Translations under genes and position numbers: made by a program
Shown: positions 1 to 64,000 of the stretch, in pieces
Numbering within the stretch: the first letter of the stretch is position 1
Layout of the letters: each line of letters opens with the position of its first letter
Notes under the pieces: generated by a model
Databases searched by the model: none
The model's input: the letters and a program-made list of their open reading frames with translations, nothing else
What the model was told of the DNA's origin: nothing
Source of the DNA: Chloroflexota bacterium
Lineage (GTDB): Bacteria > Chloroflexota > Anaerolineae > Anaerolineales > Villigracilaceae
Direction of reading: 5' to 3'
Length of the DNA stretch: 64,000 bases
NCBI GenBank assembly: GCA_016234495.1
Contig: JACRBI010000024.1
Location: 62,001-126,000 of the forward strand

Positions 1-191
1 CTTCTGGGAGCCAGATCGCTGAATTTACAACCAATGAGCAGGGCAATTTTCGAGTGGGACTTGCTTCGGGGGATTATGTTCTTCACTTGGAGTCTCCCAA
101 TCCCATGCGGATTGCAAAAGATATTCCCTTCAACGTGGAGGAAAACAAGTACACGCTATTGAATATCACACTTGATAGCGGGATACGTTAA
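1..191 (+). CDS. C-terminal end of a protein with a carboxypeptidase-regulatory-like beta domain (partial)
   Basis: The open frame runs in from the left edge and stops with TAA at 189-191, so only about 62 C-terminal residues are visible and the start lies outside the window. The translation contains TNEQGNFRVGLASGDYVLHL. This is the usual shape of a CarboxypepD_reg or CnaB-like beta-sandwich, in which a polar turn is followed by G-x-F/Y-x-V and then a 'G-x-Y-x-L' strand. Such domains usually sit in secreted or surface proteins. The rest of the protein and its function cannot be seen. Confidence 0.6.
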   Translation, partial: SGSQIAEFTTNEQGNFRVGLASGDYVLHLESPNPMRIAKDIPFNVEENKYTLLNITLDSGIR

Positions 192-289
192 AGGCCTGTC
201 TTGATTATTCAAAGCGAGGCTTGTGCCTCACCCCGCCTGTGAGCGGGCGAGTCGCAATTACACATTGGCGTATGTTGAAGGAGCACTCC

Positions 290-679
290 ATGACCGAACT
301 CCCCACCCAAAGCAAATTTGAAATTTTGAAACGATCATTGACTGCCGCTTTTCTATCAGCCCTGGCGACTGGGATTCCCATGTCCATTGGTTACTTTTTG
401 GAATCACAACCTGTAAATTTACTTTTATCCATATTTTTAAAATCCTTCTCAACGCCAGGCATCATTCTATTAAAGCTTTTCCTCCATCTACTTATACCCT
501 CAGACATACCCTTAACGACCATATTGCTTTCATTGCTATTCTGGTTTTTCTTTGGTTTTGGATTATCCCTCATCATCAAAAATAACAAGCAGGCAATCCT
601 CTGGTGGTTGTTGCTGGTGCTCGCGCCTTCTACGATGATTACGCTGCTGATAAACGCGATGGCTGGCGCTTTTCAGTAA
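290..679 (+). CDS. small hydrophobic membrane protein of unknown function
   Basis: This 129-residue protein is not recognised. The ATG at 290 was preferred over an in-frame ATG at 221 because AAGGAG lies at 278-283 with a 6-base spacer, and because the extra N-terminal residues look like translated intergenic sequence. About 15 polar residues are followed by four hydrophobic stretches (around residues 13-31, 42-62, 72-92 and 101-125), which suggests a small polytopic inner-membrane protein. A K-N-N-K-Q loop precedes the last helix. It follows the partial surface-protein gene by about 100 bases and converges on the SMR gene. No catalytic motif is visible. Confidence 0.6.
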   Translation: MTELPTQSKFEILKRSLTAAFLSALATGIPMSIGYFLESQPVNLLLSIFLKSFSTPGIILLKLFLHLLIPSDIPLTTILLSLLFWFFFGFGLSLIIKNNKQAILWWLLLVLAPSTMITLLINAMAGAFQ

Positions 680-692
680 ACGGAGCAAAGCC

Positions 693-1025
693 TTAATGTG
701 CTGCGGCTTTTGAAAACAAGTTGATGACCAGAATGCCCATGATGATCAATGCGATGCCTATGGCGCGCGCCCAATCCATTTGCTCGCGCCATAGGATTAC
801 ACCCGCGATCACGGTCAGCACTATGCCAATGCCCGACCAGAGCGCATACGCCGTTCCGATCGGAATGACATTCAAACTTAGCGAGAGCAGATAAAACGAC
901 AAGCCATATCCCACAACAACGACCAGACTTGGCACAAGTTTTGTAAACCCTTCTGAAAACTTCAGGGCGGTGGTGGCAGTAACTTCACTGACGACTGCGA
1001 AAAAGAAGATCAACGCAATTTTCAT
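693..1025 (-). CDS. small multidrug resistance (SMR/EmrE-type) transporter
   Basis: The 110-residue length and four hydrophobic helices match the SMR family, whose members work as antiparallel dimers exchanging protons for cationic drugs, guanidinium or polyamines. The membrane-embedded glutamate of helix 1 is present in VVSEVTATTALK (Glu14), the key residue of EmrE. The helix-3 signature AYALWSGIGI with its Trp is also present. AAAGGATTG precedes the ATG with a short spacer. The gene follows the ABC exporter on the same strand after 33 bases, so both may be expressed together as exporters. The substrate cannot be told from sequence; the family also contains Gdx guanidinium exporters. Confidence 0.9.
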   Translation of the reverse strand: MKIALIFFFAVVSEVTATTALKFSEGFTKLVPSLVVVVGYGLSFYLLSLSLNVIPIGTAYALWSGIGIVLTVIAGVILWREQMDWARAIGIALIIMGILVINLFSKAAAH

Positions 1026-1058
1026 GATTTCAATCCTTTTGTTGATGTGCGGATTTTG

Positions 1059-3002
1059 CTATCCTCTAAACTGGGTTTCATACAACTGACTATATAACCC
1101 GCCCGTCGCAATCAACTCATCGTGAGTTCCTCTTTCAACAATCTTCCCTCGATCCATGACCAAAATTAAATCAGCGGCGAGGATCGTGCTGAGGCGGTGC
1201 GCGATGACGATGCTGGTTCTGCCTGCCATGACTCGTTTCAACGCATCTTGAATCAAGGATTCAGATTCGCTGTCGAGGGAACTGGTGGCTTCATCCAAAA
1301 CGAGAATGCGCGGGTTCTTCAAAATGACTCTGGCGAGGGCAACCCGTTGTTTTTCGCCGCCGCTCAGGCGATAGCCGCGTTCTCCGACGATGGTGTCGTA
1401 TCCATCAGATAGTCCCATCACAAAGTCGTGGATGTTGGCGGCGCGCGCGGCGGATTCGATCTCGGCCTGCGAGGCGTCCATTTTTGCGTAGGTCAGGTTC
1501 GTGCGGATGGTGTCGTGGAAGAGATGCGTCTCCTGCGTCACCATGCCGATCGCGGCGGCGAGCGAGTCGAGGGTCACATCGCGCAGGTCGTGCCCGTCAA
1601 TGCGGATGACTCCGCTGGTGGGATCATACAATCTTGGAATCAAATATGTCAGCGTGGTTTTACCGGCGCCGGAAGGGCCGACGAGGGCAACCAATTTTCC
1701 AGGCGCGGCAGTAAAGGAGATTCCCTCCAAAGCGACATCCCGTGCCTGGGATGTGGCGGCAAGCTCGGGGGAGTCAGATGCGGGGGTTACATCCCGACGA
1801 TTGACCGTGGACGATTGACCATTCTTTCCTCCCGACAACACCGCGCCCACATCCGCCATGCTGCCATACCGTTTGACTGCGCTGAGCAGGATGTTTTCGT
1901 TGATCGAATATTTGAAGTCCACATTGTCAAACGCGAGTTCGCCTTTGGCGTCGGAAAGAATGAGCGCGTCTTTTTTCTCTTCGATGTCGTGCGGCAAATC
2001 AATGATTTCAAAAACGCGTTCGAAGGAAACCATGCTGGTGCTGAATTCGACAGGCGCGCCAGCGAGACCTTGCAGAGCGCCGTACAAAGTGCTGAGATAC
2101 GAACCGAAGGCGACGATGGTGCCGACGGTAAATTTTTCTTGAATGACGAGCCAGCCTCCGAAGCCGTAGACAAGCGCGGTGCCCACCGCGCTGACCAGAC
2201 CGATCATGACGAAAAACGACGAGCCGAGGATGGCGCGTCGGACGCCGATGTCGCGCACGCCCGCCGCGCGTTGACTGAATCTTTGCCCCTCTTCGTGACT
2301 GCGACCGAACAATTTGATGAGCAGTGCGCCGCCGATGTTGAGAGTCTCGTTCATGTGCGCGTTCATCTGCGCGTTGAGGTCCATGCCTTCGCGGGCGATG
2401 TCGCGCAAGCGTTCGCCGAGTTTGCGCGCGATCAAATAGAACAACGGCAGGACGAAGACACTGCCAAGAGTTAATCTCCATTCGAGCGAGAGCATCACGA
2501 TCAGGATTGCCGCGCCTTCGATCAGGTTGGTGGCGATGCCAACAATGGTGTTGCTGATGGCGTTCTGCGCGCCGACCACGTCGCTGTTGAGGCGGCTCAT
2601 CAACTCGCCGACTTTGGTGTTGGTAAAAAATCGCAGACTCATCCTCTGCAAGCGGACAAAGAGCGCAACGCGCAGGTCATAGATCACGCCTTCTCCAACG
2701 GTTGCGTTTAATTTCCGTTGAATCACACTGATGCCGCCGTTCAAAAGAGGCACGAGCAAAAGCGCAAAGGCAAAGAGCGCCAATTGGTTGGTGGATTTGT
2801 TGGGCAGGATGTTGTCGATCAATTGGCGGAAGATCAACGGCGAGACCACGCTCAGCGCCGAACTAAAGAGAATGGTTAATAACATTCCGCCGATGTGCCA
2901 CCAATAAGGTTTTGCGTACGTGAGCACGCGTAATAAAAGTTCCCTTGTGATCCTGGGCTTTTCGTCGCCCGAACGCATTGCTGTGAACCAGCCGTAGTGC
3001 AT
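1059..3002 (-). CDS. ABC exporter, fused transmembrane and ATPase domains, with an unusual insertion in the ATPase domain
   Basis: This 647-residue half-transporter has an N-terminal six-helix ABC type-1 exporter domain (about residues 35-330) and a C-terminal ATPase domain. Walker A (GPSGAGKTT, near 440-448), Q-loop (VTQETHLFHD), signature LSGGEKQR (near 545), Walker B ILVLDEA (near 566-572) and the H-loop (IAHRLST) are all intact, so it should hydrolyse ATP as a homodimer or heterodimer. The family exports lipids, drugs or peptides. About 50 residues of low-complexity sequence (roughly 368-417) separate the A-loop tyrosine (VDFKYS) from the next beta strand (ALEGISF), where typical members have only a few. 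Part of this is encoded by a direct repeat. AGGAGA lies upstream of the chosen ATG. Confidence 0.9.
   Translation of the reverse strand: MHYGWFTAMRSGDEKPRITRELLLRVLTYAKPYWWHIGGMLLTILFSSALSVVSPLIFRQLIDNILPNKSTNQLALFAFALLLVPLLNGGISVIQRKLNATVGEGVIYDLRVALFVRLQRMSLRFFTNTKVGELMSRLNSDVVGAQNAISNTIVGIATNLIEGAAILIVMLSLEWRLTLGSVFVLPLFYLIARKLGERLRDIAREGMDLNAQMNAHMNETLNIGGALLIKLFGRSHEEGQRFSQRAAGVRDIGVRRAILGSSFFVMIGLVSAVGTALVYGFGGWLVIQEKFTVGTIVAFGSYLSTLYGALQGLAGAPVEFSTSMVSFERVFEIIDLPHDIEEKKDALILSDAKGELAFDNVDFKYSINENILLSAVKRYGSMADVGAVLSGGKNGQSSTVNRRDVTPASDSPELAATSQARDVALEGISFTAAPGKLVALVGPSGAGKTTLTYLIPRLYDPTSGVIRIDGHDLRDVTLDSLAAAIGMVTQETHLFHDTIRTNLTYAKMDASQAEIESAARAANIHDFVMGLSDGYDTIVGERGYRLSGGEKQRVALARVILKNPRILVLDEATSSLDSESESLIQDALKRVMAGRTSIVIAHRLSTILAADLILVMDRGKIVERGTHDELIATGGLYSQLYETQFRG
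1796..1820. repeat. direct-repeat word inside the ABC exporter gene
   Basis: GACGATTGACC occurs at 1796-1806 and again at 1810-1820, separated by GTG. On the coding strand it contributes the stretch around S-T-V-N-R-R-D inside the unusual linker of the ATPase domain. It resembles the GTC/GAC-rich words seen between genes elsewhere in the window, for example around 3050-3095 and 25394-25435. Confidence 0.65.
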
Positions 3003-3132
3003 AGTTTTTTAATCTCCTGGTTTGGTTGTCTTCTTGTCGCTGGCGGATGGTCTTTGACCAGTTGGCTAGTTGACTATAAGACCAGATGACTAATTCTGCA
3101 ACTGAAAAACCAAACTTCAGGTATTGAGCGGG

Positions 3133-3141
3133 TGCTATAAT
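3133..3141 (+). promoter_or_regulatory. extended -10 promoter for the DUF1801 gene
   Basis: A perfect TATAAT at 3136-3141 is preceded by TGC, giving the extended -10 form TGnTATAAT. No good -35 hexamer lies at the usual distance. The predicted start of transcription near 3148 is only about 11 bases before the ATG at 3159, and no Shine-Dalgarno sequence is visible, so the mRNA would have a very short leader. Confidence 0.5.
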
Positions 3142-3158
3142 ATTTTTGGAACAAAACC

Positions 3159-3542
3159 ATGCTTCCCATTCACCACATCGAAAATTTTCTAAAATTCACG
3201 CCGCCGCATTTGCAGGAGATTGTACTGGAGTTGAGAAATATCATCGCCTCCGTTGCTCCTGACGCGGCTGAGGTGATCCGTTGGGGCGGGCTGGGTTATT
3301 TTCATCAAGGGCGCGGCGGGATCGTCAGCGCGGGGATCTGTCAGATCGGAATTGAAAAAGGCCATGTCCGCCTGGCATTCATTCACGGGGCTTTTTTACC
3401 CGACCCGCTAAAACTTCTGCGCGGTACGCAAAAATACAAGCGGTTTATCGAGATTGATTCCTACGACAGCGCCCCGTGGAATGCCTTGAAAGAACTGATC
3501 TCCTCTTCCTCCAAATTCGATCCGCGCTTGATAAAAGAATAA
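3159..3542 (+). CDS. DUF1801-family protein
   Basis: This 127-residue protein has the family pattern: an N-terminal helix pair (L-E-L-R-N-I-I), then PDAAEVIRWGGLGYF, then a strand with GICQIGIEKGHVRLAFIHGA. Members are small soluble alpha/beta proteins related to YdhG/YobT. Their biochemical role is not established, although the fold resembles iron-chaperone-like proteins of the SufU/frataxin type. The gene stands alone between the divergent ABC exporter and the diguanylate cyclase. No catalytic residues can be assigned. Confidence 0.8.
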   Translation: MLPIHHIENFLKFTPPHLQEIVLELRNIIASVAPDAAEVIRWGGLGYFHQGRGGIVSAGICQIGIEKGHVRLAFIHGAFLPDPLKLLRGTQKYKRFIEIDSYDSAPWNALKELISSSSKFDPRLIKE

Positions 3543-3634
3543 AACAAAGCCATATAGCGCGCGCATAATTCCAAACAAAAGCGTAATGTCACGCGCATAT
3601 GCAGGCGGTACAATAAGGACAAGGAAGAATCCCA

Positions 3635-5188
3635 TTGTTACCCCCGCTTAATACCACATACAGTTCGTTGTTATTAATTGCAGGAGCGGTCTGTCTTCTG
3701 GTAGCGGTCGTCATCCTCCAGTCACGGCGGACTGCCGCAGGGGCTTCTGCATTGACCTTCCTGCTGCTTGCGCTTGCTTGGTGGGATATCACATACGCGA
3801 TGTTTTGGGCCGGGGCGCCGGGGCCTACAAAATACTTCTGGCTTGATATCACCTACATCGGCGCAGTCATGGTTCCGTCGGCCTTGTTCATCTTTACACT
3901 ACAACTCACCAACAAGGGCAGCTGGATTCAGCGTCCGCTTCTTTATTTCATGGTTCTTGAGCCGATCCTCACACTGCTTTGCCTGTTTACCGACCCATCT
4001 CATGGACTCTTCTTTGCCGGCAAACGTGTGGAAAACAGCGCTGTCATCCTCGACGCCGGACCTGTTTTCTGGCTCAATGTGGTTTATTCCTACGCCTTGA
4101 CATTTGCTTCAACCATCCTGATCATCCAGGGTTTTAACAGGTCTTCGGGTATTTACCGCAAACAGTTCGGGATCGTCCTCGCAGGGATCACCCTCACCTG
4201 GTTAAACAGCATCATCTTCATTACCGGATTGAATCCGCTGCCCGGCGCAGACAACACCCCCTTCTCGTTCACCATCGCAGCCGTTGCCTTCGCCTTCGCA
4301 ATTGGGCGTTACCACCTGCTCGATATTATCCCCGTTGCAAGAGATATCCTCATCGAAAAAATGACCGACGGCGTGCTGGTCATTGATTCACAAAGCCGCA
4401 TCGTGGATATGAATCCCGCCGCGCAAAACCTGCTCAATATCAATACAAATTTATTCGGCAAGCCAGTGGGCGAAGCCATCAAAAAATGGCCTCATTATCA
4501 AAAGACGTCATCCAACTTTGACCAGCTGCAGATCGAGGTTGAATTGGGAGGCAAACCAAAAAAACAGGCAGACATGCAGGTGACTCCCATCAGGGATGGC
4601 AGTGGAAAATTCCTCGGGCGGCTGATCATCCTTCACGACATCACCAAACTCAAAGATACCCAGAACGAACTGCATCAAGCCGCCAACATCGACTCGCTTA
4701 CCGGCGCAATCAGCCGCGGTTATTTCATAAAACTGGCAGGCAGGGAGATCCAACGTGCAGTGCGCTATCAGAGAAACCTGTCGCTGATATTGATGGATAT
4801 GGACAGCTTCAAGAAGGTTAACGACACTTACGGTCATGCCAGCGGAGACCAGGCGCTCATCACACTCAGGAAAATTTGCGCCCAAGGCTCAAGAAAAATG
4901 GACGTCTTTGCCAGACTCGGAGGCGAGGAATTTGCCTTATTGCTGCCGGAGACATCCCAAAAGGTCGCGGCAGAGATCGCGGAAAGGTTAAGGATGGTAA
5001 TCGAATCGACTTCCATCCAACATGAGGCGTCCCATTTCAAAACCACCATCAGCATGGGGATCACGGAATTTGGAATTCAGGAACACGATACCTTCGAGAG
5101 CTTATTCCATCGCGCAGATAAAGCCCTGTATAAGGCAAAAGCAGATGGGCGCAACCGGGTTGTCATCTGGAAGCCGGGCATGGGATAA
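3635..5188 (+). CDS. membrane diguanylate cyclase with 7TM sensor, PAS and GGDEF domains
   Basis: This 517-residue protein should make cyclic di-GMP from two GTP. The start is a TTG at 3635 with AAGGAAG at 3621-3627. Seven hydrophobic helices fill about residues 8-225 and resemble the histidine-kinase N-terminal 7TM sensor module, here attached to a cyclase. A PAS domain follows (about 235-345, with G-V-L-V-I-D and I-V-D-M-N-P-A-A). The GGDEF domain occupies about 355-510: DMDSFKKVNDTYGH carries the first metal site and LGGEEFALLLP is an intact active site. RKMD lies five residues before GGEEF, a canonical inhibitory I-site, so product feedback is expected. The sensed signal is unknown. Confidence 0.9.
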   Translation: MLPPLNTTYSSLLLIAGAVCLLVAVVILQSRRTAAGASALTFLLLALAWWDITYAMFWAGAPGPTKYFWLDITYIGAVMVPSALFIFTLQLTNKGSWIQRPLLYFMVLEPILTLLCLFTDPSHGLFFAGKRVENSAVILDAGPVFWLNVVYSYALTFASTILIIQGFNRSSGIYRKQFGIVLAGITLTWLNSIIFITGLNPLPGADNTPFSFTIAAVAFAFAIGRYHLLDIIPVARDILIEKMTDGVLVIDSQSRIVDMNPAAQNLLNINTNLFGKPVGEAIKKWPHYQKTSSNFDQLQIEVELGGKPKKQADMQVTPIRDGSGKFLGRLIILHDITKLKDTQNELHQAANIDSLTGAISRGYFIKLAGREIQRAVRYQRNLSLILMDMDSFKKVNDTYGHASGDQALITLRKICAQGSRKMDVFARLGGEEFALLLPETSQKVAAEIAERLRMVIESTSIQHEASHFKTTISMGITEFGIQEHDTFESLFHRADKALYKAKADGRNRVVIWKPGMG

Positions 5189-5204
5189 GCCATAAAGAAC
5201 GCAA

Positions 5205-5241
5205 CAAAAAACTGAACCGTTTTAGGCGGTTCAGTTTTTTT
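5205..5241. terminator. bidirectional intrinsic terminator
   Basis: The arms ACTGAACCG (5211-5219) and CGGTTCAGT (5227-5235) pair perfectly around a 7-base loop. A-rich sequence lies on the left and a T run on the right, so it can stop both the diguanylate cyclase transcript and the convergent LPNTG-protein transcript. Confidence 0.85.
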
Positions 5242-5261
5242 ATTTTTAATTTGGGAATAAA

Positions 5262-5843
5262 TTATCTGTTCATCGCGGGCGCGGTTCTCAGCCGGCGCGC
5301 AAGCAGGATCACAATGACGAAAGCGAGCGCCATCACCACAAGGCCGGGCAAACCAAATTCATCTGCGAAGCCTGTGTTGGGAAGGGCGGTCGTTGTGACC
5401 ACAACTGTCATTTGCGCGGCGGCGGCCTGGGTATATGCCGCGCCGATGGTGGCTGTATTGGCGATGGCTGTGCTGTCCAACCCCGCAGCTTTGGGAGCCT
5501 GCGGCGTGCCTGCCTCTGTGGCTGTGGCGAGATTCACGACCGAGGTCGGCACCGGTGTGGATGTTGTAGTGGGCAGGCTGAGCAAACCTTCAAAGGTCGC
5601 AGTGAGAGCGTCATTGATAAACGCAGCCGCAGTAGCGGTTGCGTTGGCATTCGCCTGAGCCTGTTGCACAGCGGTCGATCGTCCCCGCAGGTTGAACAAA
5701 TACACTCCCACAAGACAGGCAACTGAGATCAAAATGATCCCGCCTAAAATACTGACAGCGATCATGAACGTGCGGTTGTTGTTTGATTCTTCCGGGAGCG
5801 GCGCTTCGCCGCCATCATCAAAATTAGGTTCATCGAAAGACAT
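5262..5843 (-). CDS. Ala/Thr-rich surface protein with an LPNTG sorting-like signal
   Basis: This 193-residue protein has an acidic N-terminal 22 residues, a transmembrane helix (about 27-50), a long Ala/Thr/Ser-rich extracellular stretch, and then LPNTG at about 154-158. A hydrophobic helix and a basic end (A-R-R-L-R) follow LPNTG. This tripartite C-terminus is the classic sortase cell-wall or pilin sorting signal, yet the protein also has an N-terminal membrane anchor. No sortase gene is in the window. AGGAGA lies 8 bases before the ATG. The gene is 62 bases downstream of the seven-gene minus-strand cluster and may be co-transcribed with it. The stalk composition matches the lipoproteins at 34137, 48920 and 50890. 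Confidence 0.65.
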   Translation of the reverse strand: MSFDEPNFDDGGEAPLPEESNNNRTFMIAVSILGGIILISVACLVGVYLFNLRGRSTAVQQAQANANATATAAAFINDALTATFEGLLSLPTTTSTPVPTSVVNLATATEAGTPQAPKAAGLDSTAIANTATIGAAYTQAAAAQMTVVVTTTALPNTGFADEFGLPGLVVMALAFVIVILLARRLRTAPAMNR

Positions 5844-5904
5844 GCAGCACTCTCCTGACTGTTTTTATTACAAACTTTGATCACATTCACCATCAACTGC
5901 GCAA

Positions 5905-6960
5905 TTATCCCACAACTTCAAGATTAATTAGGGGAGCAATCACTGTCTCGCCATTCTCGAGTTTGACCTCAGCCGCAGGCGCGCGCAAACCGCTTGGGAG
6001 GGTTGTCATCCCGCGCGGAAGAGAAACGATCGAGCCGATCATACCCATCGCCGGCGGACGGCGCATCCGCACCTGCAAGCCCGGGGAAAATTCTTCCGCT
6101 TCATGCGGGGCAGGCGGGTCGGAAAATGTCGGCAGCAGGATGACCGCCTCGGGACGCGCGCCGCTATAACGGTCATAGACTTCCGCGTTCACGGTCACAT
6201 CGCGTTTGGCATTCGTGCTGAGTAATTTATAAGCGGCGGAATTCATCGGCAGGGAACCGAAGCCTTCAGTCACCATGATCGGATAACGCATCTCGCGCGC
6301 CAACGGGATGAGGGACGGATACAGGCTCGAAAGGATCAGTCCCCGCACCGGAAGTTCAGCGGCGGCTTTCAATACATCAGCATCCTTGACCATACCCGCC
6401 AACAGGATCGAACCGCGCAAGCTGACGTCCAGGCGGCTGGCCGCAAGCACGCCATCAGGGCCTTCGGCAATATTAATCAGCGAACCTGTGTCAATTCGGC
6501 CATTGCCCCAAACGCCCTGCACCAAAGCGCCGGCAGTTTGGATGATCGCGCCGCGATTCGGTACGATCTCGACCACGGTGCCGGGCAGCCCCGCGCGCAA
6601 TTCCATTTTCGGGTCACCGATTTCGAGCAGGATTTGTCCGCCGCCAACCACAGCCACACGTCCTTCACGCGGAGTACGGACACTGCGCGGGAAAAGTCCC
6701 TTCCCAACCGCCACTTCTGTATTGGCTGGAACACGGTCATCAACTTTAATTTTGATCAGGCGGTCCGCAGCAGCCGGGCTGACCTGCAATATGCGAGCCA
6801 CATCCAAAAGGACATGCTCGCGCGGCCAATTGACCTCGGCGATCACGTCATTTGGGCTGACTTTCTGGTTGAGGCGCACAACCACCGTGCCGGAAACCGG
6901 CAGCAACCGCTCGCGCACAATGGATGTGAGACCAACGATATGATTTACAGGCGCTTGCAT
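5905..6960 (-). CDS. conserved-type soluble protein with barrel-sandwich-like segments, last gene of the MutL-like cluster
   Basis: No named family is recognised for this 351-residue protein. The first 50 residues (LPVSGTVVVRLNQKVSPND) and residues near 85-115 (T-P-R-E-G-R-V-A-V-V-G-G-G) resemble the beta-hammerhead or barrel-sandwich folds of biotinyl/lipoyl carriers, HlyD and RnfC, but no biotinylation lysine motif is present. A middle region (about 150-260) has Rossmann-like alternation (GILLAG..., GLILSSLYPSLIPLA). The C-terminus is rich in short beta strands. No signal peptide or transmembrane helix is seen. The ATG lies 3 bases after the stop of the MutL-like ATPase gene, which implies translational coupling and a shared job. 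Function is unknown. Confidence 0.6.
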   Translation of the reverse strand: MQAPVNHIVGLTSIVRERLLPVSGTVVVRLNQKVSPNDVIAEVNWPREHVLLDVARILQVSPAAADRLIKIKVDDRVPANTEVAVGKGLFPRSVRTPREGRVAVVGGGQILLEIGDPKMELRAGLPGTVVEIVPNRGAIIQTAGALVQGVWGNGRIDTGSLINIAEGPDGVLAASRLDVSLRGSILLAGMVKDADVLKAAAELPVRGLILSSLYPSLIPLAREMRYPIMVTEGFGSLPMNSAAYKLLSTNAKRDVTVNAEVYDRYSGARPEAVILLPTFSDPPAPHEAEEFSPGLQVRMRRPPAMGMIGSIVSLPRGMTTLPSGLRAPAAEVKLENGETVIAPLINLEVVG

Positions 6961-6963
6961 GGG

Positions 6964-8721
6964 CTACTCGCCTCCAATCGTCCAGTTCCATTTTTTGATG
7001 AGTTCGCGCCGGCGCACCGCATCTGCGGGCAGATCCAACGGACGACCGCGCCCATCGAAGACGACGCCGAGCGCGCCGCCGCTGACGGGAATCGTTCCGC
7101 CGCGGCCGGGGCCAAACCCGACATCCGCGCCATGCAAACATTGGATGCTTAACTTGCCAGCCTCGCCGTTTTGCAACGGCAGGGTTTCAAGGCTGCCATA
7201 CTTTAACTCGACGCGGGATTCGACTCCATTTTCGTAGGTCAGCTTTCCGCGCAGAATGAGCGTCCCATATTTGGCAGAGACTACCGGGGAGACAACAGTC
7301 CCTACGCTGAGGAACGCGCCGGACTCAAGCACCTGCACCGGCAGGATGTTGTTTTGCGAGGCGGCTGCTCCCAACAAGGGAAGCAGGTTGTTTTGATCGA
7401 GGATGACGGTAGTCACACCGACAGGCTGGAGCGAGTCCAGGAGCAGGAGCAGGCCCTGACCGGGGCGCGAAGCGTCGCTCAGCGCGCCGCCGCCCGCGAG
7501 GATCGGCTCAAAGAGCGGAGTCAGATTCTGTTTGATGGTCGCAATGTTGCGCGGGAAATCGCGGCGCGCAGATTGCATCGCAAGGTAAAGCGCCTGCCGC
7601 GTAACCGCCTGGGATATGGCCAGGTCTTCGCGGGTGGCAGCGATGGCCGCCGGGTACAATGACTTTTGATAGAGATAGTCGCGCAGAACTCCGCTGGAAA
7701 TATCGAGCGGCGACCAGCGCATAATGTCTTCGAGCGACGTGTAGTTGAGCAGTCCCGCCAGATTTTCGCCCAGCCCAAATTGAGGGTAGACGTTCAAGGT
7801 GGATTTGTCTTTGAAGCCTGCCGAAATCGTCGCGGCTGATGCGCCGATATCCACAGCCAGGATGCCTTTTTTCACACCGTACACTTTCGCGAGGAAGCGC
7901 ACCATGCGCCCGGTGGCGTAGGCGGTCGGCAGGATATGCCCGCCGGACCATTGATCCAGCAGTTCCACGCCTTTGAGCTGGTGCTTGCGAATGCTGATGA
8001 GCATGTGCGCCAGTTCGCGCTGCGCGGGTTCAAGGTCTTCCGTTTCAAGCGAGGGGCGCACGTTCGGGCTGAGGTGCAGCGATGCCGTCAGCGGCCCGAA
8101 CATATCCCTGACCTCGTCACCGATTTTTTCATTGCCTGCAAACAAAACAGCGGGGCGTTTTTCTGAGGGCAGTAAAAAGCTGGCAAGCCCCACCGGTTCA
8201 AGAAGTTTTTTTATGGAACGCGATGCGCCGCCGTCTGTGCCGCCGGTAATCACAAGCAGGTCAGGCCGCATCCGAATGATACTGTCGATCTGCTGTTCGG
8301 GCTTGCGGAGGTCGTTCATGCCGATGGTCTCGACGATGCGCGCATAAGTCGATTCAGTGAGTCTGCGCGCGCTTTCGAGCGAGACATCTTTCAGCAGGCC
8401 CACAATGACCGCGCGGATGGTTGCGCCTGCGGATATGGTGACGACCAGCGCATCCACGCCCGACCCGTTGGGCTGGCCCGGCGTAATGAGGTTGCCATGC
8501 GCGTCGAGCAGTGACCTGCCAAGGAGCGCCTGCAAGTTTCCGATTGCCTGGCGCGCGCCCTCGCCGATATCCTTGAAGGGCGCTTCAGCCGTCGAAGGCG
8601 CGATGCCGGAAGCAATGAAGCGGTATTCGCTTTCGACCACATCAAAGAGAACTGCGCGCGTATTTGCCGCGCCGACATCCACAGCAAGCAGAGAGTTTCC
8701 GTCAACCAATGATGAAGGCAT
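6964..8721 (-). CDS. MutL-like (glutamate mutase L family) ASKHA ATPase
   Basis: This 585-residue protein has two actin/Hsp70/sugar-kinase-fold halves. The first phosphate loop is LAVDVGAANTRAVLFD (about residues 12-27). A matching loop, ILAVDIGASAATISAGF, opens the second half near 288, and the adenosine-loop-like ILAGGGALSD lies near 415. The layout and the segment RPDLLVITGGTDGG match the glutamate mutase L family, which is thought to act as an ATP-dependent reactivating or folding factor for B12 enzymes. No glutamate mutase, methylaspartate ammonia-lyase or cobalamin-binding protein is nearby. Instead the gene sits 2-3 bases from membrane and zinc-ribbon protein genes, so its client here is probably different. 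Confidence 0.75.
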   Translation of the reverse strand: MPSSLVDGNSLLAVDVGAANTRAVLFDVVESEYRFIASGIAPSTAEAPFKDIGEGARQAIGNLQALLGRSLLDAHGNLITPGQPNGSGVDALVVTISAGATIRAVIVGLLKDVSLESARRLTESTYARIVETIGMNDLRKPEQQIDSIIRMRPDLLVITGGTDGGASRSIKKLLEPVGLASFLLPSEKRPAVLFAGNEKIGDEVRDMFGPLTASLHLSPNVRPSLETEDLEPAQRELAHMLISIRKHQLKGVELLDQWSGGHILPTAYATGRMVRFLAKVYGVKKGILAVDIGASAATISAGFKDKSTLNVYPQFGLGENLAGLLNYTSLEDIMRWSPLDISSGVLRDYLYQKSLYPAAIAATREDLAISQAVTRQALYLAMQSARRDFPRNIATIKQNLTPLFEPILAGGGALSDASRPGQGLLLLLDSLQPVGVTTVILDQNNLLPLLGAAASQNNILPVQVLESGAFLSVGTVVSPVVSAKYGTLILRGKLTYENGVESRVELKYGSLETLPLQNGEAGKLSIQCLHGADVGFGPGRGGTIPVSGGALGVVFDGRGRPLDLPADAVRRRELIKKWNWTIGGE

Positions 8722-8723
8722 AA

Positions 8724-9407
8724 TTACAGAAAGTTCCCGATGAAATTAATAAGCGACATGATGCGTTCGATGAAGGCGGTCAATGCGGCGGCATAAACCC
8801 CCGCGAAGACCGCGCCCAATGTGATGCCGATGAAGATGCGCCCGACCCACGCGGATAATTCGATCAAGCCCATGCGGTGCAGGGAGCCGTCCGCTTTGGG
8901 GCGCGCGCCAAAATGAAAATATGTCAGGGTGAAGATCGTGCCGGCGAGGATGATCGAGCCGTTGAACAACGACTCAACCGGGCTGATGTTACGCAAATTT
9001 GCCGCAAACAGGTCAAACGGCTCGATGCTCCCCATCACCTGCGGAATGAGAGTCCCTGCCACCGCGCCGAAGATCGTTACTGCCGCGCCTACGCCAACGA
9101 TGAACGCCATCGCAATGCGCGCCATGCCGGCCAGCCGCGGAGATATTTTCATGAAGATCAGCACCGCGCCGATCAAAGGCACAAGCATGAAACTCTTTTC
9201 AAGCATCGAGCCAAAGACCAGCGGGTAGATCAGCCGCGGATAGATTACCTGCCACCAGGCGATCGCAGCAATGTAGCCCGAAGATACGCCGACAAAAATA
9301 TAGACCGCAATCCGAAAGAGCGGATTATCTCCGATCAAATAACTAAAAATAAGCAGGGTGAATAAAAAGCTCAGAATGCCTGTGATCAGGTCAAGAGAGA
9401 TTGCCAT
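8724..9407 (-). CDS. polytopic membrane protein in the MutL-like cluster
   Basis: This 227-residue hydrophobic protein is not recognised. About six transmembrane segments can be seen (roughly residues 8-27, 33-52, 72-90, 100-125, 145-165 and 190-220). The ATG at 9407 was chosen over an upstream in-frame ATG at 9440: it lies one base after the TAA of the preceding gene, in the arrangement TAA-C-ATG, with GAGG just upstream. The upstream start would make a 32-base overlap. A G-V-G-A-A-V-T-I-F-G-A-V-A-G glycine/alanine-rich helix suggests tight helix packing. The gene is followed after 2 bases by the MutL-like ATPase, so a membrane partner for that ATPase is the simplest reading. Confidence 0.65.
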   Translation of the reverse strand: MAISLDLITGILSFLFTLLIFSYLIGDNPLFRIAVYIFVGVSSGYIAAIAWWQVIYPRLIYPLVFGSMLEKSFMLVPLIGAVLIFMKISPRLAGMARIAMAFIVGVGAAVTIFGAVAGTLIPQVMGSIEPFDLFAANLRNISPVESLFNGSIILAGTIFTLTYFHFGARPKADGSLHRMGLIELSAWVGRIFIGITLGAVFAGVYAAALTAFIERIMSLINFIGNFL

Positions 9408-9408
9408 G

Positions 9409-11916
9409 TTACTTTGCCTCCCTTGCCGCGGCGCGGTCACGCAGACCCAATGCCAGGTTTATCAACCCGCCGCCCAACATTAAAGCCATGGCAAGGTACA
9501 TGCCGAGGCTGTAGGCATCCCAATAATTTCGAGCAGTCGTTCCGCCGTAAGTTTGGTCCACCACTGCCCCGCCGTACAAACCAGTGACCAGCCCGCTGAC
9601 CTGACGCGAGTCAAAGTATGGCTGAATCATCGGGGCGGCTTGCGCGCTGGAAATTACCAGAACGGGAATGTCTCCGCGGGTGGATGTAGTCTGCTCGATC
9701 CAGGCGCGGGTTGAGTTGGCATTATCTGAAATAATGATCAATACCGCAAATTGTGAGAGCGAAGTGATTCCCTGCAGCTGCGGAGAAGTCCACACGGGAG
9801 ATAGGGAGATGTCGAAGGGAGCGGCGGCAGGCGGATTTTTCCCAAAGGCACGGATGCCCATTTGTCCGCCGGGCAGGTAGCCCAAATTCAAAGGTTGGAT
9901 TCCGCTTTCGGCGCCGAGCCCGGCCAAAGGTCCAGAGATGAAGCGCCCGGCCAGCAATCCGCCGGTTTCGTTGGTGGCGATAAATGTCAGGTTTGGATTC
10001 TTTAAATGTTTAAATATCGGAGCGGCAGCCGCTTCCATTTCACCGACGCGGGCGGGTTCGTAATCAATTGCCACAAGCACAGGCGCGCCTTCGGGGATGG
10101 ATTGCGCCACCCGCATGGCTTCTCTGATCTCGGCTGGGATGCCAACGGGCATGGAGAAAAACTGAGTTCCCATAACTTGGGCGGGGACTAAAACTGCAAA
10201 CAATATGAAGGTGATCGCCCATCTTAATCCGCGCGATCCCTTGAGCGAGGTGAAAGATGCAATGGGAACGGGGGCTGTCTCTGCGGCGAGGATTTGTTCG
10301 AGGAATGCCGCGTGTGTTTGCTGTTCTTCGCTGGCATTTAATTTGATCGAATAGGCTTTTGGTTTGCTGGTGGCGGTAAACCCTGCAACTGCGGGAAGCA
10401 CGCCCTGCAAGCCGGCCAACGCTCCGCGTGTTTCGAGTGTTTCATCGCTCAACTCGCCGGAGCCTACCGGGCGCATTGCCTGCACCCATGAAGGCAGGTC
10501 GCCGGGCGCAATTGAGTCTGTGCCTGCGGCCGGAAGCTGGCTTAATAAGTTCGGGTTTTCGGTCGCCTTTGAAAGCCAGTCGGGCATGTCGGTGAAGAGC
10601 GCATCCATGTTGTAACTTGCCTGCGCGTCCGGGGTAAACGCGGGCGGCGCAGAACCAGGCGGCTCATCTGCGGCAAATGCCGGCGTGGGCTGCGCGTCGC
10701 TGGATGTCTTGAGCCAGTCGGGTGTGTCAAAAGATTCGACGGCAGGCTGTTCGTCGGCATAAATGGAGGATTGCGGCGCGGCGGCTTTCAGCCAGTTCGG
10801 AATGTCGGCAAACGACGGAGTTTCTTCCGACGCCGGCTCTTCAGTTTGAGCAGGCAGGTCAGGCGATAACCAGACAGGTATTTCCGCCTCTGCAGATGTT
10901 GCAGGGGTTTCTTCCTTCAACCAGTTGGGGACAGTGCCCTGGCGCGGCTTTTCGCTTTCAGAAGGAGGAGGACTATCCATCCACTCCGGCAGTTTGCCGC
11001 TGGATGAGCCTTCGGCCGCTTCAAACGCACCCGGGCTTGATCTTGAAAGATCTGCGGTAGCGCCGGCGCTTTTAGATGACCCGCCCAGCGCGCGCAGCCA
11101 GTCTGGTTGATCAGAGAGAGGAGCAGAAGCCGCATCGCTTTCTTCGTCTGCGGTGGTCGCCTGCGGGTCGTCGTCAGTTGATAAACTTCGCAGCCAATCC
11201 GGTGTATCAGAGGCTGCGGAAATTTCAGCCGCATCCAATGGACGCGTATTATCTCTTTGTGCCTGACTGTCAGCAACCATCTTACGCAGCCAATCCGGCG
11301 TCTCATCAGACAAGGCAGGCGGAGTTGTAAAAGGATTCTCTGTTACGGGCGCTGGTTCAGGCTGCTGTGGTTGAATTCCGCTTGCATCGCGGAACCAGTC
11401 GTTCAGCTCATCTTTTTCACTTGCTGATTCTGGCCGGGCACCTGAGCCGGTTTCGAGAGTTTCTTTCGGGGCAAAATCATTTACGCCGCCTAATTCCACC
11501 CAGCGCACCTCGGATGATTCAGGCTCGTCCTTTTTTGATTTCGGAGAATCGCCGGTTAAGCCTGCCAGCCACTCGGGGGTTTCTTCTTCGTCGCTGGTCG
11601 TTTTTTGGTTTTGCAGACCAGCTAACAGGTCAAAGCCGGAAGCGTTGAACGATTCCTGCTTATGCTTCTCCTGCGGGGTAAGTTCATGTTCGGTGGATTT
11701 CCGCGCAGAATCGCGCGCATCCCTTAGCCATTGTGGAAGGATCGGTTCAAGTTCGGCGGTATTCTTCTTGGTTGGAGCCTGCCCGGGTTTAATGGGAGCG
11801 TCGGCGCCTTTGAGGTCACCGGTCAGCGGCACCAATCGCGATTGGCAATACTGGCAGAATTCCTGATCGGTCAGATTGTTTTCGCCGCAAACCAAACACT
11901 TGATGACGTCTGCCAT
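9409..11916 (-). CDS. zinc-ribbon membrane protein with 13 PxWL motifs
   Basis: This 835-residue protein opens with a zinc ribbon (Cys7, Cys10, Cys21, Cys24). Residues about 35-470 are acidic, Pro/Ser/Ala-rich and almost certainly disordered, but are punctuated by a short motif of the form P-x-W-L followed by a basic or small residue: PQWL, PEWL, NDWF, PDWL three times, PEWM, PNWL, PVWL, PNWL, PDWL twice, and PSWV. A folded C-terminal region (about 500-800) lies between two hydrophobic segments (near 560 and 800), giving a likely periplasm-facing or extracellular domain with strands such as VLVAIDYEPARV. The zinc ribbon and motif region would be cytoplasmic. The gene abuts its upstream neighbour (TAAATG). 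No function is known to me. Confidence 0.7.
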   Translation of the reverse strand: MADVIKCLVCGENNLTDQEFCQYCQSRLVPLTGDLKGADAPIKPGQAPTKKNTAELEPILPQWLRDARDSARKSTEHELTPQEKHKQESFNASGFDLLAGLQNQKTTSDEEETPEWLAGLTGDSPKSKKDEPESSEVRWVELGGVNDFAPKETLETGSGARPESASEKDELNDWFRDASGIQPQQPEPAPVTENPFTTPPALSDETPDWLRKMVADSQAQRDNTRPLDAAEISAASDTPDWLRSLSTDDDPQATTADEESDAASAPLSDQPDWLRALGGSSKSAGATADLSRSSPGAFEAAEGSSSGKLPEWMDSPPPSESEKPRQGTVPNWLKEETPATSAEAEIPVWLSPDLPAQTEEPASEETPSFADIPNWLKAAAPQSSIYADEQPAVESFDTPDWLKTSSDAQPTPAFAADEPPGSAPPAFTPDAQASYNMDALFTDMPDWLSKATENPNLLSQLPAAGTDSIAPGDLPSWVQAMRPVGSGELSDETLETRGALAGLQGVLPAVAGFTATSKPKAYSIKLNASEEQQTHAAFLEQILAAETAPVPIASFTSLKGSRGLRWAITFILFAVLVPAQVMGTQFFSMPVGIPAEIREAMRVAQSIPEGAPVLVAIDYEPARVGEMEAAAAPIFKHLKNPNLTFIATNETGGLLAGRFISGPLAGLGAESGIQPLNLGYLPGGQMGIRAFGKNPPAAAPFDISLSPVWTSPQLQGITSLSQFAVLIIISDNANSTRAWIEQTTSTRGDIPVLVISSAQAAPMIQPYFDSRQVSGLVTGLYGGAVVDQTYGGTTARNYWDAYSLGMYLAMALMLGGGLINLALGLRDRAAAREAK

Positions 11917-12528
11917 TTAATTGCCCCCGTAAGGACGGTCTGCGCCGAATAAGACACGCAGGCCGGTAGTCAATGTGCCAAGCGCAACGCCGATCAAAAT
12001 TCCGCGCGCGCCGCCAAGCGCCAGAACCTGCGTGATCCACGGGCGTATGAATGTGCCAAGCACGGGCATGTTCCCAAACGGCAAAGTAGCCGACCCGAGA
12101 ATCAAAAGCGCGGCTGTCACCAAAAAGACGAGGCTCATAAAATCTGCGCGGCGGCGCAGAAGGCGGATTGCGGCATAGAGCAGTGAAACGGTCAGCAAGC
12201 CCATCAGCGCGGCTTCGATCGGAATGATCACTCCGTTCAGAATAATGTCCATCGCCTCATGATCGGGGCGCAGGATCATCGCGAAAAGGAATGTGACGAC
12301 CAGCGAGATAAGAAGCAGGATGCTGTATCCGCTCCCCTTTTCCTGACGGCGGATCTTATCTGAATGAACGGATACCAGATTGAAGATGCCGACGAGCGCG
12401 GCTGTTCCGGCGAGGATGACCGCCCAATTCAACAGCAAGGTTTGCACGTCCGCAAGCGCAGGCAGGAAATATCCACCCAATACCAAAATACCCGCTGCAA
12501 TTGCAATTACGGCTGTAAAGACTCGCAT
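11917..12528 (-). CDS. six-helix membrane protein in the MutL-like cluster
   Basis: About six transmembrane helices are visible in these 203 residues (near 4-24, 32-52, 70-88, 98-122, 130-148 and 168-190). Basic loops (K-I-R-R-Q-E-K and L-L-R-R-R) mark the cytoplasmic sides. The family is not recognised and no catalytic motif is seen. The start codon overlaps the stop of the upstream gene by one base (TAATG), and its own stop abuts the ATG of the PxWL protein, so it must be made together with both. It may be a membrane scaffold or channel subunit of a complex with the 8724-9407 product, which has a similar helix count. Confidence 0.65.
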   Translation of the reverse strand: MRVFTAVIAIAAGILVLGGYFLPALADVQTLLLNWAVILAGTAALVGIFNLVSVHSDKIRRQEKGSGYSILLLISLVVTFLFAMILRPDHEAMDIILNGVIIPIEAALMGLLTVSLLYAAIRLLRRRADFMSLVFLVTAALLILGSATLPFGNMPVLGTFIRPWITQVLALGGARGILIGVALGTLTTGLRVLFGADRPYGGN

Positions 12529-13259
12529 TAGATCACCCCAATTAGTTTGGCTGCCGCGCCGCCCAGCAACGCCAAGATGACGAACCAGCGCATAATATCC
12601 TGCAATGTCAGGCTGGCTATGTGAGAAGCCCCGGCGCCAAGGTATGCCCCAGCAGCGAAAAGTTCCTCCCCGATCAATGCGTCCTGAGTATTTGCAAAAA
12701 GAACGGATTGCCCGCTCAGTTCATCGCTGGCGCCGATCAATATCATATTTTCCCGGTCCGATGCTTCGGCAAGAAGTCCGGCTTCCGAGCCAAAATGTCC
12801 GACAACAATATTGGCGGAGACATTTTCATTTTTCATAATGTTCATCGCGCCGGCGGCATACCCGAATGGGCTCAACCCTGTCACACGTCCGCTGGTAGGA
12901 ACGTATAATTCTTCCACGGCGGCAGCCTGATAGCCGGCCTGCAATGTATCCTGAGTCAGCAAGCCGAGGGTCGGGTCACCGGCAGATGCAACAGATGGTT
13001 TATCGCTCGTGGAGGTCCGTTCTGCAATATGGCGTAATAATGCGAGTCCTGCCAGGGCAGATCCGCCGCGCGCATCGAGCAGGCTTCCACTTCCGAGTGA
13101 GATATGCAGGCGGGTGCCATCCTCAATGCTCAGACCAAGTGTGCGATAAAGGCGCGTCAGGGCGGGGATCTCGCGCAGGTTGGCCGGCGATTTGCGCTTC
13201 CATAATGTAATTGCAAACAACAAGACAGCGCTTGCCAGGATAATGATCAACTCATTCAT
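12528..13259 (-). CDS. membrane-anchored protein resembling DUF6754
   Basis: This 243-residue protein has one helix at each end (about 3-18 and 222-241) and a soluble domain between. The domain contains LHISLGSGSLLDARGGSALAG, then a segment with R-H-I-A-E-R-T, then QDTLQAGYQAA, PFGYAAGAM and VVGHFGSEAGLLAE. From memory these match the DUF6754 family, whose function is not established; the assignment needs a profile search. Many small residues and alternating strands and helices suggest an alpha/beta fold. The start overlaps the stop of the 13256 gene by four bases (ATGA) and the stop overlaps the next start by one base, so it is translationally coupled on both sides. Confidence 0.65.
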   Translation of the reverse strand: MNELIIILASAVLLFAITLWKRKSPANLREIPALTRLYRTLGLSIEDGTRLHISLGSGSLLDARGGSALAGLALLRHIAERTSTSDKPSVASAGDPTLGLLTQDTLQAGYQAAAVEELYVPTSGRVTGLSPFGYAAGAMNIMKNENVSANIVVGHFGSEAGLLAEASDRENMILIGASDELSGQSVLFANTQDALIGEELFAAGAYLGAGASHIASLTLQDIMRWFVILALLGGAAAKLIGVI

Positions 13260-13501
13260 GCTGAGGCCTGTTCATGGGTCAGAAAGGAGGCGAACGTGCG
13301 CGCTTCGTTTTCCTCTTCAAGGGTTATTGCCAACGCTGTCAGTTGATCGCTTTCGATCAATCCCCGGCTAAAATAAAGCGCCTGCGCTCCAAGCAGAGTA
13401 AGAGGACTTCCAGCTTCAAGGAGCGAGGCGATGAGTTCGTGAAGTTGGTAACGGCGCAGGGTTTCCGCCCAACGCGGCCAATATTCGCGCGACGACTTCA
13501 T
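13256..13501 (-). CDS. small helical protein, first gene of the MutL-like cluster
   Basis: This protein of 81 residues from the ATG at 13501 (87 if the in-frame ATG at 13519 is used) is soluble and probably all-helical, with the pattern WAETLRRYQLHELIASLLEAG and a run of acidic residues (LEEENEARTF). It is not recognised. Neither start has a Shine-Dalgarno sequence. TATACT on the minus strand at 13515-13510 would place transcription start close to 13503, so a leaderless mRNA beginning at the ATG at 13501 is possible. Its stop overlaps the next start by four bases (ATGA). Being first in the cluster, it may be a cytoplasmic regulator or adaptor. Confidence 0.55.
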   Translation of the reverse strand: MKSSREYWPRWAETLRRYQLHELIASLLEAGSPLTLLGAQALYFSRGLIESDQLTALAITLEEENEARTFASFLTHEQASA

Positions 13502-13594
13502 ATAACGCGAGTATAGCATAATTTTAAGGTTGGCTTGAGTTATATAGCATCGCTTGAAATTGCAGGTGGCTTGCAGTTTATATGGCTTTGAAAA

Positions 13595-13631
13595 ATCCGC
13601 AGATCACATTTTTCTCCTGTAACCTGCGGAT
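13595..13631 (-). terminator. terminator after glgC
   Basis: ATCCGCAG (13595-13602) pairs with CTGCGGAT (13624-13631), and partial pairing continues inward. On the minus strand the stem is followed by ATTTTTC, and it begins 12 bases after the glgC stop. The arms resemble the intergenic palindromic words found elsewhere, so a repeat may have been recruited as a terminator. Confidence 0.55.
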
Positions 13632-13642
13632 AAGTTCGAAGG

Positions 13643-14893
13643 TCATTCCGGCATGATCTTTGTCCCGGCGGGAATTTCGGCGTCTTTCGGTATCACCACA
13701 ATCCCATCGCGGACATACCATTTCTCATTATCAATATCCACCTTGCGCGGAAACGGACGAATTACAACATTATCTCCAATGCGCACGTTCTTATCGAGGA
13801 TGGCGCCCTCAATATGGCAGTTCACGCCTATGCCAATCGGCAAGCCTTCATCGTCCCGTTCATAATAATCCGACCCCATCATGATGCTGTCCTTGATCGT
13901 GCAGCCTGCCGAAACCTGGCTGCGAATCCCAATGATGGAATGTGAAATATCAGACCGATGGATGCGGCTGCCATCCGAGATCAGTACATCACGAAGTTTG
14001 CTGTCTTCAATGATGGAGCCGGGCAGAAAACGCTGATCGGTATAAATGGGCTGTTTCGGGTCGTAAAAGTTGAACGGCGCCTGCGGAGATGTAAGAGCGA
14101 GGTTTGTTTCATAGAAGGAACGGATCGTACCGATATCCTGCCAGTAGCCGTCGAAATCAAAACCAAACACCGAGTGAGTTTTAATGGCTTGAGGAATAAT
14201 GTCGCTTCCAAAATCGTGGTGATTTGAAAATTCCGCAAGCAGTTTCATCAGCACTTTGGTTTTGAACATATAGATTCCCATGGAACCCAGGAACGGGCGC
14301 GCGGGATCGTCGCGGCTGATAAACTTGTTCTGAGTCTCGGCATCCTTGGGTTTTTCAACAAAGGAGGAAATTCGACCGTCGTTCTCCCGTTTTAAGATCC
14401 CGAAGCGGGAAGCATCCTCCCGCGGAACAGGCTGGACCGCCACGGTGATGTCGGCTTTGCTGGCCCAATGGTACTCAGCCATTGCCTTGTAATCCATGCG
14501 GTAAAGATGGTCCCCGGCGAGGATCAACACATTCTTTGCGCCGCTGGATTGAATCTCAAGTGTCTGTTTTCGAACCGCATCAGCAGTGCCCTGATACCAA
14601 TCCGCGCTTTCGACAGTCTGTTCGGCAGCCCAGATCTGCACCCAGCCGGTATGGAAGGCATCGAAATTATAGGTATGGGTAATATGCCGATGCAGGGACA
14701 CAGAATTGAACTGCGTCAGCACGGCAATGCGGTAGATTTCTGAATTTATACAGTTACTGATGGGAATATCAATGAGGCGATATTTGCCCGCAATTGGCAC
14801 AGCGGGTTTTGAGCGCATTTGAGTCAAAGGATAGAGTCGCGCTCCGCGGCCACCACCCAGGATCACAGCCAGGATATCATTCAATGAGGGCAT
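13643..14893 (-). CDS. glgC: glucose-1-phosphate adenylyltransferase (ADP-glucose pyrophosphorylase)
   Basis: GlgC makes ADP-glucose from ATP and glucose-1-phosphate, the committed step of bacterial glycogen synthesis. The 416-residue product has the nucleotide-binding start LAVILGGGRGARLYPLT, the substrate region KPAVPIAGKYRLIDIPISNC, and the G1P-binding FVEKP. A C-terminal left-handed beta-helix (about 300-410) carries allosteric contacts. GGAGG lies 5 bases before the ATG. No glgA, glgB or glgP is adjacent. A 35-residue membrane-peptide gene lies just upstream on the same strand, and a hairpin terminator follows, so these two genes form a short unit. Confidence 0.95.
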   Translation of the reverse strand: MPSLNDILAVILGGGRGARLYPLTQMRSKPAVPIAGKYRLIDIPISNCINSEIYRIAVLTQFNSVSLHRHITHTYNFDAFHTGWVQIWAAEQTVESADWYQGTADAVRKQTLEIQSSGAKNVLILAGDHLYRMDYKAMAEYHWASKADITVAVQPVPREDASRFGILKRENDGRISSFVEKPKDAETQNKFISRDDPARPFLGSMGIYMFKTKVLMKLLAEFSNHHDFGSDIIPQAIKTHSVFGFDFDGYWQDIGTIRSFYETNLALTSPQAPFNFYDPKQPIYTDQRFLPGSIIEDSKLRDVLISDGSRIHRSDISHSIIGIRSQVSAGCTIKDSIMMGSDYYERDDEGLPIGIGVNCHIEGAILDKNVRIGDNVVIRPFPRKVDIDNEKWYVRDGIVVIPKDAEIPAGTKIMPE

Positions 14894-14935
14894 TCGTGCC
14901 TCCTGGATTTATTTTACTGTTTTTTTCACAACTTG

Positions 14936-15043
14936 CTAATGTTTTCCGCCGGTCATTTTCCGCAAATGATGAACGATATAAGCTATTGGATACATTAACA
15001 AGATCAACAGGTCGATCGCCGCAAAAAGCAGATAAAGCTTCAT
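14936..15043 (-). CDS. 35-residue single-helix membrane peptide
   Basis: This short gene has a very good start: GGAGG (15055-15051) lies 7 bases before ATG (15043). The product begins MKLYLLFAAIDLLILLMYP and ends with a basic tail (H-H-L-R-K-M-T-G-G-K-H), so it should be one transmembrane helix with a positively charged cytoplasmic end. The stop (TAG) lies 42 bases before the glgC start on the same strand. The strong ribosome-binding site and clean hydrophobic-then-basic design argue against chance. A larger frame overlapping it (14877-15080) lacks both features. Function is unknown; small membrane peptides often modulate a transporter or enzyme. Confidence 0.6.
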   Translation of the reverse strand: MKLYLLFAAIDLLILLMYPIAYIVHHLRKMTGGKH

Positions 15044-15259
15044 GATTTAACCTCCGGGTTACAATAAATAAGATTGGCAAGGTTATTCCAAATCTACCTC
15101 ATTCTACAATTTCAAAAAAACATTGTCAACAGATTGCGGTAATATGGAAGACGTCTACTCAACTTACGCAGGCATACCTCGCAGGTTGCCATAGCCTCGC
15201 GTTTCCAGGCGACTGAATGTGGGCTACGGAGAAACTGCGCAATACCGGTTTGTTAAACA

Positions 15260-15288
15260 CAAACGTCCCTCTTTCGAGAGGACGTTTG
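15260..15288 (-). terminator. hairpin downstream of tRNA-Leu
   Basis: CAAACGTCC (15260-15268) pairs with GGACGTTTG (15280-15288), and a further TCT/AGA pairing closes a TTCG tetraloop. On the minus strand it lies about 48 bases beyond the tRNA 3' end and is followed by a T-rich stretch. It is probably the terminator of the tRNA transcript. The rest of 15044-15335 shows no other gene. Confidence 0.5.
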
Positions 15289-15335
15289 GTTAAAGTACCC
15301 GGCAGGGTATAATACCGCCCGGATATTTCGTTCAG

Positions 15336-15419
15336 TGCCGAAGGAGGGAATCGAACCCTCATTCCCGTTGGGAACACGATTTTGAGTCGTGCGCGTCTGC
15401 CTATTCCGCCACTCCGGCA
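15336..15419 (-). tRNA. tRNA-Leu, anticodon CAA
   Basis: This 84-base class II tRNA has a 7-bp acceptor stem (TGCCGGA with TTCGGCA, one G-U pair). The anticodon arm CACGA/TCGTG holds the loop CTCAAAA, so the anticodon is CAA, reading UUG. A long variable arm (TTCCCAACGGGAA) and a standard T loop (TTCGATT) are present. CCA is not encoded. A sigma-70-like promoter lies upstream at 15449-15478. Confidence 0.93.
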
Positions 15420-15448
15420 TATCCATTTGAGCGTGTCAAGCGCCCGCT

Positions 15449-15478
15449 AGTATAACAAACTCTCACTGATAAGGTCAA
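15449..15478 (-). promoter_or_regulatory. promoter of tRNA-Leu
   Basis: On the minus strand TTGACC (15478-15473) and TATACT (15454-15449) are separated by 18 bases. Predicted transcription start is near 15442, about 23 bases before the mature tRNA 5' end. The site abuts the divergent ychF start codon at 15481. Confidence 0.65.
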
Positions 15479-15480
15479 GC

Positions 15481-16545
15481 ATGAAACTAGGAATCATAGG
15501 TTTACCCCAATCTGGAAAAACTACAATTTACAACGCACTGACTCGCGGCAACACCCCCACCACCGCCAGCGCAGGCCGCATCGAAGTTCACACAGCAGTT
15601 GTGGATGTCCCCGACCCGCGCGTGACCAAACTCTCGGGCATGTTCAACCCGAGGAAGACCATCTACACCAAGGTGACATACGCGGACATTGCCGGACTGG
15701 AGGCTGGCTCTGCTAAAAGTGGCATTTCCGGGCAGCTGTTGAATCAACTTAACCAAATGGAAGGGTTGATTCTGGTGGTGCGCGGTTTCACCGACGAAAA
15801 CGTCATGCACCCCACCGGCAGCGTTGACCCGCTGCGCGATGCCGATAACATGCTGACGGAACTTCTTCTCAACGATTTGATTGCCGTTGAAAGAAAGCTT
15901 GAAAAGTTAACCGATGAGCGCAAAAAAGGCGGCACAGACAAAACCCTCAACGCGCGCCAGACAGAGTTATTTGAAAAGCTCCACAAAACACTTTCAGATA
16001 ACAAGCCGTTACGCAGCATGGAATTCACACATGACGAACAAAGGGAACTGGCAAGCTACGGCTTGCTCACCCGCAAACCCATCCTGACCGTATTCAACAT
16101 GGGCGAGGGACAAACCGCGCCGGACGTGGAAGGCAAACTCGACCATCCTTCTGTGGCGCTGATGGGCAAGCTTGAAATGGAAATTGCACAACTCAGCGCG
16201 GAGGATGCCGCTGTCTTTATGGAAGAATACGGCATCAAGGAGTTAAGCCTGAGCCGCATGATCAATCTTTCGTACGACCTGCTTCAAGTGCAAACCTTCT
16301 TCACAGTCGGCGAAGACGAAGTGCGCGCATGGACAACCCGCCGCGGCGCAACTGCGCAGGAATCCGCTGCGGAGATTCACACCGACCTGCAGCGCGGATT
16401 TGTCCGGGCGGAGGTAGTTGCCTACGAAGACTTGATCAGCCTCGGGTCGATGAATGAGGCGAAGGCCAAAGGCAAGTTAAGACTCGAAGGCAAGGAATAT
16501 CCGGTTAAGGATGGCGACATCATGCACATCCGATCCAGTTTATAA
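15481..16545 (+). CDS. ychF: YchF/OLA1-type ribosome-associated ATPase
   Basis: The 354-residue product has G1 GLPQSGKT (about 7-14) and a G3-like DIAGL. The G4 position reads F-N-M-G-E in place of the usual GTPase N-K-x-D; this change is typical of YchF, which prefers ATP. A helical coiled insertion (about 125-200) and a C-terminal TGS domain (about 265-352, ending YPVKDGDIMHIRSSL) complete the family layout. YchF binds ribosomes and affects stress responses and start-codon fidelity. The ATG directly follows the tRNA-Leu promoter region. pepF follows after 17 bases with its own AAGGAG, so the two are likely co-transcribed. Confidence 0.93.
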   Translation: MKLGIIGLPQSGKTTIYNALTRGNTPTTASAGRIEVHTAVVDVPDPRVTKLSGMFNPRKTIYTKVTYADIAGLEAGSAKSGISGQLLNQLNQMEGLILVVRGFTDENVMHPTGSVDPLRDADNMLTELLLNDLIAVERKLEKLTDERKKGGTDKTLNARQTELFEKLHKTLSDNKPLRSMEFTHDEQRELASYGLLTRKPILTVFNMGEGQTAPDVEGKLDHPSVALMGKLEMEIAQLSAEDAAVFMEEYGIKELSLSRMINLSYDLLQVQTFFTVGEDEVRAWTTRRGATAQESAAEIHTDLQRGFVRAEVVAYEDLISLGSMNEAKAKGKLRLEGKEYPVKDGDIMHIRSSL

Positions 16546-16562
16546 AATAAAAGGAGACTCTC

Positions 16563-18416
16563 ATGTCATACAAGATTTCAAAATGGAGCCTTGCTCCGCT
16601 TTTTCCGGGTTACGAAAGCGCCGAACTTCAAAGCGCATTTGACATGATCGAAGAACAGGTCACTTCGTTCGAAGGCTTGCGAAACAAACTCAACCCGGAT
16701 ATGCCCGCCGATCAATTTGTGGATGTGATGCGTGCCAGCGAAGAGACCGCGCGCGTGGCAACCAAGATGTATTCGTTTGCAGGTTTATCCTTCACGGCAG
16801 ACACACAGGATCAGAAGGCACAGTCCCTGCAAAACCGCGTTCTGCAATTTTTAGCGGAAGTGGAAAACCGCACGCTCTTCTTCAGCCTGTGGTGGAAGGA
16901 ACTCGATGGCGATAACGCCAAACGCCTGCTGGATGCTTCGGGCGGTTATCGCTATTACCTTGAAGCCATGCGTTTATACAAGCCGCACACCCTGAGTGAA
17001 GCGGAAGAGAAGATTCTCAATATCAAAAATGTGACTGGCTCCAACGCGCTGGTCAATTTGTATGACTCGATCACAAACCGCTATATTTTTAAAATGAAGG
17101 TCAGCGGCAAAGAGAAGGAAATGACTTCGGCCGAGTTATTTTCATACCGCTACAGCACAGACCCGAAAGTCCGCGAGGAAAGTTACAAGGCGCAATTCAA
17201 AGTGCTATCGAATGACGGTCCGATCCTTGGGCAGATGTACCAGACCCGCCTGCGCGACTGGCACAATGAGAATGTCAATTTACGCAAATTCAGCAGTCCG
17301 ATCGCGGCGCGGAATTTAAGCAACGATATTCCCGATGAAGCCGTGGATGCCTTGCTGGGTGTGGCGCGCAAGAATGTCAATATCTTCCAGCGCTACTTCA
17401 ACATGAAGGCCAAACATATTGGCATGAAGAAGCTTCGCCGCTATGACATTTACGCGCCCGTGGCCCGCGCAAAGAAGACCTATTCATTTGATGAAGCGGT
17501 CAATATGGTGTTGGATGCGTTCAATGGCTTTGAGCCGAAGGTTGCGGATCTGGCGAAGCGTGTCTTTGACGAGAGCCGCATTGACAGCGAAATTCGCAAA
17601 GGGAAGGATGGCGGCGCGTTCTGTTGGTCTGTCGTGCCGGAGATGACTCCGTGGGTGCTGGTCAACTATCAGGGCACGGGACGCGAGGTGGCGACTCTGG
17701 CTCACGAGTTGGGACATGCGATCCACGCCATGCTTGCGTCGCATCACAATACTTTCACATTCCATTCATCCCTGCCGCTGGCAGAGACAGCCTCCACGTT
17801 TGCTGAGATGGTGTTGATCGACAAACTGCTCACGGAAGAGAAGGATGACTCTGTGCGCCGCGATATTCTCTTCAAGCAAATGGATGATGCGTACGCAACC
17901 ATTATGCGTCAATCTTATTTTGCCTTGTTCGAGAAGCAGGCGCATGAGATGGTGCAGAAGAACGCTTCTGCCGATGATCTCGCGGCTGCGTATCTCGAAA
18001 ACCTGAAAGAGCAGTTCGGTGACTCACTTGAGTTGAGCGATGAATTCAAATGGGAGTGGGTGGGCATTCCGCATATTTATCACACGCCGTTCTATGTGTA
18101 CGCCTATGCCTTCGGTCAACTGTTGGTGCTGGCGCTGTATCAGCAATTCAAAGCGGAAGGCGAATCGTTCAAGCCGAAGTATCTCAGAATCCTCTCGGCG
18201 GGCGGGTCTGAAGCGCCAGAGAAAATTTTGAGCGAAGCCGGCATCAACATCCGCGACCCGAAATTCTGGCAGGGTGGCTTTGATGTACTCGATAAACTGG
18301 TGAGTGAGCTGGAGAAGCTGCCCGCCGGGAAAAAGTCAAAGACCAAAGCTAAAAAGGTGAGCGCGAGAAAAACTGTCAAGCCGAAGCCTGCCAAACGAAA
18401 GACCAAAAAGAAGTAA
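16563..18416 (+). CDS. pepF: oligoendopeptidase F (M3 family zinc peptidase)
   Basis: This 617-residue cytosolic metallopeptidase cleaves short oligopeptides. The zinc motif HELGH is at about residues 381-385 and the third ligand glutamate lies in AETASTFAEMVL about 28 residues later. The C-terminal aromatic strand HIYHTPFYVYAYAFG is typical of PepF. The length matches the M3B family except for a roughly 30-residue C-terminal tail made almost entirely of Lys, Ala, Thr and Pro (K-S-K-T-K-A-K-K...K-T-K-K-K). That tail has no counterpart in typical members and looks like a nucleic-acid- or ribosome-binding extension. AAGGAG lies upstream of the ATG. Confidence 0.92.
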   Translation: MSYKISKWSLAPLFPGYESAELQSAFDMIEEQVTSFEGLRNKLNPDMPADQFVDVMRASEETARVATKMYSFAGLSFTADTQDQKAQSLQNRVLQFLAEVENRTLFFSLWWKELDGDNAKRLLDASGGYRYYLEAMRLYKPHTLSEAEEKILNIKNVTGSNALVNLYDSITNRYIFKMKVSGKEKEMTSAELFSYRYSTDPKVREESYKAQFKVLSNDGPILGQMYQTRLRDWHNENVNLRKFSSPIAARNLSNDIPDEAVDALLGVARKNVNIFQRYFNMKAKHIGMKKLRRYDIYAPVARAKKTYSFDEAVNMVLDAFNGFEPKVADLAKRVFDESRIDSEIRKGKDGGAFCWSVVPEMTPWVLVNYQGTGREVATLAHELGHAIHAMLASHHNTFTFHSSLPLAETASTFAEMVLIDKLLTEEKDDSVRRDILFKQMDDAYATIMRQSYFALFEKQAHEMVQKNASADDLAAAYLENLKEQFGDSLELSDEFKWEWVGIPHIYHTPFYVYAYAFGQLLVLALYQQFKAEGESFKPKYLRILSAGGSEAPEKILSEAGINIRDPKFWQGGFDVLDKLVSELEKLPAGKKSKTKAKKVSARKTVKPKPAKRKTKKK

Positions 18417-18425
18417 ATAAAATCT

Positions 18426-18454
18426 GAAGCCCATCTCAAATCAAGATGGGCTTC
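18426..18454 (+). terminator. hairpin after pepF
   Basis: GAAGCCCATCT (18426-18436) and AGATGGGCTTC (18444-18454) pair perfectly over 11 bp with a 7-base loop, 10 bases after the pepF stop. No clean T run follows, so termination may be partial or factor-assisted. Confidence 0.55.
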
Positions 18455-18493
18455 TCCATCTTCACGATCCGTCAATGAACGCAATTCATCCTT

Positions 18494-18502
18494 TGGTATA
18501 AT
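18494..18502 (+). promoter_or_regulatory. extended -10 promoter of tRNA-Arg
   Basis: TGGTATAAT matches the extended -10 pattern TGnTATAAT, with the hexamer at 18497-18502. It lies 10 bases before the mature tRNA start, so transcription would begin within a few bases of it. No convincing -35 element is visible. Confidence 0.55.
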
Positions 18503-18512
18503 CCGACCGTCA

Positions 18513-18584
18513 GCCCCGATAGTTCAATGGATAGAACAAAGCACTCCTAAGGCTTAGATGTAGGTCCGATTCCTACTCGGGGCA
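18513..18584 (+). tRNA. tRNA-Arg, anticodon CCT, with unusual T loop
   Basis: The 72-base cloverleaf has acceptor GCCCCGA/TCGGGGC, D stem GTTC/GAAC, anticodon loop CTCCTAA (anticodon CCT, reading AGG), T stem GTAGG/CCTAC and discriminator A. Two features are odd. The T loop reads TCCGATT, so the almost universal T55 (pseudouridine) is C. The anticodon stem AAGCA/GGCTT has an A-G mismatch at its base. All other paired regions are sound, so I call it a tRNA but note possible reduced function or a base-call error. CCA is not encoded. Confidence 0.82.
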
Positions 18585-18667
18585 CAAACTTCCCCCCTCG
18601 TTAAACATTAACCAAATTCTTATTTTTCACCCTTGCGCTGTTTTTAACGTTGTAGTAATATTGCACT

Positions 18668-18708
18668 TGATGACCGCTAGGGTGCCCCCCTCACCCTGGC
18701 GGTCATCA
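18668..18708. terminator. strong 17-bp hairpin between convergent tRNA-Arg and lipB
   Basis: TGATGACCGCTAGGGTG (18668-18684) pairs with CACCCTGGCGGTCATCA (18692-18708) with a single G-U wobble and a CCCCCCT loop. TTTAATTT follows on the plus strand. It can terminate transcripts from both sides. The stretch between the tRNA and this hairpin (18585-18667) shows no gene. Confidence 0.75.
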
Positions 18709-18718
18709 TTTAATTTAC

Positions 18719-19408
18719 TCAACAATCTGGGGTGATTGATAGATACCCGTCTCCGAAGAATTCAGGAAGCGCAATAATTACGGCTTGTTTGACCTCAGCC
18801 ATCGAAGGAGGCGGATCACGTAACTCTGCCAGCGATGTGACAGGCTCCGAAAGCCCGCAGGCAATGATCCCCTCCCAATATTCCATTTTCGGATTTACAT
18901 TCAACGCAAAGCCATGACGAGTGACTCCATGCACATCCACCTTGACGCCGATGGCTGCGATCTTGGACTGCTGAACCCAAACACCGGTCAAACCTGACCG
19001 TTGGCCTGATTCAACACCCAGCCGACTCAGCGCCGCTATGAGCGTCTCCTCCAACCTGCGGACATAGCCAACGTAATCAGACCTGACAGGCCCTGCCGAT
19101 GACTTGTCACGTCTTAATGGCATCAATGGCAACAGCGGATACCCCACCAACTGCCCGGGGCCATGATAAGTCACATCACCGCCGCGATCCACCCAGTGGA
19201 TGGAAATCCCTTTTTGCTTTAATTGTTCTTCACTCCAAAGCAGATTTTCGGCGTGACCTTTTCTTCCAAATGTGTAAACGTGGGGGTGCTCAAGCAAAAG
19301 CAAGGTCGGCGGACGTTTTCCCTCTGCGATCTCCGCCGCGTATTCGTCCTGCAATTTCCAGGCAGTTTCGTATTCGATTAAGCCAAGGTCGATTACATCA
19401 AGATTCAT
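18719..19408 (-). CDS. lipB: octanoyl-[acyl-carrier-protein]:protein octanoyltransferase
   Basis: LipB moves octanoyl groups from acyl carrier protein to lipoyl domains, the first step of lipoate assembly. Family motifs are present: RGGDVTYHGPGQLVGYP, the catalytic lysine region KIAAIGVKV, HGFALNV, and the catalytic cysteine in IIACGL. The start is set at the ATG at 19408 (MNLDVIDLG..., 229 residues). An in-frame ATG at 19456 would add 16 residues encoded by a palindromic repeat (19422-19450) and is not credible. lipA is not adjacent. The gene follows the DprE1-like gene on the same strand. Confidence 0.92.
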   Translation of the reverse strand: MNLDVIDLGLIEYETAWKLQDEYAAEIAEGKRPPTLLLLEHPHVYTFGRKGHAENLLWSEEQLKQKGISIHWVDRGGDVTYHGPGQLVGYPLLPLMPLRRDKSSAGPVRSDYVGYVRRLEETLIAALSRLGVESGQRSGLTGVWVQQSKIAAIGVKVDVHGVTRHGFALNVNPKMEYWEGIIACGLSEPVTSLAELRDPPPSMAEVKQAVIIALPEFFGDGYLSITPDC

Positions 19409-19421
19409 ATCATTAATACCT

Positions 19422-19450
19422 GTAGGGGCGACCCAATGGGTCGCCCCTAC
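19422..19450. repeat. palindromic repeat, GTAGGGGCGACCC family
   Basis: GTAGGGGCGACCCA (19422-19435) and TGGGTCGCCCCTAC (19437-19450) form a perfect 14-bp inverted repeat around one base. The same 13-base arm recurs at 27801-27813 and 27848-27860. It lies between lipB and the DprE1-like gene. Confidence 0.85.
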
Positions 19451-19455
19451 GAGCA

Positions 19456-20850
19456 TTATCCAAAAAGCCTGCGATACAGATCCGATTCCAGCAGGCCATT
19501 CGGGTCGGTGCGTTTTTTCAGCTTCTTGAATTTGGCAATGGTCTCTTCACCATAAAACCTTTTTACAGTTTCAGAAGTGGTTTCGCTGTTCTTGGCGAAG
19601 TAAAACCTTCCGCCAGCCTGCAACACGATGCGGTCAAACTCCTGCAACATGCCATGCAATTTTGCGCGGTTGTTATTCGTGACCTTAAAATCCATCGCGA
19701 GCGAGAAGCCGTCCACTGCGTGAGTCAATAAAAATTTGTCGGGGCGGTGACGTTTGGTCACGCCGAGATAGGCTGGCAGGCCATATTTTTGTGAGAGTTT
19801 GAGCATCTCAGCCCATGCGGATTCGGCAGTCTCTGTTGGAATAAAGGATTGATATTGGATTAATCCGCCACGGCCATAGGAAAATTCCCAATCGGGGACG
19901 TAGTCCAGCAAAAAATGAAAAGCCGCGTGAGGTTGGCGGAAGGTGTGCCTGCGCAGGGACGCAACATATTTGGCGGTATTAATGCCCCATGTGCCAAAAT
20001 TATTCATGAAGGGTGACATGAAATAATGCAGCATCGACTTTGGAAAGACTCCAAAAATCCGCGGCGGCAAAATTTGATTCTCGATTTGCATCGTCTCTCG
20101 CGGATTTGGGTCTTCGCCTTCGTGCAGGTAGCGCGCCGCATGGATCTGTCCGCGGCCGAGGGATTTTCCGCCTGCGATGCAATCCATCCAGCCGACGATG
20201 TAATCGTGGTTGGGCGCGCCGTCGAGCAGGCTGGAGAGCTGTCCGTGTAGATTCTGTACCGGGAAGGCGTCCACAGTCAAAAGTCCAGAGTGGATGCGCT
20301 TCATTTGCATGGTGATGGAGGTGAAGATTCCCAGCATTCCCAGTCCGCTGATCATGGCATGAAATAAATCCGCATTCTTTTTTGGCGTGCAGGTGATCTC
20401 TGCGCCGGTCGGCAAAATGGCGCTGAACTCAACCACATGCTCGCCGATGGTTCCCATTTTGAAATTATTTTTACCGTGGATGTTCGCGCTCAGGCAGCCG
20501 CCCAGGGTTGTCTTCATCGTGCCTGAAACGACGGGAGGCCACCAGCCGTCAGGCTCAACCTTTTGCCAGACCTGCTCAAGCGTGGCGCCGGACTGAGCGG
20601 TAATGAGGCCGGTGGATTTATCCCAATTTGTGATGGCGTTCATGCCGCGCATGTCTAACACGATTCCGCCGCCGGAAAGCGCGGCGTCGTTGTAACTGCG
20701 GCCCGCCCCGCGCGCTGTGACGGTCAACCCTGTTTTTTTTGCGAGTTGAAAAGCCGAATATATTTCCCCGTTATTGGCGGGCTTGATGAGATAAGCGGGC
20801 GCTCTGAGTGAGTGACCGAAGTTTTCAAGTTGGGTGAAGTTTTTTTGCAT
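19456..20850 (-). CDS. DprE1-like FAD-dependent oxidase
   Basis: This 464-residue protein has an N-terminal FAD-binding PCMH domain (VTARGAGRSYNDAALS; GGCLSANIHGKNN) and a C-terminal oxidase domain. FYFAKNSETTSETVKRF and the end TDPNGLLESDLYRRL closely follow mycobacterial DprE1, which oxidises decaprenylphosphoryl-ribose on the way to decaprenylphosphoryl-arabinose. The DprE1 active-site lysine region (Y-x-A-K) is retained. The position of the benzothiazinone-target cysteine (G-W-N-I-C-V-D-F in mycobacteria) reads G-F-S-L-A-M-D-F, so Cys is replaced by Ala. An SDR gene lies immediately upstream on the same strand, reproducing the dprE1-dprE2 pairing. The polyprenyl-sugar substrate is inferred. 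Confidence 0.82.
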   Translation of the reverse strand: MQKNFTQLENFGHSLRAPAYLIKPANNGEIYSAFQLAKKTGLTVTARGAGRSYNDAALSGGGIVLDMRGMNAITNWDKSTGLITAQSGATLEQVWQKVEPDGWWPPVVSGTMKTTLGGCLSANIHGKNNFKMGTIGEHVVEFSAILPTGAEITCTPKKNADLFHAMISGLGMLGIFTSITMQMKRIHSGLLTVDAFPVQNLHGQLSSLLDGAPNHDYIVGWMDCIAGGKSLGRGQIHAARYLHEGEDPNPRETMQIENQILPPRIFGVFPKSMLHYFMSPFMNNFGTWGINTAKYVASLRRHTFRQPHAAFHFLLDYVPDWEFSYGRGGLIQYQSFIPTETAESAWAEMLKLSQKYGLPAYLGVTKRHRPDKFLLTHAVDGFSLAMDFKVTNNNRAKLHGMLQEFDRIVLQAGGRFYFAKNSETTSETVKRFYGEETIAKFKKLKKRTDPNGLLESDLYRRLFG

Positions 20851-20859
20851 GAAAAGCGA

Positions 20860-20884
20860 GTTGAAAGTTGGAAAGTTGCAGGTT
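20860..20884. repeat. GTTGAAAGTTGG word repeat at the DprE2-like / DprE1-like junction
   Basis: Near-tandem words (GTTGAAAGTTG followed by GAAAGTTGCAGGTT) fill the gap between the two genes. The same vocabulary recurs inside the nucleotidyltransferase gene at 43482-43540, where TTTGAAAG and TTGCAGGTT appear together. Confidence 0.55.
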
Positions 20885-21671
20885 AAAAAGACATGCGACG
20901 GAAAATGACCGAGGGGATGTGCTGGATGATCAGCATGATCCAGCGCCAGAGGGGTGCGGTGTACACCAGTTGTTTGCGCCTGAGCATGGCTTTGTAAATA
21001 TCATCCGCGGCTTTTTCCGGGGTGATGGCAAAGGGCGTGGCTCCCTGTGCGGCTTTGAGCATGTCTGTTTTTACGAAGCCCGGCTTGACGGTCAACACGT
21101 TCACGCCGTGACGGGTGAGCCGGTTGCGGAGCGCCTCAAGATAGGTGCTGAGCGCGGCTTTGGATGTGTTGTAGCCGGGGTTGCCGATACGTCCACGGTC
21201 GCCGGCGACGGAGGAGATGCCGACGATCTGGCCTGTTTTTGCGCTCTGGAACATTTCGGCTGCGGGAGTGAGCCATGCCATCGCGCCGATTAGATTCACC
21301 TCGATCATTTTACGGTCATCTTCGAAGCTGTAGCTGGTGAGGCCAGGCGGGAAATTCACGCCTGCCATGTAAACGACAAGGTCCAGCCCGCCGAGGTCGG
21401 CAACGACTCTGGTCAGCAGGGCGGGAACTTCATCGTAATTCGTAACATCGTGGATGTATGCCAGCGCGCGAGTCTCGTTTGCAAACGAATTGACCTCGGC
21501 GCACAGCGCGTCGAGTTTGTCTTTTCGGCGTGAGAGCAGCGCCAGGGTATATCCTTCTTTTGCGAGTTTGTGGGCAAGGGCGGCGCCTATCCCATCTGAT
21601 GCGCCGATGATGATTCCCCGTCGGCGTGGATTCAACGGTGTTGCCTGGGCAGGCCTGGGTGAGTCTGACAC
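20883..21671 (-). CDS. short-chain dehydrogenase/reductase, DprE2-like partner
   Basis: This 262-residue classical SDR has the cofactor motif GIIIGASDGIGAALAH (T-G-x3-G-x-G type with G-A-S in place of T-G) and the catalytic Ser in G-I-S-S-V-A-G-D. The YNTSK motif supplies Tyr and Lys. About 18 residues precede the fold. A C-terminal hydrophobic, basic end (LWRWIMLIIQHIPSVIFRRM) suggests membrane association, as for DprE2. Position directly before the DprE1-like gene supports a role as the reductase that completes a two-step epimerisation of a polyprenyl-phosphate sugar. A general SDR role cannot be excluded. Confidence 0.8.
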   Translation of the reverse strand: MSDSPRPAQATPLNPRRRGIIIGASDGIGAALAHKLAKEGYTLALLSRRKDKLDALCAEVNSFANETRALAYIHDVTNYDEVPALLTRVVADLGGLDLVVYMAGVNFPPGLTSYSFEDDRKMIEVNLIGAMAWLTPAAEMFQSAKTGQIVGISSVAGDRGRIGNPGYNTSKAALSTYLEALRNRLTRHGVNVLTVKPGFVKTDMLKAAQGATPFAITPEKAADDIYKAMLRRKQLVYTAPLWRWIMLIIQHIPSVIFRRMSF

Positions 21672-21790
21672 GGAAACCTCTTTAAGATGATATTTTTCAT
21701 TCTAACACAGTATAATTGCGGCATTAAAATGCCATTCGTCTAAAGAGCAAGATAAGTCGTTATCATCGGGAAACATGGCAAAAGGACAAA

Positions 21791-23053
21791 ATGAACGTTA
21801 AAGACCAATCGCGGGCGGGGATATTCTTACGTGCATGGGAAGCCATCGAGAAAGACAACACCGTCCCTCTTGAAGAAAGAGAGGGGATCTTAAAATTGAT
21901 CAAGGTGCTGGCTGAGGCGGCTGAGACATCCTCGCCGACTCACGAACATGATGATGAGGTCAAGACCATCACGCAAAAAATCATATCCAGGCACGCCTTG
22001 ATGACATTGGTAAAGCAGCAGGCGGGTGAACTCGACGCGCTAAAAAGCCTCAGCCTAAACCTGACATCCAGCCTTGACCTTCAAACTGTGCTGGATGCAG
22101 TTGTGACCGAAGCCATGAGGCTCGTGAAAAATGCGCGCGCGGCTCACATCTTTTTGTATTCAAATGCAAAACTGGAATTCGGCTCTTCGTTAAAATCTGA
22201 CGGCATAAGAAATAAACCGCTCGGCATGCCTCGAGCAGAGGGGCTGACAAACTCGGTAATAAAACACGGGGAGCAGATCATCATTGAAGACATCGCCAAC
22301 CACCCCCTTTATAAAAGCATCCCTTACGAATGGACGGGTTCCATCGTGGGCATCCCGCTTAAATTTAAGAACTCCATCGTCGGCGTGATGAACGTATCCC
22401 GGTCGGTGGTTGGACCTTTTTCGAAAGCTGACCTGCGCCTGATCAGCCTGCTGGCAGACCAGGCAGCAGTGGCGATCTACAACGCGAGTCTGCACAAACT
22501 GGTAACTGACCTTGCCAATACTGACAGTGTCACCGGCCTGCCAAACCGCCGCGCACTGGACGAACGCCTTCAAGATGAACTGCGCTATGCCAAGCAGGCA
22601 AACTCCATGTTCTCGGTCGTAATGATGGACCTTGACGGCTTCAAGAACGTCAACGATGTTTACGGCCACGCGGCTGGAGATGAGGTATTGCGCTCCCTCT
22701 TCAACTATCTTTCAGAGAACATGCGCACGACAGATTTCCTCGCCCGCTATGGCGGCGACGAGTTGACTCTCGTCATCCGCGATGCCGGTCTAGAGGCAGC
22801 GCAGACGGTTACAGTTAAGATCCTTGAGTTGATGAAGGAATACAAACTCCCCTTCACCACAGAAAAAAAAGTCCAACTGGGCATTTCAGCCGGCATTGCG
22901 GTTTTCCCCACCCATGCGCACTCGGCCGGCGACCTGGTGCGCGCGGCGGACATGGCTTTGTATCAGGCTAAGAAACACAAACGCGGGTCGTTCATCGTTG
23001 CCAATGGAGCAACAGGCCCGCTGAATCCGCTCATGCTCCCTTCGCAAGATTAA
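21791..23053 (+). CDS. GAF-GGDEF diguanylate cyclase
   Basis: This 420-residue cytoplasmic protein begins with about 75 helical residues. A GAF domain follows (about 85-235, S-S-L-D-L-Q-T-V-L-D-A-V, with V-G-I-P-L-K-F and V-G-V-M-N-V-S), then a GGDEF domain (about 240-405). The metal site MMDLDGFKNVNDVYGH is intact. The signature loop reads YGGDEL, so the usual final Phe is Leu; the catalytic Asp-Glu pair is kept and activity is likely. RTTD five residues before it is a canonical I-site for cyclic di-GMP feedback. No membrane segment is seen, so the GAF domain probably senses a small molecule inside the cell. Confidence 0.88.
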   Translation: MNVKDQSRAGIFLRAWEAIEKDNTVPLEEREGILKLIKVLAEAAETSSPTHEHDDEVKTITQKIISRHALMTLVKQQAGELDALKSLSLNLTSSLDLQTVLDAVVTEAMRLVKNARAAHIFLYSNAKLEFGSSLKSDGIRNKPLGMPRAEGLTNSVIKHGEQIIIEDIANHPLYKSIPYEWTGSIVGIPLKFKNSIVGVMNVSRSVVGPFSKADLRLISLLADQAAVAIYNASLHKLVTDLANTDSVTGLPNRRALDERLQDELRYAKQANSMFSVVMMDLDGFKNVNDVYGHAAGDEVLRSLFNYLSENMRTTDFLARYGGDELTLVIRDAGLEAAQTVTVKILELMKEYKLPFTTEKKVQLGISAGIAVFPTHAHSAGDLVRAADMALYQAKKHKRGSFIVANGATGPLNPLMLPSQD

Positions 23054-23071
23054 GAACTGGCTTTTTCTTAT

Positions 23072-23138
23072 CCACAGATTACACAGATTGTTCTTTTGAT
23101 CATTTCCTGAATCGGTGTTTATCTGCGTTCATCTGTGG
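23072..23138. repeat. inverted repeat, CCACAGAT/ATCTGTGG word
   Basis: CCACAGATTACACAGAT (from 23072) and ATCTGCGTTCATCTGTGG (to 23138) are imperfect inverted copies flanking an AT-rich centre. The stretch 23054-23297 between the GAF-GGDEF gene and the lipid kinase gene holds no gene; this element and a Shine-Dalgarno for the kinase are all that is visible. Confidence 0.6.
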
Positions 23139-23297
23139 TTGACCGTTCAATAAGAAACGGATCTAATTTGTGTAATGCCTGCACAACGCAGATGCGCAAA
23201 TTATTTTCCTGAAGGAAGTAATTATTCTGGTGACAGAGGGGAACCAAATTACAACACGCGGGGTTATAAGAATCAACTTCATTCTCAGGAGACTCCC

Positions 23298-24221
23298 ATG
23301 CCCCGCAAAGTAAAACTCATCCTTAACCCCATGGCCGACATGGGACGCGCCTGGAAGACAGCCAACGACCTGCGCCCCATCGCGCAGGAATTTAAAGGCG
23401 AAATCTCGTGGAGCGGAACAGTCTACCCGACCCACGCCATCGAACTCGCCAAACAAGCCGCAGAGGAAGGCTGTGACATGGTGGTCGCCATGGGCGGAGA
23501 CGGGACAGTCCACGAAGTGATGAACGGGTTGATGCAAGTCCCTGAAGATAAACGTCCCATCATGGGCGTTGTGCCGATCGGCTCAGGCAATGACTTTGCC
23601 TATTCAATGGGGATCACGCAAAGGTCCGCGCACGCGCTGGCGCACGCACTCAAAGGCGAGAACATCCAATCAGTAGATATCGGCCTAATGACCGACGAAC
23701 ATGGTCGCAAGGAATATTTTGACAACACCCTCGGCATTGGCTTCGACGCCGTCGTCACCATTCGCTCGCACAAACTGCCCATCGTCAAAGGCTTCCTCAT
23801 GTACCTCACGGCGGTCATTCAAACCATCGTCTTGAACCATGACCCCGCCAAAATGCAGATCGAAACAGAAAATGAAAAGTGGGAAGAAAACGTGATCATG
23901 CTCACCCTTTGCAACGGTCCGCGTGAAGGCGGCGGATTCATGCTCTCGCCCGATTCAAAAAACAACGACGGCAAAATGGAATATGTCATCGTCAACAAAG
24001 TCTCGCGCGCCATGATGTTCCGCCTTGTGCCCGAGTTCATGAAAGGCACGCACATGCGCTTCAAACAGATCCGCATGGGCGGGTTCAAAAAATTCTCAAT
24101 CACATCCGACCTGCCACTTTACATCCACGCCGATGGCGAGATCTTCACCAGTTTCGGCAGTAATCTTCGCAAGGCCAATTTTGAAATTTTGCCGCAGGCA
24201 TTGCGAGTTGTTAGTGGATAA
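23298..24221 (+). CDS. YegS/diacylglycerol-kinase-like lipid kinase
   Basis: This 307-residue protein has the DAGK catalytic motif MGGDGTVHEVMNG (about 73-85) and PIGSGNDFAYSMG (about 103-115). The C-terminal beta-sandwich carries Y-I-H-A-D-G-E. The family phosphorylates diacylglycerol or related lipid alcohols with ATP, linked to phospholipid recycling. The ATG at 23298 is preferred because AGGAG (23287-23291) lies 6 bases upstream; a frame extending to 23175 adds a polar segment unlike the family. The next gene follows after a palindromic repeat. Substrate specificity (diacylglycerol, sphingosine-like or polyprenol) cannot be read from the sequence. Confidence 0.88.
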   Translation: MPRKVKLILNPMADMGRAWKTANDLRPIAQEFKGEISWSGTVYPTHAIELAKQAAEEGCDMVVAMGGDGTVHEVMNGLMQVPEDKRPIMGVVPIGSGNDFAYSMGITQRSAHALAHALKGENIQSVDIGLMTDEHGRKEYFDNTLGIGFDAVVTIRSHKLPIVKGFLMYLTAVIQTIVLNHDPAKMQIETENEKWEENVIMLTLCNGPREGGGFMLSPDSKNNDGKMEYVIVNKVSRAMMFRLVPEFMKGTHMRFKQIRMGGFKKFSITSDLPLYIHADGEIFTSFGSNLRKANFEILPQALRVVSG

Positions 24222-24224
24222 AAC

Positions 24225-24267
24225 ACGGAACACGCAACACGTTTATAATTCGTGTTACGCGTTCCGT
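24225..24267. repeat. inverted repeat with a TATAAT in its loop
   Basis: ACGGAACACGCAACACG (24225-24241) and CGTGTTACGCGTTCCGT (24251-24267) match as inverted copies with two mismatches. The 9-base centre contains TATAAT (24244-24249), so the element may act both as a hairpin after the lipid kinase gene and as a -10 for the downstream gene at 24272, which lacks a Shine-Dalgarno. Confidence 0.7.
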
Positions 24268-24271
24268 AATT

Positions 24272-25897
24272 ATGCCTGACCTACTTCACACCCTTCTCAA
24301 ATACGATATCGGACATCTCCGCATCATAGCGGATTCATGGGGGCTTGAACTGGAAACCAGCGAAGTAGATTCTGCAAGCGAAGAACTCTGCGCATCCTTT
24401 CTTGACCTGGAAGCTGTCACCGAAACAATAGACATTCTCCCCGCTGATGCACGCTCCGCGTTGACCGCACTTCTTGAATCAAACGGCAAAATGGAATGGG
24501 CGGCCTTTGCCCGCAAATTTGGCGAAATTCGTGAGATGGGCGCAGGCCGGCGCGACCGCGAACAGCCGCACATCAAACCGATCTCAGTTGCGGAAACCCT
24601 TTTTTATCGCGGCATCCTCGCCAAAGCCTTCTTCGACACCGGCAAAGGCGCACAGGAATTTGCATATATTCCCGAAGACCTATTCGAGATCATTGACGAA
24701 GTAACGAAAGAAGAAAGAGGTGGAAATTCCACCGAACCCCTTGGCCGTCCTGCAACCCCGCTTGAAAAGGCATTTGAAATCCTCGCAACAGATCACATAT
24801 TAGATGATGCTACAACGCTGCTGGCAGCACTACGCCTAAATCTGGAGTCCAACGGCTTGCCGTTGGACAGGCAGGAGCAAGCTACTGCGCTCCAAAATTT
24901 ATTGATAACAGCCGGCCTCATCAAAAAAGATGTCCCTCAAGCCGAAAAATTAAAAGCCTTTCTTGAAGCCTCTCGCGCGGATGCATTGAAGTCGCTTGGT
25001 GAAGCATGGCAATCGTCACATGAATTTGACGAATTGCGCTTAATCCCAACCATCATCTGTGAAGGCGAGTGGATAAATCAGCCGCTGGTCACGCGTGAAT
25101 TTTTGCTTGACTTGGTGAGCGCCATCCCGCAAAATAAATGGTGGAGCATTCCAGCCTTTGTCCGCGCGATCAAGGAAAAATTCCCCGATTATCAACGCCC
25201 GGCCGGTGACTATGATTCGTGGTTTATCAAGCGCACATCCGATGGACAATACCTGCGCGGTTTCGCCTATTGGGACTCGGTAGACGGCGCGTTGGTAAAG
25301 TACTTCATTCAAATTTTGCACTGGCTGAGCATGGCAGACCTCGCTTCACCGGAAGAAGGAAAAGAGGCAACGGCGTTTAGAATCAAGTCAAAAGTCGAAA
25401 GTCAAAAGTCAGACCTTCGACATTCGACCTTCGACGGAAAAATAACTGTTGTTTCCAATGGCAAAATTGTAATTTCCAGACTCTTTTCAAGAGCAGTGCG
25501 TTATCAGATTTCCCGCTTCTGTGAATGGGACGATGAACAGCCTGATGAATATCAATATCAAGTTACAGCACAATCTTTGAGACACGCCAAAGAGCAGGGA
25601 TTGAAAGCCGAGCAGTTATTGTCGCTGCTGGTGAAACACACCAATGGAAATGTCCCGCCGGCGTTGGTGAAAGCGCTCAAGCAATGGGATGCGCGCGGCA
25701 CTGAAGCTCGGGTGGAAAAACTGCTTGTGCTAAGAGTCAACAGGCCCGAGATTTTGGAAGAGATGCGTAAGTCGAAGGCGAGTAAATTTCTGGGCGAAAT
25801 ATTAAGCCCGACCGCAGTCATCATCAAAAGCGGAGCGGAATCCAAAGTACTGGCGGCGCTTGCAGAATTGGGGCTGTTATCTGAAATCGAAACATAA
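24272..25897 (+). CDS. helicase-associated (XPB/Ssl2 N-terminal-like) protein without a helicase domain
   Basis: The C-terminal third of this 541-residue protein, ending VEKLLVLRVNRPEILEEM, then FLGEILSPTAVIIK and V-L-A-A-L-A-E-L-G-L-L, matches what I know as the helicase-associated or XPB/Ssl2 N-terminal-like domain. In many bacteria this occurs without any helicase motor. The N-terminal part is helical and repeat-like, with winged-helix-like segments (E-W-A-A-F-A-R-K-F-G). No Walker motifs are present. A short segment encoded by a repeat word (25394-25435; K-S-K-V-E-S-Q-K-S-D) interrupts the middle of the protein. Function is not established; a nucleic-acid-binding scaffold is plausible. 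Confidence 0.7.
   Translation: MPDLLHTLLKYDIGHLRIIADSWGLELETSEVDSASEELCASFLDLEAVTETIDILPADARSALTALLESNGKMEWAAFARKFGEIREMGAGRRDREQPHIKPISVAETLFYRGILAKAFFDTGKGAQEFAYIPEDLFEIIDEVTKEERGGNSTEPLGRPATPLEKAFEILATDHILDDATTLLAALRLNLESNGLPLDRQEQATALQNLLITAGLIKKDVPQAEKLKAFLEASRADALKSLGEAWQSSHEFDELRLIPTIICEGEWINQPLVTREFLLDLVSAIPQNKWWSIPAFVRAIKEKFPDYQRPAGDYDSWFIKRTSDGQYLRGFAYWDSVDGALVKYFIQILHWLSMADLASPEEGKEATAFRIKSKVESQKSDLRHSTFDGKITVVSNGKIVISRLFSRAVRYQISRFCEWDDEQPDEYQYQVTAQSLRHAKEQGLKAEQLLSLLVKHTNGNVPPALVKALKQWDARGTEARVEKLLVLRVNRPEILEEMRKSKASKFLGEILSPTAVIIKSGAESKVLAALAELGLLSEIET
25394..25435. repeat. GTC-word repeat inserted in frame in the XPB-like gene
   Basis: GTCGAAAGTC (25394-25403) and GACCTTCGAC (25426-25435) are inverted copies with one mismatch, and further GTCAAAAGTC and TTCGAC words lie between. 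The element keeps the reading frame and adds roughly 15-20 polar residues. Confidence 0.7.
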
Positions 25898-25898
25898 A

Positions 25899-25934
25899 AA
25901 GACCTGACGGGTTTCGCAAAACCTGTCAGGTCTT
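25899..25934. repeat. AAGACCTGAC inverted repeat, possible terminator
   Basis: AAGACCTGACGGGTTT (25899-25914) and AAACCTGTCAGGTCTT (25919-25934) pair with one mismatch around 4 bases. It lies right after the XPB-like gene and ends 20 bases before kbl, whose AAAGGAG follows at once. It could end the upstream transcript. Confidence 0.8.
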
Positions 25935-25954
25935 ATAAATTAAAGGAGAAAAAA

Positions 25955-27133
25955 ATGTCAAAGACTGATTGGATCACACAGGAGATCGAAGCCCTGCAAA
26001 ACGCAGGATTGTACAACCGCATCCGCACCATCGGATCGCCGCAGGGTGCGTGGCTGGTGGTGGACGGCAAAAAGGTTTTGAACTTTTGCTCGAATAATTA
26101 TTTGGGATTGGCGAATCATCCCGCGCTGGTAGCTGCTGCAAAAAAAGCGACGGATGAGATGGGCGTGGGACCTGCCGCCGTGCGCTCCATCGCTGGCACA
26201 ATGACCTTGCACGTCGAGCTTGAAAAACGACTCGCGCAATTCAAAGGTGTCGAAGCCGCGATCACATTTCAATCAGGCTTTACAGCGAATTTGGCAACAG
26301 TCCCCGCGCTGGTTGGAAAAGAGGATGTGATTTTCTCGGACAGATTGAATCACGCTTCGATCATTGACGGCTGCCGCTTGTCCGGCGCAAAGATCATCGC
26401 GTATGAGCACAATGACGTGAAGTCACTCGAAGAGCAGATTCAAGCAAACTTGAAAGATTACCGCCGCGCACTCATCATCACCGATGGAGTCTTTAGCATG
26501 GACGGTGATATCGCGCCATTGCCCGATATTTATGAAGTGGCGAAGAAGTACGATATTCTTTTGATGGTGGATGATGCGCACGGAGAAGGCGTACTCGGCA
26601 AAGGCGGGCGCGGCATTGTGGATCACTTCGGCTTGCACGGCAAAGTGGATGTGGAAATCGGCACGATGTCGAAGGCGTTTGGCGTGATGGGCGGGATTGT
26701 GGCTGGCAAGTCTATCATCGTCGAATGGCTGCGCCAGCGCGGACGCCCGTTCCTGTTTTCGTCTGCGGTCACAGTCCCCGATGCGGCGGCCTGCCTCGCG
26801 GCGGTGGACTTGCTCGAAGACTCGACCCAACTGGTGGATAAACTATGGGAGAACGCAAAATACTTCAAAGCCGAAATGAAGATGCTTGGATTTAATACCG
26901 GTGTCAGCGAAACCCCGATCACACCGATCATGCTGGGCGAAGCGCCACTCGCCCAGCAATTCAGCCGCGAATTATTCGATGCGGGCGTATTCGCAATGGC
27001 TCTGGGATTCCCCACCGTGCCGCAGGGCAAGGCACGCATCCGCGTGATGATCTCTGCCGCTCATGCGAAGGATGATCTCGATCAAGGGCTGGAGGCGTTC
27101 AAGACTGTGGGGAAGAAACTGGGAGTCATTTAG
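25955..27133 (+). CDS. kbl: glycine C-acetyltransferase (2-amino-3-ketobutyrate CoA ligase) family enzyme
   Basis: This 392-residue fold-type I PLP enzyme of the alpha-oxoamine synthase family has [37 protein letters not shown], the PLP-contacting [11 protein letters not shown], and the Schiff-base lysine in [12 protein letters not shown]. The overall pattern favours Kbl, which splits 2-amino-3-ketobutyrate into glycine and acetyl-CoA in threonine breakdown. AONS (BioF) is the main alternative because motifs overlap. No threonine dehydrogenase or biotin gene is adjacent to decide. AAAGGAG precedes the ATG, and a hairpin terminator (27170-27200) follows. Confidence 0.85.
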
Positions 27134-27169
27134 TCGGATAGTCGCGTGGTCAAGTAGTCTGATAGTTAT

Positions 27170-27200
27170 AGCGGCCTTGAAAAAACTCAGGGCCGCTTTT
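27170..27200 (+). terminator. intrinsic terminator after kbl
   Basis: AGCGGCC (27170-27176) pairs with GGCCGCT (27191-27197), with TGA/TCA pairing inside, and is followed by TTTT. It lies about 37 bases after the kbl stop. Confidence 0.75.
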
Positions 27201-27214
27201 CAATTCGGAGTAAA

Positions 27215-27237
27215 AGGTCATAATTTATCTATGACCT
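27215..27237. promoter_or_regulatory. inverted repeat upstream of the Rrf2 promoter
   Basis: AGGTCATA (27215-27222) and TATGACCT (27230-27237) form a perfect 8-bp inverted repeat with a 7-base centre, just upstream of the -35 at 27245. The dyad size fits a dimeric regulator's site, possibly an activator or the Rrf2 protein itself. Confidence 0.4.
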
Positions 27238-27244
27238 AAATCAC

Positions 27245-27273
27245 TTGCCTTGTTACAGATTACACAATAAAAT
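27245..27273 (+). promoter_or_regulatory. promoter of the Rrf2 regulator gene
   Basis: TTGCCT (27245-27250) and TAAAAT (27268-27273) are spaced by exactly 17 bases. Transcription would start near 27280, leaving a leader of about 38 bases with AGAGG ahead of the ATG at 27318. Confidence 0.6.
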
Positions 27274-27283
27274 CGTGTTTATC

Positions 27284-27296
27284 GGTAAATTTTACC
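27284..27296. promoter_or_regulatory. candidate operator for Rrf2 autoregulation
   Basis: GGTAAATTTTACC is a perfect 6-bp dyad around one base, placed just after the predicted transcription start. A bound dimer there would block initiation, the common arrangement for self-repressing IscR/NsrR-type regulators. Confidence 0.5.
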
Positions 27297-27317
27297 TGTT
27301 TATTAGAAGAGGTTTTT

Positions 27318-27731
27318 ATGCAAATCACCCGTCAAGCAGATTATGCCGTCCGCGCAGTACTTCACCTGGCACAAAGCGGCGATGAACGAACCGCCACCAG
27401 CGCGATCGCGGAAGAACAGCGCATTCCCCCGTCGTTTCTGGCAAAAATAGTATCGCAGTTATCCATCGCCGGACTTCTGCATACCTCACGCGGCGCACGC
27501 GGCGGAGTTGTCCTTGCCCGTGCTGCAAAAGACATCACACTGCTGGAAGTGATCGAAGCGATTGACGGTCCCATTCAACTCAATGAGTGCGTCGGCGATA
27601 ACGGCACCTGCTCCTTTGACGATAACTGTCCTCTGCGCCCGGTCTGGTGCGAGGCACAGGAAGATTTGGTAAAAAGACTCAAAGGCACAAATTTTGCTGA
27701 CATGATTGCAACTGGTAAAGTCACCGGTTAA
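27318..27731 (+). CDS. Rrf2-family iron-sulfur regulator (IscR/NsrR-like)
   Basis: The N-terminus of this 137-residue protein, MQITRQADYAVRAVLHLA, and the winged-helix segment IPPSFLAKIVSQLSIAGLL...SRGARGG match Rrf2 regulators. Three cysteines in E-C-V-G-D-N-G-T-C-S-F-D-D-N-C-P give the C-x5-C-x5-C pattern that holds an iron-sulfur cluster, and a fourth Cys lies in VWCEAQ. It should therefore sense iron-sulfur status, NO or redox. No isc or suf genes are adjacent. The upstream region shows a promoter, an overlapping dyad and a second dyad further upstream, consistent with autoregulation. A terminator follows the gene. Confidence 0.9.
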   Translation: MQITRQADYAVRAVLHLAQSGDERTATSAIAEEQRIPPSFLAKIVSQLSIAGLLHTSRGARGGVVLARAAKDITLLEVIEAIDGPIQLNECVGDNGTCSFDDNCPLRPVWCEAQEDLVKRLKGTNFADMIATGKVTG

Positions 27732-27750
27732 AGCATTTGAACTCGATCAA

Positions 27751-27783
27751 GCCTCTCGGCTATAATTGCCGGGAGGCTTTTTT
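27751..27783 (+). terminator. intrinsic terminator after the Rrf2 gene
   Basis: GCCTCTCGGC (27751-27760) and GCCGGGAGGC (27768-27777) pair with one wobble and are followed by six T residues. The 7-base loop reads TATAATT, a consensus -10 hexamer. Confidence 0.9.
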
Positions 27784-27800
27784 ATATTTTGCCTAACACC

Positions 27801-27860
27801 GTAGGGGCGACCCTTCTAATCAATAAGGTTCTTCGTTTCCGCCAAGCGGGTCGCCCCTAC
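27801..27860. repeat. palindromic repeat, GTAGGGGCGACCC family, with a 34-base centre
   Basis: GTAGGGGCGACCC (27801-27813) and GGGTCGCCCCTAC (27848-27860) are perfect inverted 13-base arms identical to those at 19422-19450, but enclose a 34-base unrelated centre in place of one or two bases. The element ends 33 bases before the hutU start. Confidence 0.85.
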
Positions 27861-27892
27861 AGTAAATGCATATTTTCAACAAGGAGTTCCCC

Positions 27893-29551
27893 ATGTCCAC
27901 ATCTCGCGTTGTTCGCGCGCCGCGCGGAACACAACTGACCTGCAAGAACTGGCTTTCCGAAGCCGCCTATCGCATGATCCAAAACAACCTTGACCCCGAA
28001 GTGGCAGAGAAGCCCGAAGACCTTGTTGTCTACGGCGGGCGCGGAAAAGCCGCACGCAACTGGGAATCATACGATGCCATTCTTGAATCACTCAAAAACC
28101 TTGAAGAGGATGAAACCCTGCTCGTGCAATCGGGCAAGCCTGTGATTGTTTTCAAGAGTCACAAAGATGCGCCGAAAGTTTTAATCGCCAATTCAAACAT
28201 CGTGCCGCATTGGGCAACCTGGGAAAAATTCGATGAGCTGGATAAAAAAGGACTCATCATGTACGGGCAGATGACCGCCGGCTCATGGATCTACATCGGC
28301 ACGCAGGGAATTTTGCAGGGGACTTACGAAACCTTCGGCGCGCTTGCCAAACTCAAAGGTTGGGATTCGTTGAAAGGCAAATTCGTCCTCACCGCAGGCT
28401 TGGGCGGAATGGGCGGCGCACAGCCTTTATCCATCACCATGAACGAAGGCGTTGGCTTGGTCGTTGAAGTTGACTCCGAACGCGCCGAGCGCCGCCGCGC
28501 CATCGGCTATGTGGATATGGTTGTGGACAACCTCGAAGAAGCAATGACTCTTGTGGAGGAATTCAAACAAAAGGGAATCCCAAAATCCATCGGTCTGATC
28601 GGCAATGCGGCAGACGTATATTCCGAGCTTGCCGCGCGCGGAGTCGTCCCCGACGTGGTTACTGACCAGACTTCGGCGCATGAGGCATTGTTCTACGTGC
28701 CGTCAGGCTTAAGCATCACAGCCGCGAATCAATTGCGCGAGTCTGACCCTGAAAAATATAAAAAGATGGCAATGGATTCCATGTCCACGCATGTGCAAGC
28801 GATGCTTGCCTTCCAACGCGCGGGCGCGGAAGTTTTTGATTACGGAAATAATCTTCGCCAGCAGGCTTTCAACAACGGCGTGAGCGATGCGTTTGAATTC
28901 CCCGGCTTCGTGCCAGCTTACATCCGCCCGTTGTTTTGCGAAGGCAAGGGTCCCTTCCGCTGGGTGGCGCTCTCCGGCGACCCCGAAGATATTTACACCA
29001 CCGACAGAGCCATCATGGAGTTATTTCCCGAAGATGAGCACCTGCATCGCTGGTTAAAGATGGCAAAGGAAAAAGTCCCGTTCCAGGGGCTGCCCTCGCG
29101 CATCTGCTGGCTGGGATATGGCGAGCGCGCCAAAGCGGGCTTGAGGTTCAACGAACTCGTGGCAAGCGGGAAAGTAAAAGCGCCGATCGTGATTGGGCGC
29201 GATCATTTGGACTCAGGGTCTGTTGCTTCTCCGAACCGCGAGACCGAAGCGATGAAAGACGGATCAGACGCAATCTCGGACTGGGCCATCCTCAACGCGC
29301 TGATCAACGCTGTGGGCGGAGCGACATGGGTCTCGTTCCATCATGGCGGCGGAGTCGGCATGGGCTACAGCCAGCATGCGGGTCAGGTGATCGTGGCAGA
29401 CGGCAGCCCGGAAGCAGCTCTCAGACTGGAGCGTGTCCTTACAACAGATCCAGGCATGGGCGTGGCAAGACACGCTGACGCGGGTTATGAAATCGCCATT
29501 GACGCCGCAAAACGTCACGGGTTGAAAATGCCGATGCTCAAGTCATCGTAA
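27893..29551 (+). CDS. hutU: urocanate hydratase
   Basis: This 552-residue NAD-dependent enzyme of histidine breakdown converts urocanate to imidazolonepropionate. It has the family N-terminus ([13 protein letters not shown]), the glycine-rich [12 protein letters not shown], and the region around the conserved cysteine ([12 protein letters not shown]), followed by [21 protein letters not shown]-type residues (positions about 430-450) and [18 protein letters not shown] 27893 is chosen because AAGGAG lies 6 bases upstream; an in-frame ATG at 27866 adds residues partly from the repeat flank. No hutH, hutI or hutG lies next to it, so it is an orphan hut gene here. Confidence 0.95.
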
Positions 29552-29638
29552 ATATTCATCCAATTTTTACTTTTTCTTAACCCGGCCTTTATTCTGAATA
29601 GCTGGATCTGTTGATAACATCGGTCAACAGAGCCAGCC

Positions 29639-30688
29639 ATGAGAAAATATAGCGTTTTATTAGTGTGCCTGTTGTTATCAGGAAGTGTTTCGACCCCCAT
29701 TCTTTGGGAAAGCGCGCTTTCCAAGACCGTTGCCATTTTTGCGCCTCATCGCCCGTTGAGGCACATCCCAGACAACGCGACATCTTTAGAGCCTGAAATA
29801 ATTTCTGATGTGGAGATTGTCTCCCCGGCGATCCCATCGGCGCCAGGTGTTGAGCGGGTGTTGATCGTCAGCTATGATGGGATGCGCCCGGACGCGATCG
29901 CTGCCGCGCCGATGAATAACCTGCTTGGCTTGATCAATAACGGCGCGTACACATTGACGAACGCGGTAACGATTGCCTATCCGTCCACGCTGCCGAGCCA
30001 CGCGGCCATGCTTTCAGGGTTGTGCATGGCAGAAAACGGCATCATTTATGATAAGTACTATAAATATATGGGCTACTCAAAAGGTGTGGATATTTTTGAT
30101 CTCGCTCACGCGAGCGGGATGAGAACAGTGATGATCGTTGGCAAGGATAAATTAAGGCAGCTCGCCGAACCGGAAACAACCGATGTCTTTGAAGTCCGGT
30201 ATGATGAGGCTTCCATCGCACAAGCGGCAGTGGAGCAAATTCCTCAAGGCTTTGGCTTGATGTTTGTCCATTTCCCCAGCCCCGATCAGGTTGGGCACAA
30301 ATACGGGTGGATGGGTGTTTCGTATTTGGAGATGCTTCGCAATGGCGATGAAGCGTTGGGAAATATCCTCGCCGAGTTGGATAGAAGCGGTCTGCGCGAA
30401 ACCACGCTCATTATTGTCACCGCTGACCACGGCGGGCACGACGAGAATCATATCGGACTGGTGATCGAAGATTTTCAAATTCCCTGGATTGCATCGGGCG
30501 CACGGATTGTTCCCGGGGAAGTGACTGTTTCAGTCCAAACAATGGACACAGCCGCCACAGCCGCTCACGCGCTGGGGCTGCCGCTCCAGCCTGAATGGGT
30601 GGGGATTCCGGTTTACGAAGCCTTTGGCGAGCCCACATTAAATGTTCATCCTGAAGATACCAACTGGCCCTGCCACGAGTGGAATTAA
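29639..30688 (+). CDS. secreted type I phosphodiesterase / alkaline-phosphatase-superfamily protein
   Basis: An N-terminal hydrophobic signal segment (about 4-20) suggests export of this 349-residue protein. The catalytic fold begins VERVLIVSYDGMRPD (metal-binding Asp). The nucleophile region AYPSTLPSHAAMLSG corresponds to the T-x-P-N/S-H motif of nucleotide pyrophosphatase/phosphodiesterase enzymes. Further metal ligands are in PDQVGHKYG and TADHGGHDENH, as expected for a two-zinc active site. It is shorter than many NPP proteins and may act on phosphodiesters, phospholipids or nucleotides outside the membrane. The gene stands alone between hutU and the AEC transporter. Confidence 0.85.
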   Translation: MRKYSVLLVCLLLSGSVSTPILWESALSKTVAIFAPHRPLRHIPDNATSLEPEIISDVEIVSPAIPSAPGVERVLIVSYDGMRPDAIAAAPMNNLLGLINNGAYTLTNAVTIAYPSTLPSHAAMLSGLCMAENGIIYDKYYKYMGYSKGVDIFDLAHASGMRTVMIVGKDKLRQLAEPETTDVFEVRYDEASIAQAAVEQIPQGFGLMFVHFPSPDQVGHKYGWMGVSYLEMLRNGDEALGNILAELDRSGLRETTLIIVTADHGGHDENHIGLVIEDFQIPWIASGARIVPGEVTVSVQTMDTAATAAHALGLPLQPEWVGIPVYEAFGEPTLNVHPEDTNWPCHEWN

Positions 30689-30719
30689 AACAAGACTTAA
30701 GCAAAACCCAAAACGTATG

Positions 30720-30781
30720 CCGCTAATCCTCGCTGATCTGCGCTATTTTTTCAATTCGTGCGGATTAGCGAAGATTAGCGG
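30720..30781. repeat. inverted repeat, CCGCTAATC word
   Basis: CCGCTAATCCTCGCTGATC (from 30720) and GATTAGCGAAGATTAGCGG (to 30781) are imperfect inverted copies. The stretch 30689-30889 otherwise holds no gene; a TATAAT for the next gene lies at its right end. Confidence 0.7.
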
Positions 30782-30874
30782 ACTATTTTTGAGTGAGCGA
30801 TAGCCCCACTGATATTGGTTGGTTCCTCTCGCCTCCGTTTTTTTTTGCGTCACGCGGCCTGAAATCATGGGGGT

Positions 30875-30880
30875 TATAAT
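30875..30880 (+). promoter_or_regulatory. -10 element giving a near-leaderless mRNA
   Basis: A consensus TATAAT ends 9 bases before the ATG at 30890, so transcription would start within about 3 bases of the start codon. No Shine-Dalgarno precedes the ATG. The -35 region is not recognisable. Confidence 0.45.
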
Positions 30881-30889
30881 TTCTTCACC

Positions 30890-31807
30890 ATGTCCATCAA
30901 CGAACTCATCACCACCTTTGCTAACAACCTCCTGCCCATTCTGCTGGTCGGCGGGGCGGGATTTTTACTCGGCAAATTTCTCACCGTCGATTCGCGCTCG
31001 CTGGGGCGCGTTGTCTTTTATGTCTTCAGCCCGCTGCTGGTCTTTGACTTGATGATCAAAAGCAAATTAAACCTCGGCCAGGCATTGACCACTGTCGGGT
31101 ATACGGTCTGCGTGATCTCCATCATGGGCACATTGGCTTTCCTGTTCAGCAAATTACTTAAACTTGAAAGACCCTACATGCTGGCTGTCATTCTGACGGT
31201 CGCGTTTGGCAACACCGGCAACTACGGACTGCCGCTGGTCAAGTTCGCATTTGGGGATGACGCGCTGGCGGTCGCATCCATTTTTTATGTGACCACCACC
31301 ATTCTCTTTAACACGGTCGGCGTCATCATCGCATCCCTCGGCCACATGGATTTGAAATCTGCGGTGCTGGGAATCTTCAAACTGCCGATCGTGTACGGCG
31401 TGCTGCTGGCGATTCTGGTAAAGGCATTGGGAATTGAACTTCCCCTGCCCATTTCGCGCACGATTGAAATCGCCGCCAACGGCGCGATTCCCGTCATGCT
31501 CGTTCTGCTTGGTCTGGAATTAACGCGCATTCAATGGTCGCACAACTTCCGCGCGCTGGGACTGGGCGTGTTGGCCAAGCTTCTGCTCGGCCCGCTCATC
31601 GGCTTGCTGCTTGCGGGCTTATTCGGGCTGGAACACACGGCGCGACAGGCGAGCGTGCTGGAGGCATCCATGCCGGCGGCGGTGGCGACAACCGTTGTAG
31701 CAACGGAATATAGACTCGAGCCTTCGCTGGTGACGGCGATTGTCTTTCTTGGCACGGCGCTCAGTCCGTTGACGCTCACGCCGCTGCTTGTCTACTTGGC
31801 GAGGTAA
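30890..31807 (+). CDS. AEC-family (auxin efflux carrier-like) transporter
   Basis: This 305-residue protein has about ten transmembrane helices in two inverted halves. The first half has FGNTGNYGLPLVKFAFG, the N-x-G-N-x-G-L-P signature of the auxin efflux carrier/bile-acid-sodium-symporter superfamily. The second half has the matching A-N-G-A-I-P-V-M-L-V-L-L-G-L-E-L and EASMPAAVATTVVATEY. Bacterial members move malate, other organic acids or amino acids; the substrate here is unknown. The stop lies 4 bases before the ATG of the peptidase gene, so the two are probably one transcription unit. Confidence 0.88.
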   Translation: MSINELITTFANNLLPILLVGGAGFLLGKFLTVDSRSLGRVVFYVFSPLLVFDLMIKSKLNLGQALTTVGYTVCVISIMGTLAFLFSKLLKLERPYMLAVILTVAFGNTGNYGLPLVKFAFGDDALAVASIFYVTTTILFNTVGVIIASLGHMDLKSAVLGIFKLPIVYGVLLAILVKALGIELPLPISRTIEIAANGAIPVMLVLLGLELTRIQWSHNFRALGLGVLAKLLLGPLIGLLLAGLFGLEHTARQASVLEASMPAAVATTVVATEYRLEPSLVTAIVFLGTALSPLTLTPLLVYLAR

Positions 31808-31811
31808 TGAA

Positions 31812-33041
31812 ATGACACATCCGCGCAAACTGGTTTTAAGAGTAGTTGCGATCCTCTTGATGGTGGCATCCATTTCATTGAACACGCAGCAGGTTTACGG
31901 TCAGGAGGGAATCGCGGTGGAAGATGCCGCAGTGGAGGTCGCTTTTGGGCAGACGATCACATTTTCAGCGAAGGTCAAATCCCCGATCCCCATCAAACAG
32001 GTATCGCTTCTTTTTCGCGGCGTGAATGAGGAGACCACCCGCGTGGAAACTTTGCAGGCGGCGGAGGATGGCTCGGTGAGCTTCACGTATGACGCTTCGC
32101 AGAATTTGATCCCGCCGTTTAGCTGGATCGTGTTTTGGTTTCAAGCCACGCTTGCCGATGACCAGACCTACACAAGCGCTCCGATCACCTTCCCATACAA
32201 CGATGACCGTTTTCCTTGGCGCGAAATTTCGCAGGCAAACGTGACCGTGCATTGGTATGCCGGTGACGATGCCTTTGGCGCAGCCGCCATGGATGCGGCA
32301 GGTTCGGGCATGCTTGCGATCAATGAATTTGTTCCGGTCTCGCTTTCAGACCCCATCGATGTTTATCTTTATTCCAACGTGAACGACCTGCAAAGCACGC
32401 TGCTGCTCGGCGGCGAAGATTGGACTGTCGGTCATGCCAGCCCGAAGATCGGTGTTGTGCTGGCAGCCATTGCGCCCGGCGAGAAACAGTCCATCGAAAT
32501 GGAAACAACGATCCCGCATGAGCTTTCGCATGTGATGATGTATCGCTCGCTCGGCGGAAAATATAACTACCAGCCTGTCTGGCTGACTGAAGGCATTGCC
32601 TCGATGATGGAACTGTACCCGAATCCGGATTACGCACACGCGCTGGAAATTGCCAGCGCGAATGATTCTTTAATTTCATTTGACCAATTATGCGCCTCCT
32701 TCCCCGCCGACGCAGGCAACGCCTTTCTGGCATATGCCCAGTCCCAGTCATTCGTTACCTACATCCGCGAGACCTATGGCACCTCCGGGCTGACAAGGTT
32801 AACCGAAGCCTACGGCGACGGTTTCACCTGTGAATTGGGCGCGACCAACGCGCTCGGCACGCCGCTCAGTCAACTGGATGCGCGCTGGCGCGAATCTGTG
32901 CTGGGACAAAACCGCGCAGGCGCGGCCCTCCGCAATCTTTCGCCGTTCATCCTGTTGATGTTGCTGGTGTTGGTCGTACCGCTCTGGGGCGCAATTGACA
33001 TGCTGCGTCAAAGGAGAAAACATGGAAACAAGTCAAAATGA
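31812..33041 (+). CDS. secreted, membrane-anchored gluzincin peptidase (MA-like)
   Basis: A signal peptide (about 9-28) opens this 409-residue protein. A beta-sandwich-like region (about 35-130, Q-T-I-T-F-S-A-K-V-K-S-P) is followed by a peptidase domain with zinc motif HELSH (in IPHELSHVMMYRS). The downstream WLTEGIASMME provides the third, glutamate ligand as in gluzincins. A transmembrane helix near the C-terminus (LSPFILLMLLVLVVPLWGA) with a basic tail anchors it facing outward. ATG 31812 is supported by GAGG (31801-31804). It overlaps the acylphosphatase gene by 20 bases. Substrate is unknown. Confidence 0.8.
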   Translation: MTHPRKLVLRVVAILLMVASISLNTQQVYGQEGIAVEDAAVEVAFGQTITFSAKVKSPIPIKQVSLLFRGVNEETTRVETLQAAEDGSVSFTYDASQNLIPPFSWIVFWFQATLADDQTYTSAPITFPYNDDRFPWREISQANVTVHWYAGDDAFGAAAMDAAGSGMLAINEFVPVSLSDPIDVYLYSNVNDLQSTLLLGGEDWTVGHASPKIGVVLAAIAPGEKQSIEMETTIPHELSHVMMYRSLGGKYNYQPVWLTEGIASMMELYPNPDYAHALEIASANDSLISFDQLCASFPADAGNAFLAYAQSQSFVTYIRETYGTSGLTRLTEAYGDGFTCELGATNALGTPLSQLDARWRESVLGQNRAGAALRNLSPFILLMLLVLVVPLWGAIDMLRQRRKHGNKSK

Positions 33042-33321
33042 AATCGTCCGCGTACACATCCATGTGACAGGGCGCGTGCAGGGTGTGGGCTTCCGCGCCC
33101 ACGTGGAATATCATGCTTCGCTGATCGGGGTAACAGGCTGGGTGCGGAATGTCGGCTATGACACAGTGGAAGCAGTCGCCGAAGGCACGCGCGCTCAAAC
33201 GGATAGATTCGTCGAAATGGTCAAGCAGGGGCCGCGCGCTTCACGGGTGGATGAAGCACGGATTGAATATGAAACTGTTAGCGGGGAGTTTAAAGAATTT
33301 GGGGTGAGGAGATCGTTGTAA
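33022..33321 (+). CDS. acyP: acylphosphatase
   Basis: The 99-residue product hydrolyses acyl phosphates. The catalytic arginine lies in GRVQGVGFR and the catalytic asparagine in GWVRNVGYD, both at the family positions. AAAGGAG at 33010-33016 sets the ATG at 33022, which overlaps the end of the peptidase gene by 20 bases, so translation is probably coupled. The overlap appears positional, with no obvious functional link to the peptidase. Confidence 0.93.
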   Translation: METSQNEIVRVHIHVTGRVQGVGFRAHVEYHASLIGVTGWVRNVGYDTVEAVAEGTRAQTDRFVEMVKQGPRASRVDEARIEYETVSGEFKEFGVRRSL

Positions 33322-33331
33322 GGCTTGAAGG

Positions 33332-34042
33332 TTACGCAAACCCCAATCCTCTTTCCTTCAACGAGACCCACTTGCCCGCTTGTCCGATAACCATGTGGTC
33401 GAGCACATCCACATCCAATAATTTGCCCGCCTGCACGATGGCGCGAGTCACCGCCACATCGTCGGGGCTGGGAGTCGGGTCGCCGCTGGGGTGATTGTGC
33501 GCAACAATGATCGCAGATGCGTTCGTGCGAATCGCATCCTTGAATAATTCCCCAACCCGCACCTGCGAAGAATTGACCGAGCCTTTATAAACTTCAACGA
33601 TTTCCAAAACACGATTCCTTCTATCGAGCAGAATCACGCGCAAATGCTCCTGCTCCAGGGCTGACATTTCATACTGCACGAGCGCGGCCGCATCCGCCGG
33701 ACTGTTAATGGAGGCGCGTTCCCCGGGCGATTCAACCGTCAGCCTTCTGCCCAACTCAATGGCGGCTTTGATCTGCGCGGCTTTGGCTTCGCCAATTGCA
33801 TGTTGACCCATCAACTCCTTGATCGGCGCGCGGTGCAGGCCGCCCAACCCGTTGAATTTTTTCAACAAGCGCTGCCCTACTTCCACGGCGTTTTCGCCTT
33901 GAACGCCAACCCTCAGCAGGATGGCGATCAACTCGGCATTAGTCAATACCTGCGCGCCAAGCGACACCAACCGTTCGCGCGGACGGTCTGATTCGTGCAA
34001 GTCAGCTATGCGGTAAACAGGTTTGGAGTTGGGTTTGGCCAT
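33332..34042 (-). CDS. radC: RadC-family JAB-domain protein
   Basis: This 236-residue protein has an N-terminal helix-hairpin-helix-like region (about 20-95, L-V-S-L-G-A-Q-V-L-T-N-A-E-L). The C-terminal JAB/MPN domain carries the metal motif HNHPSGDPTPSPDD with an upstream Glu (E-V-Y-K-G-S-V-N-S-S). RadC proteins were named for DNA repair, but their biochemical role is unclear. It is monocistronic, convergent with the acylphosphatase gene 10 bases away, and preceded by the terminator of the lipoprotein gene. Confidence 0.92.
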   Translation of the reverse strand: MAKPNSKPVYRIADLHESDRPRERLVSLGAQVLTNAELIAILLRVGVQGENAVEVGQRLLKKFNGLGGLHRAPIKELMGQHAIGEAKAAQIKAAIELGRRLTVESPGERASINSPADAAALVQYEMSALEQEHLRVILLDRRNRVLEIVEVYKGSVNSSQVRVGELFKDAIRTNASAIIVAHNHPSGDPTPSPDDVAVTRAIVQAGKLLDVDVLDHMVIGQAGKWVSLKERGLGFA

Positions 34043-34090
34043 GGAATCCCTCGCTATTTTTTTTCTGTAATTTTACGACGATTCAAAAAC

Positions 34091-34124
34091 CAAAGACAGG
34101 TGAGAATTATCTCACCTGTCTTTG
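34091..34124 (-). terminator. perfect 15-bp hairpin terminator of the Tyr-rich lipoprotein gene
   Basis: CAAAGACAGGTGAGA (34091-34105) and TCTCACCTGTCTTTG (34110-34124) pair perfectly around ATTA. On the minus strand GGTTTTTG follows. It lies 12 bases after the stop at 34137. Confidence 0.9.
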
Positions 34125-34136
34125 ATAAATATTACG

Positions 34137-35207
34137 TTACGGGCGCGGGCCGGGGCCTCCGCCGGGTAATCCGCCTCCACCGCCACCAACTCCGGGGCTG
34201 GGGCGTGAGCCTAAGGAGGTTTGAAATTGGCCGACATTTCCGCGCGCCTGCGGCATTTGTCCGCGGGCGAACTGGGTGGTTATCTCATCGAACTTGCCCG
34301 TGAACTGTGTCAGGTCGGGGCCGACGCCTGTTCCGCCGAAATTTGCGAAACCCGCCTGCGCATTCTTGCCGAGCTGCGCGAGGCTGGTCAATTCATCGAG
34401 GCTGAGCTTGTTGTCGCTCATCGCGCCGTTCGCAAAATCAACGAAGTCAAACGCGGACTGTAACGCGGCAACCTTGTCAGTGGGAATGTTATCCGGCTGG
34501 ATCTGGGAGAGTTTATCCACGCGTCCCTGCTGTTCCGCCTGCAAGACCGCGATCATATCCTGCGCCTGCGTTTGTAATTCCTGGGCGTTGGTCTGTGCCT
34601 GCTGTGCGGCAGCTTCGAGCTGGGCAATGGATTCTTCAGCTACGGCCAGTCCCTGCTCGAGGGTGCTGCTGATCTCCTGCAAGGACGAATCAATGGAGGT
34701 GAGCGTGTCGTTCAATTGTGAAAGTTCCGCTTCGATCGCGTTCAACTCCGTGATCATGTCTGTGGCAAGGTCGGCGTACAAAGTGTAATACTCAGCCAGC
34801 AGGTCTTCGGCATATTCGACATAGTAATCGGCATAGTAATAGTAATCGTAGACGTAGACGACTTCATCCGTGGTAATCGCATCGTCCGTAGTGGTGGTCG
34901 TGACCGCGCCTGCTGCCTGCTCGGTGGCGGCGACAGCCTCCGCGACAGCCTGATCGATCAGCGCGGCCAATTCCTCTTCGGTGAGGTTGACATATTCCAC
35001 TGTGGGACCGGGGGTGGGAGTGGCGGGCATGGCGGTCAGCACACTGGAATTCACTGTCGCCTGTGCAAGCGCCTGTGCTTGCTGTGTGCCGGCTATGGCT
35101 GTGTTGACTGTGTCGGGTGAGGCTGTGGGCGGTTCCTGCGCTCCGCAGGCGGCGATCAGGCTGGCTAATACAAGTACGATCACAAGAGTTTGTAACGATG
35201 CCTTCAT
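34137..35207 (-). CDS. lipoprotein with Tyr-rich and coiled-coil regions
   Basis: Signal peptide and lipobox LIAAC give lipidation at about Cys21 of this 356-residue protein. A Thr/Pro/Ala stalk follows (T-V-N-T-A-I-A-G-T, and ATPTPGP). A striking Tyr/Asp-rich stretch near 115-145 contains VYDYYYYADYYVEY. Residues about 145-230 form a long coiled coil (I-E-A-E-L-S-Q-L-N-D-T-L and Q-T-N-A-Q-E-L-Q-T-Q). The C-terminus is Gly/Pro-rich (G-V-G-G-G-G-G-G-L-P-G-G-G). It should be exposed on the outer face of the membrane. The family is not recognised; the stalk start resembles those of the lipoproteins at 48920 and 50890. Confidence 0.75.
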   Translation of the reverse strand: MKASLQTLVIVLVLASLIAACGAQEPPTASPDTVNTAIAGTQQAQALAQATVNSSVLTAMPATPTPGPTVEYVNLTEEELAALIDQAVAEAVAATEQAAGAVTTTTTDDAITTDEVVYVYDYYYYADYYVEYAEDLLAEYYTLYADLATDMITELNAIEAELSQLNDTLTSIDSSLQEISSTLEQGLAVAEESIAQLEAAAQQAQTNAQELQTQAQDMIAVLQAEQQGRVDKLSQIQPDNIPTDKVAALQSAFDFVDFANGAMSDNKLSLDELTSLAQLGKNAQAGFANFGGTGVGPDLTQFTGKFDEITTQFARGQMPQARGNVGQFQTSLGSRPSPGVGGGGGGLPGGGPGPRP

Positions 35208-35313
35208 TTATGCTCCTTCACTTGATTTCATTTTTCCATATGTTAAGTTCTGGATTGCTTTTCACATCATACATCAAGCATTCTCGAATCGCCTTTACAT
35301 TTTTGTTTGGGTT

Positions 35314-35354
35314 AAAAAGAGCAGGCCGCGCTTAACGCGCGGCCTGCTCTTTTT
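35314..35354 (-). terminator. perfect 18-bp hairpin terminator of the AAC(6')-like gene
   Basis: AAAAAGAGCAGGCCGCGC (35314-35331) and GCGCGGCCTGCTCTTTTT (35337-35354) pair fully around TTAAC. A tracts and T tracts are inside the arms, so it works in both directions. It lies about 77 bases after the stop of the minus-strand acetyltransferase gene. Confidence 0.88.
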
Positions 35355-35430
35355 ATTTGGATATTCTCAAGGCGGAGCAGTTTCTCTTTGGCTGGAGCAA
35401 TTCACCCGTCGGAGGTGATGCGGCACTTCA

Positions 35431-35874
35431 TCAAAGCTGCTTTACATAATGGACGAGTCGTTCCACTTCGTAATATCCCATCTTTACATGCGCGCGGATG
35501 CTGGGTTCGTTATCCAGCCAGGTGTCTGAAGCCATTTCGGTGCAGCCTTTTGCGCGCACCCAGTCTTCGGCGGCGCGGGTCATGATGCCGACGATGCCTT
35601 TGCCGCGATATTCCTCCTGGACGAACCAGCCTTCGAGGTAGCCAACGGGGCTGGTTTCGCAACCTTCTCCATATTCTCTGATGCGCGCTTCGGTTAAGCC
35701 GATTGGCTTGTCTCCGTCGCAGGCGAAGATGATCAGATAATCATCGGCGGCGGCGAGGAGTTCATCCATGTCAAAATCAAGATATTCGTCGGGAGCTTCG
35801 GGCCAGATGCCTTTGCGCATTCGGAACCATTCGGCTTTGTCTTCCTGTGTAACACGGCGAAGTGTGATTTCCAT
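35431..35874 (-). CDS. GNAT acetyltransferase resembling aminoglycoside 6'-N-acetyltransferases
   Basis: This 147-residue single GNAT domain has YLEGWFVQEEYRGKGIVGIM, with the acetyl-CoA loop R-G-K-G-I-V-G. The whole arrangement R-E-Y-G-E-G-C-E-T-S-P-V-G-Y-L-E-G, then A-E-D-W-V, then G-C-T-E-M-A-S-D-T-W-L-D-N, then H-V-K-M-G-Y, closely parallels chromosomal AAC(6') enzymes of the Ic/Ig type as I remember them. Such enzymes acetylate the 6'-amine of kanamycin-type antibiotics, but some relatives have other physiological substrates. The gene is monocistronic with its own terminator. Resistance is not shown by sequence alone. Confidence 0.75.
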   Translation of the reverse strand: MEITLRRVTQEDKAEWFRMRKGIWPEAPDEYLDFDMDELLAAADDYLIIFACDGDKPIGLTEARIREYGEGCETSPVGYLEGWFVQEEYRGKGIVGIMTRAAEDWVRAKGCTEMASDTWLDNEPSIRAHVKMGYYEVERLVHYVKQL

Positions 35875-35911
35875 GTTTCTCCTGAAAATATTATCGTTGT
35901 CTTAGAGAACG

Positions 35912-35970
35912 TTTACCACAGAGGTAATTTAATGGCTTTTCTCGGTGATCTTCGTGGTCTTTGTGGTAAA
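35912..35970. repeat. inverted repeat, ACCACAGAG/TTTGTGGT word
   Basis: TTTACCACA (35912-35920) and TGTGGTAAA (35962-35970) are perfect inverted 9-base arms enclosing words such as GATCTTCGTGGTC. It fills most of the gap between prs and the acetyltransferase gene. Confidence 0.6.
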
Positions 35971-36017
35971 AAAGCCTTTCCCGCAGTGGGCTGTGCCAGG
36001 AAACACTCTCTTATAGG

Positions 36018-36992
36018 TCATTCGCCAAAGACAAACAAATCGCTGAGTGACTCGCGGTTGATGTTGTGACGAATGGCGTCTGCGAAGACATTGCTGACGG
36101 AAAGCACTGTAAGTTTTGGATGCGATTTTTCGGGCGGCATGTGGACGGTGTCGGTGGTGATGATCTCGGTAATTTCAGGGACAGCCGCCAGCCGTTCGAG
36201 TCCGTTGCGGCTGAAGACGCCGTGAGTGCAAAGCACTCGGATATCATCAACACCTTCGTTGATGAGCACACGGCTTAGCTCCATGATCGAGCCGCCAGTG
36301 GCGATCTCATCGTCGTAGATCAGGGCGCGCTTATGTCCCTTGACCTGATTGCCTACCAGTCCGCTGATGATGACTTCGGTATCGGAGATGCGTTCCTTGT
36401 TCCCGGCAGCGACGGGCAAATTCAACGTCTTGGCAAAACGCGCCGCTGATTTGGCCTGACCCATATCCGGCGCGACGATGATGGCTCCGCTCAGGTCGAG
36501 ATTTGAAAGGTAATCCTTGAACACCATGCGGCTGCTTAGCGGGTCGGTGGGAATTCCAAAAAAGCCATGGACTTGCGGCGAGTGGAACATCATGCTCATC
36601 ACGTGCGTGGCGCCGGCCGTCTTCAACAGGTCTGCGACGAGGCGGGCGGTGATGGAAATACGCGGCGCATCCTTTTTGTCGGAACGGCCAAAGGAATAAT
36701 ACGGGATGATGGCATGGATCTCAGATGCCGCCGCGCCGCGCGCAATGTCTATCATCATCAGCAATTCCATCAAATGGTCGTTGACCGGCTGCGAGAGCGA
36801 TTGCACGATATACACGCGGCGGTAGCGCACGCTGGCTCCGAGCTGAATATACATATTGTCGTTGCTAAAACGGGTGATATGAGTCGACTCAAGCGGCACG
36901 CCGAGGTGCGCTGCGATCTTTCCCGCCAGCGGAAGATTGGAACTTCCGCTAAAGAAACGAACTTTCCCCGCGGGAATATGTGTTTTTGTCAT
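36018..36992 (-). CDS. prs: ribose-phosphate pyrophosphokinase family protein, divergent
   Basis: PRPP synthetase makes phosphoribosyl pyrophosphate from ribose-5-phosphate and ATP for nucleotide, His and Trp synthesis. The 324-residue product has the family layout with two phosphoribosyltransferase-fold halves, N-terminal FSGSSNLPLAGKIA and ALIYDDEIATGGS as the PRPP loop. Motifs deviate from the textbook enzyme: the loop is D-D-E-I-A-T-G-G-S where D-D-M-I-D-T-A-G-T is usual, and the catalytic flexible loop reads FGRSDKKDAPRISITARL. It may be a divergent but active enzyme or a paralogue. GAGG precedes the ATG. polX lies 87 bases upstream on the same strand. Confidence 0.83.
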   Translation of the reverse strand: MTKTHIPAGKVRFFSGSSNLPLAGKIAAHLGVPLESTHITRFSNDNMYIQLGASVRYRRVYIVQSLSQPVNDHLMELLMMIDIARGAAASEIHAIIPYYSFGRSDKKDAPRISITARLVADLLKTAGATHVMSMMFHSPQVHGFFGIPTDPLSSRMVFKDYLSNLDLSGAIIVAPDMGQAKSAARFAKTLNLPVAAGNKERISDTEVIISGLVGNQVKGHKRALIYDDEIATGGSIMELSRVLINEGVDDIRVLCTHGVFSRNGLERLAAVPEITEIITTDTVHMPPEKSHPKLTVLSVSNVFADAIRHNINRESLSDLFVFGE

Positions 36993-37079
36993 ACTGCCTC
37001 TGTGTTTTGGAAGTTAAATGCTGGTACAGCGATATTTATATACCACGTAATTTCGCAAGTGTGTTTTAAAATTTATTCC

Positions 37080-38801
37080 CTATCCGCGTTTTTGCAGCCA
37101 GCTCAACAACTTCTTCGTTGACCAGCAATTGATGACATCATCCTTTGTCAGCCAGGCGCGGCGCGCGGTGGCGACACCGTAGAATAAATTATCGAAGTCT
37201 TCTTCGGAGTGCGAGTCGGTGTTGATGCTGATGGGTATGCCCAACTCCTTCGCGCGGCGGGTATACATATCGTCCAGGTCGAGGCGCGACGGATGCGCGT
37301 TGATCTCCAGCGCCACACCAGTTTCAGCAGCGGCATTGAGCACGGCTTCCATATCGAGATCCGCGCCCTCTCGGTCGGGAATCAGCCGTCCCGTAGGATG
37401 ACCGATAATGTCCACATGCGGATTGCGAATGGCGCTGATCGTGCGCTGCGTGACCTTCTCACGCGGCTGGCGCAAACCCGTGTGCATGGATGCGACCACC
37501 AGGTCGAGCGATGCGAGAAATTCATCGGGATAATCCAGCGTGCCATCGGCTTTAACCTCCACTTCACTTGCGTGCAAAACTAAAATCTTGTCGCCAAGCT
37601 GTTTTTGTATTTTTTTAATTTCAGCGGCTTGTTTTTTATGGTCTTCCATTTTCAAACCGCCGGTCACGCCGAGACTGACAGAATGGTCGGTGAACGCGAT
37701 CACTTTCATTCCGCGCCGCGCGGCGGCCTGTGCCATCTCGAGCATGGACAATTTTCCATCACTCCATGTGGAGTGTGTTTGCAAATCCGCTTTGACATCT
37801 TTCAGCTCGATCAACTTCGGAAGTTTGTTCGCCTTCGCAGCCGCCACCTCGCCGCGGTCTTCGCGCAGTTCGGGCGGTATCCACGGCAGGCCGAGCGTTT
37901 CGTACACCTCCGCTTCGGTGGCGCAAAAGATTTCCTTCTTGCCTTTTGTAAACGAATGTTCCGACAGCGATAATCCCTGCGCCAGCGCGATTTGTCTGAG
38001 CTGCACATTATGATCTTTCGAGCCTGTCGCATATTGCAGAGCCGTGCCAAATTTTTCAGGCGGATGCACCCAGACTTGCGCGCGCACGCCGTCGGTAAAT
38101 TCGATGCTGGATTTTGTTTCGCCTTTGCCAAGCACGCGGCTGACTCCGGGCAGATTGACGAACGCTTCCATCACTGCCGCTGAATCTTTGGATGCCACCA
38201 GAATATCAAGATCGCCGACTGTGGAACGCATCCTTCTTAAGCTGCCGGCTGGTTCTGCTGCGACGACTCCCTTCACCCTTTTGAGAGTCGCGATGATCTC
38301 CTGCGCCAGCGGATATGCGCGTCCCAGCGGAATCCGTCCCGACCTGCGGGCGAGTGACGCAATGCCCTCGAGTATCGCCGCCTCTGATTTTGCGCCCATG
38401 CCGGGCAGGCCGCGAAGCTGTCCGTTTTTGGCGGCAGTTTCCAGTTCAGAAAGAGCCGTGATGTTCAACGTCTTCCAGATGAGCGCGATCTTTTTCGGTC
38501 CAAGCCCGGGCACTTGCAGCCAGTCTGCCAAGCTGGCCGGCACTTCAAGTTTTAGTTTTTCCAAAAATTCAAGTTTGCCGGTAGAGAGTAACTCGTCAAT
38601 TTTCTCGGCAATGGCCTTGCCCACGCCGGGAATTTCGCGCAGTTTACCTTCCTTCCAATATTCGCCGGCTTCACGGCCAAGGGTCATTAAATTTTCGGAG
38701 GCTTTGCGGTAGGCGAGGATGACGTAAATGACCTCCCCTTTGATCTCGGATAAATTGGCGATCAGCGTAAAAGTGTCTGCAAGCTGGCGGTTGTTCATCA
38801 T
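37080..38801 (-). CDS. polX: PolX: family-X DNA polymerase fused to a PHP domain, with altered catalytic residues
   Basis: The 573 residues hold a helix-hairpin-helix 8-kDa-like region (about 1-100, REIPGVGKAIAEKI), the polymerase palm with GSLRRMRSTVGDLDILV, and a C-terminal PHP domain (about 335-570, D-L-Q-T-H-S-T-W-S-D-G, TDHS, GHPTGR, INAHPSRLD, NTDSHSEED). Bacterial PolX fills short gaps in base-excision repair and the PHP domain provides 3'-5' exonuclease or phosphatase activity. The first two catalytic aspartates are present (G-D-L-D). The third, expected just before V-x-P-P-E-x-F-G, is Gln (R-A-Q-V-W-V-H-P-P-E), so polymerisation may be weak or lost. The first His of the PHP H-x-H motif is Gln. 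Confidence 0.92.
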   Translation of the reverse strand: MMNNRQLADTFTLIANLSEIKGEVIYVILAYRKASENLMTLGREAGEYWKEGKLREIPGVGKAIAEKIDELLSTGKLEFLEKLKLEVPASLADWLQVPGLGPKKIALIWKTLNITALSELETAAKNGQLRGLPGMGAKSEAAILEGIASLARRSGRIPLGRAYPLAQEIIATLKRVKGVVAAEPAGSLRRMRSTVGDLDILVASKDSAAVMEAFVNLPGVSRVLGKGETKSSIEFTDGVRAQVWVHPPEKFGTALQYATGSKDHNVQLRQIALAQGLSLSEHSFTKGKKEIFCATEAEVYETLGLPWIPPELREDRGEVAAAKANKLPKLIELKDVKADLQTHSTWSDGKLSMLEMAQAAARRGMKVIAFTDHSVSLGVTGGLKMEDHKKQAAEIKKIQKQLGDKILVLHASEVEVKADGTLDYPDEFLASLDLVVASMHTGLRQPREKVTQRTISAIRNPHVDIIGHPTGRLIPDREGADLDMEAVLNAAAETGVALEINAHPSRLDLDDMYTRRAKELGIPISINTDSHSEEDFDNLFYGVATARRAWLTKDDVINCWSTKKLLSWLQKRG

Positions 38802-38900
38802 AACGATAATCCTTTCGGTATGGGCAAATTATACGTGCAAATGTGGCAGCATTAACTAACCAGACTGATATGACATGGCTATCCCAAGGTCGAAAAAACA

Positions 38901-38986
38901 TTAACGCGAATTTCGCGAATGCAGCGAATTACGCAAATTTTTTTGCTTTTTCGCACAATTCGCCCGGTTTGCGAAATTCGCATTAA
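38901..38986. repeat. inverted repeat, GCGAATTTCGC word
   Basis: TTAACGCGAATTTCGC (38901-38916) and GCGAAATTCGCATTAA (38971-38986) are inverted copies with one mismatch. The centre holds related words (GCGAATTACGC, CACAATTCGCC). No gene is visible in 38802-39033. Confidence 0.7.
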
Positions 38987-39033
38987 GCCTTCGCTGCAAA
39001 ATTTGGAATTCGTCAAGCGACCTTGGAATCACC

Positions 39034-40563
39034 ATGTCTGATATGATTGCGCACATGGTTCAAACTCAGCATTTCTCTAAATATTTTCTTGCTTTCTTCA
39101 TGGTCGTCAGCGCCGGGCTGGGGCTGCTGCGCTTCGACTCTCTGCAGCTGGGCGCATCGTACGACGACGCCCATTACATCATCCTCGCCGAGAGCCTCTC
39201 CAGCGGGCAGGGCTATCAGTTGATCAATTTCCCAAACCCGCAGATCGAGCGCGCCTTTCCACCCGGCTGGCCGCTGATGCTTGCGCCGCTGACGTTCTTC
39301 TTCCCCGGCGATTATTCAGCCCTCAAAATATTTACATTGATATTATGGCTGGCGACACTTCCATTAATTTACAGCCTTTTTGCAAAGCGGATCGAGTCTC
39401 CGCATCTTGAAATCCTGATCGGCTTGACCGCCCTGAATCCATTACTGGTTGGGACGTCCGTCACGGTGATGTCTGAGTCAGCTTATTTGTTTTTCTCCAT
39501 GATCGTGCTTGTGCTTTTTGATTCGCAGAATTCTGAAAAGCGAAATTACCGGCTGATTATCCTGGTCGCCATTGCGGCTTTATTCACACAACTTATCCGA
39601 ACGGTTGGGATTTCGATTTTTATCGCGCTGCTCCTTTATTATTTATTTTCCCGCAAATTCCGCGAAGCGGGGATTACGTTTGGCGTGCTCGCGCTCGGAG
39701 CGTTGATTCAATTTTGGCTGAACCTTCGCAACGGCGGTTCGGTAATTTCTGCGGGATATGAGTCGCAAGTCTTTAGCGGGTCAATTCTCGAAAAGATCGG
39801 GCAGATGTGGAGCAACCTGCTTGGCTACCTTAATGAGACAGCCGCAGGTTCTCTTATCCCTATTTTCGGGGAAAAGGTTACCACTCTTGTTGGGCCGGTC
39901 ACTCCGCTGGTTATCAATGCTGTGATTCTGCTTCTGATTGTTTCGGGGTTATTGCTCTTGCGCAAAAAACTCAGCTTGATGGATGTTTATGTTTTGATCT
40001 ACCTTTTGGGAGTCCTCGCATTTTGGAATCCGAAGGTCGGCAGTGTGAAGGCGCGCTTCCTGATTCCTATAATCCCATTTTTATATTTTTATTTGATTCA
40101 GGGATTGAAATGGATTTTCGAGCGATTTTCAAAAAATAGCGCGCGCTTTGTAATTGGCGCAGCGGGCTTGATCGCAATCGTATTGCTGGCGCGCAATTTG
40201 CAAGATTGGCGCAGCCCGGTCAGCGGGCAGATGACAGACTTGTCGATTGGGGCGGGTTGGGTGGCAGAGAATGCCCCAGCAGATGCGATCATCATGGTCA
40301 ACGAGCCTGTTCCAGCTTACGTCCAGATGCGGCGGCAGACAGTAGGTTATCCCAAAGACCTGCAAAACATCGAAAAGTATATTATCAATCAGGGAATTGA
40401 TTTCATCATCGTGGCGCCGGAACTTCAATCACCGCGCTCCACAAATCTAGATGAGGATGTGGTGAAGGAGTTGCTGCCGATCCTGAATGGCAGCCCGGAA
40501 AAATTCACGGTTGTTTATCACAACTCGGAATATAACGTCACAGTGTATCGATTTGAAAATTGA
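39034..40563 (+). CDS. GT-C-type polytopic membrane protein (dolichol-phosphate-sugar mannosyltransferase-like)
   Basis: This 509-residue protein has about 11 transmembrane helices. After the first helix an acidic pair (D44-D45 in GASYDDAHYIILAESL) sits where GT-C/PMT-type glycosyltransferases place their catalytic Asp, followed by F-P-P-G-W-P-L-M-L-A-P-L. The C-terminal ~110 residues are soluble (ENAPADAIIMVNEPVPAYV; Y-I-I-N-Q-G-I-D-F-I-I-V-A-P-E) and should lie outside. The likely role is transfer of a sugar from a polyprenyl-phosphate donor on the outer face of the membrane. No Shine-Dalgarno is seen. The gene ends at 40563, abutting the convergent ydcZ-like gene at 40564. Confidence 0.72.
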   Translation: MSDMIAHMVQTQHFSKYFLAFFMVVSAGLGLLRFDSLQLGASYDDAHYIILAESLSSGQGYQLINFPNPQIERAFPPGWPLMLAPLTFFFPGDYSALKIFTLILWLATLPLIYSLFAKRIESPHLEILIGLTALNPLLVGTSVTVMSESAYLFFSMIVLVLFDSQNSEKRNYRLIILVAIAALFTQLIRTVGISIFIALLLYYLFSRKFREAGITFGVLALGALIQFWLNLRNGGSVISAGYESQVFSGSILEKIGQMWSNLLGYLNETAAGSLIPIFGEKVTTLVGPVTPLVINAVILLLIVSGLLLLRKKLSLMDVYVLIYLLGVLAFWNPKVGSVKARFLIPIIPFLYFYLIQGLKWIFERFSKNSARFVIGAAGLIAIVLLARNLQDWRSPVSGQMTDLSIGAGWVAENAPADAIIMVNEPVPAYVQMRRQTVGYPKDLQNIEKYIINQGIDFIIVAPELQSPRSTNLDEDVVKELLPILNGSPEKFTVVYHNSEYNVTVYRFEN

Positions 40564-41001
40564 TTATTTGACCGACAGCCACACGCCCAGCAAAACCACA
40601 GACAGCCCGATAATGCGGGTCATATCCAGCGGGCGGACGCTTGCGCCCAGCAAGCCGAAGTGATCCAGGATCGTGCCGATAAAAAGCTGACCTGCGAGCA
40701 AAATAATCAGCGCGGTTGCCACACCGATGCGCGGAATCATGTAACTCATGGAGAAGATCACCACGAGGCCGAAGACTCCCGCTGCCAGCGCATACCACGG
40801 AACGCTGCGCCAGTTGCCAAGTTTGCCGCCGCCGTAAAACATCAGCGGAATCAATGCCGCCAGCGCGCCGCCGACATGGACAATAAAGATGCTCTCCAGC
40901 ACACCGAGCCGCTGGGTGATCATGCTGGAAAGCGGCGCCTGCACACCGACGGCCATCCCGCCGATCAAACCGATAAAAATGATTATCAAGAGTGCTTGCA
41001 T
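40564..41001 (-). CDS. YdcZ/DUF606-type DMT-superfamily transporter
   Basis: This 145-residue protein has five transmembrane helices. The pattern I-G-L-I-G-G-M-A-V-G-V-Q-A-P-L-S-S, then HVGGALAALIPL, then W-Y-A-L-A-A-G-V-F-G, and GQLFIGTILDHFGLLG is characteristic of the DUF606/YdcZ half-transporters. These pair with another copy to form a DMT-like carrier. ATG 41001 has GGGAG 5 bases upstream and is preferred over 41028. It lies 16 bases after the lysoplasmalogenase-like gene on the same strand. Substrate is unknown. Confidence 0.85.
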   Translation of the reverse strand: MQALLIIIFIGLIGGMAVGVQAPLSSMITQRLGVLESIFIVHVGGALAALIPLMFYGGGKLGNWRSVPWYALAAGVFGLVVIFSMSYMIPRIGVATALIILLAGQLFIGTILDHFGLLGASVRPLDMTRIIGLSVVLLGVWLSVK

Positions 41002-41017
41002 GGTTTCTCCCGTGATG

Positions 41018-41686
41018 TTATTTTCCAAACTGCACGATGACGCCGGCGATCAACATGATCTGGCCGAGATGATACGCGGCGATGTTGTAGATGCGTCCAT
41101 GTTGAACAGGGGCAACAAATTTATTCCAGGCGAGAATGATATCTGAAATATAGAATAGGAACGCGCCCGCGCTGACCAGCAGCGCCGCGCCTGCGTCCCA
41201 GGTGATGTCCATCAATTTGATCATCGCGGACAGCAGCATGATCGAGATGACCGTGCTGTAAATAATGATCGGCGTCCGCATCCGCGCCTGACCTTTGGCG
41301 GCGACCGCATCCAGAATACGGCGGATGATGCGCGCCCCTCCCAGGCTGACAATGACTGCAAAGACAATTCCCCAAAGCGAGAGTGCAGGTAATGGGATGT
41401 TGAATCCGATCACGTAGGCGGCGTGCGCCAGCAGAAAAGCAACCAGCCCAAAGAGGAAGAAGCGGTCGAGCGAGAGCATCAGCAAAACATCGCCCGCAAG
41501 CGAGAAAACAAGTCCCAGCCCGAACCAAAGTGAAGCACCGTTCAACCCGACGGATGTCCACAACCAAAAGAAAAGAACGATCATCACCGCGGGCTTGGCG
41601 ACATATTCCAATCTCAGCCAGTGTTTCCACAAAGCCAGCGCTTGAAGCGCGGCGAACAGGATTGCGAGTAGAAGAAAAATATTCAT
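41018..41686 (-). CDS. YhhN/TMEM86-type lysoplasmalogenase-like membrane protein
   Basis: This 222-residue protein has about eight hydrophobic helices. Family motifs include Y-V-A-K-P-A-V-M, then F-S-L-A-G-D-V-L-L-M-L, F-x-x-G-L-V-A-F-L-L-A-H-A-A-Y, GALLVSAGAFLFYISD-type residues and the C-terminal IYNIAAYHLGQIMLIAGV. The eukaryotic homologue TMEM86B cleaves the vinyl-ether bond of lysoplasmalogens; bacterial activity is less studied. ATG 41686 has GGAG 7 bases upstream. It forms a two-gene unit with the ydcZ-like gene. Plasmalogen turnover would fit anaerobes, but no plasmalogen synthesis gene is visible here. Confidence 0.85.
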   Translation of the reverse strand: MNIFLLLAILFAALQALALWKHWLRLEYVAKPAVMIVLFFWLWTSVGLNGASLWFGLGLVFSLAGDVLLMLSLDRFFLFGLVAFLLAHAAYVIGFNIPLPALSLWGIVFAVIVSLGGARIIRRILDAVAAKGQARMRTPIIIYSTVISIMLLSAMIKLMDITWDAGAALLVSAGAFLFYISDIILAWNKFVAPVQHGRIYNIAAYHLGQIMLIAGVIVQFGK

Positions 41687-41781
41687 GAAGGACTCCCGCC
41701 CCATCGTACCATGATTAAAAAAGGACGGACATCCTTCGACGCCCGCCCTTCCTAATCGCTAATTTCTAATCTCTGCTCTTC

Positions 41782-42960
41782 TCACCCATGCCTGCTCATG
41801 AAGCGTTCCATGCGGCGCAGGGCTTCTTCGATCTGACTGTACTCGGTGGCATAACAAGCGCGGACGAAGCCCTCTCCGCCGGGGCCGAAGGCATTACCCG
41901 GTACAACCGCCACGCCCTCTTCGCGGAGCAATGATTCAGCGAAAGTCTCATCGTCCATGCCGGAGGCGCGGATGTCCGGAAATGTATAAAAAGCGCCGCG
42001 CGGCTCAAAGGTCGAGAGGCCGAGGCGGTTCAATCCATCCACCAGCAGCCTGCGGCGGCGGTCATATTCCGCGACCATTTCATGCACGTGCGGTTCGCCT
42101 GTCTTCAAGGCTTCTATCGCAGCGTCCTGGGCAGTCGTCGGCGCGGACATGATCGTGTATTGATGAATCCGCACCATGCCTTGAATAATATCCGACGGTC
42201 CGCAGGCATAGCCGATGCGCCAGCCGGTCATGGCGTAGGCTTTGGAAAATCCGCCGAGCAAAACGGTGCGGTGTTTGAGATTTTCATCCAACGCGGGGAA
42301 GCAGACATGCTCAAAGTCATAGACGAGGCGGTCGTAGATTTCATCCGAAACAACGATCAGATCATATTGTTCGGCAATGCGTCCGATCTCCAGCATCACT
42401 TCACGCGGAGCGACCGCGCCGGTCGGGTTGGATGGATAACCGATAAAAATAACTTTTGTGCGCGGCGTGACAGCCTTGCGGATGTCATCGGGATCAATGG
42501 TGAAATTATTTTCGAGGCGCGCGGGAATTTCCACCGGCACGCCGCCCGCCAGAATCACTTCCGCCTGATATGAAACAAAACACGGAGTCGGGATGATGAC
42601 TTCATCGCCCGGCTCGAGGATCGCGGTAAAGGTCAGGTACAGCGCTTCAGACACACCGACAGTTGCCACGACTTCGCTGGATGGATCATATTTAACTTTA
42701 TAAAGTCTTTGCAAATTATCCGCGATGCCCTGACGCAGTTCAACTTTCCCATGATTGGATGTGTAATGCGTCTCGCCGTTTTGCAGCGAACGGATGCCCG
42801 CATCGAGGATCGGCTTTGGCGTGGTGAAATCCGGTTCACCGATGCCGAGCGAGATCACATCCTTCATCGTCGCGACGATGTCAAAAAATTTGCGAATACC
42901 GCTGGGCTTTAATCCAGCCACGCGTTTTGCGAGTCTTTGTACTTCACCAATTTCCTGCAT
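41782..42960 (-). CDS. class I/II pyridoxal-phosphate aminotransferase
   Basis: This 392-residue fold-type I aminotransferase has ISLGIGEPDFTTP, Y-T-S-N-H-G, NPTGAV, the PLP-binding Asp-x-x-Tyr (SDEIYDRLVY), the Schiff-base lysine in GGFSKAYAMTGWRIGY and the C-terminal substrate arginine (EGFVRACYAT). Overall it resembles aspartate or alanine aminotransferases (AspC/AlaA-like) of thermophilic and Gram-positive type; the amino-acid preference cannot be fixed. It is the last gene of the minus-strand run that starts with pcrA, 8 bases after a small unknown gene. Confidence 0.88.
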   Translation of the reverse strand: MQEIGEVQRLAKRVAGLKPSGIRKFFDIVATMKDVISLGIGEPDFTTPKPILDAGIRSLQNGETHYTSNHGKVELRQGIADNLQRLYKVKYDPSSEVVATVGVSEALYLTFTAILEPGDEVIIPTPCFVSYQAEVILAGGVPVEIPARLENNFTIDPDDIRKAVTPRTKVIFIGYPSNPTGAVAPREVMLEIGRIAEQYDLIVVSDEIYDRLVYDFEHVCFPALDENLKHRTVLLGGFSKAYAMTGWRIGYACGPSDIIQGMVRIHQYTIMSAPTTAQDAAIEALKTGEPHVHEMVAEYDRRRRLLVDGLNRLGLSTFEPRGAFYTFPDIRASGMDDETFAESLLREEGVAVVPGNAFGPGGEGFVRACYATEYSQIEEALRRMERFMSRHG

Positions 42961-42968
42961 TGAGCCTC

Positions 42969-43184
42969 CTACATGGGTTGTACGTGCCAGTCATCCGAAA
43001 ATTCCTGATACGTCAATTCAAACGCCGAACCATCTATCGTTTTCACGCGGAATCCTTTTTCGCCGGGTCCGCGCCAGCATGCCAAAATCTCGGCCACCTC
43101 ATAGCGGCTTCCCTGCCACATCAACGACAGCGGTCGTTCCGCACGCGAAGCGTCTGTATCTGATCTGCACTCTACTGTTTCCAT
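42969..43184 (-). CDS. small protein of unknown function
   Basis: A compact beta-rich protein of 71 residues from the ATG at 43184 (77 from 43202). Its core reads P-L-S-L-M-W-Q-G-S-R-Y-E-V-A-E-I-L, then W-R-G-P-G-E-K-G-F-R-V-K-T, then F-E-L-T-Y-Q-E-F-S-D-D-W. The pattern resembles small domains that come with nucleic-acid polymerases (DUF6504-like), but I am not sure of this. Placement 8 bases before the aminotransferase gene and 31 bases after the nucleotidyltransferase gene suggests co-transcription. No catalytic residue is evident. Confidence 0.55.
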   Translation of the reverse strand: METVECRSDTDASRAERPLSLMWQGSRYEVAEILACWRGPGEKGFRVKTIDGSAFELTYQEFSDDWHVQPM

Positions 43185-43215
43185 GTGATAAAAATAGGAC
43201 AAGATAATTCTTGCC

Positions 43216-44259
43216 CTACAGAATAACTGAACTCGTATCGCTGATATTCAACTGCATGACGTGACCATCGCCTCGCGCCTTCACCCGCGCCTGCTTCCCG
43301 ATCAATGAGCGACTCAGCGCCGCATCAGTGATCTCACAACCCGCCTCGATGATGCTCTCAGTGATCTGGCTGTTCTCTATCCTGCAGTTTGCACCAATCG
43401 AAGCATACGGCCCGATGGTTGAATTTGAAATTTCAGCGGTAGCGTGAATAGAAACAGGCTCAACAATGTTCACGTTTGCATGTTTGAAAGTTTGCAGGTT
43501 TGAACTTTCCAACCTCCCAACTTTCAAACCTTCCAACAGAATTTTATTCGTATCCAGCGTTGCTTCGATCGTGCCTGTATCCAGCCAGGTGCCGATCTTG
43601 TTCGTGCGGACTTTTGCTCCATGTTCGATCATGACTGTGACTGTATCCGTCAGGAAATACTCGCCTTTGAGCATGATGCCGCGTTCCATTTGCTCATCAA
43701 TTGCCGACAGAAGTTTTTCAGAACTCTTGAAGTAATAACACCCAACCACCACAAGGTTATTGTCCAAGCTCTGCGGTTTTTCAATGAAGCGGGTCACCCA
43801 GCCTTCGGGGTTGACTTCCGCCACCCCAAAGCGGCGCGGATCGGGCACAGGCATCACCCACGCCACGCCGTCCGCCTGCTCTTGGGAGAGAAAGGAAAAG
43901 TCAGTTTCCATGAGCGTGTCTGAAAAACAGACGATCATCGGGCCGCGCAAATGCTCGCGCGCCAAAGCCAGCGCATGAGACTGTCCCTTCATTTCATGTT
44001 GGACAACAAAATGTGCTTTTAGGTTTGGGTAGTGCTCTTTGATGAAAGGCGGGATCTGCATCTCGCCCAGGTATGGGCCAAGGATAAAGACATATTCCGT
44101 GTTTTCAGGGTCAGGCAGGGTCTGGAACATATCCAGCAAATGCTCAAGCGAGGTCTTGCCCGCCACGCTGACCAGCGGCTTGGGCTTGCTCCAGGTATGC
44201 GGACGCATTCGAGTTCCCCAGCCAGCCATAGGGATGACGATTTTGAGGGTTTCAGTCAA
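43216..44259 (-). CDS. sugar-phosphate nucleotidyltransferase with left-handed beta-helix
   Basis: The N-terminal nucleotidyltransferase domain (about 1-235) of this 347-residue protein has IVIPMAGWGTRMRPHTWSKPKP, the L-G-x-G-x-x-x-x-P-x-T-x-x-x-P-K-P pattern of RmlA/GlmU-type enzymes in a variant form. FIEKP and GTWLDTGTIEATLDTN follow. Hexapeptide repeats (about 270-335, I-S-N-S-T-I-G-P-Y-A-S-I-G) form a beta-helix as in GlmU and GlgC. It should activate a hexose-1-phosphate with UTP, dTTP or GTP for surface glycans. Between the two domains lies a repeat-derived stretch (L-K-V-G-R-L-E-S-S-N-L-Q-T-F-K-H) encoded by the inverted repeat at 43482-43529. Confidence 0.82.
   Translation of the reverse strand: MTETLKIVIPMAGWGTRMRPHTWSKPKPLVSVAGKTSLEHLLDMFQTLPDPENTEYVFILGPYLGEMQIPPFIKEHYPNLKAHFVVQHEMKGQSHALALAREHLRGPMIVCFSDTLMETDFSFLSQEQADGVAWVMPVPDPRRFGVAEVNPEGWVTRFIEKPQSLDNNLVVVGCYYFKSSEKLLSAIDEQMERGIMLKGEYFLTDTVTVMIEHGAKVRTNKIGTWLDTGTIEATLDTNKILLEGLKVGRLESSNLQTFKHANVNIVEPVSIHATAEISNSTIGPYASIGANCRIENSQITESIIEAGCEITDAALSRSLIGKQARVKARGDGHVMQLNISDTSSVIL
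43482..43529. repeat. inverted-repeat word inserted in frame in the nucleotidyltransferase gene
   Basis: GTTTGAAAGTT (43482-43492) and AACTTTCAAAC (43519-43529) are perfect inverted arms. TTGCAGGTT and TTTCCAACC words lie between, and CTTCCAAC follows. The same vocabulary occurs between genes at 20860-20884. The element encodes the domain linker of the nucleotidyltransferase without breaking the frame. Confidence 0.75.
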
Positions 44260-44347
44260 GGAGTGTCTCCGGTGAAAGGTGTCACCGATATTTTACCAAT
44301 GAAATGCTGAACGAAGTATATCGTCATTGCGAGGCAGCGGCATAATG

Positions 44348-44800
44348 TCACCATTCGCCAAACTGCGGGGCGGTCTTGCCTGCCCGAACTTCATCCAGCC
44401 GCAGGCGGTGCGAAGAGAAAACGTCTTCGGGCAATTCATTCAACGGGAAGGCTTTCATTTCCGCGATCTCGCTATCGGGACTGCCCGTTATCGAAAAGTC
44501 TTTGCAAATGAACACAATTGTGTGGTCTGTCTTCCATTGCACAAAATTTGTGTACGTGCCCATCAGGGAGACAGCGCCCAATTGCGCGCCGGTCTCTTCA
44601 AAAGCCTCGCGCCGCGCAGCCTGCTCAAGCGTCTCGCCGCGCTTCAGGCCGCCGCCGGGCAGGAACCAACCCGGCAGGTAGGTATGGCGCACAAGCCAGA
44701 CGGAGTCGTTTTGCAGCATCACGATCCGCACGCCCATGCGCACCGGGCGAAAGATGAAGCAGTAGATCTTGAATCCAAGGTAAAGCAGACGGATGAGCAT
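44348..44800 (-). CDS. Nudix hydrolase
   Basis: The Nudix box of this 150-residue protein reads GGGLKRGETLEQAARREAFEETGAQLG, matching G-x5-E-x7-R-E-x-x-E-E-x-G with all metal-binding glutamates. It hydrolyses a nucleoside diphosphate linked to another moiety. The N-terminal ~20 residues are hydrophobic with aromatic and basic residues (L-L-Y-L-G-F-K-I-Y-C-F-I-F-R), which may give membrane association or indicate that a later start (Met22) is used; no Shine-Dalgarno decides. It lies 6 bases after the acyltransferase gene and 88 before the sugar nucleotidyltransferase, so a nucleotide-sugar substrate is plausible. Confidence 0.85.
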   Translation of the reverse strand: MLIRLLYLGFKIYCFIFRPVRMGVRIVMLQNDSVWLVRHTYLPGWFLPGGGLKRGETLEQAARREAFEETGAQLGAVSLMGTYTNFVQWKTDHTIVFICKDFSITGSPDSEIAEMKAFPLNELPEDVFSSHRLRLDEVRAGKTAPQFGEW

Positions 44801-44806
44801 GGGGGT

Positions 44807-45979
44807 TTAGTTGGTATTTTGAACCAGTCTCCTGCCGAATTCAATGCCGGGTCTTTCAATATATTTTTCTGAAATGGCTGCAACCAGATAGGCAAGCGCG
44901 ACCGAGAGAGCATAATAGACCCCGAATAAAACAATCGGCCTGCCAATCGACTCAAATCGATTGTGAAGATAATTTGTGCCCTGCCACGCAAACATAAAGT
45001 GAAAAAGATACATCGAATATGACACCTGTCCGATTTTTTGCAGCACCCTGAGGAAAATAATGTGCAAGCCGGCAAAAATATTAAATAAAAAGACGAAAGC
45101 GGCGCCCGCCGTAAAGGGAATCAGCATAAAGGAATTGATCATAGGCAGGTCTGTATCCCAGAGAGAATAGGTCAGCCCGCCAAAGATGAACAGGCCGATT
45201 AAGTTGAAAACCACAGGGAGGTTTCCAAACCCATGTTCTTTGACAAGAAAATACGCGAATATGCCCAGCGCAAAAACCGGAAGCTGGTTTAGAAGGTTGT
45301 AGTACATGAAGTTGTTATCCTCTATGGACGCCTTCGCAAGAGTAATATACCCATATTCAAGCACATAATATCCACATGCCAGCAACACAAACAATCCCAG
45401 GAATTGAAAGGTGTTCCGCCGGCTTAGCACCTTGAAAAATGCAAACAACAGGGGGAAGCAAAGGTAGAACGCCATTTCCGTACCAATGGACCAGCCGCCC
45501 GGCACAACATTGTTATTCGCAGGGGGATAAAATCCATGTACAAACAGGAAATTGGACAGCTTGTTTATCAGGGTACTTTTATCCAGGTCAACCTGCGCGC
45601 TGCCTGTTTTCAGGTACGCCTGAATTAAATCAAACAAAAAGTACCAGACAATTCCGATATAGTACAAAGGCGCAATTCGAAAGAAACGGCGGATTAAATA
45701 TTTTTTTGTTTTTGCGCTTTCGTTTACCCGCCTCTCGGCGGAGAGACTCAAAGTAATAGCAGAGACCACAAAGAAAAGCTGCACACCCAATTGACCGTAC
45801 CTTGTAATCTGCAGCACCCATTTCGGCAAATCAGGGACAGACTGCGCAGTATGCACAAAAATCACCATCAAGATGGCAACGCCGCGCAAGGCATCAACAT
45901 GGTCAAGTTTTTGAGGCTCAAATCTCTCGGTTTTGGAAATGCGAGCTACATTTTGAATGTTCGAAAATTGATTTCTCAT
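44807..45979 (-). CDS. acyltransferase 3 family membrane protein (OafA/YrhL-like)
   Basis: This 390-residue protein has about ten transmembrane helices. The first carries H-V-D-A-L-R-G-V-A-I-L-M-V-I-F-V-H, with the His typical of acyltransferase 3 proteins, and IRRFFRIAPLYYIGIVWY follows with the conserved R-R-x-x-R-I-x-P. These enzymes O-acetylate or O-acylate polysaccharides, lipids or peptidoglycan across the membrane. ATG 45979 lies after the pcrA stop (45999); an earlier ATG at 46030 would overlap pcrA and add a non-family segment. Neighbouring sugar-nucleotide genes support modification of a surface glycan. Confidence 0.87.
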   Translation of the reverse strand: MRNQFSNIQNVARISKTERFEPQKLDHVDALRGVAILMVIFVHTAQSVPDLPKWVLQITRYGQLGVQLFFVVSAITLSLSAERRVNESAKTKKYLIRRFFRIAPLYYIGIVWYFLFDLIQAYLKTGSAQVDLDKSTLINKLSNFLFVHGFYPPANNNVVPGGWSIGTEMAFYLCFPLLFAFFKVLSRRNTFQFLGLFVLLACGYYVLEYGYITLAKASIEDNNFMYYNLLNQLPVFALGIFAYFLVKEHGFGNLPVVFNLIGLFIFGGLTYSLWDTDLPMINSFMLIPFTAGAAFVFLFNIFAGLHIIFLRVLQKIGQVSYSMYLFHFMFAWQGTNYLHNRFESIGRPIVLFGVYYALSVALAYLVAAISEKYIERPGIEFGRRLVQNTN

Positions 45980-45998
45980 CAACGGCCTGCCCCCTGTT

Positions 45999-48200
45999 TT
46001 AAATAACTTCCAGTTTTGCCAGCGCTGCATCCAGCCGTTTCAGCCCGACAGATTTAAACTCGATGACGACGGTCTCATCAGTGCCGAGCATTTTGCTTTC
46101 CAGGACCGTCCCTTCGCCAAATGATGGATGTTTGACGCGGTCTCCAGACTTGAACCTGCTCATCGCAACCGGAGCAGACTTGGGCGGAGGCGGAAGCGTC
46201 CATTTTGATTCGGATGGGCTGGGAGTGCGGTAATAACTTTGAGATGAGGAGAATGAACCGGCGGGACGTCCCGTGCGGGTCTTTCCGACGAGGAGATTTG
46301 CCGGGACATCTTCGAGAAAGCGTGACGGGTAGGTTTCTTCGGCAAAGCCGCGCCCGCCGCGGTTGATCGCGCGCAGTAAATACAAGCGGTCTTTGGCGCG
46401 CGTGATGCCGACATAAAACAGGCGGCGTTCCTCTTCCATTTGGGCGGGTTCATCGAACGAACGGCTGTGCGGAATGATGCCGTCGTCGAGGCCGACGATG
46501 AAGACCGCGCCGAATTCAAGCCCCTTGGCGGCGTGCAGTGTGAGCAGGGTCGGCGCGTTCGCGTCGGTGATGGTGTCCTGATCGGCAACAAGGGCGATGT
46601 TTTCGAGGAAGTCGTCGAGCGTGCGGTCGGAGTATTCCAGCGCGAGGCGCTTTAATTCCTGCACGTTGTCCCAGCGGTCCTTGCTTTCTTCGCTCTCATC
46701 TTCGACGATATAGTCTTTGTAATTAACATCCCTGACGATCTTATCGAAGAGTTCCGCCACGGTAAGCGTCGGCGCAAGGGCGTGCCAATTCGCAAGCAGC
46801 CCGCCGAAGTCTGCGAGCGGAAGCGCGGCGCGGCCGGAGAAGGATTTGTAAAACGGAGAGTCTGCGCCGTGCGCGAGGTCGAGCAGGACAGCGCCGGCTG
46901 AAATATTATTTTGATTCGCAACCAGATACAGCGTGGAGAGAGTCTTTTCTCCGATACCGCGCGGCGGGACGTTGATGATGCGCCCGAGAGCGGCTTCATC
47001 GGCGGGGTTATGCACGAGGCGGATGAATGCGATCACATCCTTGACTTCACGGCGGCCGTAGAACCTTTGAGCGCCGACAAGTTTATATGGAAGCCGAGCC
47101 TGTAAAAATGCCTCTTCGACCAAGCGTGACATGGCATTGGTACGGTACATGACTGCGCATTCGCCGGGCTCGAACTTTCTGGAAGCGACAAGTTCCGCAA
47201 TGGTATTCACAACGAAGGAGGCTTCGTCGTAATCGTTATAAGCTTCATGAAATAATATTTTCTCGCCCGCGCCGCGGTCGCTGAAAAGCTTTTTCTTGCG
47301 GCGATTGCTGGCACGGTCAATGACACCCATGGCCACATCGAGGATGTTTTGATGGGAGCGGTAATTCTCTTCCAGCAGCACAACCTGCGCGTCGGGGAAG
47401 TCCTGCTCGAAGCGCTGCACGTTGCGATAGTCCGCGCCACGCCAACCATACACACTCTGGTCGGGGTCACCGACACAAAATACATTTTTATGATGCGAAG
47501 CAAGGTGCTTCACCAGCGCGTACTGCGCGAGATTTGTATCCTGAAATTCATCCACCAGCACATGGCGGAATCTTTGGGCATATTTATCGCGCACAGCGGG
47601 GTTATCTTCCAGCAGACGCGCAGTGTAAACCAGCAGGTCGTCAAAGTCCACGGCGTTGCTGGCAATCAATCGTTTTTGGTATTCAGTGTAAACCCGCCTG
47701 ACGACCTCATCGCGATAGGTGTTGATCGGATAATCTTCAGCGCCGATCAATTCATTCTTGGCGCGCGAGATGGATGCATGAATACTAGCGGCGCGGTACA
47801 GCTTGTCGTTCAGGTTCATTTCCTTGATGATGCTTTTTACGATGCGTTCCTGATCGTCGGAATCAAAAATCACAAAATTGGATTGCAGCGGAAGATGGTC
47901 TGCTTCACGCCGCAGGATGCGGGCGCAAATGGAATGGAACGTGCCGAGCATGATGCCGTCGGTGGCCTGTTCGTTCAACAGCGACTTCACGCGCGCATCC
48001 ATCTCCTTGGCGGCTTTGTTGGTGAATGTGACCGCCAGGATCTGCCACGGGCGGACGCCTTCATTGGCGATCAGGTATGCGATGCGCTGGGTCAGGACGC
48101 GCGTCTTTCCTGACCCCGGGCCTGCCACGACCAAAACGGGTCCAGCGGCGGCTGTGACAGCCTTGCGTTGTTGGGGGTTGAGTTTATTGAGGAAGTCCAT
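45999..48200 (-). CDS. pcrA: UvrD/PcrA-type ATP-dependent DNA helicase
   Basis: This 733-residue superfamily 1A helicase moves 3'-5' along DNA in nucleotide-excision repair and replication-fork maintenance. Motifs seen: LNPQQRKAV (Q motif), Walker A GPGSGKTRVL, FTNKAAKEM (Ia), VDEFQDTN (II), GDPDQSVYGWRGAD (III), YRTNAMSRLVEEA, TLHAAKGLEF (V) and YVGITRAKDRLYL (VI). The C-terminus has the Tudor-like FKSGDRVKHPSFGEGTV that contacts RNA polymerase in PcrA. ATG 48200 is used; an in-frame TTG at 48209 adds three residues. Neither has a clear Shine-Dalgarno. It heads a six-gene minus-strand run. Confidence 0.94.
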   Translation of the reverse strand: MDFLNKLNPQQRKAVTAAAGPVLVVAGPGSGKTRVLTQRIAYLIANEGVRPWQILAVTFTNKAAKEMDARVKSLLNEQATDGIMLGTFHSICARILRREADHLPLQSNFVIFDSDDQERIVKSIIKEMNLNDKLYRAASIHASISRAKNELIGAEDYPINTYRDEVVRRVYTEYQKRLIASNAVDFDDLLVYTARLLEDNPAVRDKYAQRFRHVLVDEFQDTNLAQYALVKHLASHHKNVFCVGDPDQSVYGWRGADYRNVQRFEQDFPDAQVVLLEENYRSHQNILDVAMGVIDRASNRRKKKLFSDRGAGEKILFHEAYNDYDEASFVVNTIAELVASRKFEPGECAVMYRTNAMSRLVEEAFLQARLPYKLVGAQRFYGRREVKDVIAFIRLVHNPADEAALGRIINVPPRGIGEKTLSTLYLVANQNNISAGAVLLDLAHGADSPFYKSFSGRAALPLADFGGLLANWHALAPTLTVAELFDKIVRDVNYKDYIVEDESEESKDRWDNVQELKRLALEYSDRTLDDFLENIALVADQDTITDANAPTLLTLHAAKGLEFGAVFIVGLDDGIIPHSRSFDEPAQMEEERRLFYVGITRAKDRLYLLRAINRGGRGFAEETYPSRFLEDVPANLLVGKTRTGRPAGSFSSSQSYYRTPSPSESKWTLPPPPKSAPVAMSRFKSGDRVKHPSFGEGTVLESKMLGTDETVVIEFKSVGLKRLDAALAKLEVI

Positions 48201-48265
48201 AAGGGGCAATAGTAGCGAGTGATCAGTAACCAGTATTCAGTGAGAAGCGCCCAGTAGAGATGGTT

Positions 48266-48310
48266 ATCCCGCAGGTGCAGCGAGTTTTATTTCGCGCGCG
48301 CCCGCGGGAT
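48266..48310. repeat. inverted repeat, ATCCCGC word
   Basis: ATCCCGC (48266-48272) and GCGGGAT (48304-48310) flank GC-rich centre sequence. To its left, 48219-48256 carries near-repeats such as AGTGATCAGTAACCAGTATTCAGTGA. No gene is visible between pcrA and mscL. Confidence 0.5.
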
Positions 48311-48338
48311 GTGTTTACCTGTCAGCTTGTGTATGCTT

Positions 48339-48728
48339 CTACTTCAATTCAGATGTGCAGTATGGGCAGCGGGTGGCTTTAACGGGAATGGGAACAAAAC
48401 AATGCGGGCATTCCTTTGAGGTCGGTTCGGCGGCCGGCGCGGGCTTCTTCATGCTGTTCGCGGCTTTGACAATGAGAAAGATGACGAAGGCAATAACGAG
48501 GAAGTCAATGATGGTCTGCAGGAACGCGCCCCATGCGATTACTGCCTCGCCGACCGTGATGGACAGTCCGCTGAAATCAACACCGCCCATGACAAGGCCG
48601 ATCAGAGGGGTGAGGATATCGCTCACCAGCGAGCCGACGATCTTGCCGAAGGCGGCGCCGATGATGACGGCGACTGCCAGGTCCAGCACGTTGCCGCGTA
48701 AAACGAAATTTCTAAATTCCTTGAGCAT
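48339..48728 (-). CDS. mscL: large-conductance mechanosensitive channel with a C-terminal zinc ribbon
   Basis: This 129-residue protein begins with the MscL signature LKEFRNFVLRGNVLDLAVAVIIGAAFGKIV and a second helix FLQTIIDFLVIAFVIFLIVKA. The pore opens under membrane tension to release solutes on osmotic downshock. The usual C-terminal helical bundle is replaced by a short linker and ECPHCFVPIPVKATRCPYC, a four-cysteine zinc ribbon (C-x2-C...C-x2-C). In a homopentamer this would place five zinc sites under the pore. AAGGAG precedes the ATG. Confidence 0.94.
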   Translation of the reverse strand: MLKEFRNFVLRGNVLDLAVAVIIGAAFGKIVGSLVSDILTPLIGLVMGGVDFSGLSITVGEAVIAWGAFLQTIIDFLVIAFVIFLIVKAANSMKKPAPAAEPTSKECPHCFVPIPVKATRCPYCTSELK

Positions 48729-48857
48729 GGTCTTCTCCTTATAAAAAAATGCGCTTCCGTGATTTTATGTTAGGAAGTGGCGCTTGTCAACAAGGCGGCA
48801 CAAAAGGGTCAGAATCTGCCTTTGAAACAGGAGCAGGTCAAAGGTCAGGTTGGATGC

Positions 48858-48897
48858 GAAAAAAAACAACGGCAGGACATCACGCGATGCCCTGCCG
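48858..48897 (-). terminator. terminator of the NBR1-Ig lipoprotein gene
   Basis: CGGCAGG (48870-48876) and CCTGCCG (48891-48897), with inner CATC/GATG pairing, form a hairpin. On the minus strand it is followed by TTGTTTTTTTT. It lies 23 bases after the stop at 48920. Confidence 0.87.
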
Positions 48898-48919
48898 CGA
48901 AATCCGTTGCCGGTAGATT

Positions 48920-49585
48920 TTACTTGACGACGATTGTCAGGCTCATCGGGCAAAATTTATTTTTCCCGATGAAAATCTTCCATGTTGTTGAATATGTGCC
49001 GGGGCTGGCGGGCGCTTTCATGTCTACGATAATGACAGTCCGCTTTCCCGCGCCGACAGATTTGTTGAAATCGTAAACCGCTGCCTGGTGAATTTTGTCG
49101 CCGCTGACGTAGCGGTAATCGGCGCTGTTGGCGTCCCACCTGTCACTGCCTGTGTTCGTTACCTCCCAGGCGGCGTCAAAATCTGCGCCGGGGACATAAA
49201 CCGTATTGTCTGCGGGGCTTTGTGAATCAACGCGGCAGTCAAATGATGAGCCTCCGCCGGCTGAACTGTCGCGGGTTGGTTCTGGTGTTGGGGTGGCTGA
49301 TGGCACTGTGGAGGTGGGCAGGATGAAGATGAATGTGGGGGTCGGGGTTTCTGACGGCGGCAAGGTGCTGGTCGGGAAAGGGGTGACGCTGGGGGTCAGG
49401 GTCGCGGGCATGAGGAGCGCGGTTTGAGTCGCCGCGGCTTCGGCGGTCAGCACGATGGCAGTATTGATCGAGTTCGGGTCAAATGCGGGAATTTGCGTGG
49501 GCACAGGCGAGAGTGTCGGCATACAGGCCAGCACCAGCACAGTTACGATCAAAAATGAAAAAACTCTATAGTTCCGCCGTACCAT
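48920..49585 (-). CDS. lipoprotein with an NBR1-type Ig-like domain
   Basis: Signal peptide with lipobox LVLAC gives a lipid-anchored protein of 221 residues. The stalk (about 22-110) is Thr/Pro/Ser-rich and begins S-I-N-T-A-I-V-L-T-A-E-A-A-A-T-Q. The C-terminal ~105 residues form an Ig-like beta domain: V-P-G-A-D-F-D-A-A-W-E-V-T-N-T-G-S-D-R-W, with later TYSTTWKIFIGKNKFC. This is the pattern of the NBR1 ('next to BRCA1') Ig-like domain, common in Chloroflexota secreted proteins as far as I know. Two cysteines (in F-D-C-R and K-F-C-P) may form a disulfide. The ligand is unknown. It resembles the product of 50890-51528. Confidence 0.8.
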   Translation of the reverse strand: MVRRNYRVFSFLIVTVLVLACMPTLSPVPTQIPAFDPNSINTAIVLTAEAAATQTALLMPATLTPSVTPFPTSTLPPSETPTPTFIFILPTSTVPSATPTPEPTRDSSAGGGSSFDCRVDSQSPADNTVYVPGADFDAAWEVTNTGSDRWDANSADYRYVSGDKIHQAAVYDFNKSVGAGKRTVIIVDMKAPASPGTYSTTWKIFIGKNKFCPMSLTIVVK

Positions 49586-49703
49586 GATTCCTCCGGTTCA
49601 ACAGGTGTTACAAGTTCACGCCAACTTCAGCATCGGACATGCATAGTATATCACCCCAAAAGAACGCGGTTTCTTTAGCGTAAATGCGTTTGAAGCAGGA
49701 CAA

Positions 49704-49736
49704 AAACAGGCGGTTGAAAATCTCACCGCCTGTTTT
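49704..49736. terminator. terminator of the LytM gene
   Basis: ACAGGCGGT (49706-49714) and ACCGCCTGT (49725-49733) pair perfectly around 10 bases. On the minus strand TTTTTG follows, 33 bases after the stop at 49767, and TTTT follows on the plus strand. Otherwise 49586-49766 shows no gene. Confidence 0.85.
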
Positions 49737-49766
49737 ATCTGTTCGTTCGAAATTCAGACAGGAAAG

Positions 49767-50630
49767 TTATATGCGCGGAGGATTGGTGGATGCGTAACTT
49801 TCGCTTCGATCCTGCTTGAAAATTGCCAGCCAATTGCCATGAAACTTGCCGCCGCTGATACGCCCCCAAGTGTACCCGTCCTGATTGCCTGCCTGGGCTT
49901 CGAGTGAAATTTTGGAACCTCGGGGAAGAATGCTGACTTCCTCGCCGCTCACGCCGGGATTTTTCCGTACCGTCACGCCTGAGCTGGCGATCACATACCA
50001 GACAGTGGATGTTGCGCTGGGCTTGACTGCCTGCGGGGTGTTATCTGTGACATTGTTTGTGATCACATTGCTGGCGAGAGTATCCTCTGCGACAGCAATG
50101 CCATCGACGACATGCTGCTGGCGGAGCCAATCACGGGGATTAACAAAATGAGCCTGCAATCCCTTCCTATCTTCCTGCGGCCAATAATGGGGCGTGGAGC
50201 TTAATTTGTTGGTTGCGGAAATATCAAAATGGAGGTGATGATTATTTTTGAATATGCCGTTTCCATCCCCCACACCGGCAATTCTGTCTTCAGCGGTAAC
50301 CGACTGGCCGACAACAACGTTGATTTTTTCGACATGCCCATAGCGGCTGAAAAGCGGCTTGCCATCCACCATACCGTGGTCAATCACGATGATATTTCCC
50401 CAATACTTGGTTGAAAAAAGCTGGGCGTAGGTGACTATGCCATTGCCGATGGAATAAACCGGCGCATGTTTATCAGCATCCCAGCGCGGGGTATTCCAAT
50501 TTAAGTCTGCGCCGGTATGGTAGCCATAATCGTAATGCGTGTTGTAGGGCTGCGCGTCACTCCACCCTCCCGGCCAAATTTTTCCGGAATTTCGTTCTTC
50601 CTCGGTTCCGACTGGCGATTTAAAAACCAT
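49767..50630 (-). CDS. LytM/M23 metallopeptidase with a C-terminal SH3-like domain, no signal peptide
   Basis: The M23 domain (about 25-165) of this 287-residue protein carries the zinc ligands of YHTGADLN (H-x3-D) and the H-x-H of NNHHLHFD. A further domain (about 210-285) reads WYVIASSGVTVRKNPGVSGEEV, a bacterial SH3/KOW-like cell-wall-binding fold. Such proteins cut peptidoglycan cross-bridges. ATG 50630 has AAGGAG 7 bases upstream. From either possible start (50648 or 50630) no signal peptide or membrane helix is visible, odd for a wall hydrolase; it may be exported another way or released on lysis. It lies between two NBR1-Ig lipoprotein genes on the same strand. Confidence 0.82.
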   Translation of the reverse strand: MVFKSPVGTEEERNSGKIWPGGWSDAQPYNTHYDYGYHTGADLNWNTPRWDADKHAPVYSIGNGIVTYAQLFSTKYWGNIIVIDHGMVDGKPLFSRYGHVEKINVVVGQSVTAEDRIAGVGDGNGIFKNNHHLHFDISATNKLSSTPHYWPQEDRKGLQAHFVNPRDWLRQQHVVDGIAVAEDTLASNVITNNVTDNTPQAVKPSATSTVWYVIASSGVTVRKNPGVSGEEVSILPRGSKISLEAQAGNQDGYTWGRISGGKFHGNWLAIFKQDRSESYASTNPPRI

Positions 50631-50701
50631 AGCTTGACTCCTTACCATTATTTTTTTAGCGATGCGCTCATGGAAAGCAACACTGGATCAAGTTCTATTT
50701 C

Positions 50702-50729
50702 ATTATATAGCGGTTCCGAGAAAAAGCAA
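50702..50729 (-). promoter_or_regulatory. promoter of the LytM gene
   Basis: On the minus strand TTGCTT (50729-50724) and TATAAT (50707-50702) are 16 bases apart. Transcription would start near 50695, giving a leader of about 65 bases before the ATG at 50630. Confidence 0.5.
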
Positions 50730-50800
50730 CTACTTTTGTCCGAATTCGTGCTGCTTTTCAGCAGAACTTATTTTACAAGCCGGGGGAAACGAGTCAACAA

Positions 50801-50833
50801 AACGGACAGCCGCCTTGAGGGCAACTGTCCGTT
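50801..50833. terminator. terminator of the second NBR1-Ig lipoprotein gene
   Basis: AACGGACAG (50801-50809) and CTGTCCGTT (50825-50833) pair perfectly over 9 bp, with GCC/GGC pairing inside. TTTTG follows on the minus strand and GTTTTTC on the plus strand. It lies 57 bases after the stop at 50890. Confidence 0.8.
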
Positions 50834-50889
50834 GTTTTTCAACCAGATATTGTTTGATCTTTATACGGTAATTCAGGTCAAGATGCCGG

Positions 50890-51528
50890 TTATTTTGAAT
50901 CGATGATCACGCTCGGATAGCAAAGTTGTCCTTCCACCATCCAGGTCATGTAATAGCGGCCTTTTTGAGCAGGCGCAGTCGCATTGAGAATAACGGTATA
51001 CGAATCGCCAGGATTCATTTTATTGGGAATCTCCACCGATGTAGCCACGGTCATTTTCACTCCATCGGAGTATTTCACATCAACGCCGGCATCCCAGGGT
51101 CTCGTGCCTGAGTTAATGATCATCCACTTGATCTTAAATTGAGATCCCGCCTTGACCTCCTCCCTAAGTTCCGGGGTAATGGTGAAGACATTACAGGCGT
51201 AGGCCGGCTGAATCGGAGCAGGCTCGGGTGTGTCAGCTGGCTGATCCACTGGCGGCACCGGCGTGTCAGGGATAAGCGGGACCAGTTCCAATGTTGGGAC
51301 GGCAGTGGGCGAGGCTTCAGCAGTAGCTGCGGATACCGCCGTCGGTGTAGATAGCGGGACTTGCGCAGCAACCGTCTGCGCTACAGAATCTGCAACTTGC
51401 TGCTGAGCTTCCATTGTTTGAGCGACGGCGGCATCAACCAATGGCTGTATGTCAACAGGGGCCGGGCTTGGCGCGCAGCCTGCCAGTAGAGCAGCAAGAA
51501 TTATGATCGTGATCAGTTTATTGCGCAT
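50890..51528 (-). CDS. lipoprotein with an NBR1-type Ig-like domain
   Basis: Lipobox LLAGC lies after a hydrophobic signal segment in this 212-residue protein. The stalk contains VDAAVAQTMEAQQQVADSVAQ followed by Thr/Pro/Val-rich sequence. The C-terminal domain (about 110-210) reads E-V-K-A-G-S-Q-F-K-I-K-W-M-I-I-N-S-G-T-R-P-W and M-N-P-G-D-S-Y-T-V-I-L-N-A-T-A-P-A-Q-K-G, the NBR1 Ig-like pattern. Cysteines in YACNVF and QLCYPS match those of the 48920 protein. It starts 35 bases after the lysine 2,3-aminomutase gene ends, on the same strand, and has its own terminator. A role in binding cell-surface polymers is only a guess. Confidence 0.8.
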   Translation of the reverse strand: MRNKLITIIILAALLAGCAPSPAPVDIQPLVDAAVAQTMEAQQQVADSVAQTVAAQVPLSTPTAVSAATAEASPTAVPTLELVPLIPDTPVPPVDQPADTPEPAPIQPAYACNVFTITPELREEVKAGSQFKIKWMIINSGTRPWDAGVDVKYSDGVKMTVATSVEIPNKMNPGDSYTVILNATAPAQKGRYYMTWMVEGQLCYPSVIIDSK

Positions 51529-51563
51529 TTTTTTCTCCTTCTAAAACTATTTTGAATGGGTCA

Positions 51564-52895
51564 TTAATCCGTCTCGCCCGAACCGATGCCGAGCGGCTTC
51601 CATTTATTTTCATCCTTCAAACGATGCTGGATGCCGTCGCGGTTGTGAAGTTCATCGAAACCTTCAGGCTTGATGAACATCTGCTCGCCGTCAAGCAGGC
51701 CAGTGAGGCCGGTCTGACCAACTTCGGGACGTTTGCTCTGACAAAACTTGCAGGTCTTCGGGTCGTGTGACTTGTACTCGGTCGGCTCTTCGTAGGTGGT
51801 GACATAGCCTTCGTAGTTGCGCACGATCACCTTGTGGTCAGACATGCTCAACAGGTAATTGGGCATGACGGGAATCTTACCACCGCCGCCGGGCGCATCC
51901 ACGATGAATTGCGGAACAGCATAGCCGGATGTATGTCCGCGCAGGCCTTCGATGATCTCGATGCCTTTGGCAACGGGTGTGCGGAAGTGACCGGAACCTT
52001 CGACAAGGTCACATTGATAAAGATAGTACGGGCGCACGCGGATACGGGTCAGTTTTTGGACGAGTTCGCGCTGCATGTGAACGCAGTCATTGATGCCCGC
52101 AAGCAATACAGACTGATTACCCAAAGGAATGCCGGCGCGGCTCATGCGGTCACAGGCTTCGGCAAGCTCCAGCGAAATCTCATTCGGGTGGTTGACATGG
52201 ATGTTCAGCCACAGCGGGTGGAACTTGGCGAGCATGTCGCACAGTTCCTGTGTGATACGCATTGGCATGAAGACCGGCACACGCGAACCAATGCGGACAA
52301 TTTCAATGTGCGGGATTTCGCGCAGGCGGGTAAGCAGTTCTTCTAAAATTTTTGGGGCAAGCACCAGCGGGTCGCCGCCGGAGAGGAGCACATCGCGCAC
52401 CTGCGGGGTACGTTTGAGATACTCGATCTGCATCTCGAAATCCTGGCGGTTGAAGGTTTGGCCGGGGTCGCCGACAATGCGCGAGCGGGTGCAGTAGCGG
52501 CAGTACGACGCGCACTGGGTCGTTACCAGCATGAGAACTCTGTCAGGATACCGATGGACAAGCCCGGGCACGGGAGAGTGGCGGTCTTCCGCGAGGGAAT
52601 CCTCCATCATGGCGGTGAAGGCGTTCATCTCCTCTGAAACTGGGATGATCTGTTTGCGGACGGGGTCATTCGGGTCAGTGGGGTCTATCAAAGAAATATA
52701 GTAAGGGGTCACGTCCACGCGGAACAAGCCTTGCGTTTGCAACGCTTTGCGTTCGCTTTCGGTGAGGGGTAAAACTTTTTCGATCTCTTCAACTGTATTA
52801 AGGCGGTGACTTAATTGCCAGCGCCAGTCGTTCCACTTTTCAGCGGGGACATCGGCGTAAATTGGCGCGCGTTTTGAAATAATGGGTGTGGGCAT
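51564..52895 (-). CDS. kamA: lysine 2,3-aminomutase (radical SAM)
   Basis: This 443-residue radical SAM enzyme converts L-alpha-lysine to L-beta-lysine with a 4Fe-4S cluster, SAM and PLP. The cluster motif C-x3-C-x2-C is CASYCRYC. LLSGGDPLVL is the G-G-D-P motif and the PLP lysine is in GGGGKIPVMPN. The C-terminal C-K-F-C contributes to the structural zinc site seen in KamA. The partner AblB beta-lysine acetyltransferase, which makes the osmolyte N-epsilon-acetyl-beta-lysine, is not adjacent, and lysine-fermentation genes are also absent nearby. GGAGG lies just before the ATG. It may start the unit that includes the following lipoprotein gene. Confidence 0.93.
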   Translation of the reverse strand: MPTPIISKRAPIYADVPAEKWNDWRWQLSHRLNTVEEIEKVLPLTESERKALQTQGLFRVDVTPYYISLIDPTDPNDPVRKQIIPVSEEMNAFTAMMEDSLAEDRHSPVPGLVHRYPDRVLMLVTTQCASYCRYCTRSRIVGDPGQTFNRQDFEMQIEYLKRTPQVRDVLLSGGDPLVLAPKILEELLTRLREIPHIEIVRIGSRVPVFMPMRITQELCDMLAKFHPLWLNIHVNHPNEISLELAEACDRMSRAGIPLGNQSVLLAGINDCVHMQRELVQKLTRIRVRPYYLYQCDLVEGSGHFRTPVAKGIEIIEGLRGHTSGYAVPQFIVDAPGGGGKIPVMPNYLLSMSDHKVIVRNYEGYVTTYEEPTEYKSHDPKTCKFCQSKRPEVGQTGLTGLLDGEQMFIKPEGFDELHNRDGIQHRLKDENKWKPLGIGSGETD

Positions 52896-53088
52896 TTTTC
52901 CTCCGGATATTTATATGGTTAAAAATTGATGGCGCGTTACCGCGCAAATGGAGGGTCGTGATCTGGGCGAAAAAATCCTGCGAATTTCAGCAGCATCGTT
53001 TCATTGTAAAAGCAAACAGAAAGCGGGTCAATGACGTCATTTTTCGAGAGTACAATTGAATTATTGAAGCCCCCATGAGGAATTCCAA

Positions 53089-53358
53089 ATGAAATTGAGC
53101 GACGTCAATGTAATTCACAATCTGGAAAAACACCGCTTTGAAGTAACCCTCGATTCGTTCACCGCCGAACTGATCTATCATCTAAGCGGAGACAAGATCA
53201 TCTTCACTCACACGGGAGTCCCGCCGGCGTTGGAGGGACGCGGCATCGGAAGTCTGCTGGTTGGCGCGGGGTTGAAATATGCGCGGGAAAATAACCTGAA
53301 AGTGAAATCACTGTGCTGGTTTGTGGATAAGTACAGGCTGAGACATCCGGAAGAATGA
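53089..53358 (+). CDS. small GNAT-like N-acetyltransferase (YjdJ-type)
   Basis: The 89-residue product is a minimal GNAT fold of the Acetyltransf_CG group: RFEVTLDSFTAELIYHL, then FTHTGVPPALEGRGIGSLL with the acetyl-CoA loop G-R-G-I-G-S, then YARENNLKVKSLCWFVDKY. The conserved Cys near the end (S-L-C-W-F) is typical. Substrates of this group are not well known. GAGG lies upstream of the ATG. It is the first of the plus-strand genes and ends 30 bases before the first polysaccharide-type membrane gene. Confidence 0.88.
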   Translation: MKLSDVNVIHNLEKHRFEVTLDSFTAELIYHLSGDKIIFTHTGVPPALEGRGIGSLLVGAGLKYARENNLKVKSLCWFVDKYRLRHPEE

Positions 53359-53388
53359 GAGATTGCGTTTTGTGGTAAAAGTGGGGAT

Positions 53389-54978
53389 ATGAAGAACTTC
53401 ATTCAACGTGATCTGATCTGGATCGTTCCGCTCTCGCTGGGGCTTGGGGCGGTTTTGTCATCTCTGCAAGCGGGCAACTGGCTGATCGGCTGGCTGGGAT
53501 TCTCCTTCCTCTTTCTTGTTTCTTTTTCTCTGCTCACGCTTGCTGCGAGATGGGCTGGCGGTGGGAAAACCCTCGCATGGATGGTTGCGCTTGCCTTCAT
53601 TTTGCGGTTTGCCGGCGGCGTGGCCACCTACCTTGCGCTCCCCGTCTACGGCTATGTGACGGATGAAGATCAAAGCGCCGGCTTTACCTACACCGACGCG
53701 CATCGCCGCGACGCTCAGGCATGGGACCTGGCAAGCTCCGGGCATCCCATTCTGGATGCGTTTAACAAAAAATATGCCTACGATCAATACGGCGGACTGC
53801 TGGCGTTCAGCGCATTCATTTACCGCTACCTATCGCCGGATGCTCACCGCCCGTTGATGCTGGTGCTGTTATCCGCGTTTATGTCCGCGCTGGGGTTGCC
53901 CTTTCTATGGAAGGCCGTCGCTTTGCAATGGGGCGGGAAGCTTGCGCTGTATGGCGGGTGGATTTATGCCTTGTATCCTGAAAGCGTTTTGCTCGGCGGG
54001 TCAGCCATGCGCGAGCCGTATTTATGGGCGTTCAGCGCATTCGCGTTGTGGGGATTTGTAACCTGGAGTGGTTTCGATACGGCGGATAAACGCCGCCTAC
54101 TCAACCGCCAATCAATGATTTGGCTGGGGCTTGGCATTGGAGGCATGTTGCTGGTTCAACCCACTGCCGCGCTGGCGACTCTGGTCATTCTTGCGGGCTG
54201 GGTCTACTTCACAAGCGGGCGCAGGCATATCTCGTGGTGGATGATTTTGGCTTTTATCGTTGTGTTTACTGGCGGCGTATTCCTGCTTTCATCCGGCTTG
54301 AATCGTTCGGGGAATTTTGAAAGCGGAACACCAGTGGGCATTATCAATAAATTCCTGCGCGAGGCGGTCAAGTGGGATGTCTATCAGCTGGAGCGCGGTT
54401 CGGGCAAGGTGCAAAGGCTTTTTGAGCAAATGCCCGACTGGCTTCATCTGCCGTTCGTGACCGTTTATGGGATCTTCCAGCCCGTCCTGCCCGCGGCATT
54501 CGTCGAACCGACGGTGTTGATCTGGCGGATCATCGCGATCCTGCGCGCCGCGGGCTGGTACGCGATGCTGCCGGCGCTGATCCTCTCTTTTGTGGCGTCG
54601 GCAGGCACGAGCGAGGAAAAGAAGCGCGGGTTTTTCATCTGGCTGAGTTTTATGGTCTGGGGCTGGATTCTCGTCACAGCTTTGCGCGGCGGCGGCGACC
54701 TGTGGGACAATCCGCGTTACCGGGCGATCCTGTTTTTGTGGCAGGCGATTCTTGCCGCGAACGTTTGGGATTGGTGGCGGACTTCGAGGAATCCATGGTT
54801 TATGCGCGTGCTGGCGATGGAGCTTGTCTTCGTGACGATCTTCGGTCAATGGTATGCCAGCCGCTATTTTTACCTCGGGAGTCAATTGCCTTTCATACAA
54901 ATGATGGCGATCATTATTGGGTCATGGGTTTTGATCTTCCTTTGGGGTGTGTGGCGGGACAGAAAACGTAGTGTATAA
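53389..54978 (+). CDS. GT-C-like polytopic membrane glycosyltransferase candidate
   Basis: About 11-12 transmembrane helices are visible in this 529-residue protein. An extracytoplasmic loop after the third helix carries the acidic cluster V-T-D-E-D-Q and later D-A-H-R-R-D-A-Q-A-W-D-L-A, as expected for the catalytic region of ArnT/PMT-type GT-C enzymes that use polyprenyl-phosphate sugars. G-G-G-D-L-W-D-N-P-R-Y-R near the C-terminus is a further conserved-looking loop. The exact family was not fixed. It begins a co-directional surface-glycan locus; the gmd gene follows after 32 bases. Confidence 0.65.
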   Translation: MKNFIQRDLIWIVPLSLGLGAVLSSLQAGNWLIGWLGFSFLFLVSFSLLTLAARWAGGGKTLAWMVALAFILRFAGGVATYLALPVYGYVTDEDQSAGFTYTDAHRRDAQAWDLASSGHPILDAFNKKYAYDQYGGLLAFSAFIYRYLSPDAHRPLMLVLLSAFMSALGLPFLWKAVALQWGGKLALYGGWIYALYPESVLLGGSAMREPYLWAFSAFALWGFVTWSGFDTADKRRLLNRQSMIWLGLGIGGMLLVQPTAALATLVILAGWVYFTSGRRHISWWMILAFIVVFTGGVFLLSSGLNRSGNFESGTPVGIINKFLREAVKWDVYQLERGSGKVQRLFEQMPDWLHLPFVTVYGIFQPVLPAAFVEPTVLIWRIIAILRAAGWYAMLPALILSFVASAGTSEEKKRGFFIWLSFMVWGWILVTALRGGGDLWDNPRYRAILFLWQAILAANVWDWWRTSRNPWFMRVLAMELVFVTIFGQWYASRYFYLGSQLPFIQMMAIIIGSWVLIFLWGVWRDRKRSV

Positions 54979-55001
54979 TTCAGCGACTGAATTTTGATTA
55001 A

Positions 55002-55973
<972 letters not shown>

Positions 55974-55996
55974 TCCCTTTTTGTGCCTGAGCACTT

Positions 55997-57832
55997 ATGA
56001 ATAGACTTGCAGTTATCCAAAAGCGAAATTGGCCGGTATGGACGGCAGATGCCGCGGCGCTGATTGGTCTATTGGTTTATTTGATTCAGTCCATAATCTT
56101 TGCACACACTACGGTATCAAATCTTGACGAAGGGGCTTATTTACTAAAGGGTCTGCTCTTCGCCACCGGAGAGTATCGTCCATTCGAACCGGGTATATCG
56201 ACAAACAAGGCACCCCTCGCGTTCTTAATTCCGGGATATGTTCAACTTCTGTTCGGCGCGGGGTTGCGCACGGGGCGATATCTGGCTGTCTTCTTTGGCG
56301 CAATGGCGGTCATTGGCACATGGTCAGCCTCGCGCCGCATCGGAAGCAGATGGCTGGCGGCTGGGGCAGTATGGGTACTTGCGCTCAGCCCTGCAATCAT
56401 CAAGACGTACAGTGTGGGTGTTACTCAAAGTACGATCGCCTGCCTGATGGCATGGATGCTGGCGCTCTCTCTTGGAGAAAAACGGGAATACTGGCATCTG
56501 GCCTTGAGCGGCCTGCTGGCCGGACTTATGATGCTGGTCCGTCAAAATATGATGCCCGTGCTGCCGCTATTGGCGGTTTACTCATTTTGGCAGCACGGCT
56601 GGAAATCCATTGGGTTGTTGATCTCCGGCTTGACAGTGGTCGTTGCGGTTCATATGATGTATTGGCCAGAGATTCTGCAGTTATGGACCTGGGTGCCGCT
56701 CATCAACCTCCCTGCCGGAAGCAGTTATTCCGGGGGAGGCGCTCAAATATGGGACCCTGAAATTTCGACCATATCGCGGGTACTTTCCGTATTCCAATCC
56801 GTTCGTTTCCATTTTGTCGCATTGAGCGGGAGCACCATTTCCCTGCTGCTCTGGCCAAAGTTTGGCAGTTGGAAATCACGGGCTGATTTCCGCATGGGGG
56901 TGTTTTTGCTCCTCCTGTTCTGGGGGCTGGTTGTCATGCATGCCATGGCTGCAATTGGATTGGATTATTGCGTTTTTTGTTTCTCCAACTACATTTCCTT
57001 TTTCAATATCGCCGGCATCCTGCTGCTGGTCGTAGTGGCAAAGTCATGGAATTGGCATCCAGCCAGGTTAACCCAAATTCTGTTAATTTTTGTTTTCCTT
57101 ATCATTTTTACCGGCATGGGATTTTCCGCTTTTGAAGATATTGGTCCTGCGCTGCTACAGTTTCCCGCTCCAAGGATGCGCGATCTTCGCATTCTGCCGG
57201 GTTTTATCACCTGGTGGGATATTTTGTCGAACAAGTTTCATCTAAACAATAATTTGGCGATAAAATACGCATCAACCTTTTTCGGCTTCATCACTGGCTG
57301 TTTGCTCATAGCAACAGGATATTTCATTTGGCGCCGCGGGTGGCGCAGTAGAGCCGGGTTTGGCGCATTTTTCGCATCCGCAATTCTTGCGCTCGGGCTT
57401 GTCACATCGCCCATTTTGCACGGAAGCGCAGGGATACAAGATTGCAATTCTGACCTAATCCTTGCCAACGAACAGATCGGCAGCCACTTAAGAGACATCA
57501 TCCCCCAGGATAGCTCAGTTTATTGGGATGGCGGTCTTTCGGGCGCTCCGCTTTTATACCTGCCTGGAGTGAATGTTTTCCCGGCACAGATGAACAGCTC
57601 ATATTCCTTTATTCGCAGCGGCGATACCGCAGAAGTAAACAGGTTTGGCTTCTGGAATGAGGAACTGGCCGCTGAATGGAAAGCGAGCGCTGATTTTTTC
57701 ATCATCGAAACTGAACGGTACGGCGGCTGGAAAGACTTCTTCACCCCGGATAAATTTGTTGAATATCAACGTTCCCCTGTGGGGACATCTTGTTTAAAAG
57801 ATTCTCAATTGCGCATCTTTCGTAGGAAATAA
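55997..57832 (+). CDS. GT39/ArnT-like polytopic membrane glycosyltransferase
   Basis: This 611-residue protein has about 12 transmembrane helices. The first periplasmic loop reads V-S-N-L-D-E-G-A-Y-L-L-K-G-L and P-G-I-S-T-N-K-A-P-L-A-F, the N-x-D-E-x-x-Y ... K-x-P pattern of the PMT_2/GT39 superfamily, with a likely catalytic Asp-Glu. The soluble C-terminus (about 490-611) lies outside and contains D-S-S-V-Y-W-D-G-G-L-S-G-A-P. Such enzymes transfer sugars from polyprenyl-phosphate donors. Its stop is immediately followed by the ATG of a DPM1-like GT2, a natural supplier of that donor. Confidence 0.75.
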   Translation: MNRLAVIQKRNWPVWTADAAALIGLLVYLIQSIIFAHTTVSNLDEGAYLLKGLLFATGEYRPFEPGISTNKAPLAFLIPGYVQLLFGAGLRTGRYLAVFFGAMAVIGTWSASRRIGSRWLAAGAVWVLALSPAIIKTYSVGVTQSTIACLMAWMLALSLGEKREYWHLALSGLLAGLMMLVRQNMMPVLPLLAVYSFWQHGWKSIGLLISGLTVVVAVHMMYWPEILQLWTWVPLINLPAGSSYSGGGAQIWDPEISTISRVLSVFQSVRFHFVALSGSTISLLLWPKFGSWKSRADFRMGVFLLLLFWGLVVMHAMAAIGLDYCVFCFSNYISFFNIAGILLLVVVAKSWNWHPARLTQILLIFVFLIIFTGMGFSAFEDIGPALLQFPAPRMRDLRILPGFITWWDILSNKFHLNNNLAIKYASTFFGFITGCLLIATGYFIWRRGWRSRAGFGAFFASAILALGLVTSPILHGSAGIQDCNSDLILANEQIGSHLRDIIPQDSSVYWDGGLSGAPLLYLPGVNVFPAQMNSSYSFIRSGDTAEVNRFGFWNEELAAEWKASADFFIIETERYGGWKDFFTPDKFVEYQRSPVGTSCLKDSQLRIFRRK

Positions 57833-58795
57833 ATGAACCTCTCACTCATCATCCCAGTCTATAACGAACAGGACACTCTGCCTCTTTTATTCGACGCGGT
57901 CTACAAGACCATGAATGAACTCAACCAATCATGGGAAGCGATCCTCGTCGATGACGGCAGCCGCGACAACAGCTTGTCCGTCCTCAAAGAATATGCGGAA
58001 AAAGACCCCCGGCATGTTCGGGTGATCTCTTTTCGGCGGAACTTTGGTCAGACCCCCGCCATTGCCGCAGGGCTGGACTACGCTCAGGGCGAGATCATCG
58101 TTCTGCTCGATGCAGACATGCAAAACGATCCCGCCGACATCCCGATGATGCTCGCCAAACTTGACGAAGGCTATGACCTCGTCAGCGGCTGGCGCAAATA
58201 CCGCAAGGATAACGTCATCACCCGCAACCTGCCGTCCATGATGGCAAACTGGCTCATCTCACGCGTGACCGGAGTCCATTTGCATGACTACGGCTGCACA
58301 CTCAAAGCTTATCGCCGTGATGTGCTCGAAGGTTTCCGACTCTATGGCGAGATGCACCGCTTCATCCCGGTCTTCGCAAGTTCGGTCGGCGCGAAAATCA
58401 CCGAAGTGCCGGTCCGCCACCACGCGCGGAAGTTCGGAAAGACCAAGTACGGCCTTGAACGCACGGTCAAAGTCATTCTCGATCTGTTTACCGTAAAATT
58501 CCTCGTGGCTTTTGCCTCAAAACCCATCTACCTCTTTGGCGGGACGGGCGGACTGCTTATGGCCATCAGCACCGTCATCATGATCTATTTGCTCATCCGC
58601 CGCGTTTTCTTTTTCGTTGGCGTCACAGGCTCGCCGCTCTTTATCATCAGCGCGATGTTCTTCATCCTTGGCTTTCAATCCATGCTGATGGGGCTGATCG
58701 CGGAATTGCTTGTCCGCACTTATCACGAATCGCAACGCAAGCCAACGTACACCATCCGCACCATGCTCAACCTCGAACAGGACCCTCGTGACTAA
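57833..58795 (+). CDS. dolichol-phosphate-mannose-synthase-like GT2 glycosyltransferase
   Basis: The catalytic GT2 domain (about 1-230) of this 320-residue protein has SLIIPVYNEQDTL, LVDDGSRDNS, LDADMQNDPADI (D-x-D metal site), VSGWRKYRKDN and V-P-V-R-H-H-A-R-K-F-G-K-T-K-Y-G. Two C-terminal transmembrane helices (about 238-262 and 272-298) anchor it, as in ArnC, GtrB and DPM-type enzymes. It should make polyprenyl-phosphate sugar on the cytoplasmic face. The ATG abuts the TAA of the GT39-like gene, and the next gene's GTG overlaps its stop by eight bases, so the three are tightly coupled. Confidence 0.88.
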   Translation: MNLSLIIPVYNEQDTLPLLFDAVYKTMNELNQSWEAILVDDGSRDNSLSVLKEYAEKDPRHVRVISFRRNFGQTPAIAAGLDYAQGEIIVLLDADMQNDPADIPMMLAKLDEGYDLVSGWRKYRKDNVITRNLPSMMANWLISRVTGVHLHDYGCTLKAYRRDVLEGFRLYGEMHRFIPVFASSVGAKITEVPVRHHARKFGKTKYGLERTVKVILDLFTVKFLVAFASKPIYLFGGTGGLLMAISTVIMIYLLIRRVFFFVGVTGSPLFIISAMFFILGFQSMLMGLIAELLVRTYHESQRKPTYTIRTMLNLEQDPRD

Positions 58796-59693
58796 ATGGC
58801 TCGGTGAAAATCGCCAGACCATCATCCGCGCACTGGGCAGCATTCTGGCATTGGCGCTCCTGATCATCTTGCTGGAAGAAGAGGGAGACGGGAAACTTTT
58901 CTCAGCGCTCAGACGCGTTTCAATTGGATATTTCCTCGCGGCGATCGTTGCGCTCACCATCTCGCGCCTGTTCTCCACTGCCCGCTGGCACATCCTGCTC
59001 AAATCAGCCGGCGTGGAAATTTCCTTCCTCCGCTCAGTCATGTTGACCTTTACCGGCAACTTCTCATCCAATTTTTTACCGACAACCATCGGCGGAGATG
59101 TGGTTCGGCTGGCCGGCGCGATGCAGCTGGGCTATGACCGCGCCATCTGCCTCGCCTCGCTCGTTGCCGACCGTTTGATTGGTCTGGCAGGAATGAGCAT
59201 TGCCCTCCCTTTGGGTTTGATCCCCGTCCTCTCGCTTGGCAATGGAGCCTCGCAATCCATCGCAATCTCAGCCTTGATTCAAAAAGGCATGGATTTTGCC
59301 AAGCGCACATTTGAGTCGTTTTCCATCTGGCTGAAAAAGCCGCTCGCGCTGACCAGTTCCCTGCTTGCCACTTTTGGCAACATGGCATTTATCTATCTGG
59401 CAGTTTATTTTCTTTTGCTTGGCATCGATCACCCTGTTTCCTACTGGCTGGTCGCAGGTTTATACACACTGACCTACTTCGTAACGCTTGTTCCCATTTC
59501 CATCAACGGGCTGGGTGTGCAGGAACTCACCATGACCTTCCTGCTGATCCAATTGGGCGGGCTTAGCTCCTCCGAAAGCGCCACCATTGCCCTGTTGACC
59601 CGCGCTCTTTTCATTATCACCAGCCTGCCCGGCGCGTTCTTCCTGCCGTCCATTCTTGCGGAAATGAATAGCAAAAAAACCTCTCCAAAATGA
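58788..59693 (+). CDS. LPG-synthase-TM / flippase-like membrane protein
   Basis: This 302-residue protein starts from a GTG at 58788 that overlaps the GT2 stop (GTGACTAA); AGGA lies just upstream. An earlier in-frame ATG at 58710 would lie deep in the GT2 gene. About seven to eight transmembrane helices are seen, with NFSSNFLPTTIGGDVVRLAGA and P-I-S-I-N-G-L-G-V-Q-E, the two hallmarks of the lysylphosphatidylglycerol-synthetase TM (UPF0104/DUF2029-like flippase) family. Proteins of this type often sit next to polyprenyl-phosphate-sugar synthases and may flip their products across the membrane. That fits its position here. Confidence 0.83.
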   Translation: MTKWLGENRQTIIRALGSILALALLIILLEEEGDGKLFSALRRVSIGYFLAAIVALTISRLFSTARWHILLKSAGVEISFLRSVMLTFTGNFSSNFLPTTIGGDVVRLAGAMQLGYDRAICLASLVADRLIGLAGMSIALPLGLIPVLSLGNGASQSIAISALIQKGMDFAKRTFESFSIWLKKPLALTSSLLATFGNMAFIYLAVYFLLLGIDHPVSYWLVAGLYTLTYFVTLVPISINGLGVQELTMTFLLIQLGGLSSSESATIALLTRALFIITSLPGAFFLPSILAEMNSKKTSPK

Positions 59694-59787
59694 TCTCGTC
59701 CTGCCCGGCGTAAAAGATGGATTCAACATAGATTTATGGTTGCCAGCACTGATCATCAAAACCCCAACAGCCGAAAGAGAATATAAA

Positions 59788-61749
59788 GTGGAAGAGACAT
59801 CTCCTAAAATTTTCTGGAAAACATTTACTGGCCTCATCATCCTGATAAGCGCTCTGGCACTTTACCAGACCGTTCAACGGGTGCTGGAATTGGATGTTGT
59901 CCTCTGGCGCTCCAAGTGGATTTTCCCTCTGGGTCTATTTGCGCTTAATTTCATTCTGGGTTTTTTTGCGCTAAAACGTCTCTCATCTGCAAATGGGAAC
60001 CGCTGGATCGAGAAGCTTGAAATCATCCCGGGCAACAAGTTGTTGGGGCTGGCTCTTGTTGCAATTGGCTTCTCTCTGACCTGGCTGGCAAGATTATTCC
60101 TGTTCGGCAATATCCTTCCACAAACTGCACCCATTTTCTGGGTCTTTCTTTGGGCAAGCATTCTCCAGGTTCTCGGCTTGAAGTTGATCACCGGACGCCA
60201 ATGGCATGTCCTCTTCGCCCTTGTCATCCTCGCGCAGGGAGTGATCTATAAAATCTACGGTCATTTGACCATCGTCACTGATTACCCCTTCTCCATCGGA
60301 TATTCCGAAGCCAGCCGCCATTATTACGCCTCGATGTTTTTTTCAGAACGGCTGTATGGATTGAAATTACCGCTGCCGTTTTTACATCCGACCCGTTATT
60401 TTTTGTTATCGCTCCCCTTCATCGTTGAAGGCTTGCCGCTCTGGTTTCATCGCATGTGGCAGGCATTGTTGTGGATCGGGCTTACCGCCGCATCGGCCAG
60501 CTTATTATCCCGCCGCCTGCATCTGAACAGGTGGATGAGTTTTTTCGTTGCAGCATGGGCTTTCTTGTTTTTTCTACAAGGCGCGGTTTATTACCATCTT
60601 CAAGTTTGCGTCATCCTGATTCTTGCCGGAGTCTCGGCGCGGAATCTCAAGCGGTCTTTCATTTTCATATTACTCGCCTCCATTTGGGCCGGGGCGAGCC
60701 GCGTAAACTGGTTCCCGGTTCCCGCCATGCTTGCGATTGCAATCTACATACTCGAAACGCCGGTCGGAGATAAAGGCTGGCGTTATTGGGTGACGCCCAT
60801 TCTCTGGGGAGTATGTGGGGTCGGGTTTGCAGTTGCCTCCCAATTCATTTACATCAGCATTTCAGGGAACGCGGATAACAGCGCTTTTGGATCTAGTTTT
60901 ACCTCTGATTTATTGTGGAACAGATTACTTCCCAATGAAACTTACTCGTTGGGTGTGTTGCCTGGATTGCTTTTCATTTCTGTGCCGCTACTCTTTGCAA
61001 TGGCTCAAATGCTGCGAAAAAAAACTTCCCATTTACATCCTTTACGCTGGCTCGCGCTTCTGGCTCTTCTGACTGTTCTTTTTCTTGGCGGGCTGGTCGT
61101 CAGTACAAAGATCGGCGGCGGCGGCGACTTGCACAACCTCGACGCGTTCCTTGTCATGTTGGCGCTCATTACATCTTCATTTTTCGCAGAGCGAGTTGTC
61201 GGCGAGGAAAAGTCGAACCCTGCCTGGGGACAGATTCGCTGGCCGGTCACAGTGGCAGCCATGCTCATCCCGATTGGATTCGCAATTCCGCAAATTAGAT
61301 TCGTTCACAGCTACGATCATGTCCTCGCTGAAAAAGATATCCGGAAATTACAGCAGGTCGCTTTGGAAGCCGCCAACAATGGCGGCGAAGTATTGTTCGT
61401 GACAGAACGCCAGCTTCTAACCTTTGATGAGTTGAAAAATATCCCGCTCACGCCGGACTATGAACAGATCGAATTAATGGAAATGGCCATGTCCGGCAAC
61501 CGTGATTATTTAAAGAATTTTTACGCAGACCTGCACGCACATCGTTTTGCCATCATCATTGCGAAGAAACAAAAAAGTGAAATGAAGAAAAGGGGGGCTT
61601 TCATGGAGGAAGATAATGCCTGGGTGCGTTATGTGGGCGCTCCGCTCTTGTGTGAATACTATCCGATTGATTCACTGGAATTGGAAAACATTCAAATTTT
61701 TATACCCCGTTCTGATTTGCCAGCCTGCAAAGACCCTTTTTCGGAATGA
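59788..61749 (+). CDS. large polytopic membrane protein of the glycan locus, unknown family
   Basis: The protein has 653 residues from a GTG at 59788, with AGAGA about 8 bases upstream; a TTG at 59740 gives 669. About 13 transmembrane helices are present. The second periplasmic loop holds S-E-A-S-R-H-Y-Y-A-S-M-F and L-H-P-T-R-Y-F-L-L-S-L-P, reminiscent of but not clearly matching GT-C loops. K-I-G-G-G-G-D-L-H-N-L-D-A-F lies in another outer loop. The C-terminal ~130 residues are soluble. It is probably a lipid-linked-sugar transferase, given its neighbours, but this is inference from context and topology only. Confidence 0.6.
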   Translation: MEETSPKIFWKTFTGLIILISALALYQTVQRVLELDVVLWRSKWIFPLGLFALNFILGFFALKRLSSANGNRWIEKLEIIPGNKLLGLALVAIGFSLTWLARLFLFGNILPQTAPIFWVFLWASILQVLGLKLITGRQWHVLFALVILAQGVIYKIYGHLTIVTDYPFSIGYSEASRHYYASMFFSERLYGLKLPLPFLHPTRYFLLSLPFIVEGLPLWFHRMWQALLWIGLTAASASLLSRRLHLNRWMSFFVAAWAFLFFLQGAVYYHLQVCVILILAGVSARNLKRSFIFILLASIWAGASRVNWFPVPAMLAIAIYILETPVGDKGWRYWVTPILWGVCGVGFAVASQFIYISISGNADNSAFGSSFTSDLLWNRLLPNETYSLGVLPGLLFISVPLLFAMAQMLRKKTSHLHPLRWLALLALLTVLFLGGLVVSTKIGGGGDLHNLDAFLVMLALITSSFFAERVVGEEKSNPAWGQIRWPVTVAAMLIPIGFAIPQIRFVHSYDHVLAEKDIRKLQQVALEAANNGGEVLFVTERQLLTFDELKNIPLTPDYEQIELMEMAMSGNRDYLKNFYADLHAHRFAIIIAKKQKSEMKKRGAFMEEDNAWVRYVGAPLLCEYYPIDSLELENIQIFIPRSDLPACKDPFSE

Positions 61750-61758
61750 ACTTATTGC

Positions 61759-62892
61759 ATGCAGATCCTTACGATTATCTATGAATTTCCACCCATCGGA
61801 GGTGGAGGCGGCAGGGCGGCCTACGACATCTGCAAAGAACTTGCCGCGCGCGGATATGATGTGACCGTGCTGACCGCGCACATGGATGGATTACCGCTTG
61901 AAGAATTTAAGGATGGAATTCGCCTGATACGGATTTCTTCCTTGCGGACAGAATCATTCCGCGCAAGTTTTTTCACCATGCTGGCATACGTTCTCGCTGG
62001 ACTTTGGGCTGGTCTGCGTTTAATTCGGCTTTACCGCCCCGATATCATTCACACCCACTTCGCCGTCCCATCCGGCGCCCTCGCGTGGGCATTATCCATT
62101 TTGAGCGGCCTGCCTTATGTGTTGACCGCGCATTTAGGCGATGTGCCCGGCGGCGTTCCGGAAAAAACAGGCCAGTGGTTCCGCTGGCTTGAACCGTTCA
62201 CAAAGCCCATTTGGAAGCGCGCAAAAAAAGTGGCGGCTGTCAGTGAATTTACCCGTCAACTTGCTTTACAGCACTATTCCGTGAATGTCAGCGTGATACC
62301 CAATGGCGTGGATGTAAAACACCTTGCCATATCTGATGTAAAAGTCAACCAGCCTCCGCAGATTATTTTCGCCGGGCGTTTTGTGCATCAGAAAAACCCA
62401 ATTGCCATCGTGCATATCCTTTCCCAGCTAAAAGACCTTGACTGGCAGTGTACAATGTTGGGCGACGGCCCAATGCTTGAGGATGTAAAACAGGAGATTG
62501 AGAAGGCCGGCTTGAACAAGCGGTTCAGCCTGCCTGGTTGGGTCACGCCTGAAGAGGTGTTGGAGCATTTCTCGAAAAGCGATATTCTATTTATGCCGTC
62601 ATTTTCTGAAGGGCTGCCGGTCGTTGGCGTGCAGGCGCTTGCCAAAGGGCTTGCCATTGTCGCGAGTAGAATCGGCGGCTTTATGGATCTGGTGGATGAA
62701 AACAGGAACGGTTATTTAATTGACGTGCGAGACAATTTCGCCTTCGCGGAAAAACTGCGCATGATTATTTCCAACCCGCCGCTCCTTTTGCAATTGCGTG
62801 AGGCTAGCTTGAAAAAATCACAGGATTTTGACATTCAAAAAATAGCCGATCGGTATCAAACAATATTTCAGGAAGTATTGAATGTCAATTAA
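61759..62892 (+). CDS. GT4-family glycosyltransferase
   Basis: This 377-residue GT-B fold enzyme has an N-terminal acceptor domain starting LTIIYEFPPIGGGGGRAAYD with the glycine-rich loop, D-I-I-H-T-H-F-A, and the linker V-S-E-F-T-R-Q. The donor domain has VIPNGVDV, IIFAGRFVHQKNP, FMPSFSEGLPVVGVQALAKGL with the E-x7-E-like donor motif (Glu in S-E-G-L-P) and the second acidic position replaced within Q-A-L-A. It should add a hexose to a lipid-linked oligosaccharide. Its end overlaps wecB by 11 bases. Confidence 0.88.
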   Translation: MQILTIIYEFPPIGGGGGRAAYDICKELAARGYDVTVLTAHMDGLPLEEFKDGIRLIRISSLRTESFRASFFTMLAYVLAGLWAGLRLIRLYRPDIIHTHFAVPSGALAWALSILSGLPYVLTAHLGDVPGGVPEKTGQWFRWLEPFTKPIWKRAKKVAAVSEFTRQLALQHYSVNVSVIPNGVDVKHLAISDVKVNQPPQIIFAGRFVHQKNPIAIVHILSQLKDLDWQCTMLGDGPMLEDVKQEIEKAGLNKRFSLPGWVTPEEVLEHFSKSDILFMPSFSEGLPVVGVQALAKGLAIVASRIGGFMDLVDENRNGYLIDVRDNFAFAEKLRMIISNPPLLLQLREASLKKSQDFDIQKIADRYQTIFQEVLNVN

Positions 62893-63952
62893 AACCATTG
62901 TTTCCATTGTAGGCGCGCGTCCCCAGTTTATAAAATCTGCGCCGGTTTCGCGCGCGCTAGCCTCTGAATTCAGGGAGGTTTTAATTCACACTGGCCAGCA
63001 TTATGACTACGGAATGTCTGATATATTCTTCTCCGAAATGGAAATGCGCCCGCCTGATTTTAATTTGGGAATTGGGGGCGGTTCGCACGGCGAGCAGACA
63101 GGAAAAATGCTTATCGGACTGGAAAAATTTTTCAACGAAGCAAAGCCCGATTGCGTGCTGGTATATGGAGATACGAATTCAACTCTGGCCGGGGCTCTTG
63201 CAGCTGCCAAGGCGCAGATTCCGCTTGCGCATGTGGAAGCAGGCTTGAGGTCATATAACCGAGCGATGCCGGAAGAGCTCAATCGCGTGTTGACTGACCA
63301 CGTATCCACCCTGTTATTCTGCCCCACTGATGTGGCGGTTGAAAATCTGGTGAAGGAGGGAATTACAAAAGGCGTCCATCGTGTTGGCGATGTGATGTAT
63401 GACGCGCTACTTCATAATTTGGAAGTGGCTCGTAAAAAATCACAAATCCAGAAAAAACTTGATTTAAAAAAAGGCAGGTACGCGCTGGCTACTGTTCATC
63501 GGGCTGCCAACACAGATGACAAGGAGCGCATGCAATCGATCTTGAGCGCGCTCAGACAGCTTTCTTCGCGCGTTGTTTTTCCCGTGCATCCGCGGACGCG
63601 TAAAATGATGCAGGAGTGGGGAGTGTCTGCCAGCTCAAATGTGTCGATGATTGAGCCTGTGGGTTATTTTGACATGCTTGCTTTGCAGGAAAATTCAAAT
63701 TGTATTTTGACCGATTCAGGCGGAGTGCAGAAGGAAGCCTATCTTGCAGGAGTGCGCTGTATTACTCTACGGGAGGAAACCGAGTGGGTGGAAACGGTTG
63801 CCGCAGGCTGGAACCGGCTCGCAGGCGTGGACGAGAAGTTGATCGTTGACCTGTTTGAAAACTGGTTTCCGAAAAGCGAGCGCGCACCTTTGTATGGTGA
63901 TGGTCACTCTGCAAAACAAATTTGTGAGATTCTTTCAAACTCGTTGAAATAA
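62882..63952 (+). CDS. wecB: UDP-N-acetylglucosamine 2-epimerase, non-hydrolysing
   Basis: WecB interconverts UDP-GlcNAc and UDP-ManNAc for surface polysaccharides. The 356-residue product has VSIVGARPQFIKSAPVSRAL, IHTGQHYDYGMSD, VYGDTNSTLAGALAAAK, HVEAGLRSYNRAMPEE, RVLTDHVS, FPVHPRTRKMM, LTDSGGVQKEAY and LREETEWVETV, all conserved in the family. The start overlaps the end of the GT4 gene by 11 bases, so they are translationally coupled. UDP-ManNAc dehydrogenase (wecC) or a transferase may lie beyond the right edge. No further gene starts before the window ends. Confidence 0.95.
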   Translation: MSIKTIVSIVGARPQFIKSAPVSRALASEFREVLIHTGQHYDYGMSDIFFSEMEMRPPDFNLGIGGGSHGEQTGKMLIGLEKFFNEAKPDCVLVYGDTNSTLAGALAAAKAQIPLAHVEAGLRSYNRAMPEELNRVLTDHVSTLLFCPTDVAVENLVKEGITKGVHRVGDVMYDALLHNLEVARKKSQIQKKLDLKKGRYALATVHRAANTDDKERMQSILSALRQLSSRVVFPVHPRTRKMMQEWGVSASSNVSMIEPVGYFDMLALQENSNCILTDSGGVQKEAYLAGVRCITLREETEWVETVAAGWNRLAGVDEKLIVDLFENWFPKSERAPLYGDGHSAKQICEILSNSLK

Positions 63953-64000
63953 AATCCTTCAAACCTTTTTTCACTTGACAGGGATTGTTTTCCATGCGAG

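Follow-up and report, generated by a model that had tools for sequence, protein, structure and literature searches.

Two conserved gene modules that may form a membrane machine served by a MutL-like ATPase and a barrel-sandwich adaptor

GlmL, a MutL-type ATPase, is thought to reactivate glutamate mutase. The Rnf complex contains two proteins with six transmembrane (TM) segments, and the six-TM subunits of Rnf and Nqr have conserved cysteines associated with Fe-S. No mention of a third protein family, DUF6754 (PF20539), was found in a search of literature other than subscription papers and preprints. Here, we describe a gene cluster in a 64,000-nucleotide stretch of Chloroflexota DNA (the window) that encodes a MutL-like ATPase and a DUF6754 protein alongside two proteins of about six TM segments.

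Seven open reading frames (g1 to g7) occupy positions 5905 to 13501 of the minus strand, with gaps of −4, −1, 0, 1, 2, and 3 nucleotides, exactly as an earlier note on this DNA had stated. The first, g1 (13256..13501, minus strand), encodes a small helical protein of 81 amino acids (aa), or 87 aa from an alternative start at 13519. An eighth gene on the same strand, g8 (5262..5843), starts 61 nt past g7 and encodes a two-TM, low-complexity protein that is probably accessory; it has relatives in 8 of 20 Chloroflexota loci. Downstream of g8 is a terminator-like hairpin (5206..5240, no strand given) recognized by consensus match only, such hairpins numbering 17 in the region versus 12.8 in shuffles. 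Pfam at E ≤ 1 assigned no family to g1, g3, g5 (queried two residues short), or g7, and neither ABC (PF00005) nor FtsX (PF02687) matched any of g1 to g8 at that threshold.

The likeness of g2 (12528..13259, minus strand) to DUF6754 was borne out by a match to PF20539 (E = 6e-27; 94.8 bits, cut-off 27). Its hydropathy profile reads TM-domain-TM, and charge suggests that the Rossmann-like domain lies in the cytosol. The AF2 model of g2 (pLDDT 93.7) gave KtrA as its best VIA-align row, with Z 10.2 across 113 residues and with GmhA and MurG level with it; Foldseek returned nothing at E ≤ 1e-3. Fn3-like N termini were seen by eye on DUF6754 proteins of other phyla; we make no claim for them, and Pfam on one such protein (L112) found DUF6754 alone, with no Fn3. 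Two membrane proteins of about six helices had also been predicted, and by hydropathy only, g3 (11917..12528, minus strand) has about six TM segments and g5 (8724..9407, minus strand) five to six. No solved structure matched g2, g3, or g6 by sequence; g3 likewise lacked a Pfam match, and the g5 rows, at E 0.75, were regarded as chance. In Pfam at E ≤ 1, neither g3 nor g5 matched a potassium-channel pore or ABC family. The two are not duplicates of each other, having no profile similarity (hhalign probability 1.0 percent). Electron transport of the Rnf/Nqr type was rejected, since neither g3 nor g5 has a cysteine in any conserved column.

The product of g4 (9409..11916, minus strand) had been described as a zinc-ribbon/PxWL protein with an outer domain, and our analysis agrees. 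A CxxC...CxxC pattern is visible at its start, and zinc ribbons are the best of its Pfam matches, all of which are subthreshold. Hydropathy divides the protein into an N-terminal part of 563 aa and a TM-domain-TM region, g4C (about residues 565 to 825), whose domain charge would place outside the membrane. A stretch of the long linker (residues 61 to 478; 10483..11736, minus strand) contains all 12 PxW[LMVIF] motifs, against a shuffle mean of 0.34 and a maximum of 4 in 2,000 shuffles. A search, again in literature other than subscription papers and preprints, yielded no paper whose title concerned a PxWL/PDWL motif. In sequence searches of solved structures, the strongest row for g4C was a glutamate racemase (E 0.0036); we regarded it and the lesser ones as chance. 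The g2 and g4C profiles, aligned across 188 columns, gave a weak hint of similarity (E 0.012; probability, 3.6 percent), from which we claim no kinship.

The MutL-like character of g6 (6964..8721, minus strand) was confirmed by PF13941 (E = 2.7e-58; 198 bits, cut-off 27). Such a match, like the name MutL, would suit a reactivase of a B12-dependent mutase. At two other loci, genes judged by eye also point that way: an upstream divergent pair at L036, of which one gene resembles a B12-binding subunit and the other a MeaB-type GTPase, and a MeaB-type GTPase at L033. However, g6 falls below the NCBIfam GlmL equivalog cut-off (97 versus 475 bits) and that of TIGR01319 (76 bits, cut-off 204). It is 585 aa long, compared with 461 to 483 aa for four GlmL open reading frames that we examined; these stop at profile position 454 to 457 of 571 and lack the C-terminal domain of about 115 aa present in g6. 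In a tree, 110 g6 proteins separate from the four GlmL proteins with support of 0.92. The glutamate mutase E subunit (PF06368) has no match across the window's genome, and the closest B12-binding match is about 134 kb away, in keeping with the earlier note's statement that no such enzyme is nearby. We reject the reactivase role for this genome on the last two grounds and consider it highly improbable overall.

The product of g7 (5905..6960, minus strand) had been guessed to be a barrel-sandwich protein, which fits its N-terminal third; swivel and KOW/SH3 domains fill the rest. Its AF2 model (pLDDT 91.4) was aligned with VIA-align domain by domain: the barrel-sandwich domain (residues 14 to 141) gave Z 8.2 to biotin carboxyl carrier, the swivel domain (145 to 276) Z 11.2 to UPF0107/AF_0055, and the C-terminal domain (290 to 351) Z 7.4 to 7.5. 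The KOW of SPT5 is supported by sequence profile as well (E = 2e-6). Sequence searches of solved structures returned KOW rows (SPT5, NusG, and L24), biotinyl and NqrA barrel rows, and lysozyme and cutinase rows that we regarded as chance.

Comparison across Chloroflexota genomes, as the earlier note had proposed, revealed g1 to g6 in one order in distant members of the phylum. In 20 loci, g2 and g3 were each present in 20, g1 in 19 (its relatives located with an HMM built from relatives), and g7 in 14; g5 and g6 were each found in 18, the other two loci being cut by contig ends. M, as we call the g2-to-g5 set, is single copy in the Chloroflexota loci. DUF6754 occurs in 44 of 201 Chloroflexota genomes. 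A MutL match (E ≤ 1e-3) was present in 43 of these 44 versus 66 of the 157 others (Fisher p = 8e-13, uncorrected for kinship), and M therefore seems to need a MutL-like ATPase. Where the fetched g2 locus showed no g6-g7, g7 was nevertheless present in 19 of 20 Chloroflexota genomes.

Outside Chloroflexota, the genes fall into two modules: M (g2-g3-g4C-g5, encoding DUF6754, six-TM, TM-Rossmann-like-TM, and six-TM proteins) and C (g1-g6-g7, encoding the small protein, the MutL-like ATPase, and the barrel-sandwich/swivel/KOW adaptor). They follow one another as M-C or C-M, and many of the loci from other phyla have g1 beside g2 or g6. Judging by the phyla in record titles, M occurs in archaea as well as in many phyla of bacteria. 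It is an autonomous operon: 47 loci contain 49 complete g2-g3-g4-g5 sets, with a median gap of 11 nt; at one locus (L115), g2-g3 is present with g4 and g5 undetectable. When g6-g7 was missing from the fetched g2 locus, the genome still had g7 in 27 of 28 cases, some of these loci being simply cut short. Chance clustering is ruled out by the recurrence of the gene order within Chloroflexota and of both modules in other phyla. Neither outcome that the earlier note had named as refuting its proposal was seen: homologs were not scattered, and they did not split among separate housekeeping families. The proposal of one membrane system is supported, with the amendment that the genes form two separable modules, not an indivisible seven-gene unit. 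To call the system built around the ATPase was too strong, given that many loci have g2-g5 by itself and that g6-g7 pairs with other partners too.

C changes membrane partners, these being M or, in Bacillota, FtsX-type ABC genes. In a Bacillota-rich set, 15 of 45 g6 genes lie ≤3.8 kb from an ABC ATPase gene like that of locus L185; Pfam found ABC_tran and FtsX domains at four such loci and FtsX at a fifth. Proximity to an ABC transporter with its own ATPase speaks against C as the motor. Among 20 Chloroflexota loci picked for MutL but no DUF6754, 17 had g6-g7 without M, and C is therefore not dedicated to M; in other Chloroflexota, C adjoins a zinc-ribbon gene, again without M. Could g6-g7 be a general remodeling or reactivation chaperone, with M and the FtsX-type ABC complexes as clients and M in no need of C's energy? 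Its association with at least two unrelated membrane modules, its occurrence without M, and the GlmL superfamily membership of g6 would all suit such a chaperone. So would the draft genome with the most copies (G201), where M outnumbers g7: it has 27 DUF6754 matches, compared with 9 for g7, of which some are fragments of a single gene. Across genomes, DUF6754 matches range from 1 to 27 in 16 Bacillota and from 3 to 7 in four genomes of archaeal phyla; such multiplication of M resembles the copy-number expansion of transporter families and favors the transport reading given below. Retention of the MutL match in 43 of 44 DUF6754 genomes argues against the chaperone, which we consider a serious but rather unlikely explanation.

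The zinc-ribbon/PxWL part is a Chloroflexota feature of a system that extends beyond the phylum. Elsewhere, g4C occurs by itself: of 61 g4 genes of other phyla, none has the zinc-ribbon pattern and none more than one PxWL. That part is also missing within Chloroflexota at loci L044 to L046. PxWL is lineage specific and, being missing outside the phylum, cannot be central. In favor of a tethering role, genes for zinc-ribbon/PxWL proteins with 7 to 15 motifs immediately precede g6-g7 in 5 of 13 maps read, and at loci L047 to L050, g6 itself has PxWL in two of four and a basic-aromatic end in all four. Basic-aromatic C-terminal tails, seen by eye on five of five zinc-ribbon/PxWL proteins and on g6 at these four loci, are like membrane-targeting tails. 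These tails and the ASKHA family of g6 would fit a polymerizing scaffold of the FtsA/PilM type that places membrane complexes in the cell, anchored by g7 and the zinc-ribbon/PxWL proteins, with M recruited to it. The FtsA-FtsN and PilM-PilN peptide contacts offer a precedent (PMC7613929). However, no cell-division gene was recognized beside g6 in the maps read, and we judge such a scaffold unlikely.

Another set of neighbors raises a role for C in a signaling chain, in which g7 would be an output switched by two-component or FHA signals and M would be a gated channel with an RCK-like cytosolic domain. By sequence starts, a lone g7 (loci L205 to L211) is followed in five of seven loci by a receiver/kinase gene plus another that is receiver-like, and at L207 and L210 by the receiver-like gene alone; Pfam was run at L205 and L209 only. 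At L182, an FHA-domain protein is encoded upstream of g6-g7, and KtrA is the best row for the g2 model. However, the RCK rows are level with unrelated Rossmann folds (GmhA, MurG, and dehydrogenases), g3 and g5 match no potassium-channel family, and a kinase gene was not seen beside g7 in most other maps. We rate the signaling chain as more doubtful still than the scaffold.

The idea that neighboring genes mark M as a catabolic transporter was tried and rejected. After amidohydrolases had been seen beside the modules, PF01546 and PF01979 were tested in 20 genomes with DUF6754, using 146 DUF6754 positions (5 rows, each a second piece or a short end, were left out) and the best 150 listed matches of each family; contig ends reduce the observed pair counts. 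Within 10 kb of M, neither peptidase M20 (PF01546; 13 pairs versus 9.9 expected) nor Amidohydro_1 (PF01979; 14 versus 10.4) was significantly enriched among those best 150 matches, while the control pair, amidohydrolase and M20 within 5 kb, gave 14 versus 5.3. An Amidohydro_3 family, presumably D-aminoacylase-like and identified by Pfam and NCBIfam as amidohydrolase with nothing finer, was more frequent near M (9 of 181 near genes versus 3 of 620, p = 1.5e-4), with family and seed picked post hoc from the same loci. An M20 family that we take to be AbgB-like was not enriched (4/181 versus 11/620). No such neighbor of M was noticed in the Chloroflexota loci. The negative results, like the single copy of M there, weigh against the transport reading given below.

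That M and C together make up one system is strongly supported. The best reading is that M is a previously undescribed membrane transport or envelope machine served by C, a cytosolic actin-fold ATPase-adaptor. More specifically, we tentatively favor, at somewhat below an even chance, a single M+C membrane machine in which M moves or handles a substrate and C acts through g7. M would be an integral-membrane complex of two approximately six-TM proteins and two TM-anchored domains, that of g2 facing the cytosol and that of g4C the outside. In C, comprising g6-g7 with g1, the actin/Hsp70-fold ATPase g6 of the MutL superfamily would cycle on ATP and work on M via g7. In this lineage, the zinc-ribbon/PxWL tail of g4 may tether C to the membrane through many weak peptide contacts, the motifs acting as ligands in the way that PilM is held by the tail of PilN and FtsA by that of FtsN. 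Most likely, M would move or handle one particular substrate across the membrane.

It is possible, though on balance doubtful, that the cluster represents a new bacterial-archaeal class of transport machine. Its membrane core (DUF6754, two six-TM proteins, and an outer Rossmann-like subunit) would be driven not by a P-loop motor but by an ATPase of the actin/Hsp70 fold together with a barrel-sandwich adaptor, and this kind of ATPase-adaptor would also serve FtsX-type ABC complexes. A multisubunit complex retained in archaea and several bacterial phyla, and multiplied in certain genomes, can be expected to do something important. The gene grammar (M as g2-g5, C as g6-g7, and the change of partners) yields testable predictions and would unite a DUF and a family usually named for glutamate mutase in one defined system. 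If C really works M, an actin-fold ATPase would join the known energizers of membrane machines.

Among known systems, GlmL/MutL has its ASKHA fold and Pfam family (PF13941) in common with g6, which differs in its extra C-terminal domain and in having g7 and M, not mutase genes, as neighbors. Rnf/Nqr resembles the cluster in a cytosolic barrel-sandwich subunit (g7 versus RnfC, Z 8.0 over 61 residues) and in its two six-TM proteins, paralleled by g3 and g5, whereas the cluster's Pfam matches include no flavin or Fe-S family. For the KtrAB/Trk potassium channel, the Z of 10.2 between g2 and KtrA is tied with unrelated Rossmann folds, and g3 and g5 have no Trk/Ktr pore match (0 Pfam families at E ≤ 1). 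FtsX/MacB-type ABC transporters have the g6-g7 pair as their neighbor in some Bacillota, although g1 to g8 themselves match no ABC or FtsX family. PilM-PilN and FtsA-FtsN, like g6 and g4, pair an actin-fold ATPase with a membrane-anchored partner that has a long cytosolic tail; the cluster is without a recognized pilin, pilus ATPase, or FtsZ, the g4 tail carries a zinc ribbon and 12 repeated PxWL motifs, and we claim no membership. Finally, g2 is a member of DUF6754, a family without a described function that is here set in a four-gene module.

The seven packed minus-strand genes g1 to g7 (5905-13501), which the earlier note had read as a candidate undescribed membrane system around a MutL-like ATPase, were recovered with exactly the same spacing, from g1 (13501-13256, minus strand) to g7 (6960-5905, minus strand). 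Only two scored over the Pfam cut-off, g2 (DUF6754) and g6 (MutL). Hydropathy predicted ∼6 transmembrane (TM) segments each in g3 and g5. The g4 protein starts with a CxxC...CxxC zinc ribbon, ends in a TM-domain-TM unit (g4C), and carries 12 PxW[LMVIF] (PxWL) motifs at residues 61 to 478 (shuffle mean, 0.34; maximum, 4 in 2000 shuffles). On the same strand, the cluster is preceded by glgC at a distance of 141 nt and followed by g8 (5262-5843) after 61 nt, with a terminator-like hairpin (by consensus match only) 3′ of g8. The g8 C terminus has an LPxTG-like motif, a TM segment, and a basic tail, and its TIGR01167 score is just below cut-off.

Of 201 Chloroflexota genomes sampled, 44 had DUF6754, each with a single match; the 14 control genomes had none. 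Regions were fetched from 20 of the 44, and hidden Markov models (HMMs) built from them placed the genes in one common order, with g1 in 19 loci, g2, g3, and g4 in 20, g5 and g6 in 18, and g7 in 14; one of the 20 g4 genes is interrupted at a contig end. Two loci (L041 and L042) are without g5, g6, and g7, and both stop at contig ends. The remaining four without g7 (L047-L050), which probably belong to Chloroflexia, have g7 elsewhere in their genomes. A g7 profile was searched against 20 of the 44 DUF6754 genomes, that of the window among them, and matched in 19; the single one without (G015) is 84% complete. MutL matched at E≤1e-3 in 43 of 44 DUF6754 genomes versus 66 of 157 others (P = 8e-13, kinship ignored), and over the Pfam cut-off in 43 versus 40.

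The set divides into module M (g2-g3-g4C-g5) and module C (g1-g6-g7, the ATPase-adaptor). In one scan of genome contigs with a DUF6754 alignment, 379 of 440 pattern matches were confirmed and the best 80 retained; record titles among these best 80 of 379 include Bacillota, Armatimonadetes, WOR-3, TA06, Latescibacterota, Planctomycetota, Deltaproteobacteria, Eisenbacteria, Bathyarchaeota, and a “Thermococci archaeon.” Partner genes in other phyla were detectable with the Chloroflexota-derived HMMs. The order g2-g3-g4C-g5 was constant where all four were visible, except in L115 (g2 and g3, no g4 or g5 detectable downstream), L117 (one additional g2), and the rumen loci L126, L127, and L130, where g5 is surrounded by four g4-like genes of the same operon, suggesting several outer subunits. 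The g3 protein of L115 is 538 aa, with a long N-terminal part. Module C stands as a second block 5′ or 3′ of M, with g6 and g7 separated in L090 and L094. Two M sets occur in L086, L091, L097, L100, L117, L118, and L120; L118, a Bathyarchaeota contig, has two divergent g2-g5 sets and two adjoining g6-g7 pairs.

Sixteen Bacillota genomes had 1 to 27 DUF6754 matches each, a few genes being split into two matches; as these are drafts of unstated purity, the highest count, 27 in a single bin, may be too high. Within the phylum to which one Bathyarchaeota genome belongs, DUF6754 was present in 4 of 200 genomes, this one among them, with 3 to 7 matches each. Among 47 loci read from these genomes (7 archaeal and 40 Bacillota, many orthologous), 46 held complete g2-g3-g4-g5 sets, 49 in total, with a median internal gap of 11 nt (≤50 nt in 144 of 148). 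An apparently decayed module in L278 (6721-7798) comprises g2 and a 204-nt g3 piece, with no g4 or g5 found. The system is real and broadly conserved and, within reach of the literature searched, undescribed; conserved order in the phylum and modules elsewhere both support and enlarge the earlier case for a membrane system.

From 30 of the 80 loci came 28 genomes in which the retrieved DUF6754 region had no g6-g7 in view, in part of them owing to the end of the contig or of the stretch; 27 of the 28 have g7 elsewhere. The reverse dependence, of C on M, fails: of 20 Chloroflexota loci (from 20 of 66 genomes) with a MutL match and no DUF6754 match, 17 had g6-g7 without M, one (L136) had g2 to g7, and two had g6 only. 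A zinc-ribbon gene lies just upstream of g6-g7 in 8 of 13 maps read from such loci. Of 45 g6 genes in a set rich in Bacillota, 15 (seed locus counted) lie ≤3.8 kb from an ABC ATPase resembling that of L185, and the other 30 have none nearby; Pfam identified ABC_tran and FtsX in L181, L185, L186, and L199 and FtsX in L200. Module C, found near M, zinc-ribbon genes, or ABC/FtsX genes, therefore has several partners. In genomes of the L047-L050 kind (L205-L211), g7 stands apart from the cluster; five of the seven loci have a receiver/kinase gene 3′ of it, together with a second receiver-like gene (from sequence starts; Pfam on L205 and L209). Two Bacillota loci (L182 and L190) have two different g6-g7 pairs in tandem on one strand, hinting at hetero-oligomers, with an FHA-domain gene 5′ of the pairs in L182. 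A ∼385-aa gene, similar by eye, recurs 3′ of g7 in Bacillota (L188, L218, L219, and L227); the L188 copy had no family match.

The predicted g2 structure (pLDDT, 93.7) is TM-Rossmann-like-TM. Foldseek returned nothing for it at E≤1e-3, and VIA-align rows tied near Z 10 for KtrA (Z 10.2, 113 aligned, RMSD 2.6), GmhA (Z 9.9, 154 aligned, RMSD 5.2), and MurG (Z 9.9, 133 aligned, RMSD 3.0), so that only a common Rossmann-like arrangement is indicated. Conserved acidic residues E31, E144, E150, E183, E184, and D206 (profile numbering) may mark a working site. The g7 model (pLDDT, 91.4) has three domains: a barrel-sandwich (residues 14 to 141) resembling biotin carboxyl carrier (Z 8.2, 58 aligned, RMSD 1.9) and RnfC (Z 8.0, 61 aligned, RMSD 1.9), a swivel (145 to 276; UPF0107 AF_0055, Z 11.2, 112 aligned, RMSD 2.4), and a KOW/SH3 domain (290 to 351; Z 7.4 to 7.5, weak by itself, with SPT5 KOW by profile at E 2e-6).

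In our judgment, the two modules very probably form one functional system. Module M would be a single complex on which C acts, and the PxWL motifs of g4, as putative docking peptides, would tether C. The motifs vary in position: in Chloroflexota their carrier is g4, g6, or the product of a gene next to g6-g7, which argues for the tether. Five of the 8 zinc-ribbon genes upstream of g6-g7 have 7 to 15 motifs and a short basic-aromatic terminal tail (by eye), and the C-terminal extension of g6 has 2 in L047 and L048 and 0 in L049 and L050, with a basic-aromatic end in all four. At least two motifs occur in 13 of 14 Chloroflexota g4 proteins; among 61 from other phyla, none had the zinc-ribbon pattern or at least two motifs, and 5 had one. 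The genome of the window encodes a second multi-PxWL protein (L232:7460-10675, contig C38), which has 14 motifs and TPR ends in 1071 aa and possibly uses the same docking code. Precedent also favors a tether: PMC7613929 describes the interdomain cleft of actin-like FtsA and PilM as bound by FtsN and PilN tails. The predicted membrane topology of the proteins and paralogue expansion suggest that M is a transporter. Tests for catabolic neighbors near M were negative for two families and positive for one, an amidohydrolase chosen post hoc, whose gene lies directly 3′ of g5 on the same strand in L250, L253, and L260. The full account, a membrane machine for transport worked by C, with C held by a PxWL tether, is tentative and somewhat more apt to fail in some part than to hold throughout.

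The g6 ATPase differs from the GlmL examined, the glutamate mutase accessory ATPase of the MutL family (PF13941): it scored 97 bits against an equivalog cut-off of 475, its genome has one MutL match and no PF06368, and a FastTree split (support, 0.92) separated 110 g6 sequences from 4 GlmL. By eye, divergent upstream neighbors resemble a MeaB-type GTPase in L033 and L036 and a B12-binding subunit in L036. Four GlmL examples from the phylum are 461 to 483 aa, with nothing past profile position 457 of 571, and two of their loci (L201 and L202) have B12-binding-like and mutase-like neighbors by eye.
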